Source of the DNA: Mytilisepta virgata
Lineage: Eukaryota > Mollusca > Bivalvia > Mytilida > Mytilidae
Assembly (NCBI GenBank): GCA_028015205.1
Contig: CM051517.1
Location: 11,890,501 to 11,954,500, forward strand
DNA: 64,000 bases
Reading direction: 5' to 3'
The translations under genes and the position numbers were made by a program. Of this stretch, positions 1 through 64,000 are shown piece after piece (position 1 is the first letter of the stretch; each line of letters starts with the position of its first letter). The notes below the pieces were generated by a model. The model was not told the DNA's origin. It did not search any database and worked only from the letters and a program-made list of their open reading frames with translations.

Positions 1-179
1 CTACCTATTGGTAGTAGTAATCAGGAATTCCGCTTTTGAATCTTTTATATTTACCACAGCCATACAGTCTACAACTTAAACACTATGTATTTGTTAAAAC
101 TGGTCACGATTTGAATATATATATACTAAAGCAAAATTAATTAAATAACCTGTGTTAAGTTTCAATTTTGGAAACTTAC

Positions 180-330
180 ATTTCAATGCTGAATCAGAAT
201 ATTGACTACCATCTACAGCCAGTAAACAAACTCTCTGTTGGGTTTCAATACTGTCTACTGTTTCGTTCATAGCTGACTCAATCTCTGTAACAGTCGTTTT
301 GTCGGTGATATCGTGTTCTTGTATCGACAT
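180..330 (-). CDS. Universal stress protein gene A, first exon only (partial)
   Basis: This is exon 1 of a USP-family gene that runs off the left edge of the window. It begins with ATG at 330 and ends at a clear donor (AAAT|gtaagt, exon end 180). It encodes 50 residues plus one base. The last part reads [18 protein letters not shown], which is the first beta strand and the AVDGS nucleotide-binding loop of USP proteins. The N-terminal extension of about 30 residues (MSIQEHDITDK...) is longer than in the three complete paralogues downstream of it. The phase-1 exit is the same as in genes B, C and D, so exon 2 should start by completing a TGG (Trp) codon, but it lies outside the window. USPs are small cytosolic stress-response proteins, and molluscs carry large expanded families. 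Confidence is high for family and boundary. Confidence 0.85.
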
Positions 331-2090
331 TTTTTATTCTCTGTTTCCTTCAACATTTGTCATTTCGTAAAACGTAATTTATTACCTTGACCACTTGATA
401 ACCATTTTTTATCTCATAGATTTATCAATAAATCTAAATATTTACACAGAATCATTGCATCACTTCATGTTGATTAAATGTATGTTATAACTATAAATGT
501 GTCATTTCGAGTGTCAACGACGCGAATTCGAAACTACAGGAATGTTCCGTACTGTTATTTTTTTTAGGTATAATTGTTCCGATCTTATTAAAATTTGATA
601 ATAAATGATTAAAATAAAATTCTTTGATACCAATTTCGATGCAGAAAAAAACGGGGAGGAGCAACGATGAAAAACTTATTTGTAATAAAGCATTAGAACA
701 GAACTTGGACTATTGATGATTAACATCATTCTCTACAAAATGTCGTCCCTGTATCAAAAAATGAAAACGAAGTTGTTTCTTTTCCTTTTTTCAAATTCTT
801 TTTAGGGTTGTTCATTTCTATTTAGCATCTTTATTAATATTTCAACGGTCTTTAAATTTGTAATAATACTACACGTTAGGTTGTGTATGAACAAGTTTCT
901 TCGGATTATTTAATACTGATTATTTATGAACGTAAGAGTGAATGCCAAAGCACTGGTGATATTACTGTTGTGAAGCTCGACATTGGGTTAGGTGTGATCT
1001 AAATGATCATTATTGTGGGTAAATGTAAAAAATGTCTGCTAATATAAAGTCTTATAAACATAATAATACTGAAGTCACCGTTAATACACAGTTTACTTTA
1101 TTTGCTTTAACCAAGGACGTATATTAGAAGGATAGGAAACTCCCGATATCGCCTTGATAATATCCGAGAAATACCGCGAATCGCGAGAAAACACGAGATC
1201 TACAGAAAGCTTCAACGGGAATCGCCGCTTCGAGATTTCTACATCAATGTTAGTTATACGTCCTTGCTTTAACATATCTGTGGCACGATTAATGACCTAT
1301 CATAAATCAACCCGAAACTGTTTCAACTAAGTCCCTTTCTCTATTTTGTCCGTCTTCTGGAATAGCAGATATTTAAATAATAGTTCAAATGCTTTGACCC
1401 TTGGTATTTGAGATACTTTCCGTCAATACTTTTAGGTAATATAATAGGAAGGTAAACCAGGAACAATCTGATAGTTTCATCTTATATGGTTTCGTTTTCA
1501 TTTCGAATTTGTAACAAATTTGAAGGATGTCACAATAGAGGTAGCCCCATAGTTCCAACACACAATTCAAAGCACATAAAGACTACAGTTGATTTTAATA
1601 ATTTTCTGGTCATCCAGTCTGAAAGCTAATACCTATTCAAATACCAGTAAAAGAATACCGAAGCGACAAAACAGTGGGAAAAGTCCATGAATTCAAAAAT
1701 CCAAGGAAAAGAGTAAGTCTTAAGAATGGAACACAACAAACAAACGCCACAAGGATACATGTATACCCAACTAAAAGAATAAAAAAACATATAATAAACT
1801 AAATCAAAATAGAACAAGACAGCACAGAAAATAAAGATGATATGTGACGTGACCTCACTTATCTTACTAAAGTATATAATATAGCATAACCCTTTTTTTA
1901 AAATATCAGATTCAATTATCCCCTTTGCTAACAATGATACCGATTTTTTATGTTGGATAACATTTTGAAGAAATATGGCGACATATTCTGACATTTTTAG
2001 GCTAACGTGCTTTTTCATGAAATGTGAATTTTGATTTTAATTTAAAACTAGAACTGTGAGTGACCTGACTGAGTGATACCCCCGCTTTCA
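331..2090. other. Intergenic region upstream of USP gene A
   Basis: AT-rich DNA with no gene I can support. It contains one recognisable interspersed repeat at about 1640-1830, listed separately. Short minus-strand open frames near 1093-1275 and 1385-1570 have no recognisable motif. The promoter of gene A should lie just above 330, but no TATA box stands out. Confidence 0.4.
1640..1830 (+). repeat. Interspersed repeat, copy 1 of a family also present at 55640-55830
   Basis: The stretch containing GAATACCGAAGCGACAAAAC matches the reverse complement of 55640-55830 over most of its length, including GAATGGAACACAACAAAC and a later AAAAACATA..ATAAACTAA block. The two copies are therefore in opposite orientation. 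I see no coding capacity that survives in both copies. The family resembles low-complexity interspersed repeats that are abundant in mussel genomes. Confidence 0.65.
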
Positions 2091-2490
2091 ATACTAGGAG
2101 TTGCGCTTACAAGCTTTAAACGTGTAAAACCCTTCGGCGATGATTATCTTGCTTCATGCACATCTACATATGATGCCAAACCTTCATATAAAGTTTCATC
2201 AAAATCGACTGAACAGTTTAGGAAGTGTTACGCTTATAAGCTTTAAACATGTAAAACCTTTAAGTTGGATTATCTCCCTTTGCAAGCATTCGGCGATGAT
2301 TATCTTGCTTCATGCACATCTACATATGATGCCAAACCTTCTTATAAAGTTTCATCAAAATCCATTGAATGGTTTAGGAGGAGTTGCGTTTACAAGCTTT
2401 AAACATGTAAAACCCTTAAGTTGGATTATCTCCCGTTGGAAAGGAGTTGCGCTTACAAGATACATGGACGGACGGGCGAACGGTCAAGGT
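2090..2490 (+). repeat. Two-copy direct repeat of about 156 bp
   Basis: The block starting CGGCGATGATTATCTTGC occurs at 2135 and again at 2291, so the period is 156 bp. Both copies end in a GGAGTTGCGCTTACAAG-like segment, and a third partial copy of that segment precedes ACGGACGGGCGAACGG near 2465. Similar GACGGACGGAC tails occur at 21484, 58270 and 61569. This suggests a family of interspersed elements with that terminal motif. Confidence 0.7.
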
Positions 2491-2889
2491 GATTCCTATA
2501 TTGCAGAAATGAAATGATTGATTTCTTTTATACAAACTATAAACTTGAAATAGAAAAATGCGTAATGCATTTTGTTTGTACAAACTATAACCTTGAAATA
2601 AAGAAATGCGTCATGCACGATGCTCAATGAAAATATTGCAAACCCACTTCTGGGGGAAGTGGACATTCAACTTACTTTTAGAAAAAAAATGGAAAATTTT
2701 ATGGTAACGGAAAGGTATCTGTAATATTTCATACGAAATAACTTTTCAAGAATCCTTTTTGTAATTACCTAAAAGGCGACTGAAATAAAAACTTTATGAC
2801 TAACGTATTGATTTTAACTTTCCAATTATGAGCTTCCATTTCTTAGTAGTAGCATACCAACATTTCCAGCTTTTGGCGTATACATTTCA

Positions 2890-3090
2890 CAGTTGATTCG
2901 TTACTGTCGTACATGTTATTCGCACGTTGACTTTCTTTACAGAGCGAATATACTGTCGCATAAACTTATAAGACAAGGTTATGTTCCTACTCTGTTAACA
3001 TACTCACTCCGGAAATATAAGGTCGCCATCATGATTTTGATTGACCGATACGAGGTTTCTATCTCACATTTGTATATGTGTTTGCGTATA
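2890..3090 (+). pseudogene. Penelope-like reverse transcriptase remnant (C-terminal part)
   Basis: The plus-strand translation contains RANILSHKLIRQGYV followed by LRKYK and a DRYEVSIS segment. The same order ([31 protein letters not shown]) is present in the longer remnant at 27040-28610. This is a small, decayed fragment with no catalytic motifs left. It lies between USP genes A and B. Confidence 0.6.
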
Positions 3091-3423
3091 CTGAATGATT
3101 CAGGAACCAACCTACGACCGATGGACACTTTGAAAGTAACGTTTGATCTTGTGACCGTAAAATTTTGATGTGGCTATCCAAATATTATAATTCTGCATCC
3201 ATCTAATATAGAAACAATTGTGGTTCCACGCAAACGTCCGCATCTTAATTAAATGGGATGTTATCCTGGACGCTGGAAACTTTTTGACGAATAATGAAGA
3301 CTAATTGTAATATGGGGAAATGTGTGTAACATAAATGATTTAATGAGAAATTAATTGTGCAAACGGTTTACAGTGGCCATTGTTTCAAAACTAGTTCATT
3401 CCAACTGTCAGTTTAATATAAAT

Positions 3424-6400
3424 TTAGTGTCTGCATATGAAAACAGGAACATCAGAATGATGCAAAATATAGTCGCTGACACTTCCTAAAATTGTTCTAC
3501 GAAGTTGTCCTAGTCCACGACAACCTGTAACAATAAGATCAGCATGGCGCTGCTGAGCGGTCTGAACAATCCCGTCACCTGGTTCAGCGACCACTTTAAC
3601 TAATTCTACATTCCCAATCTGTAAAATAAAAAGATACGTTTCAAACTATTTTTGTTCGGCTAAAATAAAACTAAAGGAATATGACAAGACATGTACTGTT
3701 ATGCTTTATTTTTGCATTAGCTAATATGTTTTCTTAGAAAAAAACTAAAACATGTTCTCTTATTTATTAGTTCGTAAAGAAAAGGTTAATTTTTTTATTT
3801 GATTATTTTACTTTCAAATCGGATACACTAGTATAAAACATTGGGAAATTTTCTTTTTAAGTTGAGTTTATTCTTTGCAAGATTATATTTAATCCTTGTG
3901 AATGTAACTGAATTATATTACCCCGAGCTGTTTACATTCTGTATGATATTTTTCCAATAATTCTTTTCCTTTCTTTTCCTCAGCTTGGAACGCGTGTGTG
4001 ACTGAATCCGGATTACCAGGAACCATTGATACAGCTTGAACATAAAAATATGTTTGTGTAATAACAATTAACCGATGGGTACAACTTAAAAACATTTTTT
4101 GAAGAGGAAAAGATGGATACACCAAATATACTCATTTGAGTTGTCCTTTATATATCTGACGTTGGTTTGGCCCTTCCATTTCTCTTGCAATTAATATGTT
4201 GCATTCTGTCCCTTTAAAAGCATATTTTGAACAAAACTATTTTCATAAAATAACCATATTGTACAGTTAAATTATGCAATTCATCATTTACACCAGAAAA
4301 ATTAATAAAAAATGTTACACAGACTTACAGCGGTAGCCGTCACGTCGTTTAAAAATCAAGTGGCGTGGCCTACTTGAATGTGTACTGCAGTGGTTGTCGT
4401 TTGTTTATGTGTTACATATTTGTTTTTCGTTCATTTTTTGTCGAGCCTTCGACTTTTGTCAAAAAAGCGAGACATAGCGATCCTACATTCCGTCGTCGTC
4501 GTCGGCGGCGGCGTCCACAAATATTCACTCTGTGGTTAAAGTTTTTGAAATTTTAATAACTTTCTTAAACTATCCTGGATTTCTACCAAACTTGGACAGA
4601 GGCTTGTTTATGATCATAAGATAGTATCCAGAAGGAAATTGTGTAAAAAAAAAAATCCCAGTTTTTCCGTATTTTACTTATAAATCGACTTAGTTTTTCT
4701 GCCAGGAAACATTACATTCACTCTGTGGTTAAAGTTTTCAAAATTTTAATAACTTTCTTAAACTATCCTGGATTTGTACCAAACCTGGACAGAAGCTTGT
4801 TTATGATCATAAGATAGTATCCGGAAGTAAATTTATTAAAAAAAAAATTATTTTTTTCCGTATTTTACTTATAAATGGACTTAGTTTTTCTGCCAGGAAA
4901 CATTACATTCAATCTGTGGTTAAAGTTTTTAAAATTTTAAATCTATATATATATATAATTGCATACTATATTAATTTTTTACAACAAAATCTTTTTTCAT
5001 ACATTTCAAATGTTTTATTTCATTAACTGCAAATCTATTATGTGCATTCACCTATCACACTGAAAATATAGACAACATCAAAAGTAGGCGAGACACTGGG
5101 TTCCGCGGAACCCTTACAAATTTTTTTATACAAATAAGGCCGTTAGTTTTCTCGTTTGAATTGTTTCACAATGTCATATCGCGACCTTTTATAGCTGACT
5201 ATGCTGTATGGGCTTTGCTCATTGTTGAAGGCTGTATGGTGACCTATACATGTAGTTGTTAATGTCTGTGTCATTTTGGTCTCTTGTGGACAGTTGTCTC
5301 ATTGGCAATCATACCACATCTTCTTTTATATATATATATATGATAGTTCATTGTATACAGTATCACTCTTCTTTACTCTGCAACTTTTTTATGTGCTAGT
5401 CCGAAGCCAGGATACAGTGCCAAGTAGTTGTGCGTATACAGTGAATTAAATGCTGTTTTTTTCTGGTAATTCTTTATTTGTATCATGCCATTTAATTTTG
5501 TCCGACATCTTTTTTTTAAAATTCAATATGGACCCTATTTAGCTCTGAAAATGACACAGACATTAACAACTACAAGTATAGGTCACCGTACAGCCTTCAA
5601 CAATGAGCGAAGCCCATACCGCATAGTCAGCTATAAAAGGCCGCGATATGACATTGTAAAACAATTCAAACGAGAAAACTAACGGCCTTATTTATATAAA
5701 AAAAATGAACGAAAAACAAATATGTAACACATAAACAAACGACAACCACTGAATTACGGGCTCCTGACTTGGGACAGGCACATACATAAATAATGTGGCG
5801 GGGTTAAAAATGTTAGCGGGATCCCAACCCCCCCCCCTAACCTGGGACAGTGGTATAACAGTACAACATAAGAACGAACTATAAAAATCAGTTGAAAAAG
5901 GCTTATGACGAAAATGTCTCACATTCTTTTATTGAACTCAAACAAGTTTACTTATTTGTGTGCTTTTAAGTTTGAATGTCGCTGTCTCCATGTATTTATA
6001 ATCTGATTTAAACTAAGATCATATTAATAAGATAAACGGGAATTACAATAGACTGACCGATTGCTTTGAACAGTTATGTTACAATCATTAATAAATGTAT
6101 ATAGCTAAAAACCATACGTTATTTTATCGGGATTTCGGGATATTGTGAAATAAGACCCGGGAAATCGGGATAAAAATCGGGATAAGGCAAAAATAAACGA
6201 GTCGGGATTTCGGGATTCGACCCCCTCGACCACCCTTCTTTCGGACACTTGAAACGCATGGTTAACTTTATACATTTATGAACCAATTGTACCAGATTAA
6301 TGTATATCAATCGTAAAATATTGGGTGCGAGTTGGCAGAAATACGAGTTGCTAAATATTGGGTACGAATTTGCGAAGGTACGAGTTGAAATGCCTCCACA

Positions 6401-7777
6401 GCGACCTCGTGTGGAATATTGTGAAACTATTTCGTTCTAGACTTGATTTGTAACATGTTGATTTGTAACTTGTAGTTTCTCTTTAGAAACGATAATTCTT
6501 ATTGGCAGTTATAATTACACTGACGCGATCTCCCAAAACGTGACTCCAACAAAGTAACTACATTTTACAATTCATGTAACGAATTAAAAAAATACTTTAA
6601 CAAATTAAGAAATTGTATTTACACATTAATAATTTACATTTCACAAATCAAGAAATGTAGAAATACATGTTACAAATTAAGAAATTACATTTTACAAATT
6701 AAGAAATTACATTTTACAAATTAAGAAATTACATTTTACAAATTAAGAAATTACATTTCACAAATTAAGAATTGTATAATTATGGCGGATATTCCCTTCC
6801 ATAATAAAGAACGTCATATTATAATTTTCATTGATTTTTTCACTGTGGCGTTTAACAAACATGAATGCAAAGGATAAATGATGTGTGGTGATCGTCGACC
6901 TCTTCAAATATATATAGTTTATCTGTATTGCACCCAGATATAGCACACGTTATGGTTAAAAAATTTAAGCGTTGACTGTCTGCAGGCTGTAATAAAATTT
7001 TTGATTGTGTAGAAATGATTTTATTGTACGGTTGTTTAAGTTTTCAGAACAATTTCATTGGGTTGTGTATGGGGCAGACATGGGGATTTAGCAGTTGGCT
7101 TAACAGCCAGTAAAAACAATTTCCCAAAATAAAATCGCACAAATATGTGTATGTTGTACTTACAACCGTATGACAAATGTTTTCTATGATCCACACAATG
7201 TACCAGTAGTACTTTATCACCAACTTTGTGAACATTGTCTTTATACCCTACAACAGCCAACATGGTCACTCTATATATATTCTGAGACAATACCATAAAA
7301 TATAATTATGTCTGATTTATAAGGTATTTTATTCAAAGTACATAAAATATTAAATTAATTCTAAACGGCATGTGATATTTTAAAACAAAAATTTAATCCA
7401 ATATCAAGATCAGAGAAAAGAAATAACAGTTGTTTTTTCAATTACTTTATAACGAAAGTAGCATTAGAACATTTAGTACAGGTGTCCAACTTGCTCCTCC
7501 TTCTTTGCTGTATAAAAAAATGTATTTGGTATTCTGTGAAAGCATATATATATGTTGTTATATGATTTGACTAATTGTTACTCATATTACTTGGGAGAGG
7601 ACTTCATAAGTTGGAAAAACTTGTGTCCAATCCCTTTTGTTTAATACAAATAAAATTATTATAAATCAAAGCATATAAAGTTATAAACTTACATTTTAAT
7701 GCCGAATCTGCGTACTGACTATTATCCACAGCCACTAAACAGATTCTTTCTTGTTTTTCTGTGGTAGAGGTAGCCAT
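3424..7777 (-). CDS. Universal stress protein gene B (complete, 4 exons)
   Basis: Exons, in order of transcription: 7777-7693, 7247-7164, 4034-3922 and 3618-3424 (TAA). All junctions are GT/AG and all phases agree, giving 158 aa. Exon 1 carries the first strand and loop [13 protein letters not shown], with DN where the paralogues have DG. Exon 2 reads [21 protein letters not shown]. Exon 4 contains [19 protein letters not shown] then [19 protein letters not shown]. The ATP-binding-type USP motif G-X2-G-X9-G-S falls at residues 126, 129, 139 and 140. The exon 2 and exon 4 lengths (84 and 195 bp) are identical to genes C and D. Intron 2 is long (about 3.1 kb) and filled with interspersed repeats. 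The role is inferred from the family: nucleotide-binding, cytosolic stress response. No regulatory element is visible. Confidence 0.88.
4440..5119. mobile_element. Nested non-autonomous insertion inside the 4385-5300 repeat
   Basis: Boundaries come from comparison with the empty copy at 5540-5755. The insertion begins GTCGAGCCTTCGAC and ends GGAACCCTTACAA. It is flanked by ATTTTTT on both sides (about 4433-4439 and 5120-5126), a plausible 7-bp target duplication in an AT tract. The terminal GTCGAGCCT and the near-end AGGCGAGAC are almost complementary. No open frame is evident. It contains its own direct repeat of about 192 bp. Confidence 0.6.
4523..4960 (+). repeat. Direct repeat of about 192 bp, two copies plus a partial third
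   Basis: ATTCACTCTGTGGTTAAAG recurs at 4523 and 4716, with a slightly changed copy at 4907. Between them run near-identical blocks such as AACTATCCTGGATTT and GATCATAAGATAGTATCC. The repeat is internal to the nested insertion and ends in a short (AT)n run near 4945. Confidence 0.8.
5540..5910 (-). repeat. Uninterrupted inverted copy of the 4385-5300 repeat
   Basis: This copy serves as the empty-site reference for the nested insertion. It continues into CTGACTTGGGACAGGCACAT, a run of nine C and a GGGACAGTGGTATAACAG segment. The CTGACTTGGGACA-type motif recurs near 49110 and, altered, near 25840. Confidence 0.7.
6119..6230. repeat. Short imperfect repeats of CGGGATTTCGGGAT
   Basis: CGGGAT and CGGGATTTCGGGAT-like blocks recur five or more times within about 110 bp of intron 2 of gene B. 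No function is evident. Confidence 0.5.
6655..6775. repeat. Tandem repeat of about 25 bp
   Basis: AAGAAATTACATTTTACAAAT is repeated head to tail about four or five times, with degenerate copies extending upstream to about 6590. It lies in intron 2 of USP gene B. It does not resemble the neighbouring exon, unlike the arrays in gene C and the JmjC gene. Confidence 0.85.
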
Positions 7778-8099
7778 GCTTCGTCAATGAAAATTGAATA
7801 ATACTTATAGCCTTGACCATATTGATAAAATGTTTATCTAATAAATATTCAGTGCATGTATGGTTGTAGTGATTTATACAAATATGTCCCACTTAATAAT
7901 GACACTTTACCTATAAAAGTTTTTTTCATTATTTGAAAATCAATTCTTTTTTTTTGCATCTCAGGAAAGAAAATTTTAACAAATTGACATACAGGTTGGA
8001 AAGAAATTTGAGAATTTACGCGTGTTATATCTCCCAAAGTTATGGTTAAAGGATATTGACCTATGATCACATACTATATTATCCCATATTTCTTTGAAA

Positions 8100-8520
8100 T
8101 AACGCCGATTTTGCATATGTAATAGAAGCATAATTTGTACATGTTATTTGCCTCCAGGGCAATAACATTATACGAGGGTAGATAACATGTTTTCTGACCT
8201 CTCGTGAGCTTCACCGACTTTACTTCCGCTTAGCTGTAAATAATTGACTGATCGTTATTTATGGTGAATTAACCGTTAATAAATGTTATAAGCAGTTTCA
8301 AATAGGGGCTTATAAAATCTATTTGTAGATCTCGGAGAAAAACACAGGAACTGAAGTTGAATTCATTTGTTTGTCCCTATACTCAAGGTGAAAGAAATAA
8401 CTGTTTAATAGCTATAGCACCTTATATTCAGTTATGTCAAAAACCTGACAAACTTGCTTGAAGACTGGGAAATCTAATTCAACAGTGAAATTATTTCTTG
8501 GCAGTGGCAACATATGTGAT
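8100..8520. other. Intergenic region upstream of USP gene B
   Basis: No gene or repeat can be recognised here. Promoter elements of gene B should lie toward 7778-8100, but no clear core motif is visible. Confidence 0.3.
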
Positions 8521-8526
8521 AAATAT

Positions 8527-8646
8527 ATTAATACATGGTCTTTTTCATATTGCCGGTGTTATCAGCCCTCGTCTGATATCGGCCCCGAGGGCTTTAGTCT
8601 CGGGCTGATAACAAGGGCAATATATGAAAAAGACCATGTATTAATC
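8527..8646. repeat. Foldback (inverted repeat) element 1
   Basis: The left arm TTAATACATGGTCTTTTTCA (from about 8528) is matched on the opposite strand by the right arm ending near 8646. The pairing continues inward through GTTATCAGCCC / GGGCTGATAAC. The loop contains GATATCGGCC. The structure is a nearly closed hairpin of about 120 bp, as expected of a MITE-like foldback element. Confidence 0.8.
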
Positions 8647-8652
8647 TATAAG

Positions 8653-8791
8653 TATTATTGCTTAAGGTTTTCCATATTGGCCTAGTTATTGGTCCGAGGC
8701 AAGTCATATTGAACTGAATCGAAATCAAAGTCTAATATGGCTAGCCAATGACCAATAACCAAGTCAATATGGAAAACCTTGGGCAATTATG
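8653..8791. repeat. Foldback element 2, adjacent to element 1
   Basis: AAGGTTTTCCATATTGGCCT and TAGTTATTGGTC on the left pair with GACCAATAACCAAGTCAATA and TGGAAAACCTT on the right. The spacer is about 55 bp and contains a second CATATT/AATATG pairing. It abuts foldback 1 and may be part of one compound element. Confidence 0.75.
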
Positions 8792-9424
8792 CCTTTATTG
8801 ACTAACCAGCCCATGTATGTCATATTGACTAAACCAATATGTCATATTGACTAGTCCAATTACCGAAACTAAAATACCCTGTTCCGTGTTTCGTCATGTC
8901 TACATTCAAGTATTTCTCTTATGTCGCCATCTGCCAAGATTGAACATTTCTTTGATATTTCAGCAGCAATTTACCTTTCCTTTCAGGTAACGTTCATCAA
9001 CAATTCACAAACGAATGTCTGACGTTTCAGTCTAAAAATGTCCGCACTGTCAAAGTCTTTTTCCAAACCTCAGCAAACCCCTTCGCAGACAAACAGAAGA
9101 ATTTTGGATAAAGGAATCGGGTACCGCTATGTCAGAATGGTTGCAATGATAAATTTGATAGTATTGGGAATCTTTCAAGCCCAAAAAGAGGCGATATCAA
9201 TATGATGAATATTTTCAATCCAACTCCACACGTACCACATTCTCAATTAAAATATCGGTTGACACAACTAGTTCATCAATGTTTTTTTTCAAGACAAATG
9301 ACAAACGCAGGTATAAATTTCTTGATTTAGGTAGAGGAAAGGCTTATTTCGCGAAGAACGCTCTGATTCTGACAAAAAGTCGTCTGAAGATGAAATTACA
9401 AACATGTTAGATTTTCTCATAGAA

Positions 9425-9790
9425 ATATAATATATAAGATATCTTATATAATCTAGTTTTTATAAGATATCTCATAAAGTATATAAGATATCTTATATAA
9501 TCTAGTTTTTATAAGATATCTCATAAAGTATATAAGATATCTTATATAATTTAGTTTTTATAAGATATCTTATAAACTTTATAAGATATCTTATAAAGTA
9601 TATAAGATATCTTATAAATATTTTATATAAGATATCTTATATACTTTATAAGATATCTCATATATTTTATAAGATATCTCATATAATTTATAAGATATCT
9701 GTTAAAGAAAATTATATGAGATATCTTATAAACTATAATAGATATCTTATAACGTGTATCAGATATTTTGAAGTTAGAATAAATAGTAAA
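9425..9790. repeat. Array of AAGATATCTT palindromes
   Basis: About 300 bp are made almost wholly of the 10-bp palindrome AAGATATCTT (and AAGATATCTC) with short AT linkers such as TATATAATCTAGTTTTTA. The array ends in GAAGTTAGAATAAATAGTAA and AACGGCTTGCCATA. The same palindromes with the same terminal block (GTAGTAAAACGGCTTGCCAT) occur at 59625-59720, so this is the edge of an interspersed element rather than a local microsatellite. Confidence 0.85.
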
Positions 9791-10004
9791 ACGGCTTGCC
9801 ATAGGAACTGCTTACCGTTCCATAGCACCATAGTTCACTCCTGGTTTTTATACGTTCCAAGGATGACACTATATAAATAACGGACGGATTGGGACGAGGG
9901 ATTACATAATACAAACGCTTACGGTAGAGACATAGTTCCCACTGTCGTAACATTTCATGTACCTCCACCGATTTGTGACTACCGCCGGATTTACTTTGTT
10001 GAAC

Positions 10005-10230
10005 TTCACGACGGGTGCCTTATACGGAGCAGGAACTGCTTACCCTTCCGGAGCACCTGAGTTCACTCCTTGTTTTTTATAGGAGTTCGTGTTGTTCATT
10101 GTTTTTTAGTTTTCAGAGTTTATTTGTTGTGCTTGAGGTTTTTCATTTGTCTCCCCGGGTTTGTCTGTCTAATGGATTTCGATTTTTGTTTGCTCCTTGG
10201 GTATATTTGTCCTCTTTTTTACCACCCTAT
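10005..10230 (+). mobile_element. 3'-end remnant of a Penelope-like element
   Basis: The CTTCCGGAGCACCTGAGT block followed by GTTGTTCATTGTTTTTTAGT parallels the segment after the RT remnant at 28430-28510. A related copy lies in reverse at 11420-11600. Only the downstream untranslated part is recognisable. Confidence 0.55.
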
Positions 10231-10889
10231 AAAACTACAAACATGATGCATTAAATTCTTTTGATTACATTTTACATATGAAAAATATAAAATGTGAGCA
10301 ATTTAAAAATATTCTCAGTATTGTCTTAAAAATACAGCATCAACGTCGTCATGGTTGCTCGCGCTAAACAAGATTTAGCTTGTTAGCTGAAATGAATCGT
10401 ACTATTTTTCCCTTGATCGGAAAACTGATACAAAAACTGACTAATTTCTGATACAATGTTAAAAAACGCATATTCCATATTCGTTTATTGTATTTACAAA
10501 TGTATTTTTTGATGTCGAAGTCGAAATGTTTCATACTTCTGATACAATAGTGGAGACTAAAAGCATACAAAAAGACCCTCGCCCTGTCACAATATTTTGA
10601 AGGGGACTACTTCACCAAAATATCCTCCAAACTTGCCAAATCGTATTAGATGAGATATATAAAGGAAAATTTACCACGACGACGCAAATTGAAGAGAGTA
10701 GCTCACCTGACCTTTGGCCAGGTGAACTAAAAAAGAATCTAACAAATCGTAATTATTGTAAAAGTTTCAAGACTTTCATAATTTAAAACCTATAGTGGTT
10801 GTCAAGAAACCAACACATATTTTGATTATATATTCATGAATATACACTTTTTATAGTTTGGTGGAAATAAAACTGCTGTTCTCGAAAAT

Positions 10890-13800
10890 TTAGTGTTTGC
10901 ATATGAAAACAGGAACATCAGAATGATGTAAAATATAGTCACTGACACTTCCCACGATTGTTCTACGAATCTGCCCTAGTCCACGACAACCAGTAACAAT
11001 AAGATCAGCATGGCGCTGTACGGCTGTCTGTACTATTCCACTTCCTGGCTCGCCTATAACTCTGACTAATTCAACATCCTCTAGCTGAAATTATTATAAA
11101 TATATATCATGATTTCTGTATAAACTGAAACTGTGAACAGATTGCTTTTAAAAATTTGAAAAAAAATAATTCAAATTATACATTAAACAACAAATAAACA
11201 ACAAATAAGCTTTCTAGGTGACAGCAAACCAAGTTTTCTTTTATCTTTTATTACTGTTAATTGGAGCCGCCCACTACCGTACATTGCCATAACAATGATC
11301 TGATTTTCTTTTTCTGTTGAACTTCGGAAAATGAAGGAAATGTTTGCCTCAGCTTTAGAAAGAGGCAAGATACGCCACTGCATATTGTTTGATGGAATTA
11401 TTTTTCGCTTTTTCGTTCGTTCTCAACAAAAAGGGCAAATATACATAAGGAGCAATCCAAAAAACGTAATCCATTGGACAGACAAACCCTGGAAGATAAA
11501 TGAACAACCACAAGCACAACAAATAAACACAGAAAACTAAACAAAACATGGACAACACTAACCCAGGTGCTCCGTAAAAGTTCCTAAGTGACGACATCAA
11601 CTTATCCCTGATAAAACCCTGGTCAAGAAGCTTTTTTCAGATATTTGATTATATTTATTCATTTTGAACTTACAGCTCAAAAGTTAAGAAACACTGACAT
11701 ATATCTCGTATTGTTAGCTTCAAACTCATAATAGTATTAAAAAAGTTTTTGTAGCCGACGTTTAAACCTTATGACGAAATATATAAAATAAATATTGACC
11801 CCTAATTTCTTGCATTCTGTATGAAATTTATCCAGCAATTCTTTTGCTTTCTTTTCTTCTTCTTTATACTTGTGAGCAATTGAATCAGTTGCTCTGGTCT
11901 CTGGCTCCAACGTCAGAGCTGGAAATGATTTCAAAATAACAAAAATTAATGTTTAAAAACGAATATGTGATGTTAATGTTTTTTCCGAACATTTAGGGAC
12001 GAACATATATGTATATGCATACAAGCATATATATACTCTTTTAATGTATAAATAAATTTTGGAATAAGAAAAGATTTTCCATTTATAAACACTAAATATC
12101 TTAACATCAGTTTTGTTAGTCTAATGGATTGTTGTATATTTCTGAACACTTTCTGAACATAGCAAGTCAACAACAACATACTGATAAAGGTGAGTCTCTA
12201 ACGTCATGACAAGAACTACAATTCCTAACCAGTGAATGTAGAATTAATGGGAGATTATACTAGATCAACACACTAAGCTGAATTTTATGGTGCAAGCCCG
12301 ACGTTTTAAAAGCTCTAAGTCGTGTCATTCTGATGAATATGTACTCCTAATTGTCAGCAAAACAATCGTTTCTCTTAGTTTAAAGTGCATAATGCTTGGA
12401 CGAAAAATGTGCACATTTCTTAATATATATTTTGACCCCAAAAATGTCTTTAATAACATTATTACATATACATAATAGTACTTTCTTCTGTCGTTAATGT
12501 GCTCCAAACTGGTGTACACACTGTATAATAAGAACGTCACCCATGCTGTATACTTGTTGGCGTTAATGATCTACAAGGAATTTTTACTCGATCTATATAC
12601 ATGTACGTACTACTGACTTTAATGTGTTTCCCAAGATCTACGCTTGGGGTCACAAAACTTTGTGTCCAGTTCTATTCTTACCTCTTACGATAACTTGTTT
12701 CCCAAGATCTACACTTGGGGCCACAAAACTTTGTGTCCAGTTCTATTCTTACCTCTAACGATAAAGTGTTTCCCAGGATCTACACTTTGGGCCACAAAAC
12801 CTTTTGTCCAGGTCTATACTTACCACAAACGATAATATGTTTCCCAAGATCTACACTTTGAGCCACAAAAGCCTTGTGTCTAGTTCTATTCTTACCTCTA
12901 ACGATAATGTGTTTCCCAAGATCTACACTTGGGGCCACAGTACTTTGTGTCCAGCTCTATACTTACCACAAACGATAATGTGTTTCCCAAGAACTACACT
13001 TTGGGCCACATCACTTTGTGTCCAGCTCTATACCTACCACTAACGATAATGTGTTTCCTCAAGATCTACAGATTTGAATTATGTCTCCAGGTATTAACCT
13101 GCTACTGACTTTAATGTTTCCCAAGATCTACAAGACCTACAGACTTTTTACAACATTTCTACAATTACTAGAAGGATTAATAGGTTTCTCAGTGTCTGCA
13201 AAGTTGGGTATGGAACCATATCAAAATATCAAAAGATTCAAATTTCTAAATGTATACTAAGGTTAATTCGTTTCTCGAAATCATTAAACCTTCTGAAGTT
13301 CATGTGTTTCTCCGGGACCTATACAATGGACAATTAGGTCCAGATTTATACTTACTACTGAAGTTCATGTACATTTGTATTTCTCCAAGACCTATACAAT
13401 GGACAATTAGATCTATACTTACTACTGAAGTTCACGTGTTTCTCCGGGACCTCTACAATGGACACTTAGGTCTTTGTCTCCAGATTTATACTTACTACTG
13501 AAGTTCATGTACATTTGTATTTCTCCAAGACCTATACAATGGACAATTAGATCTATACTTTCTTCTGAGGTTCATGTGTTTCTCCGAGACCTATACAATG
13601 GACAATTAGATCTATACTTTCTTCTGAAGTTCATGTGTTTCTCCAAGACCTATACAGTGGACAATTAGATCTATACTTTCTTCTGAAGTTCATGTGTTTG
13701 TCCGGACCTATACAGTGGACAATCAGATCTATACTTTCTTCTGAAGTTCATGTGTTTCTCCGAGACCTATACAGTGGACAATTAGATCTATACTTTCTTC

Positions 13801-16800
13801 TGAAGTTCATGTGTTTCTCCGAGACCTATACAGTGGACAATTAGATCTATACTGTCTTCTGAAGTTCATGTGTTTCTCCAAGACCTATACAGTGGACAAT
13901 TAGATCTATACTTTCTTCTGAAGTTCATGTGTTTGTCCGAGACCTATACAATGGACAATTAGGTCCTTGTCTCAGGATTTATACTTACTACTGAAGTTCA
14001 TGTGTTTCTTCGAGACCTATACAGTGGACAATTAGGTCCTTGTCTCAGGATTTATACTTACTACTGAAGTTCATGTGTTTCTTCGAGACCTATACAGTGG
14101 ACAATTAGGTCCTTGTCTCAGGATTTATACTTACTACTGAAGTTCACGTACATTTGTATTTCTCCAAGACCTATATAGTGGATAATTAGATCTATACTTT
14201 CTTCTGAAGTTCATGCGTTTCTCCGAGACCTATACAGTGGACAATTAGATCTATACTGTCTACTGAAGTTAATGTGTTTCTTCGGGACCTATACAATGGA
14301 CAATTGGGTCTTTGTCTCCAGATGTATACTTACTACTGAAGTTCACGTACATTTGTATTCCTCCAAGACCTATAGAGGGAATAATTAGATCTATACTTTC
14401 TTCTGAAGTTCATGTGTTTCTCCGAGACCTATACAGTGGACAATTAGGTCCTTGTCTCAGGATTTATACTTACTACTGAAGTTCATGTGTTTCTCCGAGA
14501 CCTATACAGTGGACAATTAGATCTATACTTTCTTCTGAAGTTCATGTGTTTCTCCGAGACCTATACAGTGGACAATTAGGTCCTTGTCTCAGGAATTATA
14601 CTTACTACTGAAGTTCATGTGTTTCTTCGAGACCTATACAGTGGACAATTAGATCTATACTTTCTTCTGAAGTTCATGTGTTTCTCCGGGACCTATACAA
14701 TGGACAATTAGGTCTTTGTCTCCAGATTTATACTTACTACTGAAGTTCACGTACATTTGTATTTCTCCAAGACCTATACAGTGGACAATTAGATCTATAC
14801 TTTCTTCTGAAGTTCATGTGTTTCTCCGAGACCTATACAGTGGACAATTAGATCTATACTTTCTTCTGAAGTTAATATGTTTCTCCGGGACCTATACAAT
14901 GGACAATTAGGTCTTTGTCTCCAGATTTATACTTACTACTGAAGTTCACGTACATTTGTATTTCTCCAAGACCTATAGAGTGGACAATTAGATCTATACT
15001 TTCTTCTGAAGTTCATGTGTTTCTTCGGGACCTATACAATGGACAATTAGGTCCTTGTTTCAGGATTTATACTTACTACTGAAGTTCATGTGTTTCTCCG
15101 AGACCTATACAGTGGACAATTAGATCTATACTGTCTTCTGAAGTTCACGTATTTCTCCAAGATCTATACAGTGGACAATTAGATCTATACTTTCTTCTGA
15201 AGTTCATGTGTTTGTCCGGACCTATATAGTGGACAATCAGATCTATACTTTCTTCTGAAGTTCATGTGTTTCTCCGAGACCTATACAGTGGACAATCAGA
15301 TCTATACTTTCTTCTGAAGTTCATGTGTTTCTCCGAGACCTATACAGTGGACAATTAGATCTATACTTTCTTCTGAAGTTAATGTGTTTCTCCGGGACCT
15401 ATACAGTGGACAATTAGGTCCTTGTCTCAGGATTTATACTTACTACTGAAGTTCATGTGTTTCTTCGAGACCTATACAGTGGACAATTAGGTCCTTGTCT
15501 CAGGATTTATACTTACTACTGAAGTTCACGTACATTTGTATTTCTCCAAGACCTATACAGTGGACAATTAGATCTATACTTTCTTCTGAAGTTCATGTGT
15601 TTCTCCGAGACCTATACAGTGGACAATCAGATCTATACTTTCTTCTGAAGTTCATGTGTTTCTCCGAGACCTATACAGTGGACAATCAGATCTATACTTT
15701 CTTCTGAAGTTCATGTGTTTGTCCGGACCTATACAGTGGACAATCAGATCTATACTTTCTTCTGAAGTTCATGTGTTTCTCCGAGACCTATACAGTGGAC
15801 AATCAGATCTATACTTTCTTCTGAAGTTCATGTGTTTCTCCGAGAGATATACAGTGGACAATCAGATCTATACTTTCTTCTGAAGTTCATGTGTTTCTCC
15901 GAGAGATATACAGTGGACAATCAGATCTATACTTTCTTCTGAAGTTCATGTGTTTGTCCGGACCTATACAATGGACAATTAGATCTATACTTTCTTCTGA
16001 AGTTCATGTGTTTCTCTGAGACCTATACAGTGGACAATTAGGTCCTTGTCTCAGGATTTATACTTACTACTGAAGTTCACGTACATTTGTATTTCTCCAA
16101 GACCTATACAGTGGACAATTAGATCTATACTGTCTTCTGAAGTTCATGTGTTTCTCCGAGACCTATACAGTGGACAATTAGATCTATACTTTCTTCTGAA
16201 GTTCATGTGTTTCTCCGAGACCTATACAGTGGACAATCAGATCTATACTTTCTTCTGAAGTTCATGTGTTTGTCCGGACCTATACAATGGACAATTAGAT
16301 CTATACTTTCTTCTGAAGTTCACGTGTTTCTCCAAGATCTATACAGTGGACAATTAGATCTATTCTTTCTTCTGAAGTTCATGTGTTTCTCCGAGACCTA
16401 TACAGTGGACAATTAAATCTATACTTTCTTCTGAAGTTCATGTGTTTTTCCGAGACCTATACAGTGGACAATTAGATCTATACTTTCTTCTGAAGTTCAC
16501 GTGTTTCTCCAAGATCTATACAGTGGACAATTAGATCTATTCTTTCTTCTGAAGTTCATGTGTTTCTCCGAGACGTATACAGTGGACAATTAGATCTATT
16601 CTTTCTTCTGAAGCTCATGTGTTTCTCCGGGACCTATACAGTGGACAATTAGGTCTTTGTCTCTAGATTTATACTTACTACTGAAGTTCATGTACATTTG
16701 TATTTCTCCAAGACCTATAGAGTGGACAATTAGATCTATACTGTCTTCTGAAGTTCATGTGTTTCTCCGAGACCTATACAGTGGACAATTAGATCTATAC

Positions 16801-19800
16801 TTTCTTCTGAAGTTCATGTGTTTCTCCGAGACCTATACAGTGGACAATTAGGTCTTTGTCTCAGGAATTATACTTACTACTGAAGTTCATGTGTTTCTCC
16901 GAGACCTATACAGTGGACAATTAGGTCCTTGTCTCAGGAATTATACTTACTACTGAAGTTCATGTGTTTCTCCAAGATCTATACAGTGGACAATTAGGTC
17001 CTTGTTTCAGGATTTATACTTACTACTGAAGTTCATGTGTTTCTCTGAGACCTATACAGTGGACAATTAGATCTATACTTTCTTCTGAAGTTCATGTGTT
17101 TCTCCAAGATCTATACAGTGGACAATTAGGTCCTTGTTTCAGGATTTATACTTACTACTGAAGTTCATGTGTTTCTCCGAGACCTATACAGTGGACAATT
17201 AGATCTATACTTTCTTCTGAAGTTCATGTGTTTCTCCGAGACCTATACAGTGGACAATTAGGTCTTTGTCTCAGGAATTATACTTACTACTGAAGTTCAT
17301 GTGTTTCTCCGAGACCTATACAGTGGACAATTAGGTCCTTGTCTCAGGAATTATACTTACTACTGAAGTTCATGTGTTTCTCCAAGATCTATACAGTGGA
17401 CAATTAGGTCCTTGTTTCAGGATTTATACTTACTACTGAAGTTCATGTGTTTCTCTGAGACCTATACAGTGGACAATTAGATCTATACTTTCTTCTGAAG
17501 TTCATGTGTTTCTCCAAGATCTATACAGTGGACAATTAGGTCCTTGTTTCAGGATTTATACTTACTACTGAAGTTCATGTGTTTCTCCGAGACCTATACA
17601 GTGGACAATTAGATCTATACTTTCTTCTGAAGTTCATGTGTTTCTCCGAGACCTATACAGTGGACAATCAGATCTATACTTTCTTCTGAAGTTCATGTGT
17701 TTGTCCGGACCTATACAATGGACAATTAGATCTATACTTTCTTCTGAAGTTCACGTGTTTCTCCAAGATCTATACAGTGGACAATTAGATCTATTCTTTC
17801 TTCTGAAGTTCATGTGTTTCTCCGAGACCTATACAGTGGACAATTAAATCTATACTTTCTTCTGAAGTTCATGTGTTTCTCCGAGACCTATACAGTGGAC
17901 AATTAGATTTATACTTTCTTCTGAAGTTCATGTGTTTGTCCGGACCTATACAATGGACAATTAGATCTATACTTTCTTCTGAAGTTCACGTGTTTCTCCA
18001 AGATCTATACAGTGGACAATTAGATCTATTCTTTCTTCTGAAGTTCATGTGTTTCTCCGAGACGTATACAGTGGACAATTAGATCTATTCTTTCTTCTGA
18101 AGCTCATGTGTTTCTCCGGGACCTATACAGTGGACAATTAGGTCTTTGTCTCTAGATTTATACTTACTACTGAAGTTCATGTACATTTGTATTTCTCCAA
18201 GACCTATAGAGTGGACAATTAGATCTATACTGTCTTCTGAAGTTCATGTGTTTCTCCAAGACCTATACAGTGGACAATTAGATCTATACTTTCTTCTGAA
18301 GTTCATGTGTTTCTCTGAGACCTATACAATGGACAATTAGATCTATACTGTCTTCTGAAGTTCATGTGTTTCTCCAAGACCTATACAGTGGACAATTAGA
18401 TCTATACTTTCTTCTGAAGTTCATGTGTTTCTCCAAGACCTATACAGTGGACAATCAGATCTATACTTTCTTCTGAAGTTCATGTGTTTCTCCGAGACCT
18501 ATACAGTGGACAATTAGATCTATACTTTCTTCTGAAGTTCATGTGTTTCTCCAAGACCTATACAATGGACAATTAGATCTATACTTTCTTCTGAAGTTCA
18601 CGTGTTTCTCCAAGATCTATACAGTGGACAATTAGATCTATACTTTCTTCTGAAGTTCATGTGTTTCTCCAAGACCTATACAATGGACAATTAGATCTAT
18701 ACTTTCTTCTGAAGTTCACTTGTTTCTCCAAGATCTATACAGTGGACAATTAGGTCCTTGTTTCAGGATTTATACTTACTACTGAAGTTCATGTGTTTCC
18801 CGAAATCTACACAGTGGGCCAATAGAACTCTATCTCCAGTTTTGTAAACATTGTCTTTGTACCCTGTAATATTTAAAGGTTTTTAGCGAATGGTTACCCC
18901 GGATGGTTACTAATTGTATACGTCTTATTGCTGACCTTTGCTATATGTCACCGGATGTTTGATTTTTTATTCTTATTATTCACTGATTATATTAAATTAT
19001 TTTCGTATTCATTTAGTTGTTTGCATATTCATTCATTACATGCAATGTCCATGTGATCCGTTTTCATCATATTCATCATGACAAGACTGAGGACGTTTTC
19101 TTGTACGTCGCCAATGCATTTTACAAGCATGTTTCGCATGCACAATTTTAACCGCGAAATTTTGATAGCTATATATACAAAACTACATCCATTCTGTAAT
19201 GCATATTTCGACGAATTGCGACTCAGCAGTGCTCAAGGTCGAAATTGTTGAAAGCCGAAACATTAACCAAACTAGAGAACAGGGCGGAAATTTAACTTTT
19301 ATACAATACCTATTTCATTGAAAAATTCTACAACCAAAATAAAAGTACATCGAAAAGAACTCTCAAACCTAAACTAATTGAAAACCATAATTTCCGTTTA
19401 AATAAACCTTAAATATAAGCTGAATTATTAAAACACTGCCAACCTGCAACAAAGGATAGGAAAATTCACAAAATCCTTATTTGGGTTTGAGAGTTCTTTT
19501 AGATGTTTTTATGCGACATTTTATCCCGGTTTTGCTTTTAAAATTCAGTTCCTAATTCGATTGTCTGTAGTTCTAAAGGTATAAATGTGGGCATTACTGA
19601 AAAGTATCATATTCCGTCGTATAATTAGTTATTCATATATTAACGTTTTAGTTTTAAATAGGTTAATTTCTACATTTAATGTTTTGCGCCTGTCTATGTG
19701 TGTTTGAATTAATTCATATTTTTTGGTGTATTGTATATGTTAAATAATTCTTTGTTGCAGTCTTTTATCTATATTGGCCAAATTCTGACTGTCGGGTTAA

Positions 19801-20372
19801 TTTTGACTGTGACGTATACTATCAATGAAAATTTTATGCATGGCATAAGAATCTTATGCAGTAACAGGTATGTTTAATACCAACTTTCGGCACTTGTACT
19901 TTAGTGACATTATTGCTATATACCAACAGTAACATGTGAAATGAAGAAAACTGGAGTTCAATATTTTAAATAAATAGTCTTATAATTACACAGACGTCTA
20001 ATACATTGTAGTGAATAGTAGTCAGAGTAACACCATTTCCATTTATTTCCCTTGTTTTCTATAATCAAATCAGCCTGGCTGAATATGACTGTTGTTTATA
20101 CTAAACACGGAAATTCCGGGAAAAATATAATCTTCTGTGTAGGCTCTTTAAAATTATATTATGTTGATAAATAAGGTTTTCAACATTTCTGTAAAACAAA
20201 ACTGGGGAATTTGATGCGTACATACATGTATAAATAGAATTCTATTATAACAAACGAAGCACAAACAAGATAACCCATTTCAGTACTTACATTTTAGAGC
20301 CAAGGTAGAATGTTTGCTACCATCCACAGCTAGTAAACATATTCTGTTTGATTTTACTGCTTTAGCAGCCAT
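10890..20372 (-). CDS. Universal stress protein gene C (complete, 4 exons, exon-derived array in intron 2)
   Basis: Exons, in order of transcription: 20372-20291, 18863-18780, 11918-11800 and 11084-10890 (TAA). The product is 159 aa. Exon 1 ends [18 protein letters not shown]. Exon 2 gives [20 protein letters not shown] and ends in FGKHMNFS. Exon 3 is charged and helical ([20 protein letters not shown]). Exon 4 has the USP nucleotide-binding motif G-X2-G-X9-G-S at residues 127, 130, 140 and 141, and ends [10 protein letters not shown]. Exon lengths 84 and 195 match genes B and D exactly. The exon 3 donor (GGG|gtcaat) is weaker than the others. Intron 2 (6.86 kb) is mostly a tandem array made of exon 2 3'-end plus donor copies, so correct exon 2 splicing must choose the true donor next to many similar downstream sites. 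The family role is stress-related nucleotide binding. No transcript evidence is available. Confidence 0.86.
11420..11600 (-). mobile_element. Penelope-like 3'-end remnant, reverse orientation, in intron 3 of gene C
   Basis: Read on the minus strand, GGAGCACCTGGGTTAGTGTT and TTTATTTGTTGTGCTTGTGG resemble the plus-strand segment at 10035-10150. No coding sequence remains. Confidence 0.5.
12625..13075 (-). repeat. 71-bp tandem repeat, exon-2-derived, about 7 copies
   Basis: Unit starts (the AAGATCTACACTT block) fall at 12633, 12704, 12775, 12846, 12918, 12989 and 13061, so the period is 71-72 bp. On the minus strand the unit reads GTGTAGATCTTGGGAAACAC then GTTAGAGGTAAGAATAG. This aligns with the end of USP gene C exon 2 (GTGTAGATTTCGGGAAACAC ... 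AGTAGTAAGTATAA), including a GT donor. The array is therefore a diverged, probably older, expansion of the exon 2/intron 2 junction. Confidence 0.85.
13270..18790 (-). repeat. Large tandem array (59/73/81-bp units) derived from USP gene C exon 2 and its splice donor
   Basis: About 5.5 kb of tandem units lie in intron 2 of gene C and run directly into exon 2. Three length classes are visible: 59 bp (most common), 73 bp and 81 bp (with an extra ACATTTGTA segment). On the minus strand the core reads GAAACACATGAACTTCAG, identical to the coding end of exon 2. In 73- and 81-bp units it continues TAGTAAGTATAAATC, identical to the authentic exon 2 donor. In 59-bp units it continues AAGAAAGTATAGATC, which has lost the donor. 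By length there are roughly 85 units. Larger blocks are also duplicated: 16.86-17.23 kb recurs 410 bp later, and 16.21-16.42 kb recurs 1431 bp later. Confidence 0.92.
18864..20290. other. Intron 1 of USP gene C
   Basis: AT-rich intron sequence with no repeat, RNA gene or coding segment I can support. Confidence 0.5.
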
Positions 20373-21560
20373 TTCGTTTCACAATCGTAAAAATTGTGAC
20401 CTGATAAAGCTGTTGATTTATTTAGAGGTGATATATGATACCAACTGTACACATACCACTTGTTTATCTCAACAAGGTCAAACGTTTTATACGAATACTC
20501 ATGTTTCCAATGTCTTCTTTCTTACATTCTTATAGTATTACGTAATGAAGCATCTTGGGTTACGATAGATAATTTGATTTTTTGGGGTATAGAATGGATG
20601 TAATATGGTCCAACTGATTGGTAGAAATGACATTTCTTGAACAGCATTATTTATAAATTAGGGGTAAGAACAGACATCTTTATATTAAATATCAACAGAT
20701 TTATAGTCACTTGAATTTTGTGACATTGCAAGTGCTTTTATCTATATTATCAGATTATAAAACATGTATTTAAGGTCACAGTACGTAAATGGCTTGTCCA
20801 GCGATTTTTTAAAGAAATTGTATACACATAAAACCTCAGGAAATATAAGGGAAAATAAAAAAAAAGTGGGAAACCGATCTACTTTCAGAGTTACAGCCAT
20901 TTGAAAATTTCAGGAAAACATTATAAAGATAATAGAAATTGCACGAAATTTATCTAAAAAATTTGAATTTTTCTTTTTAATCTATTCTATAGTAAAAACC
21001 AATCTTACGATTTTTCTAAAAAAAATTAAATGTTGTAATCATGAAAATTTCCTTTCTTTTCATATATTATGTGCATGGGGTTGCCGAACTTATTTTGTAT
21101 ACATCAGCCTTGGAAAGGAGTTGCCGACTACAAAAATGTCGAAATTGCATAACGTCAATGGAATGGATTTCCCGACGCCACGTCTTTCTTTGCAAAGTTA
21201 TCGTCTTACTACATAATCAGTCGAAACAAAACCAACGTTTATATAGAGGTATCTTTTTATGACGCTGACTTGGACACGCATACACTTTATAGCAATACGA
21301 AATTAAAATATTGTCTGAAAAGACATTACGTTTATTACATTCTATGGATAACAGGAAAGCCTGTCGGTGCAGGAAGAACTTATTTCCATTTATTTTTAAT
21401 TCATTCTATTGTAAATTTTTTTTTCTTATTTTTACCTGCATCACCAACGGTGAAAGCAGGTCTAGGTACGTAACCGCTCGACTTTGTCCATGCATCCGTC
21501 CGTCTGTCGTTTGGTCTGTCGGCACGTCTGTCGTACCGCACGTCCGTCCATCCGTCAGGC
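20373..21560. other. Intergenic region upstream of USP gene C
   Basis: No gene is recognised. Open frames at 20314-20535 and 21041-21262 lack any known motif, and the first is the shadow of gene C exon 1. The GTCCGTCCGTCTG block near 21488 belongs to the same motif group as the GACGGACGGAC tails elsewhere in the window. Confidence 0.35.
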
Positions 21561-21850
21561 TAAGGGGTACATACTTTTTGTAATCTGCAACTCGGCCTGT
21601 ATTGAATCAATATTTTTTAAAACTCTGCATACGTTTATATACATATTGAAGATGGGCACCTCCTATTTTGGACAAATCTGACAAATTTTTACTATGAATT
21701 TTTGCATGTTGAACCTAGCCATTTTTTAGCAATACATGCTATGAACGGTGCATACTTTGTGTAATCTGTAACTCCAACTGTATTGAACCAATATTTTTCA
21801 AACTTTGAATAGTGTTTATATACATAAAAGCATTATGTTCTCAAACTTTT
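21560..21850 (+). repeat. Direct repeat of about 181 bp, two copies
   Basis: GGTACATACTTTTTGTAATC at 21566 recurs as GGTGCATACTTTGTGTAATC at 21747. Each is followed by a matched TGTATTGAA.CAATATTTTT and by TGTTTATATACAT-like sequence. It is part of an interspersed element preceded by the GTCCGTCCGTC segment. Confidence 0.7.
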
Positions 21851-21919
21851 CAGAAGTGTTGCGTGATTAAAGTCTTTCAGTATATGTACATATTATCAGG
21901 TTTTCTGCAAACGTATATC

Positions 21920-22021
21920 GTAAAATATCAGCCGCGAGACACAATGTGAAGCTTTTTCGGCGAGTGAGCGTAGCGAACGAGCCAAAAAGCTTCATATTGT
22001 GTCGAGCGGATTATATTTTAC
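21920..22021. repeat. Foldback element with arms of about 41 bp
   Basis: The left arm GTAAAATATCAGCCGCGAGA then CACAATGTGAAGC pairs with the right arm GCTTCATATTGTGTCGAGCG then GATTATATTTTAC, with a few mismatches. The loop is GAGTGAGCGTAGCGAAC. This is a hairpin of about 100 bp with no open frame. Confidence 0.8.
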
Positions 22022-22884
22022 AATATTTGTTTGAAGAAAACTTGATGATAAATTTATCGTATTGTTAACTAGCAATCTTAATGGAATTTCTTACTTTTCA
22101 ATGGCCATCCGCCTATAACCGGATGTTTTCCTGATATATTCGGGTCAACGTTGGGTCAAACATTATGACGTCGCTGATATATTCGGGTCAGCTCATATTA
22201 GGGTCGGGTCAACTCTTTACGACGTCACAGTGCGGAAATACGGGAAATTCTGAAGGCCTCAGCAGGTCGATATAGCCATAGGGAAATACGATAATAAAGT
22301 GTTGAAGTTCGGGGTTATAAGATAAAGCAGGGATACGGTGTATAAATTCATGACACCAAATCCCTTTAAGGTCCATATCCTGAAAAATATAAACACAATC
22401 ATGACCTGAATAATACTAGGTAAATGGAAGCATCTTTTTGTCTAAACCACATATTAGAGTAATAATAACTTTGCCCTGACAAACATAAGACGGTGACGCA
22501 GGTCCAGACATGAAATCGGTCTTCTAAATCAGTCCAAAATGACTATAACCATTTCGAATGTTTTAGGCAAGTCACAAAAAGATCGTATAGAGGAGTTTCG
22601 ATATTTTCATTTTATTTCTTTTTCAATCTGTGCGAGGTTTGGTTTATATTGAAGCACCAATTTAACGACAAAAATAACTAAAAAAAAAGAGGCAAGGTAA
22701 CATTCAGTCTTCAACACTACACATGAAACTATAATATATTTTAAGTTTAAATTATATTGAATTCAGAAAAATTGTGAATTAATTATATAGAAAGTATGGA
22801 TTGCCATAACTACCTAATAGAACTACGGAAACCTTAATTGTTCACACCTATGTCATTTATAGTTTATTGAAATTGCCTCATCTC

Positions 22885-23150
22885 TGTAGTCTCGTGATAA
22901 CGTGTACGCCTCCGAGTGCGGGAGCCACCATGTCGTGGGTTCGCTATCCGACTGAGTCAAACTAAAGACTTGTAAGTTTAGGAATTGCTGCTCCTTCGCT
23001 AAACACGCGGCGTTTAGGAGTCAGAACAAAGACTGGTCGGTTTGGAGTCAGAATAATGTGTCCTTGTATGATAACAAGTCTTCCCGTGGACTATTACCTA
23101 GTGAAATCCGGCGCAACGTGTAGGTGTAGTACAAAGCAAGATCTGTTCTT
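22885..23150 (+). mobile_element. SINE-like element, family 2, copy 1
   Basis: The 5' part carries a possible RNA polymerase III box B (GGGTTCGCTATCC) downstream of a GTCTCGTGATAACG box A-like stretch. The body includes GGAGTCAGAACAAAGACTGG and AGTCAGAATAATGTGTCCTT. The same body is found, diverged, at 25960-26155 in the same orientation. The tRNA relationship is inferred from the box spacing and is not certain. Confidence 0.5.
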
Positions 23151-23794
23151 TATATACGTTCACAACATATATTCTTAAATACGAAAAAGTTTATAAAGTG
23201 AATTACATGAATAACCTTAAGCGTCTATTTTTTTAATTGTTTCATAAAATATTCTCTATTTCAGATCTGTACTTCTTTTGATATTCATTCTTCCCTTTTG
23301 AAAGTTCTTTGCCTCTTTATTACTTACAAAAATCACCCGAATCTATAACCAAAATTTTACTATCATTATCAAATGCATCCGGAAATAAAATGTATTTATA
23401 TGAGTAGCACTTGCTTTCCACTCCTATGCTCTGTTTCATTTGGACATGAAATCTCATTGACAAGTACTTCAGTTTTTGATAAATTTTGAATTGCATTGAT
23501 TAATCTTTCACCGTACTGTACATTTTTTCTACGAGGCGAACCCTTTCCAGACTTTTCTGGTGTAAGGGAGATAATTCTCATAACAACGAGCGCATATTTT
23601 CCCGCAATCCGATAGAGGCGCTGATTTACGTACCTCTCACTTTAATTGTTTGGCATAATTAATCCCATTGGATTTCAGATTTCAGTTTTGCACTTTTTCG
23701 CCACATTGAAGCCCAAATTCTCCCCATTCTGTATCGCCGTTTAGAAGAGAAGATTTTCAAATATTGTCTGTATACTGTCAAAGTTTGGGACCAC

Positions 23795-23910
23795 GTAAGT
23801 AAGTAAGATCAAGTAAGTAAGTAAGTAAGTAAATATTTATTGAAATAAAGACCAAACAATGATCTATCATCAATATTCATACAAACAAACAGTGAATGCA
23901 AAACAACCAC
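23795..23910 (-). mobile_element. 5'-truncated LINE 3' tail
   Basis: The reverse complement (CATTCACTGTTTGTTTGTAT, GATGATAGATCATTGTTTGG, TCTTTATTTCAATAAATATT) is nearly identical to the 3' end of the LINE at 31430-34330. It ends in the same (TTAC)n tail. It is a very short, minus-strand insertion of the same LINE family. Confidence 0.85.
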
Positions 23911-24153
23911 GTGACATAATTTTGAAAAATGAACAGTCCAGGAATTCCAGCCAAAATTTAGTGGTATTGGCAATATGTAGCTAGTCATAAATACTGATTA
24001 TTACTACCCCAACTTGTGGCGAGGTGTGGTAGAGTCCGAGAGTTCCTGGTTTTGCAGTTATCACTTCATCCGTCGCACAGGCACTTGTTTCTATCAATGG
24101 GAAGGTCGACTAGAATATCCATGTTTAATAGAAGAAGGTGGCTAACGAATGTC

Positions 24154-24570
24154 CAATCTAATTAAAAACCGATCTCTCATCGCTCCTGTTTTCTGATATG
24201 TCGCGTGGGAGATCTAACGAAACCCGCTTCGAGGTCACATGTGAGTGAACTGGAACTTATGAATTTATAATTATATGCAAATGAGTTGACTTCCTATCAA
24301 TAAGCCAATCAAAAAAGTTTTCCTTTAGATCTAATCGTTAAAGAAGATCCGGATGAATTTTTGGGACTGACGATTTCTTCGTTAATAAAATTAGTTACAT
24401 CCCTTTACCACACGATCAACTTACAAGATCGCCTAAGCCGCAATTTCATTGGTCGAACAGGACACACCTACGAGGTCACTCACATGTGATCTCAAAGCGG
24501 GTTTCGTTAGATCTCCCACGCGACATATCAGAAAACGGGAGCGATGAGAGATCGGTTTTTAATTAGATTG
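24154..24570. mobile_element. Mutator-like MITE with 95-bp terminal inverted repeats
   Basis: Element of 417 bp. The TIRs at 24154-24248 and 24476-24570 both begin CAATCTAATTAAAAACCGAT and, by eye, differ at three of 95 positions. The 9-bp sequence ACGAATGTC flanks it on both sides (24145-24153 and 24571-24579). Long TIRs plus a 9-bp target duplication are the hallmark of Mutator-like elements. The 227-bp interior has no transposase open frame, so it is non-autonomous. Confidence 0.88.
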
Positions 24571-25498
24571 ACGAATGTCACGACCGTCTCCGCTTCGGAT
24601 GCTTTTTGTACCATTAACTTACTGAAAAAAATCCCTACCTTATATGAATCGTTTCATTGAATATTTTCCTTTAACACTATACATATTTTATATCCCCCTC
24701 AGTGTTCCTCTTCATACTAATCTTACTATTATTCACTAAACCGTGGTGACATCTTCAACTACCCACTTCTCACTGTATTTACTTCCGGTTCGCGTTTTTC
24801 AGGACAAAATGTTATTTATTAAAAAAAAATATATGATGCTGTAAAATTATTGTGTTGTTATTTTCATTATTAATATATTTTTGAAGAATGAAAATCACCA
24901 ATATAACTACGTTTTTATTATTAATTAAATAAATCAGAAAGTCAGAAACCTGTGTGATGGAGTACGATAATACTAGAGAATTCCGAATGTATATGGTAAC
25001 ATTAAAGACATTCGAACAAAGTTCAATTGGAGGGAAAATAGAAACTGAAAATCGCAGACGACCGATAATATTTACTGCGACGCGATGTTATTGACCAATA
25101 TCGACATCAGCGTCAAAAGCAAGAAACCAAGTCAACAAGCAATGATCCAAAACAAATAAGAAAAACAAGAAGAGCACAGCATACAGCGAGATAAAAAGGT
25201 AAAAGAAGCGAATGTTGGAAGAATGTTCTTTCATTCTTGTATCTTTTCTTTTCTCCATTATCATATACTGTTATCAAAGGATCTGTATAACATCAGGGTT
25301 GTTTACAACAAAACAAACGAATATAAATTTACAGTGTAACACACTTTTAACTGTAAATACTTACTTTTTTATTAAAAAATATATGTGGCCTACAATTTGT
25401 TATCTATTTATATATATTATGTCTTTTTAACAAAGAATATCACTTTCTGCAAAAGATTAATTTTAGAGTATAACGGTGACATCTTCTATACCACAGTT

Positions 25499-28400
25499 TC
25501 AATCTCTACATATAAAAACAGGCACGTCAGAATGGTGCAGTAAATAATTGCTAACACTCCCCAGTAATGTCCTCCTAACTGTTCCTAGTCCACGGCATCC
25601 GGTAACTATAAGGTCAGCAAAACGTTGCTTTGATGCTTGAACAATGCCATGACCTGGTTCCCCTATAACTGTTACTAGCTCTATATTCTGAAGCTAAAAA
25701 TAGATTTGATCCTGTTAGTTTACACCGATATATCAATTAATCAAAGCCACCACAACAGACGGAACCCCGGACAAGAAATAACATAAAAGAGCACAAAACA
25801 CAAACATAAACAAAGCAGAGAGTCTGGATAGTCTGACTTGGTACAGACATATTAACCTAGTATACATAATATTGATAGAATGAATCAGTTCAAAGTTTTG
25901 AAGAAATCTTTTTTTAATATTGTCATATAACCATCTAATTTCGTTTTGTAGATGCAGCATTGGTGATCTCGTGCTCGCCTTTTGTGTGGGAGGTCTTTGG
26001 TCCGCTCAGTGGCTAAGCACGAGGCATTAAGGGGTCGGAGCAAAGACTGTTCGAATACGAGTCTGAAAAATGTGTCTTTCTGCGGGCGGTAACGAGTGAT
26101 AATGTCTTTTGAAAACACGATTCATAGTGTCGGTTTGGTACTAAACATTCGTTCTGTATATGCATGCAATAATTGACATTGCTAAAAAATCAATCAATTT
26201 CGGTATAAGAAATTGTGCAATTTCAAGCACCTTCGTAAACTACTTGATTAGATTCACACAGTGTATCTCCCACTCTTATTACAATAGAAAAAAATATTTA
26301 CACCTAGTTTGGTACATTCAGCATGGTACTTGTCTAGTAAATCCTTTCCTTTCTTCTCTGCGTCATCGAATGCTTTTATTACCGTATCAGGTCCGTGGTG
26401 AGCGGGAACCATTGAAACAGCTGAAAATAAACATTTCTTTTTATTGTTAAAAAATCGGTTTCTGGTCTTGTTATTTACGTTTTTGTCGATGAATTTGTAT
26501 TTGTAATACTCTCATTTCCAATAAAAATAATATCTGAAACAAAAGAGTGTTCCAAATGAAACAAGCATATAATGCGCATAGATATCAATTATATATATAT
26601 TTATATATCTTGCTGCTAGATATGAATTTGAACTCAATCTTGAAAACCTTACTAATACTTAGTGTTCTGATTGCGGTTAGTTTCTCGTGTATCCCTCGTA
26701 CGAATCTCTCCTAATTATTTTGTTTTCCATTCATTTGCTGAATACAAAGAAAAGAAAAGCTAGTTACTTACCTCCGAAATGCAAATGTTTTTCTAGATCC
26801 ACACAATGGGCCAATAATACTTTGTCATCATCTTTATACACATTGTCTTTAAACCCTTAAAATAAGTAATAATACAATTATTTGATCGAGATTCACTGCC
26901 CAAGAGTTGGACACAATGGCAGATGGTAGTGAAATTTAAAGAAACAAAAAGTTTGTGAACGTCCCAAGTGTTCCAGGTTCATCTGTGTTATAATTATGTA
27001 GTAGTATGTATGACTTTAGTGTGGAATTGAAGATAATTGCATGGAACATGCAACAGTTTTCCATTCAAATATAGTCCTGTTGGCCATGTCATCACAAGAG
27101 ACTTAAATATCATAGAAAATGAGTCTTTTCGTGATGTCTGTGCAAAAGTTCCTAAGTATCGGGAACCACGATCCATAAATTGGAAATATAATTTCAAACT
27201 ACTGATGAATTCTGTGGAGGACTATGCCAATCATCGATGGGTCTTATCGTCATTTGGTATTTCCATCAAAGATGATGATTGTCATCTACCTACCTTGTAC
27301 TGGAAACCCAAGTTACATAAGTGTCCATACAAACAACGTTTTAAAGCGGGATCTGCCAAGTGTTCCACCAAACCATTGTCTCAACTTCTAACTTCTATTT
27401 TAACAGCTGTCAAAACGGGCCTCCAAAGTAATTGTGAGACAAGCTATTCAAGAAGTGGTATCAATCAAATGTGGAAATTAAAGAACTCCAAAGACTTAAA
27501 GGATATTTTACGACCTTGGTTCATTTCAGTCTGTAACAGCATAAAAACATTTGATTTCTCTACCCTCTATACCACCATTCCTCATTCACTGAAGGAGAAG
27601 TTGAAAGATCTAACCCATCGATGCTTTCAAAATAAAAATAGCAATACCTTGTCAATGGTAGAGATAAATCATACTTTGTTAAAAACCAGTCTAAATCTAA
27701 CAAAAAATATACAGAGGACGAAATTGTACGGATGATTGAATTTTTGATCAATTTAGTGGACGTGTTTTCCAACAGAAAATTGGCATTCCTATGGGTACGA
27801 ATTGTGCGCCACTCCTGGTCGACTTGTTCCTTTACTCATATGAGGCAGACTTCCTTGACGGGCTTCTTAAGGAAAAACAGAGGCAGTTAGCCCATACCTT
27901 TAATTTCAGCTTCGGCTACACAGATGATGTTTTATCACTCAACAATTCACGTTTTGGGAATTTCTTACATCATCTATTCCAATGACCTCGAAATTAAGGA
28001 TACCACAGGCACTGCCAAGTCTGCATCTTATATTGACCTTCACGTCGAAATTGACACCAGAGGAAGGTTGAATACAAAACTTTACGACAAACGGGATGGC
28101 TTTGAATTTCTAATCGTCAACTTCCCGGCGTATGGAATATATATTTCACAACTCATAAGTTATTCCAGAGCTTGTGACATATACAATGACTTCCTGGACA
28201 GAGCCCGGCTCCTGACAGAAAAGTTGCACAGACAGGGGTATGTTGCTCCTAAGTTGGAGTCATCCTTATTAAAGTTTTATGGACGTCATCATGACTTGGT
28301 TGACAGGTATGAAAAAAAAATATTCCCAAATGAAAATGGACCTGTTCCATTGATGGTATCCCTTCCTCATACCGGATTTGACATGGGCAGCATGGAGGGT

Positions 28401-28853
28401 GACCTGCAGGAAGCAGAGACTGCTTACTCTTCCGGAGCACCTGAGTCTACCTCCGGTTTTTTTGGTGGGGTCCATGTTGTTCATATGTTTTTAGTTTTTA
28501 ATTGTAATGCATGTATTGTTTTGGTCTTGCCTTCATTGTTCTCCGGAGTTTGTTAGTTGTTTCGATTTTCCCCTCCTTTGAATATCCCTTTGGTATTTCT
28601 TGACTTTACTTACAAATATCAATTGAAAGCGCTTCCTATAAAGGTATCACCTGTTCCCCATCCGTGTCAGAATAAAAAATAGTAGTGTTTAACGTTCATT
28701 ATTCCTCTATGGCAGCGTTACAAGGGTGATTTTTTTTAATTTAAACTTACATTTAAGTGCATAATCTGAATGCTGACTTCCGTCTACAGCTATCAGGCAT
28801 ATTCTTTGTTGTTTTTCCTGTTGTACCACGTTTTCTTCCTCGATGGCTGACAT
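25499..28853 (-). CDS. Universal stress protein gene D (complete, 4 exons)
   Basis: Exons, in order of transcription: 28853-28751, 26855-26772, 26420-26302 and 25693-25499 (TGA). The product is 166 aa, slightly longer than B and C because of an N-terminal extension ([16 protein letters not shown]). Motifs: [18 protein letters not shown] in exon 1, KVLLAHCVD in exon 2, [17 protein letters not shown] in exon 3, and [18 protein letters not shown] then [16 protein letters not shown] in exon 4. The G-X2-G-X9-G-S signature falls at residues 134, 137, 147 and 148. Junctions are GT/AG with the same phases as B and C. Intron 1 carries a decayed Penelope-like element on the opposite strand. The exon 4 acceptor could also be read six bases downstream. 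I chose the upstream AG because it gives the same 195-bp exon as the paralogues. Confidence 0.87.
25960..26155 (+). mobile_element. SINE-like element, family 2, copy 2, in intron 3 of USP gene D
   Basis: GGGGTCGGAGCAAAGACTGT and GAGTCTGAAAAATGTGTCTT align with the body of the copy at 22885-23150. The 5' part is diverged. It lies antisense to gene D. Confidence 0.5.
27040..28610 (+). pseudogene. Degenerate Penelope-like element in intron 1 of USP gene D
   Basis: The plus-strand reading frame is broken into pieces at 27037-27735, 27791-27985 and 27924-28556. Residues recognisable as reverse transcriptase include [32 protein letters not shown] (palm motif A), [20 protein letters not shown] (motif B region) and [12 protein letters not shown] (catalytic YTDD). 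They are followed by [12 protein letters not shown] and a C-terminal [17 protein letters not shown] segment. At least two frameshifts and internal stops separate the parts. No GIY-YIG endonuclease is recognisable downstream. The order and wording of these motifs fit Penelope-like elements of bivalves, but I could not confirm the clade. The element is antisense to its host gene. Confidence 0.75.
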
Positions 28854-29047
28854 CGTGTAAACGTTGTACCATATAATGATAAATATTTTATCAGATAATA
28901 ATAGTGTACTATAATGATTGATTAACTCAAACTAAGATTACCATGTGCATAGGTCCTTTTTGTAGTAAAAACGAGGTCATCGTACTATATAACTTCCCCC
29001 TATAAGGTTTTCCATAATAGATTTACGCACTTACAAATTTGACGAGG

Positions 29048-29584
29048 TCAGCTTATTATCGTGTAAACATACATATTTTTGATTACATTATAGAATTTGT
29101 CTCCATTTACTCTACGTTTATAGAAAAGACCCAAATGCCAGACTTTATCAAAAGCTTTATTGAAATCAATAAAACAAGCGTATAAATGTTGTTCCCCGGA
29201 GTTATTTTCGATTTTCCCCTCCTTCGAATATCCCATTGGTATTTCTTGACTTTACTTTGAACCAGTTTGGGTGTATTTATACTTTTTTTAAAGGAACATA
29301 TGATCACTAGTTTTATTTTTACAGAAGTCTATCTGTTCTTTATAAATGAGATTTATTTTGATAAAGAAATGTTGTTGGCGCGTGTTTAAAATTTTTGTGA
29401 ATAATTTACCAATATTACTTCCAATGGTGATGCCCCTGTAATTTGCAGGATCATCTTTTAGCCCATTTTTGAACAGTGGGACAATAACAACCTTTGCCCA
29501 AATTTTTGGGAATTTCCCGTATTTCAAAACAGTATCAAATACTTTGAGGAAACTTTTTAAAAGAAAAGAATTACTATATTTCAC
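29048..29584 (-). pseudogene. LINE reverse transcriptase fragment, interrupted by a Penelope-like 3' piece
   Basis: Minus-strand translation gives KIWAKVVIVPLFKNG, DPANYRGITIGSNIGKLFTK and, after a break, YACFIDFNKAFDKVWHLG (RT motif A, FIDFxKAFD). About 29186-29260 between them matches, on the plus strand, the segment CGATTTTCCCCTCC...TTTCTTGACTTTAC found after the Penelope-like element at 28560-28610. The LINE fragment was therefore probably disrupted by, or recombined with, that sequence. Confidence 0.75.
29186..29260 (+). mobile_element. Penelope-like 3'-end fragment nested in a LINE fragment
   Basis: CGATTTTCCCCTCCTTCGAA then GGTATTTCTTGACTTTACTT is near-identical to 28563-28610. The flanking sequence on both sides is LINE RT code on the minus strand. 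Confidence 0.6.
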
Positions 29585-30117
29585 ATTTCATTAAGAATAC
29601 AATCAAAACCACTGGATTTATTGTTTTGTAAAGAGCGAATAACATCTGATATCTCTTTTTCTGTTATTTTATTGTCAAATTAATTAATCAAAGTACTTTG
29701 CACTGTTTACTCGGAATTCCCTATTATTTTACTTCATGAAAAACAAGGGCCCTTTTCTCCTGATATTGTTTCATTCAGTTAGTTTACCTTTGTATGTTTA
29801 ATTTTAAATGTATTAACAGTACTGTATATTTTAATGGATCATTACTTCACACTTTGTTATTTTTACCTTGCCACCAATCAATGCCAAGCTAATATATATG
29901 CATGTACTAGTTGATTAACACTTGATGATGAAAAAAACTAATGAAATGATAACTGAGCTATTGCTTTTGCGATACAGTGCAGTGCATCATTTTGCTTAGG
30001 GACTTTTTAAAGTGTTCAAGTTGTGCCTGAGAACATTTTTGTTTAGGCATTGATTTGCAGCAGGCACAACACAATGGCTTCATCTTCATTATTTACATGA
30101 TAATGATAAGATGAGTG

Positions 30118-30250
30118 ATGTTATAAAAAAAACCCCTATATATTCAAACTTGGGGGGGAGGGAGTTGCACCTAGGAACAGATGAGTGATGTTATAAAAAA
30201 ACCTATATATTCGAACTTGGGGGGGGGGGGGGAGTTGCACCTAGGAACAG
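30118..30250 (+). repeat. Direct repeat of about 72 bp with poly-G tract, two copies
   Basis: GATGAGTGATGTTATAAAAA, then CTATATATTC.AACTTGGGGG and GAGTTGCACCTAGGAACAG, occurs twice in succession. The G-run is 7 in the first copy and 12 or more in the second. Further G-runs lie at 30583-30601 and 31137-31150. Confidence 0.8.
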
Positions 30251-31429
30251 ACGAAATCTTGAGTTTATTTTGTGCTAAAAATTTCGTGATAATTAAACAT
30301 TTTAGGTAAGGAAAATTAAGAAATTAAATTTTTGGGGTTTTAAAAAATATGACAAAAAAGCGAATCTAGCAAGAAACCAAAAAATTAGCTCTCACAGAGA
30401 TTCGAATTCACAGATACTTTGTTATTTAATAACCAACAACAGTACCGACTGAGCTATAAATACCATACTTTCAACCTGTAATTTAAAGGTATATGTATCT
30501 TAATTAAAGTATTGAATAATTGTAATAGTAGAGAAGGGATGGTTTCTTCACACACAGGAAAATACATGAACTTTTTGATTTTGAGGGGGGGGGGGGGGGG
30601 CTGAAGGGTTTTATGTCTTAGTCAGAATACTCTTTCGGCATTGGGAGGAAAATTATGTTAGCAAATGATATATATGGTAATGGGTCGGAGTCTCCAGCAC
30701 TTTAGGTTATTGCTTCTTGTATTTCCAATTCTTCCAATATTATCTTTGCTAAACAACTTGTTCGTAAGAAACTTATATTATCTACTCTGATATGTTATAA
30801 AATTTTGCTTGTCTTTTTGTTTTCTTTTCTCTTGTTTTGCTTTTTTTTATATATGAATTTCACTCTGCCCTTTTCTTGCTTGAACCACTGGCGCATTATT
30901 GCACAATTTAATGATGTTAATTAAAATTATCCACTTACAATGTACCTCAAAATTAGTCTCGTACCTATCATGCCCACATGTATAACATGAGCCATGGATC
31001 TGTAAAATTAGACATTTTCAAGGACCTTGCTGAAGAAAGTGGCGTATGTTTGAGTAATCCAGTAGGGAGCCTTTGATCTTAATTTTATGTGCTATTTGAT
31101 AATTTCATATATCCATGGCTATTTATTAGCCAAAAAGGGGGGGGGGGGGAATTTCTTTTTTACATTCGTTAAAGGTAGTAATTACAAAATACGGTCCATT
31201 TAGAACAATTTATGTAATTTATCATCAAATTGTTATGTATAATAATGTATAAAGACATCTTTATTTTTTAATTTTAAAACCTTATCTTTACACAAGTAAA
31301 ACATCATGCCAATAAAATACAAAAATGGATAACATGAATTATTGAATAACACAGTTGTAATTTCTCTTCATAGGAAATCTATAGGAGAAAAATGTTTTTA
31401 TTAACGAAAAAAGTTTTCTGGGTCTTTTG

Positions 31430-34330
31430 TTTCCAGCTGTTGTCATCTTGTCTTGTTCTAAACTAGAAATAAACTGCTCCTCTGCCAGTTTGGACCATCG
31501 TGTGAAATGGTCCAAACTGGCAGAGGAGCAGTTTATTTCTAGTTTAGAACATGTGAAAACAGATGAAATTGCTACTAAAGTTTATGATTGTAACGAGAAA
31601 ATTCAAAAGCAAACTGTTAAAAATAGCCCAATTTTAGATGCATCATTAGAAGTAAATGAAATAGTTAATTCTTTTTCTGAATTAATTAAAACTGCAGCTT
31701 TTGGCAATTGCACCACAGTAAAAACCAGAGGTCATTTAAATAAGAAGAAGAAGCCCAATAAAATCTGGCATGATAGTGAATGTAATATCAAACTGAGACA
31801 TGTCAAAAGTCTTGGTAGAAATCTTACTAAGTCCCCATGGAATATACAATTGCGCCAAAAAGTACATTTTGAGAAAAAGCAATACAATCGTTTGATAAGG
31901 AAAAAATATAGAGCTTACAAGTCCAAGGTTTTTAATTCTATGATTGAAGTGTCAGAAAAAAATCCAATTTTTGGAAATTAGTTAACTCCCTTAAGGAGAA
32001 GAAAGATGACCCAAGCAACAATATATCGTCAAATGTTTGGTCTATATATTTTAAAGATTTAATGAATAAAAATTATTCAACTGGCTACTCTGCCAGTGAA
32101 GTAAAGGAGTGTTTGTATCATAATAATGAGGTATTGAATAGTGATATCTCAGCTGAGGAATTATTAAAAGCAGTTAAGTTTTTAAAGAATAACAAATCAC
32201 CAGGCTCTGATTGTATTAGCAATGAGATGATCAAGGCATCTTCATATGTGCTGCTAAATATGTATGTTGATATCTTTAATTTGATTCTTAAAACAGGTAT
32301 ATATCCATCATTATGGAGGGAAAATTTGATAAAACCTATATTTAAAGGTGGTGATATGAATGACCCCTCTTGTTACAGGGGCATTGCTTTGTCAAGTTGT
32401 ATGAGTAAATTATTTACTAGAATTTTATTTAATAGACTTGAAGCTTTTCTTGAAAATAATGATATTATTTGCCCTGAGCAAAAAGGTTTTAGAAAAGGCA
32501 TGAGAACAAGTGATCACATTTTTATACTTAAATCACTTATAGACAAATACTTTAATAAAAAGAAATACATTTATGCATGTTTTATTGATTTAAAAAAGGC
32601 ATTTGATACAGTCAATCGAAATGCTTTATTATATAAACTTTTTCAATTAAATATTCGAGGTAGTTTTTTCAATATACTAGAAAGTATGTACAAACAGGTC
32701 TCATTTTGTGTTACTCTACCAGATGGTCTAACAAACAAGTTTGACACAAACATTGGTGTCAAGCAAGGATGCATTTTAAGACCTACATTATTTTCCTTAT
32801 ATATAAATGATGTAGCCAGTCATTTTAATGCTGGCTGTGCACCTCCCTCATTGAATGACAATCCTATACCTTGTCTGCTTTATGCTGATGATATGGTTTT
32901 ACTGTCTGAGTCGTCAAACGGTTTACAAAAATCTCTTGATATTTTAAAATCATATTGTAATAAATGGAATTTGGAGGTGAATATTGACAAAACTAAAATA
33001 ATCATATTTAATAAATCTGGGAGGATCATAAAAGGTTTTTCCTTCTTTTATGATAATCAATCTTTAAGTATTGTTAATGAGTACAAATACCTTGGTTTAA
33101 TTTTGAAACCTTCTGGTTCCTTTACAGAAGCTATTAATCATTTGTCAAAAAAAGGCTGGAAAAGCAATGTTTTGTATTCGAAAAGCTCCCTTCTCTGATA
33201 AGGGTAATATTTTATTGCATTTGAAATTATTCGACTCTTGTGTGAAACCTATTTTGTTATATTGTAGTGAATTATGGGCTTTGCCCCAACTATTGAAAGG
33301 TAGAAATATTATTGATTTTGAATCAAATTATGACAGATTTATTCCCAATAAAATTCAAATTAAATTCTGTAAATATGTACTCAAAGTACATAAATCTGCA
33401 TCAAACTTGGCAGTATTGGGTGATTTGGGACTATTTCCTTTGTCTGTTAATGCACTCAAAAATAGTGCTGAATATTGGCTTCATATTTTGAAGGCCAATG
33501 AAAGCAATTTGATTTCAAAGGCCTATAAGGCCAATTTAGAAATCAGGGATAGTTTAATAAATAAACTTAAAACTTTTTTAAATTTGATTGGATTTGGACA
33601 TGTTTGGGAAAACCAGGGAACGTTTTCCAAACAAAGAACCTTAAAGGCAATTTTAAGTAAACTCCAGGACAGATATTCTAACTATTGGCATAAAATGTTG
33701 TTTAATGATAACAGAGCTATTGGGGAAATAAGCTTAGAACTTATCGAAAATTCAAAAATGTGTTTCAAAGGGAATTATATTTATATACAGATATTGACAA
33801 AAAGGTCCTATCGAATTACATTAGAATCCGAATTAGTAACTCAAATTTGAATATTGAGAAAGGTCGATATTTAAATCTGCCTGTAGAACAAAGGATCTGT
33901 CAACTGTGTGAGGAAGGTATTGAAGACGAAGTTCATTTCATTATGAAATGTAATAAATTAAATATTGAACGAAAATTATTGAAATAGTACCTTCTTTTGC
34001 AAACATGTCTAAAGAAGATCAGTTTAATTTTATATTCACAAGTCATGATTTAGATGTATGCAAAGTTGTTATTTCTGGTGTAAGTAATATGTATAATTCT
34101 AACCAGAAAATGAAACAGAATGTTTGAATGTCATTATAAGTCTAATATTCAAAGAAGGATAACTCTATCTTGTTTGTCGTCCTCAGCTGGGATATCACTG
34201 CAGAGTACAAGATGCTAATGTAAATATTCTTTGTATTTGTTTTGCATTCACTGTTTGTTTGTGTGAATATTGATGATAGATCATTGTTTGGTCTTTATTT
34301 CAATAAATATTTACTTACTTACTTACTCTT
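31430..34330 (+). mobile_element. 5'-truncated non-LTR retrotransposon (LINE) with (TTAC)n tail
   Basis: Coding remnant in four frame segments: 31512-31970, 32000-33150, 33155-33755 and 33760-33987. RT motifs are GVKQGCILRPTLF (motif B, with R where S is usual), FIDLKKAFDTV (A) and YADDMVLLS (C). Upstream comes the linker KIWHDSECN and NKSPGSDCISNEMIK. The C-terminal part has LFDSCVKPILLYCSELWAL and a CCHC-like ICQLC...DEVHFIMKC knuckle. The endonuclease domain is missing, so the copy is 5'-truncated. The element ends in TTCAATAAATATT followed by (TTAC)n near 34325. The three frame breaks all sit in homopolymers: T-run 31968-31972, A-runs 33147-33153 and 33754-33758. A hairpin marks the 5' edge. 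The clade (CR1-, Nimb- or I-like) was not resolved. Confidence 0.88.
31454..31551. repeat. Perfect 45-bp inverted repeat with 8-bp loop at the LINE 5' edge
   Basis: The left arm 31454-31498 is the exact reverse complement of the right arm 31507-31551. The loop is CGTGTGAA. The right arm is the LINE coding strand (KWSKLAEEQFISS), so the left arm is an inverted copy of the first 45 bp of the truncated element. Confidence 0.93.
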
Positions 34331-34479
34331 GTCAATGTAAATAAACAACTTTCAATATTACAATTTCGAGTTTATTTAATTAAACGCAATGGCGATCTTT
34401 AATGAGAAGTTTCTAATTAATTTTGAGGAAATCAATACCGGAACGTCCGTAACATGGATATGTAACGGGGAATCGTATG

Positions 34480-35200
34480 AATATCTTAGTTACACTTAAG
34501 ATGACGTTAAGATTATTCTAAGTGTACATTAAGTACACTTCTTGTTACTGACTTAAGATCATCTTTGTTCCCACTTACGACATTAAGTTGGTTTTAAGGG
34601 AGGTTTAAGACGACTTTCTTGTTACCGGACCCTGAACCACTGGGGTGGTGTTCTCGAAGGTATCTTAAGATTAGGACATGTCCTAAGACCATCCTAAGAC
34701 ACGTCTTTGTCCTAAGTCGTGTTCTCGAATCTCTCTTAACTTAGGATATGTCGCATTTTTTCTCCTAACTTTAGGACACCTAATTAGTTGTCCAAAGATG
34801 ATCCTAACATCATCCTAACTTTAGGAAAGATCTCAGACAAATAATTTGTAAACATGAATATGTGCATGAATTTTACCTTTGAACTATGTGTTTCACGACA
34901 CGGTGACAGTTTAAAATAAACTCACATTTCAAAACAATAATTATTTCCTACTGTTTCCCTTTTCAAGACAATTATTGATTTCAAATGACAATACTAATTC
35001 AATAATATTTCGTCATTATATTGAAAATAATGCATTCAAATGCATACATGTTAGTAAACGCTTTTTATAATCAACTTTATTACTTTGTTTCACTTTTTTT
35101 TATTTATTTCAATAAGTAACTGTTACGATGACAAATGTCACACTTAGGATATGTTTAGGACGACCTAACATAAGATGCGTCTGACGTCAAATCACCTGCA
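34480..35200. repeat. Degenerate repeat region rich in CTTAAGA / CCTAAGA and TTAGGA words
   Basis: Blocks such as AGGACATGTCCTAAGACCAT, CTAACTTTAGGACACC and ACTTAGGATATGTTTAGGAC recur in both orientations over about 700 bp. GTTCTCGAAGGTATCTTAAG and GTTCTCGAATCTCTCTTAAC also recur. This looks like one or more decayed foldback elements. Clear ends could not be fixed. Confidence 0.45.
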
Positions 35201-35694
35201 GACTGAGTTTGTGATTAGGTTTATGTCCTGGGACTCTAAAAAGGGAAAGTTTCCTTCGTACATACTAGTACAACCATCAGGAATGGTGAAATTCGGAAAA
35301 TTGGTGGATTTCTGTCTACTCGGTCTTTGTGATTGCTAAAAATATGTTAATTTCTGCTATAAATTAATCATATCATTCTGAAATCTTATGACCTCTATAC
35401 TTCGGAATTTCACAACTACTCGTAAAAATGTACACATTTTTCAAATCCTTTACGTTGTTAAATAAATCAAAATTTAAAAATCAAAAACTTGAGTAAAATT
35501 TTTTAAATGTTCATGCCAATTTATTCTAGATATCCCGGACTGTGTTTTATTATAGGACAGATTACATAACAGAGACCAGTATTTTTTTAGGTTCATTTTC
35601 TCCTAGCTGTTCTATGAGATTTTTCCAACAAGAAATTGTCAAGATCTGCACTGTCGCATAAATATAGGTGTCATTGTTTTCACTATCTACATGG

Positions 35695-35965
35695 GGGGCC
35701 TCGATGGCCGGGTGGTCTAGGTAGTTCGTCATGACTACTAATGATCACTAGCCTGTCAACGCTGAGGTTGTGAGTTCGAATCTCACCTGTGGCGGGGTGT
35801 GTTCGACTCCGATCTTAATTGACAATGATTGCCAATTTTCCTACCGAAGGTCGGTGGTTCTCTCCGGATAGTCCGGCTTCCTCCACCAATAAAAACTGGC
35901 CGCCACGAAATAGCCAAATGTGCTGAAAACGGCGTAAAACCCTAGCTAAACAAACAAACACTATC
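35695..35965 (+). mobile_element. tRNA-derived SINE
   Basis: The head has a polymerase III box A (TGGCCGGGTGG) and box B (GTTCGAATC) spaced as in a tRNA. It is followed by a conserved-looking body (TTCCTCCACCAATAAAAACT, GGCCGCCACGAAATAGCC) and an A-rich CTAAACAAACAAACA tail. This body is of the type shared by bivalve SINEs (Meta-domain type, from memory). The head is not an intact tRNA gene, because the acceptor stem does not close. Confidence 0.85.
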
Positions 35966-36689
35966 TGCATGCATAACAGATGATGTAACCAGACTTCAAT
36001 GTATACAATATCGTCAACTTTATCAACCCTTCCAATTGTTCAACCTCTGACAACTTCATTTTCTTTTACTTTTGCTTCCTCTTTTCCTACCGATATCGAA
36101 TACGCAATAGCTAATGTGAACATTGGAAAATTTCTAGAATAAACAAGAAAGCTATATTGTTTGAATCGACAGTGATCCCCGCACCTCCCCTCACATTTAG
36201 TAGGGACACTTACCCATAGTAAAAAATCTAAAACCTTATTGCGCATTTTTATGCAATCATTCTATGAAGAAATTAGATTAATAAATCCAACGAAAAATGA
36301 AAAACCTGGGATGATGCCTCTGCTGGTAGACCCTAGGTCCCGAGGGTATTCGCCAACCCAGTCGTCAGACTTGTCTGACATGATTATTCATTGATTTGTT
36401 ACAGAAATTACCAGTATTTAGCAAAATTAAAAAATAATAGAAATACTAAGGGTTCATTCCTTGTATTGCACATGGTAGATCTCCTTAGCTGAAATTTGGC
36501 TTCCTATTTCGGTATTTTTGGTTGAGTACTTCTTGTTTAATATAAGTTTAGTTTTCGGTCTTCCAAATGTTTCGGTTTTAATGTTGCTGACGAGAGGTAA
36601 CTCCTTGAAATGCGTCGTATACAGAAAAGTATAAATTTACTATATCTAATATTAGTATCTTTGGATTGTTATTTTTAGGACACAGGTTT

Positions 36690-37400
36690 AAATTCATCAT
36701 TATTGCACATCTACATATGGTGTATGACAATACTGTTAAGAAACAGAATGTAAACATTGAAGAATAAAAGAGGAAATCGGGTTTAAATTCCCAATTTTCG
36801 AAATTCGACCTATGTGGGCCCCAATTTTAGAAAATAAATATTCTAAACCTTATTGCATACCTACATATAGTGAATGACACTATATAGAAATGAAATGCAT
36901 AAATTGAAAAAATGAAAGAGGAGTTAACATCGCAAGCTAAAATTCCCAATTTCGAAATTCAACCACTGTGGGCCCCAATTTTAGAAAATTAAAATTCTAA
37001 AACCTTAGTGCGCATCTCATATGGTGCATTAAAATACAGTATAGAAATAAAATGCATAAATGGAAAAATGAAAGAGGAGTTTAAGTCACAAACTTAAATT
37101 GACAATTTTCGAAATTTGACCACTATGGTCCCAATTTTATAGAATTAAAATTTTAAAACCTTATTGTGCATCTAAATATGGCGCATGACAAAATTGTGTA
37201 ATAATAGAATGCTAAAAATGAAAGCGGAGTTTACGTCACAAGATTAATTTGACACTTTGGAAGTTCGACCCCTGTGGAACCCAAGTTAAAAAATCAAAAT
37301 TCTAAAACCTTATTGCGCATCCACAGGTGGTATGCAACCATTCTATGTAGAAATGAAATTCCTAAACCAAATGTGAAGGAGGAGTTGGTGTCACGGACAG
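36690..37400 (+). repeat. Imperfect tandem repeat of about 152 bp, four copies
   Basis: The anchor GTGGGCCCCAATTTTAG appears near 36812 and 36968, in changed form near 37124, and as GTGGAACCCAAGTT near 37274. Between anchors are AAAACCTTATTGCGCATC-type and GAAATGAAATGCATAAA-type blocks. Copies are well diverged, so this is an old duplication. Confidence 0.75.
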
Positions 37401-37559
37401 ACAATATATATCCCGAACTTTCTTCGAAAGTGCGTTTATCATTTATAGTATACAAAAAATATTTAAAGTTATCAATATATGTCTACAGAGTATATTTAGG
37501 CTATGAAGTGTTTTTTTTTAATATTGTTTTATCCGCGAAAATACACTCATAACATTATA

Positions 37560-40500
37560 AATGGCAAAAATTGGAAAACACAGATCTATTTCGTTAAGCA
37601 TTACAGTATTTTTTTTACATTATTTCCTTTAATTTGTTACAGGTTGGAAGTGGACGACATGAACAGCCAATAATAAAATCGAGCTTCAACATAGTTAATT
37701 TGTATCCATGCTGTTGGATTTATTGTGGCGGAATACATACATAAAAATAGTCATTCGTTACTCTTCTAAGATTGCATGTAAAAATTATAAAAATAAGAAC
37801 ATTAAACATAAAAATCAAAAATAAGAAGATTATAATAAAAAAAATAATATGAAAATTGAAATAATTTTGTTTTAGAAAATCGAAAAAAGAAGAATGCAGT
37901 AAAACATCTTTCCCTGCAGTTTACATTTTGTTTGACTGGCTTTGTGCAATATGACAGACTATAAATATATATTCAGACTTTGTCCCGCAATACAATAGTT
38001 ATTTTACAAATTTATTACGTTTATTGTTTTCATTAAAATCCATTAGTGGATAGAAGTTAAATAAAAGAACCGACAAAATGCTTAATATAAATATTATGAC
38101 AAGTGGACATGGGTTTTATCCGACCATGTAATGTTGTATTAGGTAGAACAATGACCACCATTTCGTTGGTCAATTGGTCAGTTATAATTACTGTAATCGA
38201 CAATAATACTCTCTCACACTTATCAGCCATTCAATTACTACCGACAAAGCTTTTAAATACCAGTGGAATGTACTTCTATACAAATTCTATTGGATTGTAT
38301 TAATACTTTAATTAATTTATTTCGTAAAAGAATGAAATTTTATACGATGCTTTATTTGTACGTACAAGTTTTTTAAATTGTATCTTGTGAATTTTAAGAA
38401 ATATATTTTTTCTTAATTTCAGTACAATATTTTCAAAAACCATCTCGCAATTATACAGTAATGGAATAATGCAAAAATCTTTGAAAAATAGGATTCCGTT
38501 GTAGATTTCATCTCTACGTTAAAATTAAGTTACATTTTATTACTATTATTGACGTTTCAATATCCTAAGAATAAAACAAATTATATTTTAATTTACTATC
38601 ATCAACAGCATCATAATGTACGACTGGTTCATTATTTTTCTTAAAAAACTAATTAAAAAATTTAAATAAAATCTGCTTTAGGATATTTACCGTCATCTCT
38701 GGCTCGTGCTGTCAATTAGTTTTTTGACATGACAAAATTTAAAGGATTAAATCATATCTTATGTAAATCTAATTATGTCATGATAGCTTCGTGTAGATCT
38801 CATTTCAAGATTGAAAAGGGTCAATTTCAGCAAAGATTCTACCTAAACAAGACTTATACGAATACCTGAAGGGCTACATCACAAAATGGTGTCATTTTTA
38901 TCTAATTAAGGTGATCTTTTAATCCAATGTCAATGTTTACATGAGAAGATAAGATCTGACTTTTGATATTTTTGCATATTTTACATATACATGCACGTGT
39001 ACATAATCCATAATAAATCTGTACGTTTTAATTTTTTTGATATCTATCTCTCTCTTAAAAAATACTTGAAGCAGTAATTCCTTTCTGTGCACCGAACTTA
39101 AAGACAATAATATTATAATGAGGTCAAACCACGAGATAGACCGAAAACATATTAATAAGATTATGATTTTAATATATATATTATATAAACTGAAAATGTT
39201 ATTTTCAGCTGATGATGATGATTATGATGATGACGATGGAAGCACTATTTCATCTGATTTATTTATAGCAGAACTTGAGTGGTGCCGTGCACACCTGTTG
39301 TCTTTCAGAACAGGTGTTCTAAAAAGCAGTTAAAAATGATTTATATAGTAAAAATATAATAGTACATCATTGAAAAAAGTTTTTTTCTTTGCTGAAACAA
39401 TTATTGATTTGACGAAGAATCAACGAAGGCATTTTCCCGTACTTAAATAGTACTTAAATATCGTCCCATTGAGACAGAACGACAATATTATTTGTGTTTA
39501 ACTAAGTAAATAATGTTTTCCAACAAATAAATATGCAGATACATTTCATTGAAGAAAGCAGCAAGGACAAAGAGATGTCCGATGTTATTTTTTAGACATA
39601 AAATAAATGTATCTCCTTCTGTTTTTCTAATGTCAGGTAAAGTATGAATACAATACACTGAGTATTACTTTCTGTATTTGTATTACACTTCACATTTGAT
39701 AGCTGTACAAACAACACGTTGGCACTTCAGTAAAACCAATCAATTAATTTGTGCTATACCAAATGTTTTAACTAGTTTCGCAATTTTCCGTCCAGCATTG
39801 CGTCAAATATTTCACTTTACTAAAAGGAAAATTATTGACACTTTTATTGGTCAATCATTGTATTTTTATAACGATATTGATGGTCAGTGTAATTGAAATC
39901 CAATGAAAAGTGGCACTAACGTGTAAGATTCCATTTAGTATGGCTTTCTCACATATATTTTTCTTATCGATAAAATTCCAGTTTCAGAGTTTAATATCTA
40001 ACAAAGACAAAATTATTTTTATTGATGTTCATTTTCATTATTATATACAATAAAGCGTCTTTTTGTACTGGCTTGGGAGGTTACATTTTTTATGTAGTGC
40101 CGAATTGACTGGGTATTGTTTGCTTGTTCTGGTTTTTGTCGTTTGTTCTGTTTTAATATGTCATTTTCATCTACTTGGTTTATCATTTAAACAATTGGAG
40201 GTAGGCTGAATCTCAAAATAAAACCCAATACTGTCTTTATGGTAGATGAAGTAATTTTTGCAATACGGTACAACACCAGAACGGGTCTTTCTGAGAGGAA
40301 TAAGGTTCTTCACTTGTTTCCAAAGCGTGACTTTGGTCTTTGGTGGATTGGGAGTTGTTCGTCGAGATACAACACAAATACCCTTTTTTACATTTTTTTC
40401 CAATACAATCTGTTGAACAATTTTGTACATGTTATTTATTTGATCATGTATTACTAAACTTTTTTGTCACTCTGAAGGGATAACCGAGGACCGTCATAGT

Positions 40501-43500
40501 TAATTCTGTCCTCCGGTCTTCAGATGGAATAATGGCCATTTTAATTTGGAGATTAAGACCAATACTTAACATTTTGAAGACACCTGTATTAGAGGTTAAT
40601 GTTCAGAGTCTCTGAAATGGAAAAATGGACTGATTAATATGAAGTTATAAGAATTTATTGACACAAGGAATTAAACCATAAGATTTATTAATTGACAAAA
40701 ATCAACAAACAAGTGACCGATAATGCCAAATTTTCTGCTTGATCAGGTCTCAAAGAGTTCACATAAAATTTCCACCCCCACAGCGAATCTTCAGTCTGTA
40801 TGTATTATTTTTAATAGTCATTTATATGTTCGGTATTTCATGCAATTCGGTCTTATGAAACTTTTTTCTTTATAAAGTTTTCCTAGTTTCTTCGGAAACA
40901 TATTGGCTCTAGTCCGAGCCCGAAAAAACTTACAGTGCCTTGGATAGCTGTCCCAAGAACTAAGGAAATTCAACAAACGTCCATTTAGAAGAGGGGGGGG
41001 GGCACTGAAATGAAAAATACTTGTGTGTAAATATCACTTGTATCCATTTCTAACAACTTTTTGAGTGCTTATAATAGAAAGACGTTATTTCATAGACAAT
41101 CTACATCTATTCCAGTAGAAATACTGATTTTCTTCTTTCTTCCACGTTATCTATTAGTACCCTAGGTACGACTTAATTTGTTGTAGAGCGAGGGACATTT
41201 ATAATGGGACATTTAACAAACAATCAATCATTATTTTACAAGCAAAAATATTGAGAGTACTTTCATCTAGTCTTTCACAATATTGATGTTTCTGGAAAAA
41301 CATTTTCTAGCGCTAGTAGAAAATATTGATATTTTTTGTTCATATGTAGACAGATTTATCAAATGATATTAAAGTAAAAATTTTACCATATGTTACATTC
41401 AGTGATATTGTTAATTCATATTTATACCATGTTTGTAAGTGTCAAGTTGCAAACTTCTAAGCATTGTGTGTTTTAGCCTCGAGTTTAGAACAGAATGAAG
41501 TTGTGAAAACCAAAAAGGACGATCACGTATTTGCAAAATAATATAGTTGTTACCATTGATGAGAACTGGGGTAGCATTTTGACAATATATTAGCACCTTA
41601 TAGAAATATGTAACAGGACGAAAACTAAAATCAGAATTAGTATTTGAATCAGTTTCCTCAGTAACACCATGTATAGGTTCGTTTTTACGGCATAAATTAG
41701 CTGATCTTGTTATAAAAAATCGTTTTATACCTTGTGTTACCAGCCATTAAGACTTTCTGATCGCTGTAGATCTATGCACATTCTGCAATTCAAATGAGAT
41801 TACATCAGTCAGCTGTTAAGGTATTCTTTCAGGGTTATGTTTATGTCGTGGCCTATTATATTGTACTGTCGTCATCAAGATTTGATAATACGAATTAAAA
41901 ATTATGCGAAACAACTGATATAGCAAAATAAATGACCAGTATCTATCTAATGAGATTATTTGTTAAATTTCTAGTCTTCTTTAATTACAAGATTTGATTA
42001 TCCGGACTGGACCGTTTTTGTACGGATGCTTTAGTTTTTGTATTGTTTTATTAATTTTTTTTTGTTTGTATTCTAGTTTGATTGCTCTTTAGTAATAGTG
42101 ATATCATTGTTCTTCACATCTTGTACACGTTTTCACTTGGCTATACGTTTCTAGAAAAAATAAACAATCAGAAAAAAAACCAAAACTAATTGATCATAGT
42201 TGCCACTATTTCCACCAAAACGCAATATGTAAACTATAACAGACAACCTAGCATAGATGCTTTTATCAGTGTATCAAGTTTTAAATTCATGTAATCAAGT
42301 CATATTGGTTTCAGATTGTCCAAACTTAAAGCAGACTTTACACTGTTGTTTTTTTGCGAAGACAATTTTCACATGTTCCGACCGTGTGGTCCCCCAGCGG
42401 AATGCGTAAAATATGTAATGTTTCAGTTTTATAGAAGAGAAAAAACGCGTTTCTGGTAATAGAACCGATCCTAATTTTTAGCACGTAACCTAAAGTTTTC
42501 AGGTATTTTTTTAAAAAACACTGTTAAAGACAGGAAACTCACTCAAATATTTACTAGATACAAAACTTCACATCGTTGAATATGTTCCAAAGGCAAATAT
42601 TAAGAAAGTGACCATAACAAATTGTTATCTATTGTAATGGTTGATTGATAACTACTTGTGAACATTAACATGTATTTAACTTTTTGCAAATCTGATAATA
42701 AAGATAAGTGTTAATGAGGTTGAAATGTATCACAGTGAAGAAGGTAAACTTAATTGTCCATCAGTGCGCCTTGAAGATTTTGTGTTTAATTATTTCACAC
42801 AGCCTTCTTATACAATGGCTGACTTATTGAGTCATTTTATTCAAATTTTCCATATTAGTTGACTTGTGTTGTTTTAAATACAAACAAAAGATTATTAAAA
42901 GGTGTGTATCTTTTTTTCAGATTAATATATTTGAAATTCATTGGTAATAAAAAAATATCTGGTTTATTTTCTTATTTTAATTTTGTTGTTAGTGCAAATG
43001 GACATTTACAATATTTAAAAAAATATATTGACTAACACGATTCCGTTTTCATTTAATTCTTGTTTAACTGTTCCGACAAAAGATAAATAAATCAACATTT
43101 TGTTTTATTTATTTTTATATCAGTGAGACTTCTAAAATATAAATTTACAGCCTTTAATTTTATAAATTTTTATTTATTCTATTTAAAACTGGAATAAATT
43201 TAATGAATTTCAAAAATGTCTTCTCTCAGTTGATTTTATTATCGCACCTCGGTAGCCGTTTTGAAAGTGCATACATGTATACATGTAACGTCAGAGAACC
43301 CAAACTGAACAGGCTACAGAAAATGCGGCCACTGCACTCATTATACTGTGACATTGGAATAGAAGAGAAATATTAGTCTTTAAAACTGCCATCTTCTTCT
43401 GCATATATAGATTATTTAACAGAGTAAATATTACAGATTTCCTTTTGCTCATTATTCTGCACTATGCATAAAAACTTTCCTTTCTCTAAGTTGGACTGCA

Positions 43501-46500
43501 GCGATGACGCCCTTCGACTTCAATGATTTTGTATGACATTTTTGACGGCACAAAATTGTTAATTATTGAAATTCGCTCGTGGTACGAACATTGTGAAATT
43601 CACTTATGGAACAACCATTTGATTTTTAGGGGGGGGCTACAATGAAACATATTCATGGACGTTTGAACCTGCCTAATTTTCGCCGAAATTTTGGTCATGA
43701 TTTTTTTCCTACCCCTATCACGGTCTAAACTTTTATTTCCATTTAGATCAAAAAATTCTTCGATTGACACAGGCCCTGGATTTTTTTTTACACCTAAATT
43801 GATCCTGCGAAAATCGTGGTCCTGCCTTTTTATTTCAAATTTCATCTTAGCCCCCCCCCCCCCCCCCCTCACCTAAAAATTAAATGCTTGCTGCCTTTCC
43901 ATGCACAGAGACCATGAGAGACCCGAGTTCAAACTAAATATCCAAATATCTACGACATTAGTAAAAATATATAATAATTGTTATACAGTAGCTTCTGAAT
44001 TTAACACTATATTAGATATGATGATGTACCCCCCCCCCCCCTTCCCCCATCAATGAAAGTCGTTAAATGTTCCCAAAAAAACAACAAGGGCAGATACTTA
44101 TTCAAAACTGTGTCCCCCCCCTCTGGATCCGCCCCTATTATGGATGTATTATTATGCACAAACAGTTAAGCTCTAGGTTTCCTTATAGTGTTTATCCTTT
44201 TCTACCGTTTCATTGTCTTTCTTTTTATTCGTCAAAATGATGTGGAAGTACGTGCGTAAGTGCCTATGCGTAACTACGCCAATTTTTACGACCGTTTTAA
44301 AGACTAAAATCAACTACATAATGTTGTCGGTGGTATTCAGTTATATTTTTCCTATGTTCGTGATCAAGGCTGGTTAGCCGTTGTCTTTGACTCTATTGTT
44401 TTTATTTTTTTGGACATTATTTATGTTTGGTTTTTTTCAACTTTATTGCGATAGACAGCTCACTTACCATTTGTATTCAATGTATTCCGGAGACTATGGA
44501 AAGGAACGTACAAAATTTAGCCGGGTTGTAATCATGGCAAGCTACAAAGACATGTGATTACATATTTTAATTTCAACGCAAACTGACTGAATCATTAAAA
44601 TAATTCAACATTAAATGGCGAAAATGAATATAAACTATTTTTTTTAAATCCGTTAAAAGTAAAACTAAAAATAATTGCCACAACATGTGTAAATTGTAGC
44701 AATGTTTGCATTTCAAACATACTTCTAACCACAGAACCATTTTAAAAATCTTTTTAATTATATTTTCGCAGCTGGGCATGGGAACTCAAAGAAATTCGGG
44801 AGATGATTTTTAGAAACAAACACTCACGCCTTTTAACCAGCAGTTACAACAATATATTTTCAAATTTTTACATATATTTAACTATTTGAAAATTTTCTGT
44901 TTAATTTGTTTGAAAGTTATACAAATATTTGTCCACAATCTGTGATTTGGCAATTCATTGCTGATTAATAATGTAAATAGTTTAGTTACAGATAATATAA
45001 CCAGTATGGTCATTTTGTTTGTCCAGAGAATTCGGACAATGTTAAGATTCCGTTGGTAAATACCAAAAATATGTCACCTTAAATTCTGAGTCAGGTTTTG
45101 AATAACAAACCTTTTCCATTAGAAGTGTATAATTTCGCAGTTGTTTTGTGATATATGTGTTCGCTTACCACGAGTCTGAAATCAAGTTGTAAATTGTGCC
45201 AAAACCATCTATTATCTATCAGAAACAAATTCATAGTAATAGTAAACGGTCTCAGATGAAGTAATACGTGTATGTAAACATTGTACGATACCATTTTGAT
45301 GCACATATAGACTAATCATGTCTCTTTAGGGGAGCCAAAGATCAAACCATAGAAAGAGTAAAATTATCATTGATTATAACGACTGAAACAAAAGTAAAAA
45401 TGGGTATCAAAACAACCTTGAACAACAACAACAACAACAAAAAACATGTTTCCAGCATTATCAGACATATTTATTATCTTTATTATTTTTTTTTTCATTT
45501 CATTCATTTCGTTTATTTATTTATCTTTATTTATTAATGCACTTTTTAAATCTTTTATCCTCAGAGGGTCAAATGTGAATTGTAGAGTGACACTTTTGTT
45601 TCTGACGTACAAGTCAATCAAGTTAAAGGCATCTCGACCAGGAGTGATAAAATTCCATCTTGCAATGATCATAGTCATAAGTAATTCCAATATACAAGTT
45701 TTAGAAGTTTACACTTCAAATATTTTTTAAGTATTACTTAAGATAAGAAATAGGTTTCCACAGCCAATGTTGGTGTTGACGATTGTTTCTTACTTGTCTA
45801 GACCTGTTTTGTATTAAGAGTTCAGAATGTTTTGATAATGGAAAGATTTCCAAAATTTGGGAGAGTACTTGATGAAGGTATAATAAAAACCCGCCGCATT
45901 AAATTCGATGTTCGTGTTTATGTTTACTGGTTACCGTTGCTGTCAGACTATATGACTCAGTAGTTGCTGAGACATTGACACGATTTTCATGTTAATATTC
46001 CGAGTTGCAATATTAAGGATTTTCAGTAAATGATTTTGGAAATCTCTTTTTTAAAAGCTAGTTATAAGGAATCGTCTGTGTGGGTCAATTAATCTTCTCG
46101 GGTGATTAATTAATACAGAAATGTTTGTTTTTTCTTTTATTTTTTTTTTAACATTTGTGATGAACATACCCGGTTTAATAACAAAGACTTTTTGCAATAT
46201 TTACGGAGAATAATGTTAACTAACAGTGTAACTGAATTACAGGTTGTTTATGATATCGCCTGATACATTTCTACAGAAAAAATATCAAAACTGGTCCTTC
46301 CACAAATGTCAATATGATGTTCAATTTTTGACATTTCTGTGCTGAAAAACAAACATTGCAAATTGTTGTGAAAATGAAGCGAAGAATACTTATGTCACAA
46401 ATCCAGTTTAAGCTTGTAATTTGTAAATTCATCACTAAATAAACACAAAATAATATGACTTAATATTGAATTAAGTTTAACAATTAAATAATTTCACGGT

Positions 46501-49500
46501 CAATGAAGATTTGAATGCCTACAGGGACTACTTGTTTTTTGTAATTGCTTTATCAACTTTCTCCACGAGCCTCCCAAAACACAAAGGTGCAATGAAAGAC
46601 AGGCTAATAGGTAATAATTACTGGTGTGGATGTCAACTGGGGATGTATGACATTTCTTTTTCATTTCTAAATTTGACATGACATACCAGAAATTCTTCTT
46701 TGTCAATACACCTCCAAATACTTCCTACTTTGATGAACAAACAATAATAATGAAAATATGAAATGGAATAAAATAATATTAAAAATTTTAAAAATGATAT
46801 CATACAATAGACATTTTATTATTTTCTTCATTTTAAGAGATTCGATATATATTTTTATACGCACACAGGTAGAATATGAATTTAACATCTATGGCCGAAA
46901 ACTGCGGTAAAAAATAAAGAGAAATTCATTGTTTATACCCTGTCTAAATATATACTTATAACACCATTAGTGTCTGTGTAAAAATATAAAATCCAATTTT
47001 GAATCATTATAAATATTAATATTTATGTGATTATCGGGGTTTATTTAGTTAGCCAATTTTAGGTATTTCATATTGCAAATAAATACACCACCAGAATTCT
47101 CCACTCAGAAGACTGTTATATTATGGGAAATTTTAGTTATCTAATATAAACTATTTTTATAAAATATACACCAAATTTTGTCGATAGGAGCATTTATTGC
47201 TTAAATTTCACCAGTAATTTTGAAAATTTTGGAAAGTAAAATATTATTAAAATAATCCGTGCTTGAAGAGAGTACAGTTAAAATAGATATAAGGTCTAAT
47301 TCGATTTTTTTTATCACTTGTGCCATCCTCTACTACAATTATGCATAAATGATAATAATACAGTGTTAGACAATAATAATACAATAACAACTTGTCTATA
47401 ATTGTAATAAAATTTTAATTTTAGAATTTCTGATACAAATATACCTTAAAAAGATCATGAAGTCCAAAATATCGGCCAGTTTTGTAAGAACCCTTTCCGT
47501 TTGATACTTTCAGTAGAATAACCCACATTCTTTACTGTTTTTAACTAGAAACATTTACATATTGAATGGACTTGATAGTCCAGAGCTTTCTCCTACTTTT
47601 TCTCGATTTTTAGTCGAGTGTTTACTGAATTCTATTTCTCTTCTACGTGTTTTAGAGGTGAACGGAAAGGGTCAAAATATACTGTTATATTAAACAAATA
47701 TGGTTAAATTATTTTTTCATTAGAGAGCTACGTAGGTTCTTTCGTGACATATCGGAAAATGGTTGTCGTCGTATTTCTCAGTCTTTTTATGGCTTTTGAA
47801 ATATAAGATATCAAAACAGTGTACCTTATTATTTTTTGCCTTTTCTAACGTGTGTCAAGCAAACTCTTGGTTGTCTTTGTATTTACGGACGATTATGGTT
47901 CATCATACGGCATTCTCTGTCTTTTATTTTATAAAGTTAATGCAGAGCTGACAGGACTGTGAATTACAGATATTTGTCTACCTAAGAAATATTCATACAC
48001 AGACAGTATCTGTTCCTACAAAGTATTTTTTCGTAGTCGGTTAAATCCACTATATCTGTTTTTCTTACACTCTGACTTTGAGGTATTAACATAAATCTGT
48101 TTTCCAAAGCAAACCGCCACAAAGTACGTGTAAAATTTACATCTTATTCCCAGAAATATTTCTACTCAACGTAATCTTTGTATAAAGTTTATAATGTAAA
48201 TTAACTTTTACAATTAATCTGACTGATCGTAATTAATCTGTACTACCTTTTTTGTATTTACATATTATTTGAATTGTTTACCAAGTAAACACCATAGATT
48301 ATCTTTATCTCATAAAATGTAATTGGATTTAATAGAAATTAAACACTTGTACTGGATTATATCAAATATTTGAACTTTACCGCTTGTCCAGAGAAAGGTT
48401 AATGATTATGTTTTGAAAAAACAAAAGAAAATGAAAATTTCGGATCGAACATTTCATAACCAAAAATTATAGATTGAAAACATTGAAGAGATAATCAACT
48501 GATATTATAAATAACAAATTAAGATAAATATTCTCAATTAATTAATCAAAATTTATTAAAATCGCCTCTTCAACCTTTTGTTTGATACCACTCTTCTAAT
48601 GATTTAAAAATTATCAAAACATGAAAATATAAGATCTTTTCTTAAACATATGAAATGATTTATGAAAATAAGTGTCGAGTTAAAACATATCAGTGTTAAA
48701 CTCACGAGAAACTAAGCCATGATGTTCTGAGCATAAAGCAAATGCTGGCATATACTTCTAAGCCAGATCAAAACAGTCTCTACAGCACCTAAAACAGATG
48801 AAGACTTGTTCTAGATAGCATCCAGAAAGCACCTTAGAGTTAGATCATCAAGGTCTTTCACTCCCATAAAGCGGCAAGAGCATTCTGTGTTTTCAGTTAG
48901 GATTAAAGCTTGAACTGTTAAACAGAAACGTAAGGATACATGAGGAAAAGATTGATAAAACAACCATGGAAACGGTCATTGTAAAACCTTCAAAATAATG
49001 ACAGCATTGACTCCATATAAAACGAGGTGAAAGAAATTGAACAACCCAACCTCCCACATCCTCCATACTCCAAAATAGAATAACAATATACAACAAACGA
49101 AGGTTTCTGACTTGGGACAAGCACAGAAATGTAGTGGGAATAAATTAGTTTAATAAATATTTTAATAAACACAGCTTTAAACTGTAATGTATAAAGACCT
49201 TTTTTTCTAATATCTTTCGTTTTCATATTTATCATTCAAATGAAACGTGCAAGATTTCGCAGTGACAAGGACTAGGGTATATTTTACACAAAGTAAGCTT
49301 TTTCAAATGATAGTATTGAAAGAAATTATCCTTTATTAGATAACTATAATAGTATTAAAGTTGTTTATAAGAACCAGCATAATGGTGCTGTGACTATGGT
49401 TTTCGGGGTTTCTTTAAACTTTTTTGAAAATAAAAGATACAAATGAAAAAGATGTTTTCAGAGTTGATGATAAAATTCTGTCAAGTCGGTTTTGTTTTAA

Positions 49501-50588
49501 TTTTTTAAAACATATTACATGATCAGCTAAAAGAATAAATATACAAATATAATTGAACCATTGTTTACAACTGTACCTTAAAAAATTTATGGTGACATGT
49601 ATGTAACATTTATTGTCTGGTTATTGACCTGGATAGCATAGAGGAGTAAAATGAACAGTAAAAAATTTACCGAACAAAATACAAAAAAAAAGAACAAAAA
49701 AAAAATGAAAATTGGCCCATTTTACATTTTAAAATTAGCTAACTTTAAGCATTGTATCAATTTTTTTTAATTGCGATATTTGCAAGAAATTATTATAAAT
49801 TAATGTCCATTAAGCACGTGTGATGATAAACCGTAACAATCAGCAATACATGTAAAGAAATACACTTAATAAACTTATCTGTTGCAAAGTTAATATTGAA
49901 ATTATAAGGGTTTCTAATCGTACAAATATTTTATAAATGATCACGAAACATTTTTACTATCAAATTCAATATTTTCCTTTTTTTTATTAGTATTGTGGAG
50001 TATTCACTGCAAATTAAATCAACATAAACTTTAATAAGTTTTGATTAAGGAATAATAAATGTTAATATTATTTATTTCATGAAAAATAAGAATTGAAAAT
50101 GTTTGTATAGAAAATAATATCAAATTTAAACTCAAAGTAGAAAATTATTTCAGAGATCGAATTTGTGGAAAAACTAGACCGAAAAAAAACATTGCCTCAG
50201 GTCAGATTAAGGTCCGTTACATGTCACAACATTTGTTGTTAAGAATGGGGCGTGGCCTGGATTGGTCAATCAAATGACCGGTGGCTACTCAAATGAAATT
50301 CTATTATTAAGTAATTAAAAAATTGAAAAGAACATGTAAAAGTCAATTGAAATAGTAAAAAGTTGAAAGTTAACCAACTGACCAATCAGAATGATCCTGA
50401 CCTGTGTTGATTCTCCATAAAGCATCCCGATCCAAATATTTTTACAGAAGCGAAAGTTTAACTTATACAAACAACTTTACTTGCATTTAACAGTGATTTA
50501 AATTTTTAAAATATATTTGGACTTTTGGAAAAATATTGAATTTACGCATTGAAATTGTTGTTCCAAACGTTTCTTCAGAATCTACAGA
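37560..50588. other. 13 kb non-coding stretch upstream of the forkhead gene
   Basis: No coding sequence, RT remnant or tandem array can be supported here, in contrast to the rest of the window. Small items are an (AAC)n run near 45425, a GATGATGAT run near 39210, poly-C tracts near 43850 and 44030, and a repeat scrap containing CTGACTTGGGACA near 49110. Open frames in this span are all under 95 codons and have no recognisable motif. Its position suggests regulatory DNA of the forkhead gene, but that is inference. Confidence 0.5.
43618..43885. repeat. Segment flanked by inverted TTTTTAGG with G/C homopolymers
   Basis: The left edge TTTTTAGGGGGGGGCTA (about 43621) and the right edge TAGCCCCCCCC...CCTAAAAA (about 43850-43878) form an inverted pair around about 230 bp. 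The long C-run (about 18) is prone to length error. It could be a small foldback element. Confidence 0.45.
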
Positions 50589-51590
50589 ATGGTCATGGAA
50601 AATTTACACAGAAAGTTCGATTTAAGCGAAGAAAATCCAGCATGTATGTTGTCAGATTCCAGTTTTCTACAGTCAACCTCACGCCCAGAAATTCCAGATG
50701 GAAGCTGTGATACAAGTTCAGAAGATTTATACCAGCAAAAGAACGAATCTTCTGCATTGAACTCGTCAGATTCTGAAGACGATGAAAATGCTGTCAACTA
50801 TTCCGGAACCTCAACATTGTCGCAGCATAAACGACGATTTGCCGATGTCAAACCACCGTATTCATATATTGCCTTAATTACTATGGCGATAGAAAGTTCG
50901 TCTTCTGGAATGATGACATTGAACGAAATTTACAGCTTCATCATGAACCGATTTCCTTATTTTAAAGAAAACCAACAAAGATGGCAAAATTCAATCAGAC
51001 ATAATCTATCATTGAATGACTGTTTCTTGAAGATTCCCCGTGCTCCAGGACGCCCGGGCAAAGGAAACTATTGGGCTTTACACCCCGGATGTGGCGATAT
51101 GTTCGGTAATGGAAGTTTCTTAAGAAGAGCCAAAAGATTTAAGCTGAAAAGGCAACAGCAGGAAGAACAGGCACATGTTCAACATGTAAGTTCATATGGA
51201 CATTTTAATCTTTACGGAGGACCACCATCAGGATACAAACCTTATTCTCTTCCGACCCTTTCATCATTCCCACAAGGGCTGCACCAAACCCAGCAATATG
51301 GACTTCCACCAAAAACAGAAGCATGGAATTCTCCATCGACATCTGCTTACTCGTCTTATTATAATCCGGGAAGTTTCAGCAATTCTTTTGGATCTTCGTT
51401 CGGATCATCTCTAACAGGTTCATTAGGAGGATCGTATTTGCCCGGAACAAACGTTCATTCTGTACCGCCATCAAACCCTGGCTTATCAAGTGGTTTTACG
51501 AACAATTTGCCGAATTACTCATCATTACAACAAACGCCATATTGTGCACCACAGTATCCTGGACAACTGAGACTACAAGCAACTCAATGA
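50589..51590 (+). CDS. Forkhead-box transcription factor, FoxAB-like (single exon, 333 aa)
   Basis: This is an intronless frame of 333 codons with a good start context (AGAATGG). A second in-frame ATG lies two codons later. The forkhead domain spans about residues 88-186. It opens [20 protein letters not shown], has the recognition-helix segment [20 protein letters not shown] at 131-150, and ends in the wing-2 region [14 protein letters not shown]. The N-terminus is acidic and serine-rich ([14 protein letters not shown], 54-67). The C-terminus is rich in S, G, Y and P, typical of activation tails. [11 protein letters not shown] and DCFLK are FoxA-like, while [12 protein letters not shown] and NGSFLRR are FoxB-like, so the FoxAB class is the best fit. 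FoxE or FoxB cannot be excluded without a tree. It is a nuclear sequence-specific DNA-binding protein. No other gene shares its strand nearby, and a 13 kb gene-free stretch lies upstream. Confidence 0.93.
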
Positions 51591-51831
51591 CTGTTTGTTT
51601 GACTGGAGATTATTTTTCATGGTAGGAATTGTCTCATAAATTGTATGATCATGTGAGTTTCAAGTATTTTGAAATAGAAATGCAATATGAACAAGATTTA
51701 TTTATTTTTGTTTAAATATTTATATGTGCTAAATGTTAATTGTTTTTGTTAAAATTTATGTTTTGTAAACACATTGTATATATATTCAAAATTGTAAATA
51801 GTCATAATTTCGTGAAAATATGCAAAATGTT

Positions 51832-51837
51832 AATAAA
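51832..51837 (+). terminator. Candidate polyadenylation signal of the forkhead gene
   Basis: AATAAA, 242 bp after the stop codon in an AT-rich 3' region. A second AATAAA lies near 51966. No transcript end is known, so this is position-based. Confidence 0.4.
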
Positions 51838-52527
51838 TCATATTAACATGTTAAATCTATTTCTTATTTTACAATTTGACCCAAATATAATGTGCCCGAA
51901 CAGTTTGGACCTGAACACTGCTGATGCGATATAATTTTGTCGAAATGTGCAAATTCAGTGCATCAAATAAATGCGTTACCACTGTCTATGGAGTTTTCGA
52001 GGGTATTACCAACCCATTTGCTTCAATTTTTGAAATTTGAGTGTCTTCCTCACGCATAGCTCTGTCCTTATGTTATTTTTTGTTTCTAACCCTTCTTGAT
52101 AGTTGTATGGTTTTTTAACTTGTTCTAGAAGTTTTTGGTTATTATTTAGGCTTTCCACAATTTTGGTCTAAACAGTGTTCATGAGATAAAATTTGTCTGA
52201 CTATGCATACCAATGCATCTGATATTACAGATATGAACTTATATATAAGAATAAGGGGTATACATCACTGATATAAAAATTTATGGATTGTAAATAGGAA
52301 AAAGATTGGTAACATCTTAAGGTCTGTCAAATAATGATACCCTCCATCAGCAGGGTATCGCCTCAGTAGTAGTAAAATAAACCCGAAAATAATTACATTT
52401 CTTGCTTGCGATACGTATTTCATTACGTATGAACACAATGAATGTTTCATATCAAGACAAGTGACAACCCTCGAAAATGATAGGATTCTTGCTTGGATCA
52501 GATATATGCATCCAAGTTCTTTCCTAC

Positions 52528-52700
52528 AAACCCCTGACATCACACATTCATATTTTGCGGGTCGAACATATCGCCGCCTGGAGTGTAACCTAGAAAATTC
52601 TACCTAAGACGGAAATGGATTCTCTTGTGACCTTGAGAAAAACCAATGAAAATCGTTCACTTCCGACCCGCAAAATATGAATGTGTGATGTCTGGGGTTT
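52528..52700. mobile_element. Small MITE-like element with 37-bp inverted arms
   Basis: AAACCCCTGACATCACACAT then TCATATTTTGCGGGTCG (52528-52564) pairs with its reverse complement at 52664-52700 with one mismatch. The interior is about 100 bp with no frame. A target duplication is not clear. A flanking TA on each side is possible. Confidence 0.75.
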
Positions 52701-53030
52701 ATACGAATGAACGTGGATACAAAAACCTGACTTGGGAGGATGGACATATAAAGAATGGACAAGGGTTGAACCCGGAGTACATGAAATCTTTATGTTAAAC
52801 CAAAAACTACTAAAAAGTGAATAAACAATGGGAAATCAAGCATAGAGACTTGCTCCCCGTCTCTGAAAAATTTAACATCTACTGTCTTCTTCAACTGAGG
52901 ACAACAATTAAAAAGAGACGAGTAGTTGTTTATGGGAGTGAAAATCTGAATAGAAAATATTTAATGGCCACTGATTTTACAGTTTGGTGAGAAAACAGTG
53001 TTATATTCACCTATAGCTTTATAAACATTT

Positions 53031-56000
53031 CTACAGTTCCTCTTTTGATAATGTATCTAGATTCTCGTCTTTTATGATATTATCCGTCCTATCTTCTGGT
53101 AATTCCTTCGCTTTTGTTTTGAGGAAAGTGACATCATCATCCATTTCGAGAACGGTTGGCTCTTTATTATAGTAACTATTCAGGACAGGTTCCTCTCTGC
53201 CGACTTGAAATATCGTTTCAAGGTTTGGTATTGTTTGAAACATTTCAGCATAATCACAAACATGGAATTCGTACATAGTCAAAATATCATTCTTATCTCT
53301 GTCGATGAAGTTGAAAATCTGCAATTTAAGAACAAGAAAATTACTAACACGAAAACCTGACAAACTGAAATATATATTCATGATGGATCCATAAACATGA
53401 TTTATTGAAATTTATATTATTTGTGGCTCGTAGTAAGAAAACAATGATAAAATTAAATAAATAAATAAAACTTGGTGATCTAAATAATTCAATTGTTCCA
53501 TTATCATATGAATTATTGTTTTACATAGAACGGTAAATTATTTCATGCATTTTAATGACATTAATCATAAGATACGGTCTAAATTAATATGGACAATTTA
53601 TGGAATGAAAGTTGGTAGATCACGTTTTTATGGGCAAACAATTTATTTAATACTTATACCGCAACAAGCTTCTCATCTTGTGTATCTTCTGAAGAATATT
53701 TTCGGATACCAATTAAAAAGTCTTTTTTACTGACTTCCATGAGTTCGTCGAATGCATCCAAAAACATTTCCCTGAAATTATAAGAAAAACCGTAATCAAG
53801 TTATTTCTGAAAATAAATTTAAAGTAAACCATAAAACACTTATCTAAAACAAAATCAAGAAATATCTCCCTCATCCCACAGCTCTGCCCATAGTCCTTAA
53901 TGTTCTTTTGAGTATGAATCTCTCTGTTATACATTTTTTTTATATTGTTTTGGCTTTTATAATTATTGAATCTGAATACAAGGCATACTTTGTTGGAATG
54001 TTCATGTAGTGTGTGCACAGGGTGCATCTTCAAATATTTACAAACTGTTAAGTTTTACTGAGCTTGTATGTTACATTTAAGTTAATTTTTCCGGGTTCAA
54101 TCGAACAAACAGTGCAGAAGAATGCTACCTACCTAATTTCATTTTCTTCCGTCATTTCTTCTTCCATTAACGTTATATGCCTGAGTGATTTTGGTGCTAG
54201 AGTACCATCTAAGGGTTGGCAATCTGTTTTATTAAACCATCGTAAGTGATGTGACCAAACATTCACTGCCAAGTTACGTCCAGAATGAGAATATACATGA
54301 TGGTACCAGCTAAAAATGTAAAAAAAAATCATTTTTGTAGATTTTTTTTGTAAAGCGTTTTATATGAAGCTTCAGAAAATTTGAGAATAAATATGTTAAC
54401 AACAGTAAATATGTATAGGACTAGAATTTTTTTTTTCTATAAACATTCTAATTTATACCTGATATATGGTAAATGTATACAAGTCAGTTTAGTATTGTAC
54501 TGTGTTAATAATGTTCTTTTCCTAATAATGTAGAGCAGGGGCACATCTGAATGATAAAAAAATTGTCTTCCGCAAGTCTCCTGATAACTATATTACAGCA
54601 TGATAAGGAGGAGGAAATTTGATCATACATGTCATTTTGATTGTTTGATTGATTATTTACTATTTATTAACGAGATTTATATTGCTCCTTAGGTATATTT
54701 GTACTCTTTATATCATTTCAGGTTTTTGACAGGGCGTTGGTAGGTTATACATACTGATATGGGATAAACAAACAGTCTCCTTTTGTCATATTAACCAGAT
54801 ACCACGGAAGTCCCTGTAATTTCGGATATTTCTTCATGTCAACGGCTTCAACATCAACCATACTGTAAGCACCTTGATGCACAAAATGATCTCCTTCTAT
54901 TTCTTGTTTGTATTTCTGAGAACAAGCAAAAATAATATGGTTAACATGGAAATCTTTTTTTATATGAGCCCACCACATTTTTAAAATGCGCCAGTCCCAA
55001 ATTACGAGCCTTTGTCAGTGTTTTTTTATGTTCCAGTCTCAATTTATGAGCCTTTGTCAGTGTTTTATGTAACACTCCCGGGATATGACTTTTTCGTGTT
55101 TCTATTTGCCAGTCACAAGTCATGAGCATTTGTCAGTATTTTAATTTGCCATTCCCAACCTATGAGCCTTTGTCAGAGTGTTTATGTGCCAGTCCTAACC
55201 AAGAGTCTTTGTCAGTAGGTACATTTTTTCTTTATGTTGTTTATATCTTTTGAGGTATAGTTTTTTTTTTTTAGATATTTGTAGTTCAAGTTGAATTTCT
55301 TCACAACTCTATATTAACATATATCACGTAAATTGATTCTAAAATGTCTACTTGATCCAAATAATTAATCAGATTCAAAGTTCCCGTTCAATAAGTTTCT
55401 TCCCAAGTTGAACAACTACACTTTTATATAATTTCCGTTCCTCTCTACCTTCGAAAGGCGCTTGTGTCCAAAGCAATCATTTTTTTTCTCAAACTGTTAC
55501 ATAATCAAAAGTGATCATAAACCGTTATGGTTATTCCTACCTTATCAAACATAATCAAGTCTTTGTTACCATATAATAAACAATTTATGTTGTCTATCAG
55601 TGTTTATGGTTAATACTTTTCTTATCAGATACAATTAAGTCTTTGTTAGTTTCTGTTCCGTCTTATTCTTTTTTGGTTAGTTTATTATGTTTTTTCATTC
55701 CTGATGCATGCATCATTGTGGAGTTTGTTGTGTTCCATTCTCATGATTTTGTCTTTTCATTGGATTTCGAATTAACGGACTTTTCCTACTGTTTTGTCGC
55801 TTCGTTATTCTTTTGCCAATATTTACCACCTAACAAACAATTTATATCCTCTATAACTGTTTTAATGGTAATACCTATACCTGATCAGTTAATGGTAATA
55901 AATTATCAATCAAGTTTTATAATCATCTACTGTTAATGGTAATACCTACATGTACCTTATCAATCACGTTTTATTACCATCTACCAGAGGTTATGTTGTC

Positions 56001-59000
56001 TATAACTGTTAATGGTAATACCTACCTTATCAGTTAATGGTACCTACTTGTACCTTATCAATCAAGTTTTATTATCATCTAACAGGGGTTATGTTGTCTA
56101 TAACTGTTAATGGACAAACCTACCTTATCAGTTAATGGTAATGCCTACATGTACCTTATCAATCAAGTTTTATTACCATCCAATAGAGGTTATGTTGTCT
56201 ATAACTGTTAATGGTAATACCTACCTTATCAGTTAATGGTACCTACTTGTACCTTATCAATCAAGTTTTATTATCATCTAACAGGGGTTATGTTGTCTAT
56301 AACTGTTAATGGACAAACCTACCTTATCAGTTAATGGTAATGCCTACATGTACCTTATCAATCAAGTTTTATTACCATCCAATAGAGGTTATGTTGTCTA
56401 TAACTGTTAATGGACAAGCCTACCTTATCAGTTAATGATAATACCTACATGTGCCTTATCAATCAAGTTTTATTACCATCCAATAGAGGTTATGTTGTCT
56501 ATAACTGTTAATGGACAAGCCTACCTTATCAGTTAATGATAATACCTACATGTACCTTATCAATCAAGTTTTATTATCATCTAACAGGGGTTATGTTGTC
56601 TATAACTGTTAATGGACAAACCTACCTTATCAGTTAATGGTAATGCCTACATGTACCTTATCAATCAAGTTTTATTACCATCCAATAGAGGTTATGTTGT
56701 CTATAACTGTTAATGGTAATACCTACATGTACCTTATCAATCACGTTTTATTACCATCTACCAGAGGTTATGTTGTCTATAACTGTTAATGGTAATACCT
56801 ACCTTATCAGTAAATGGTACCTACATGTACCTTATCAAACAAGTTTTATTACCATCTAACAGAGGTTATGTTGTCTATAACTGTTAATGGCAATATCTAC
56901 CTTATCAGTTAATGGTAATGCCTACATGTACCTTATCATTCAAGTTTTATTACCATCTAACAGGGGTTATGTTGTCTATAACTGTTAATGGACAAACCTA
57001 CCTTATCAGTTAATGATAATACCTACATGTACCTTATCAATCAAGTTTTATTACCATCCAATAGAGGTTATGTTGTCTATAACTGTTAATGGTAATACCT
57101 ACATGTACCTTATCAATCACGTTTTATTACCATCTAACAGGGGTTATGTTGTCTATAACTGTTAATGGACAAACCTACCTTATCAGTTAATGATAATACC
57201 TACATGTACCATATCATTCAAGTTTTATTACCATCTAACAGAGGTTATGTTGTCTATAACTGTTAATGGTAATAATTATACCTTATCAGTTAATGATAAT
57301 ACCTACATGTACCTTATTAATCAAGTTTTATTATCATCTAACAGAGGTTATGTTGTCTATAACTGTTAATGGTAATACCTACCTTATCAAACATAATCAA
57401 GTCTTTGTTTCCATCTAATAAACAATTTATATTGTCTAGTCCATCATTGTGGAGAACAGATTTCGTACCACCACTGCTAAACCACATGATCACAGAAGTT
57501 ATAGATCTCTGCAAACCACCACACTGTAGAGATATGGGTATAGTTATGTCGTCTGAAAAAGACACAAACTCGGAAAAAACCTCGATTATTCATTTACCAT
57601 CATCGTTGTGATTAAACTATCCCTTTAAAAGAAGTATTGAAATTGTGTTAATTTTTGTTTTGAACGATTTTTTAAAATTTCTACACCATTTTAGAAATTA
57701 TAATATTATCATCGAATAATAGTTTTACTTACCTCTCATTTCATTTGCGACATCGTATACCATGTATACATTCGATTCGTTATATATCTCGAGAAACTTT
57801 GACATGGGCATCATATAAGCTTTAGCCTGACGATTCTCTTTTTTCCCACCTTCAACATCCACATAAATTTTTCCGTATTTTTGACTGAAAGAAAGACAGT
57901 ATACATCCGTCACATCTGATTCCATGTTTGTGCCAGTGACAAAAATAGTCCTTAGTTCTACGGTAAGTTTATTGTACAAATGTCCACTAATAGCCTTCAG
58001 TTTTACAATATGTTTTTTAATACAAAGCACAATTACATTAGTGATATAAGCATACACCATACATCATAGAGTAAAGAAGAACATGTCAGGATGACACTAA
58101 AGTCTCGCCCTCAAAATAGTTGACCGGAGTGGATTAGTCATTTAACTGAATAACTGAAAATAAGCAAAAGTCAGCAACTTTACATTTCCTATGGTCAATG
58201 AACCGTGAAGCCTAGGTCAAAACCATAAAAAGGCGTGAATTTTAGAAAGTTCATATCATAATGTACTTGAGGTGGGACGGATAGACAGACGAACGGACGC
58301 ACAGACCAAAACCTATATATCCCCCAACTTTAATTGTCGAAACATAAAAAGTGATTCAAGAAAATGCCCAAAATGTCTTAAAGGGGTATAGTTATCATTC
58401 ACTTAGAATCCTGAAATTGGGGCATTTTGACAATGACCAAATTACAAATTTCACATACTTCTGATTAAAAGACGGTCTAAAATTAAGTAATTTTACCCTT
58501 GTGCTTTATATTTTAAATAGGATACTTGAAAAAAGGTAAACAGAAAGTGGGAAAAATAAAATGGAAAAACTACACTATAAAACATACGGGGAACTATATT
58601 TGTGAACAGGAAAACTAATTGATGAGCATTAATTGTGGTCTTGGATCTGATTAACGAATTTTATAGGTTTCCAACAAATTTTACCACTTAAGTTCAGAAT
58701 TGAATGAAACACGCAGATTTTTCTAATAGTTATATATACGGAATTGTATACATTCAGAGCATGTGCATACATCTATAAAAAATATAATATGAAAAATACG
58801 TACTCTAAATATTTATCCGTCCATAATTTGTATGCTGGAAATTGCCCCTTTTCCAGAACACCTTTCACCAGGAATGGTTTGCTTTTTTCTAAATAGTTTT
58901 CGTAAAACTCTATCGGAGATGGAAAGTCTTTCAAAATAGTAATTCCACCAGTTGGCTTTCTGTGGTGTCCCAGTGGCTTTAGGTGTCCAGATAATTCTTC

Positions 59001-59063
59001 ACTAAGAGAGGCCTGGATAATGACCACATATAGACATAAAATCTTGATTCCAAGGTTAGCCAT
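53031..59063 (-). CDS. ER-type JmjC/cupin-8 oxygenase with EF-hand and KEEL tail (7 exons, 414 aa)
   Basis: Exons: 59063-58804, 57884-57733, 57552-57383, 54915-54755, 54309-54133, 53771-53735 and 53318-53031 (TAG). All are GT/AG and in frame. Residues 1-21 are a signal peptide (IKILCLYVVIIQA core). The JmjC fold runs about 40-265. Iron ligands are H172 and D174 (SVLHNDG) and H251 (PYHWYHHV). K187 in GNKDLIMF fits the 2-oxoglutarate-binding lysine. Exon 6 and exon 7 join to form an EF-hand (AFDELMEIFNFIDRDKND), with calcium ligands D325, D327, N329 and E336. The protein ends SKEEL, a KDEL-like ER-retrieval signal. N-x-T sequons (NMT, NKT) suit a secretory protein. The likely activity is protein hydroxylation in the ER lumen, substrate unknown. 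JMJD8 is a lumenal relative in mammals but, as I recall, lacks the EF-hand. Exon 6 is only 37 bp with a gtcagt donor, chosen because it restores the EF-hand and frame. Confidence 0.85.
55541..55597 (-). pseudogene. Partial duplicate of JmjC-gene exon 3 (3' end) with its donor
   Basis: In intron 3 of the JmjC gene, minus-strand translation gives DNINCLLYGNKDLIMFDK followed by a gtagga donor. The true exon 3 end at 57383-57439 reads DNINCLLDGNKDLIMFDK|gtaggt. Frame and donor are preserved, with one residue changed. No acceptor with a pyrimidine tract is visible upstream, so it is probably not a usable exon. It is much closer to the exon than the array units are. Confidence 0.85.
55640..55830 (-). 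repeat. Interspersed repeat, copy 2 (inverted relative to 1640-1830)
   Basis: It matches 1640-1830 on the opposite strand, including GTTTTGTCGCTTCGTTATTC and TTTGTTGTGTTCCATTCTCA. It sits between the partial exon 3 duplicate and the tandem array. Confidence 0.65.
55840..57382 (-). repeat. ~100-bp tandem array derived from JmjC-gene exon 3 and its splice donor
   Basis: About fifteen copies of TTATGTTGTCTATAACTGTT recur at intervals of mostly 99-101 bp and run straight into exon 3 at 57383. The plus-strand unit aligns with the exon end and donor: CTTATCAATCAAGTTTTATT then ACCATCTAACAGAGGTTATG, against CTTATCAAACATAATCAAGT then TTCCATCTAATAAACAATTT in the exon. On the minus strand most units keep GATAAGGTAGGTATTACC, identical to the authentic exon 3 donor region. 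The array fills intron 3 immediately downstream of the exon. Confidence 0.88.
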
Positions 59064-59620
59064 ATTGAAGTTTTTATAACAAACTAAAACAATGAATATC
59101 CTATTACAAATGAATGTTTATATATTGATATTTTTATGATTCTACAATATTTCTATGTATTCTCCGAATAATGACGTGTCGCATTGTTGTGGTGTCCTTG
59201 GGATAATTGTAAATGTATATTTCAGTGAAATTATTAATTTTGTTTACATGAATAAACATATGTTCAACATATATGTTTAATTAATATCCTGCACAATTAC
59301 CTTGTTTTTGTGGACAAGATTGATAACAGTATCTTTTACAGAAAGAGAAAGTCCCCATTTTACAGGAAACAATGATATTGCAATATTCTACGAAACATTC
59401 ATTTATTTGAATGATACTTTAGATATATACGTTATTGAACGTCGTTCTTCAGAGTATTTTAGACACTTTTCAGTTTACACCTGTTGTCTGTCACATTTTC
59501 AGGATGGTCTAGGGGCTATTTTACTGAATAGTCTTTCAGAGGTTCTTGTCAGTTTTGAAAAAAACAGTGTCCGATATTTAAATCTTTAAATACATGAACG
59601 CAATTACTTAAAAACCTGTT
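59064..59620. other. Region upstream of the JmjC gene
   Basis: No gene can be supported. The plus-strand frame at 59302-59589 (95 codons) has no recognisable domain. The JmjC promoter should lie just above 59063, but no core motif is clear. Confidence 0.35.
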
Positions 59621-59720
59621 ATATAGTTTATAAGATATAAAAACTAGATTATATAAGATATCTTATATATTATATGAGATATCTTGAAGTTATGATAAGT
59701 AGTAAAACGGCTTGCCATAC
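59620..59720. repeat. Second copy of the AAGATATCTT-palindrome element edge
   Basis: TATAAGATAT and AAGATATCTTATA palindromes are followed by TTGAAGTTATGATAAGTAGT and AAAACGGCTTGCCATA. This is the same order as at 9740-9800. Only a few palindromes are present here, against more than a dozen at 9425-9760. Confidence 0.8.
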
Positions 59721-59862
59721 AAAACCTTTCTAAAATGTACTACTCAAAGTTCTAAAAGACTTAATTTTAATGGGATAATTCTTAGATGATACACGTGGAA
59801 ACTTGCATTTGGTGGATACCATTTCTATCTTACACCAGACTAATAGTGAGACAGTTATATTT

Positions 59863-59955
59863 GTGTTATATTTCCCATTTTGTATATTACAAATTTCAAA
59901 ATGTATCTATAACATCTGATGTTATAGATACATTTACAAACTGGGAAATATAACA
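59863..59955. repeat. Foldback hairpin
   Basis: TGTTATATTTCCCATTTTGT and AAATGTATCTATAACATC on the left pair with GATGTTATAGATACATTT and ACAAACTGGGAAATATAACA on the right, almost without a loop. The left arm has an extra stretch of about 13 bp. No coding sequence is present. Confidence 0.8.
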
Positions 59956-60449
59956 AGCATGCAATGGTGAGATGGACTTTAAACAGTGTTCTGCATATAT
60001 TTTATGTTGAATAAGAAGTCAGGAAAAGATTTACATATTTCAGTTTGGTGAATTATAACAAATACAAATACTTTATTAGCACAAACTTATTTATAATAAA
60101 TTGTCAAGGCCCATATATAATGTAATAGTGTTATAACTTTATTGAAGTATGGTTTTACATCAAATGAAGTACATAAATAATGAAACGCAGCAATCGGAGA
60201 TTGCACATCCCCCCGCTCCCAGCAAAGTCGGAATGCACAAAGTCTGAACCCCTCATAATTTCAAATTGCATAAATAGAGAAAAAGTTTGACACTGATCTT
60301 TGGATATCAAGAAACAACACAGAAATATGAAATTGGACTTCTACTGCTCGGACAAAGTTGAATGCAAAAGTTTTAAGATGGATAAAATTGAAATGGCCTA
60401 CATCAAATGAATGTAAGTCTTAACTTGTCATGTCCATTAAATATATATA

Positions 60450-61150
60450 TTGTTTAGGGGTGGGGATCTCAACTGTTTTTGAGATAACTTGTAATTTTGT
60501 AAATGAGGGGGGTGGGGCCGACCCCCGGGGATGACCATTCAACTGGTCTTGTCATGCCCACTAAGAATATATATGGTTTAGGGGTGGGGATCTCAACTGT
60601 TTTTGAGATAACTTGTAATTTTGTAAATGAGGGGGGTGGGGCCGACCCCCGGGGATGACCATTCAACTGGTCTTGTCATGCCCACTAAGAATATATATGG
60701 TTTAGGGGTGGGGATCTCAACTGTTTTTGAGATAACTTGTAATTTTGTAAATGAGGGGGTGGGGCCGACCCCCCGGGGATGACCATTCAACTGGTCTTGT
60801 CATGCCCACTAAGAATATATATGGTTTAGGGGTGGGGATCTCAACTGTTTTAGAGATAACTTGTAATTTTCTAAATTAGGGGGGTGGGGCCAACCCCCGG
60901 GGATGACCATTAAACTTGTCTTGTCATGCCCACTAAGAATATATATGGTTTAGGGGTGGGGATCTTAACTGTTTTTGAGATATCTTGTAATTTTCCAAAT
61001 GAGGGGGGTGGGGGCTGACCCCCGGGGGTGACCATGTAACTCGTCTTTAAATGTGGAATAAAAATATATATGGTTAAGGGGTGGGGATATGAACTGATCT
61101 TACCATATTTTGAGATTTTACATATTAGGGTGTAGCCCCACCCCCCGGGC
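60450..61150 (+). repeat. 124-bp GC-rich tandem repeat, six copies
   Basis: GGGGTGGGGATCTCAACTG anchors fall at 60457, 60581, 60705, 60829, 60953 and (changed) 61078. Each unit carries GACCCCCGGGGATGACCATT or a close variant. The unit is far more GC-rich than its surroundings. Minus-strand open frames across it are a by-product of the repetition. Confidence 0.92.
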
Positions 61151-61640
61151 AAAAATCAAAATTCCGAAACCTTTGGCACAGACAACTCTTCAAGTGTTAC
61201 TAGTGTACCTAATTTCATGTTTCTATCTTCTACGGTGTAGGAGGAGTTCTTGGACAATCGTTTTTAGACATTTTTTAACTCCTTAGGGCATTGCCCCTAG
61301 GGGCGGGACCAAAATTTTGATACCCTCTTTCAACTTGGGAAAGGCAATATAAGTAGTGACATAAGTTCCAATATCCTAGCTTTAACACTTTTGGAGATAT
61401 CTCCATTTATTGGATATCGCGAAATTGGTTTTTCGCTCATAATTTGGCCCCAAGGGGTCGAATTCCAATTTTAAGGGGTCTATTCCCTAGTGGGTCATAT
61501 ACTCTTCCATGATGCCAAATTTCAAGTTTCTATCTTTTACCGTTTCAGAGATATGCCTTGCCACTACAGACGTACGTACGGACGGACGGACTGTATTACA
61601 TGATCCCTCCGCTTTCGCTAAGCGGGGGGGATAATAATAT
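61150..61640. repeat. Interspersed repeat tail with CGTACGGACGGACGG
   Basis: It includes GCCCCTAGGGGCGGGACCAA and ends near GACGTACGTACGGACGGACG, then CCGCTTTCGCTAAGCGGGGG. The GGACGGACGG motif links it to similar segments near 2465, 21488 and 58270. No gene is evident. Confidence 0.5.
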
Positions 61641-61769
61641 TAAAGTTTTATGTATAATATACATAATGTATTTCCCATCTGAATATCTCTATTTTAGAAA
61701 CAAATTGATATGAATGAAGAGGACATTCCTAGAATTAGTGATGAATCACTATTAAGAATAATTTTTATT

Positions 61770-62165
61770 TTGGAAACTACTCAGTTTGCTGGGACTATTT
61801 TTGGAAACTACTCAGTTTGCTGGGACTATTTTGGAAACTACTCAGTTTGCTGGGACTATTTTGGAAACTACTCAGTTTGCTGGGACTATTTTGAAAACTA
61901 CTCAGTTTGCTGGGACTATTTTTGGAAACTACTCAGTTTGCTGGGACTATTTTGAAAACTACTCAGTTTGCTGGGACTATTTTGGAAACTACTCAGTTTG
62001 CTGGGACTATTTTTGGAAACTACTCAGTTTGCTGGGACTATTTTGGAAACTACTCAGTTTGCTGGGACTATTTTGAAAACTACTCAGTTTGCTGGGACTA
62101 TTTTGGAAACTACTCAGTTTGCTGGGACTATTTTTGGAAACTACTCAGTTTGCTGGGACTATTTT
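61770..62165 (-). repeat. 30/31-bp tandem repeat, 13 copies, adjoining a LINE fragment
   Basis: CTACTCAGTTTGCTGGGACT recurs 13 times at 30- or 31-bp spacing. The two lengths differ by one T (ATTTTGG against ATTTTTGG), and some units have TTTTGAAAAC. On the minus strand the last unit is continuous with LINE code (INKIVPAN), so the repeat was seeded from the 3' edge of that LINE segment. Confidence 0.93.
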
Positions 62166-62730
62166 GTTTATTTCGTTTACAAATATTTGTCTTTGAAATT
62201 CATAACCCGGACAATATATAAGGAAATGTTCTTCATTTTCAAGTTTTCCAGATTTACAAACTGCACAAAATCTTTCTGATGCAGGAATATTTTTATGTCT
62301 TCCTCTGTCTATCATTGGTAAATGGGCACTTGTGCGAATTTGGGAAATTGCAGCCGTCTCCGAAATATTAACTGAGTTATCAAAATATGAAGGTCTTTTT
62401 CCCATGTTGTATAAAGTTCATTTGAGGCTTTGCAATTTACTCCAAGACTTTCTTTTATAAATTTCATGTGGAGCTTTTCGAAAGGGTCAGAGTCCTTTAA
62501 ATAACAAAAGGCTCCCCAGATTTCACTACAGTATAAAATAATTGGTAAAATTAAACAATCAAAAAGTTTTTCTATTAAACTACTAGGATTATTTAAACTT
62601 ATTGTTTCTTTTAATCTTGACGTAGGCTTTTCGTGCTTTTTCCATAAGTGTGCCTTTAGCCAAATTAAAGCGACCAATATATCTCATTGCAATACCCAAG
62701 TAACCATCCTGAGTTACTGTGTCAACATTA
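62165..62730 (-). pseudogene. LINE C-terminal fragment
   Basis: Minus-strand translation gives YLGIAMRYIGRFNLAKG, EKARKAYVKIKR-type sequence, LFDCLILPIILYCSEIWGAF, then a frame break near 62400, then FCAVCKSGKLENEEHFLIYC. This is the post-RT region and the CCHC-like knuckle also seen in the LINE at 31430-34330 (LYCSELWAL, ICQLC...HFIMKC), from a related but different family. RT catalytic motifs are absent. Confidence 0.8.
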
Positions 62731-63065
62731 TTGGTTACTAAATACTGAAAACACTGAAGTCTTGTAAACTCTGTGTGACTATCTCAAAATTTGTACCCAG
62801 TAAATAAGAACCTGGCTTTATTCTGGAGCACCTTTATTCCATTGAATTACAGAGCAGTATCAGATGACTTTTCTCTTATTATTGTAAAGTAATAAATAAC
62901 TGGTTAAATTGTTCTTGCGCACTTTGGATATTAAGTGTCCTTTAGTACCTGCCCTTGATGATCTCTGCATTTGGATGACTTGAAATGAATTGTCCTTGTG
63001 CATTGATCATGAGGAGGACCATCCCAAGTGTAACTATTTATTACAATTATCTGATGTCCATTTTT
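62730..63065. other. Unassigned sequence between LINE fragment and 146-bp repeats
   Basis: No gene or clear repeat is seen. Short words shared with 63580-63700 (CTCTGCATTTGGATGACTTG against CTCTACATCTGGATGACCAA) suggest it is a diverged flank of the same repeated unit. Confidence 0.35.
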
Positions 63066-63069
63066 AGTT

Positions 63070-63600
63070 CGGGGAGTAACACAGCCTCTCACCAAAATTA
63101 GGTCACTCTGACCTACTTATCGCACTTCATTGACTTAGGTTAAGTTCTACGTCCGAGTTCAGTACTCCGATACCAAGCGGCCTACAATCATATTACTTGA
63201 TGTCAGGATGCATCTCGGGGAGTAACACAACCTCCCACCAAAATTATGTCACTCTGACCTAATCATCGCGATTCATTTACTTAGGTTATGTTTTACGTCC
63301 GAGTTCAGTTCTCCGATACCAAGCAACCTACAATCATATTACTTAGTGTCAGGGTGCATCTCAGAGAGTAACACAGCCTCCCACCAAAAGTTAGGTCACT
63401 CTGGCCTACTTATTGCACTTCCTTGACATAAATAAAGTTTTATATCCGAGTTTAGTTCTCCGATACCAAGCGACCTACAATCATATTAATTGCTGTAAGG
63501 GTGCACTCGGGGAGTAACGCAGCCACACACCAAAATTAGTGGGGGAACGAGGTAAACTTTGTTATCGTACATCTTTGTTTTAAGAGAAGTGTCCTGTAGC
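63070..63600 (+). repeat. 146-bp tandem repeat, four copies
   Basis: CGGGGAGTAACACAGCCTC-type anchors fall at 63070, 63216, 63362 and 63508, exactly 146 bp apart. Each unit contains CTCCGATACCAAGC and CCTACAATCATATTA-type blocks. The first three carry a nuclear-receptor-like inverted half-site pair. Confidence 0.92.
63100..63114. promoter_or_regulatory. Consensus IR3 nuclear-receptor palindrome (ERE-like)
   Basis: AGGTCACTCTGACCT is a perfect AGGTCA-nnn-TGACCT inverted repeat. The second and third copies of the 146-bp unit each have one mismatch (ATGTCACTCTGACCT, AGGTCACTCTGGCCT). It lies in a satellite-like repeat with no gene in view, so a function is uncertain. Confidence 0.35.
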
Positions 63601-64000
63601 ATTGACCCTTGGTGACCTCTACATCTGGATGACCAAGTTACAAATGTATTATGAATATGCTCTGGTCACGAGGAGGACTCCGTATTGTTCTTTGCAAAAA
63701 TATTTAACACGTCACGAGGAGGACTCCGTATTCATCTTTACAAAAATATTTAACATATATTGTATTTTTATATTGAACAAATATGAGTCATGACTACATA
63801 GTGCATTTATAAATTAAACACTAGATAAAGTTTTTTATACTTTCTTTTATTAATTAAATTATTTATTCAATTCTTTTTCCCCAGGTGGCCTGATGCAGCT
63901 CTGGTACAATGCATCTAGTCATTTTACTAAAAATCTATTCACTTGCAATTACTTTATATATTGCTATATTTTAAATGTGTATGAATTATCTATTTACATC
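63600..64000. other. Right edge of the window
   Basis: GTCACGAGGAGGACTCCGTA occurs at about 63666 and 63711, followed each time by a TTTGCAAAAA- or TTTACAAAAA-type AATATTTAACA block. This is a 45-bp direct duplication. No gene is recognised. Confidence 0.5.

What the first reader, a model, noticed from the sequence alone, without database searches (positions are those of the whole stretch)
55541..57552. A second, independent exon/donor-seeded intronic array in the JmjC gene
The ~100-bp array in intron 3 of an unrelated gene is also a copy series of the 3' end of the exon just upstream (exon 3), and most units keep the donor GATAAG|GTAGGTATTACC. It abuts the exon exactly as in USP gene C. Two unrelated genes in one 64 kb window showing the same architecture argues for a recurrent process, such as replication slippage or break repair nucleated at exon/donor junctions, perhaps linked to transcription or R-loops. 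I know of no named class of exon-donor satellites.
Basis: partly seen in the sequence, partly recalled or inferred. Interest (0 to 1): 0.88.

Follow-up and report, generated by a model that had tools for sequence, protein, structure and literature searches.

The report
Exon-end tandem repeats inside an intron
The end of one exon and its splice-donor site has been copied over and over into the next intron of a JmjC-type gene, the same kind of repeat that amphioxus workers call a "mirage", and several other genes of this animal carry independent ones.

Summary
In a minus-strand JmjC/Cupin_8 gene the last 55 nt of exon 3, its donor and 24 nt of intron are unit 0 of a tandem array at 55520-57437 (15 full derived units of 76-103 bp, then a truncated, an interrupted and an exon-like distal unit). 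The exon part alone matches the intron far above chance (97; 1000 shuffles at most 34). A colinear contig, read as the other haplotype, has 4 such units instead of 15. Homology and array-free USP paralogues point to exon first, array second. The class has a name: amphioxus "mirages" (PMC3087553, passages). It recurs here in two USP paralogues, kinesin-1-, kinesin-2- and ENPP-like exons, perhaps VPS8. Genome-wide, tandem triples of donor AGGTAAGT outnumber those of the reversed motif (992:282; 830:140, overlapping sets); listed arrays are about 2.5 times denser (p 0.011; same-span count 12:5, p 0.07). But in a kinesin survey donor-side copies (3 of 36 exons) were hardly commoner than copies at random positions (61 of 900). 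So: real, recurrent, a known kind; most likely ordinary minisatellite birth across a donor, tolerated because the first donor stays intact. A donor-specific hotspot is not excluded.

The parts
57383..57552 (-). Exon 3 of the JmjC/Cupin_8 gene (170 nt); ends ...LLDGNKDLIMFDK|
   Evidence: ORF and splice signals; Cupin_8 E 2.5e-14 (hand-joined exons 3+4); JMJD5 1.2e-10 (hand-joined exons 2-4)
57359..57437 (-). Unit 0 of the array: last 55 nt of exon 3, donor, first 24 nt of intron 3
57371..57388 (-). Authentic donor GATAAG|GTAGGTATTACC (exon ends at 57383)
   Evidence: for counts of the string
55926..57358 (-). 15 full derived units of 76-103 bp, most with two donor-like GATAAG|GT sites
   Evidence: TRF; unit listing; alignment; donor counts
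55596..55925 (-). A truncated derived unit, then an exon-like unit split by an insert of about 177 bp
   Evidence: unit listing; insert length; blastn matches at 55585-55647 and 55823-55853
55520..55595 (-). Distal unit, in the window the intronic copy nearest to the exon unit (86.8% over aligned bases); groups with the exon units
57733..57883 (-). Exon 2 of the same gene (3' part; donor AG|GTAAGT); no copies of it in the next intron
54754..54915 (-). Exon 4 of the same gene (3' end approximate); no copies at its ends
   Evidence: one search match; acceptor CAG|AAATAC
18780..18863 (-). Exon (2, numbering assumed) of USP gene C, whose 3' end seeds the second array
12620..18779 (-). USP gene C array: units of exon end plus donor (13290-18779, mainly 59, 73 and 81 bp) and diverged 71-bp units (12620-13070); by string counts 25 keep TTCAGTAGTAAGT and 60 carry forms without the GT

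Best explanation
A mirage-type intronic minisatellite. A small tandem duplication, about 79 bp, crossed the exon 3/intron 3 junction (shown by unit phase: exon AGACAA... to intron ...GTTAT). Because the 5'-most copy keeps the complete exon and donor, the mRNA need not change, so the duplication was tolerated (inferred). A few exon-like copies formed; a middle one mutated, gained an internal donor-module duplication (76 to 101 bp) and was amplified and homogenised, while the outer units stayed exon-like (read from the unit alignment and tree). Copy number now differs between the two copies of the locus read as haplotypes (15 against 4 full derived units), as expected of slippage or unequal exchange. 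The intronic donor copies are decoys: read-through from the real donor meets a stop after 14 codons, so their use would give truncated, decay-prone transcripts (inferred). The same accident has happened independently in other genes of this genome.
For: Exon-only similarity far above shuffles. Unit 0 is the exon. Outer units group with the exon units, support 0.994, apart from the inner ones. 15 against 4 units on a contig colinear with the window over its whole length (units). The unit occurs only at this locus and its C81 counterpart: 21 of 21 matches. Direction exon to array: JMJD5 alignment, array-free USP paralogues. Exon-only scores beat all 300 shuffles in 12 of 13 cases tried: clearly in USP C, USP upstream paralogue, kinesin-1 (L054), kinesin-2-like (L059), kinesin L032, ENPP-like (L071), L061, L063, L067, L069; narrowly in JmjC (intron cut at 1.8 kb) and L058; homology for L032, L054, L059, L071. 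Published precedent with the same haplotype difference and unhomogenised ends.
Against: No RNA data, so use of the first donor is not shown. That C81 is the other haplotype and not a recent duplicate is inferred from colinearity. Enrichment of donor arrays over a reversed motif is more than chance placement predicts unless intragenic DNA is generally richer in arrays; this was not separated.
Confidence: 0.8

Rival explanations
1. Exon/donor junctions are a mutational hotspot: co-transcriptional structure (R-loop, nicking, stalled splicing or replication) makes tandem duplications start there more often than elsewhere in genes.
For: Donor octamer triples 992 against 282 reversed and 830 against 140 for longer spacing; the two sets share arrays and many hits come from a few big ones. 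Distinct arrays counted in the listed places: 12 in about 111 Mb against 27 in at least 620 Mb for the reversed motif, ratio about 2.5, p 0.011 (some contig lengths are lower bounds). On C1+C2 9 donor arrays against 2 for an acceptor octamer, p 0.03 at equal exposure. USP cluster: 2 of 4 donors, 0 of 4 acceptors.
Against: Kinesin survey: 3 donor-side hits (one weak) and 1 acceptor-side hit among 39 exon tests, 36 distinct, against 61 of 900 random positions in the same loci at the same threshold: no clear local excess. In the same span the array count is 12 against 5, p 0.07. Six of the 12 donor arrays showed no exon. Selection could make the donor/acceptor difference.
Confidence: 0.25
2. Functional multi-donor array, as in human IFI6: the extra donors are used and give regulated isoforms or poison transcripts that tune JmjC expression.
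For: 28 of 31 donor-like sites found by a fixed list have GT; IFI6 is reported to use repeat units as donors (passage).
Against: Read-through hits a stop 14 codons past the donor. Copy number varies 15 to 4. In USP C 60 of 85 string-counted units lack the GT, as expected of drift.
Confidence: 0.12
3. The array is older and exon 3 recruited its end from it.
For: Array and exon are similar, which alone has no direction.
Against: Exon-end residues lie inside the JMJD5 alignment; a paralogue (L018) codes the same protein region with no tandem repeat reported in the 3.1 kb held.
Confidence: 0.03
4. Chance similarity or assembly artefact.
For: Arrays are error-prone to assemble.
Against: Shuffle and tile controls; two contigs with different copy numbers; other loci.
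Confidence: 0.02

Closest known systems
Amphioxus 'mirage' minisatellites (Adh3, globins BflGb6 and BflGb9; PMC3087553, abstract part and passages seen; the naming paper is cited there and was not read)
   Same: [quoted passage not shown] many but not all units with splice signals; haplotypes differ in unit number (6 and 3 in BflGb6); cluster ends escape homogenisation; unit sizes 10-160 bp.
   Different: Another animal genome and other genes; here larger arrays (15 full units; USP C over 5 kb) and in the cases found mostly at donors, whereas BflGb6 duplicates an acceptor-side boundary (BflGb9 a donor-side one); splicing not tested here.
IFI6 (6-16) minisatellite giving several splice donors (reference title and one citing passage in PMC4526556; original not held)
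   Same: Repeat units at an exon end carry donors.
   Different: There downstream units are reported as used donors; here use is unknown and the read-through soon meets a stop.
Human internal tandem repeats at exon-intron boundaries in segmental duplications (PMC2812944, passages)
   Same: Minisatellite expansion at exon-intron boundaries can alter splicing.
   Different: Recent primate paralogues, with transcript support.
Introner elements (recalled, no call)
   Same: Repeated sequence with splice signals in introns.
   Different: Introners are dispersed whole introns; this unit was found only at its own locus.

Membership tests
Mirage (exon/intron-boundary minisatellite) | Tandem units span an exon/intron boundary, the genuine exon being one unit | tested here: met
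Mirage (exon/intron-boundary minisatellite) | Unit number differs between haplotypes | tested here: met
   15 against 4 full derived units; C81 taken as haplotype from colinearity
Mirage (exon/intron-boundary minisatellite) | Inner units homogenised, cluster ends not | tested here: met
Mirage (exon/intron-boundary minisatellite) | Many but not all units hold splice signals | tested here: met
   28 of 31 donor-like sites with GT, sites chosen by a fixed list
Mirage (exon/intron-boundary minisatellite) | Regular splicing not disturbed | not testable with these tools
   no RNA data
Mirage (exon/intron-boundary minisatellite) | Somatic length instability (Adh3) | not testable with these tools
   needs reads from single tissues
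IFI6-type multi-donor minisatellite | Downstream units used as donors | not testable with these tools
   no RNA data; stop 14 codons after the donor
Introner element | Dispersed copies at unrelated loci | tested here: not met
   21 of 21 genome matches lie at this locus or its C81 counterpart (that search skips very common words)
Donor hotspot class | More arrays at donors than at matched intronic positions | tested here: inconclusive
   enriched over a reversed motif, not clearly over random positions of the same loci

The most novel reading that the evidence does not exclude
In this genome 5' splice-site junctions are true hotspots for minisatellite birth, so donor-anchored exon-end satellites form a genome-wide class of the order of a hundred arrays or more (about 110 if 12 arrays in 111 Mb for one donor octamer and one unit range are scaled up, of which perhaps half start at exons; other donor forms would add), linked to transcription or splicing and a standing source of new donors, intron growth and intron sliding.
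Probability: 0.25. Interest if true: 0.8.

Novelty: new member of a known kind. Interest (0 to 1): 0.55.

Why it matters
It extends the amphioxus mirage to another animal genome, with several genes, two contig copies of at least three array loci, and a simple donor-motif test that can be run on any genome. If donors really seed such arrays more than the rest of an intron, splicing or transcription would be shaping mutation; if not, this is a clean case of what selection tolerates at donors. Either way the arrays put many donor-like sites into one intron, a natural test of donor choice.

Tried and rejected
One search tested donor and acceptor sides of 30 kinesin loci without turning minus-strand matches; its sides are wrong for those and one search replaces it (L060 moves from donor to acceptor side). 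L060 is an array at an acceptor with only about 4 exon bases in the unit, so not an exon-end copy. L058 is weak on exon bases alone (27, shuffle maximum 24) and L068 is not above shuffles (26 against 28); both are left out of the list of firm cases. Six of 12 donor-motif arrays (L062, L064, L065, L066, L070, L072) showed no exon in the stretch read by eye, so donor-motif arrays are not all exon-derived. L061, L063, L067 and L069 are called exons from reading frame and splice signals only; of these only L061 had any Pfam row, far below cut-off. The reversed-motif arrays were not read, so exon contact has no matched control. The VPS8 case rests on units printed: 23 residues give Pfam VPS8 E 6e-05, 22.6 bits, under the family's cut-off of 28.9; one search found no firm PDB match. 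The acceptor triple count (797 against 480) is dominated by a few large satellites, among them one at the start of C3. A 62-bp array in L030 with GTAGGTAC looked like a further case but no exon was seen beside it. Literature: searches that named bivalve, mollusc or mussel were no paper; 15 of 36 papers listed; 12 of 1,881 listed; no listed row is about exon-junction arrays in a mollusc, nor are those; most subscription journals are not in that library. The earthworm metallothionein paper (PMC12783039, passages) has intronic minisatellites but no stated exon copy in the passages seen. No attempt was made to name the organism; a bivalve is a guess from recall.
Full report
What is there. The window (G000:C10:11890501-11954500, a 1.03 Gb assembly of 109 contigs) holds a minus-strand gene whose hand-joined exons 3+4 match Pfam Cupin_8 (E 2.5e-14) and, with exon 2, JMJD5 (1.2e-10). 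Exon 3 is 57383-57552 and ends GATAAG|GTAGGTATTACC. The last 55 nt of the exon, the donor and 24 nt of intron (57359-57437) are unit 0 of a tandem array. Fifteen full derived units of 76, 98, 101 or 103 bp follow to 55926, then a truncated unit, then an exon-like unit split by about 177 bp of other sequence, then a distal unit at 55520-55595. TRF gives a period near 101.

More than chance. blastn finds the distal copy at 91% over 78 bp, E 1.7e-25. With only the last 56 exon bases as query the intron scores 97; 54 comparisons with other tiles of the window reach 33 and 1000 dinucleotide shuffles reach 34; a 5' part of the exon scores 19. Limited to the first 1.8 kb of intron, which leaves out the distal unit, an exon-only query scores 34 against a maximum of 29 in 300 shuffles: the inner units have drifted from the exon. 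Exons 2 and 4 of the same gene show nothing of the kind at either end (20-23), nor does the acceptor of exon 3 (24).

Donors. Units mostly carry two donor-like sites, GTACAT and GTAGGT forms, consistent with an internal duplication that turned 76-bp into 101-bp units. Of 31 intronic sites found with a fixed list of six 7-letter forms, 28 have GT. Read-through from the genuine donor gives VGITINSYRQHNLC and a stop. In USP C 25 string-counted units keep TTCAGTAGTAAGT and 60 carry forms without the GT.

Two copies of the locus. Contig C81 is colinear with the window over its whole length, in blocks mostly 91-97% identical, lower (83-90%) in a few, which I read as the other haplotype. There the JmjC array has 4 full derived units instead of 15, the USP C array is also shorter (about 28.2-32.5 kb of the joined piece, against 12.6-18.8 kb of the window), and the upstream USP array has 2.1 against 3.9 units. 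The exon units and distal units of both contigs group together (0.994) apart from the inner units.

Direction. The exon-end residues lie inside the alignment with JMJD5. A paralogue at C9 (L018) codes the same region, appears to end its exon a few codons further on, and has no tandem repeat reported in the 3.1 kb held. A pattern search found four USP paralogues with the same exon in and beside the window: donor-side scores are 119 and 98 in two (units 59 and 54 bp, different breakpoints) and 20 in the other two; acceptor sides 18-21 in all four; C81 agrees. So the exon came first and arrays arose more than once.

Elsewhere in the genome. Of 39 kinesin exon tests (36 without three allelic repeats) three donor sides (47, 56, 65) and one acceptor side (98) score 32 or more; antisense controls reach 27. 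Of 900 random positions in the same loci 61 score 32 or more and 42 score 47 or more, so 3 of 36 is no clear excess. One of the three (L058) is weak on exon bases. Beside the tested exons, and so found after the fact, L054 shows a kinesin-1 exon ending ...EAELKAWRSG (8tt7, 4.2e-16) run straight into 40-bp units (16.3 copies by TRF) of its own last bases plus GTAAGTAAATTATAGTC; its C23 counterpart L055 has 15.3. L059 is a kinesin-2-like exon ending VPYRDSKLTRLLQ (KIF3B 4.4e-19). Exon-only tests: 12 of 13 cases beat all 300 shuffles, ten clearly (USP C, USP upstream, L054, L059, L032, L071, L061, L069, L067, L063), JmjC and L058 narrowly; L068 fails.

Whole-genome motif test. Three AGGTAAGT with gaps of 20-50 bases: 992 hits against 282 for the reversed motif; gaps 51-81: 830 against 140 (partly the same arrays). 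The octamers are equally frequent singly in held sequence (7 and 7; 10 and 10). Hits pile up in big arrays, so I counted arrays by eye from the first listed places (about 100 per search, not all hits): donor 12 up to C3:32.6 Mb, reversed 5 in the same span (p 0.07) and 27 in at least 620 Mb (ratio 2.5, p 0.011; contig lengths partly lower bounds). For an acceptor octamer the listing shows 2 arrays on C1+C2 against 9 for the donor (p 0.03). I read the 5' edges of all 12 donor arrays: L071 starts in an ENPP-like exon (ENPP6 7e-15; Phosphodiest 2.7e-16); L061, L063, L067 and L069 start in open frames with splice signals or a start codon; L068 is doubtful; six show no exon.

What it is. [quoted passage not shown] The features that I could test are met here. 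The likely history is a chance tandem duplication across a donor, harmless because the first copy keeps exon and donor, then ordinary minisatellite turnover. Whether donors are favoured as starting points is open: the motif enrichment says perhaps, the small random-position control does not show it.

Noticed in passing
L030:9356-9680 (C10 just upstream of the window): A neighbouring USP gene has its own 54-bp exon end plus donor array, 3.9 units here and 2.1 on C81.
   Followed up: yes
L054:2250-3171 and L055: Kinesin-1 exon followed directly by about 16 (L054) or 15 (L055) 40-bp copies of its last bases plus a consensus donor GTAAGT.
   Followed up: partly
L060 (C11:3619271-3619441): A 95-bp array (7.8 copies, 98% matches) abuts a kinesin exon on the acceptor side; units end in TTTGTAG|GTAT with almost no exon sequence.
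   Followed up: partly
L018 (C9:52042812-52042931): A JmjC paralogue seems to end the homologous exon about five codons further downstream, so the intron position would differ by some 15 nt from the window gene (by eye).
   Followed up: no
L017 (C5:6021765-6021986): A JmjC-like copy with one stop reads through this intron position without an intron.
   Followed up: no
55104-55217: A second, different 40-bp tandem repeat (2.9 copies) in the same JmjC intron.
   Followed up: no
C3:4179-16886: Large satellite with 40-bp TTTACAGGTATG units near the very start of the contig, perhaps near a chromosome end.
   Followed up: no
31948-33195 and 27037-28553 (+): Long open frames that look like pieces of retroelement reverse transcriptases (motif YADD recalled, no family search).
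   Followed up: no
50553-51587 (+): Open frame of 345 aa with a forkhead-like stretch ([14 protein letters not shown], recognised from recall, no family search).
   Followed up: no
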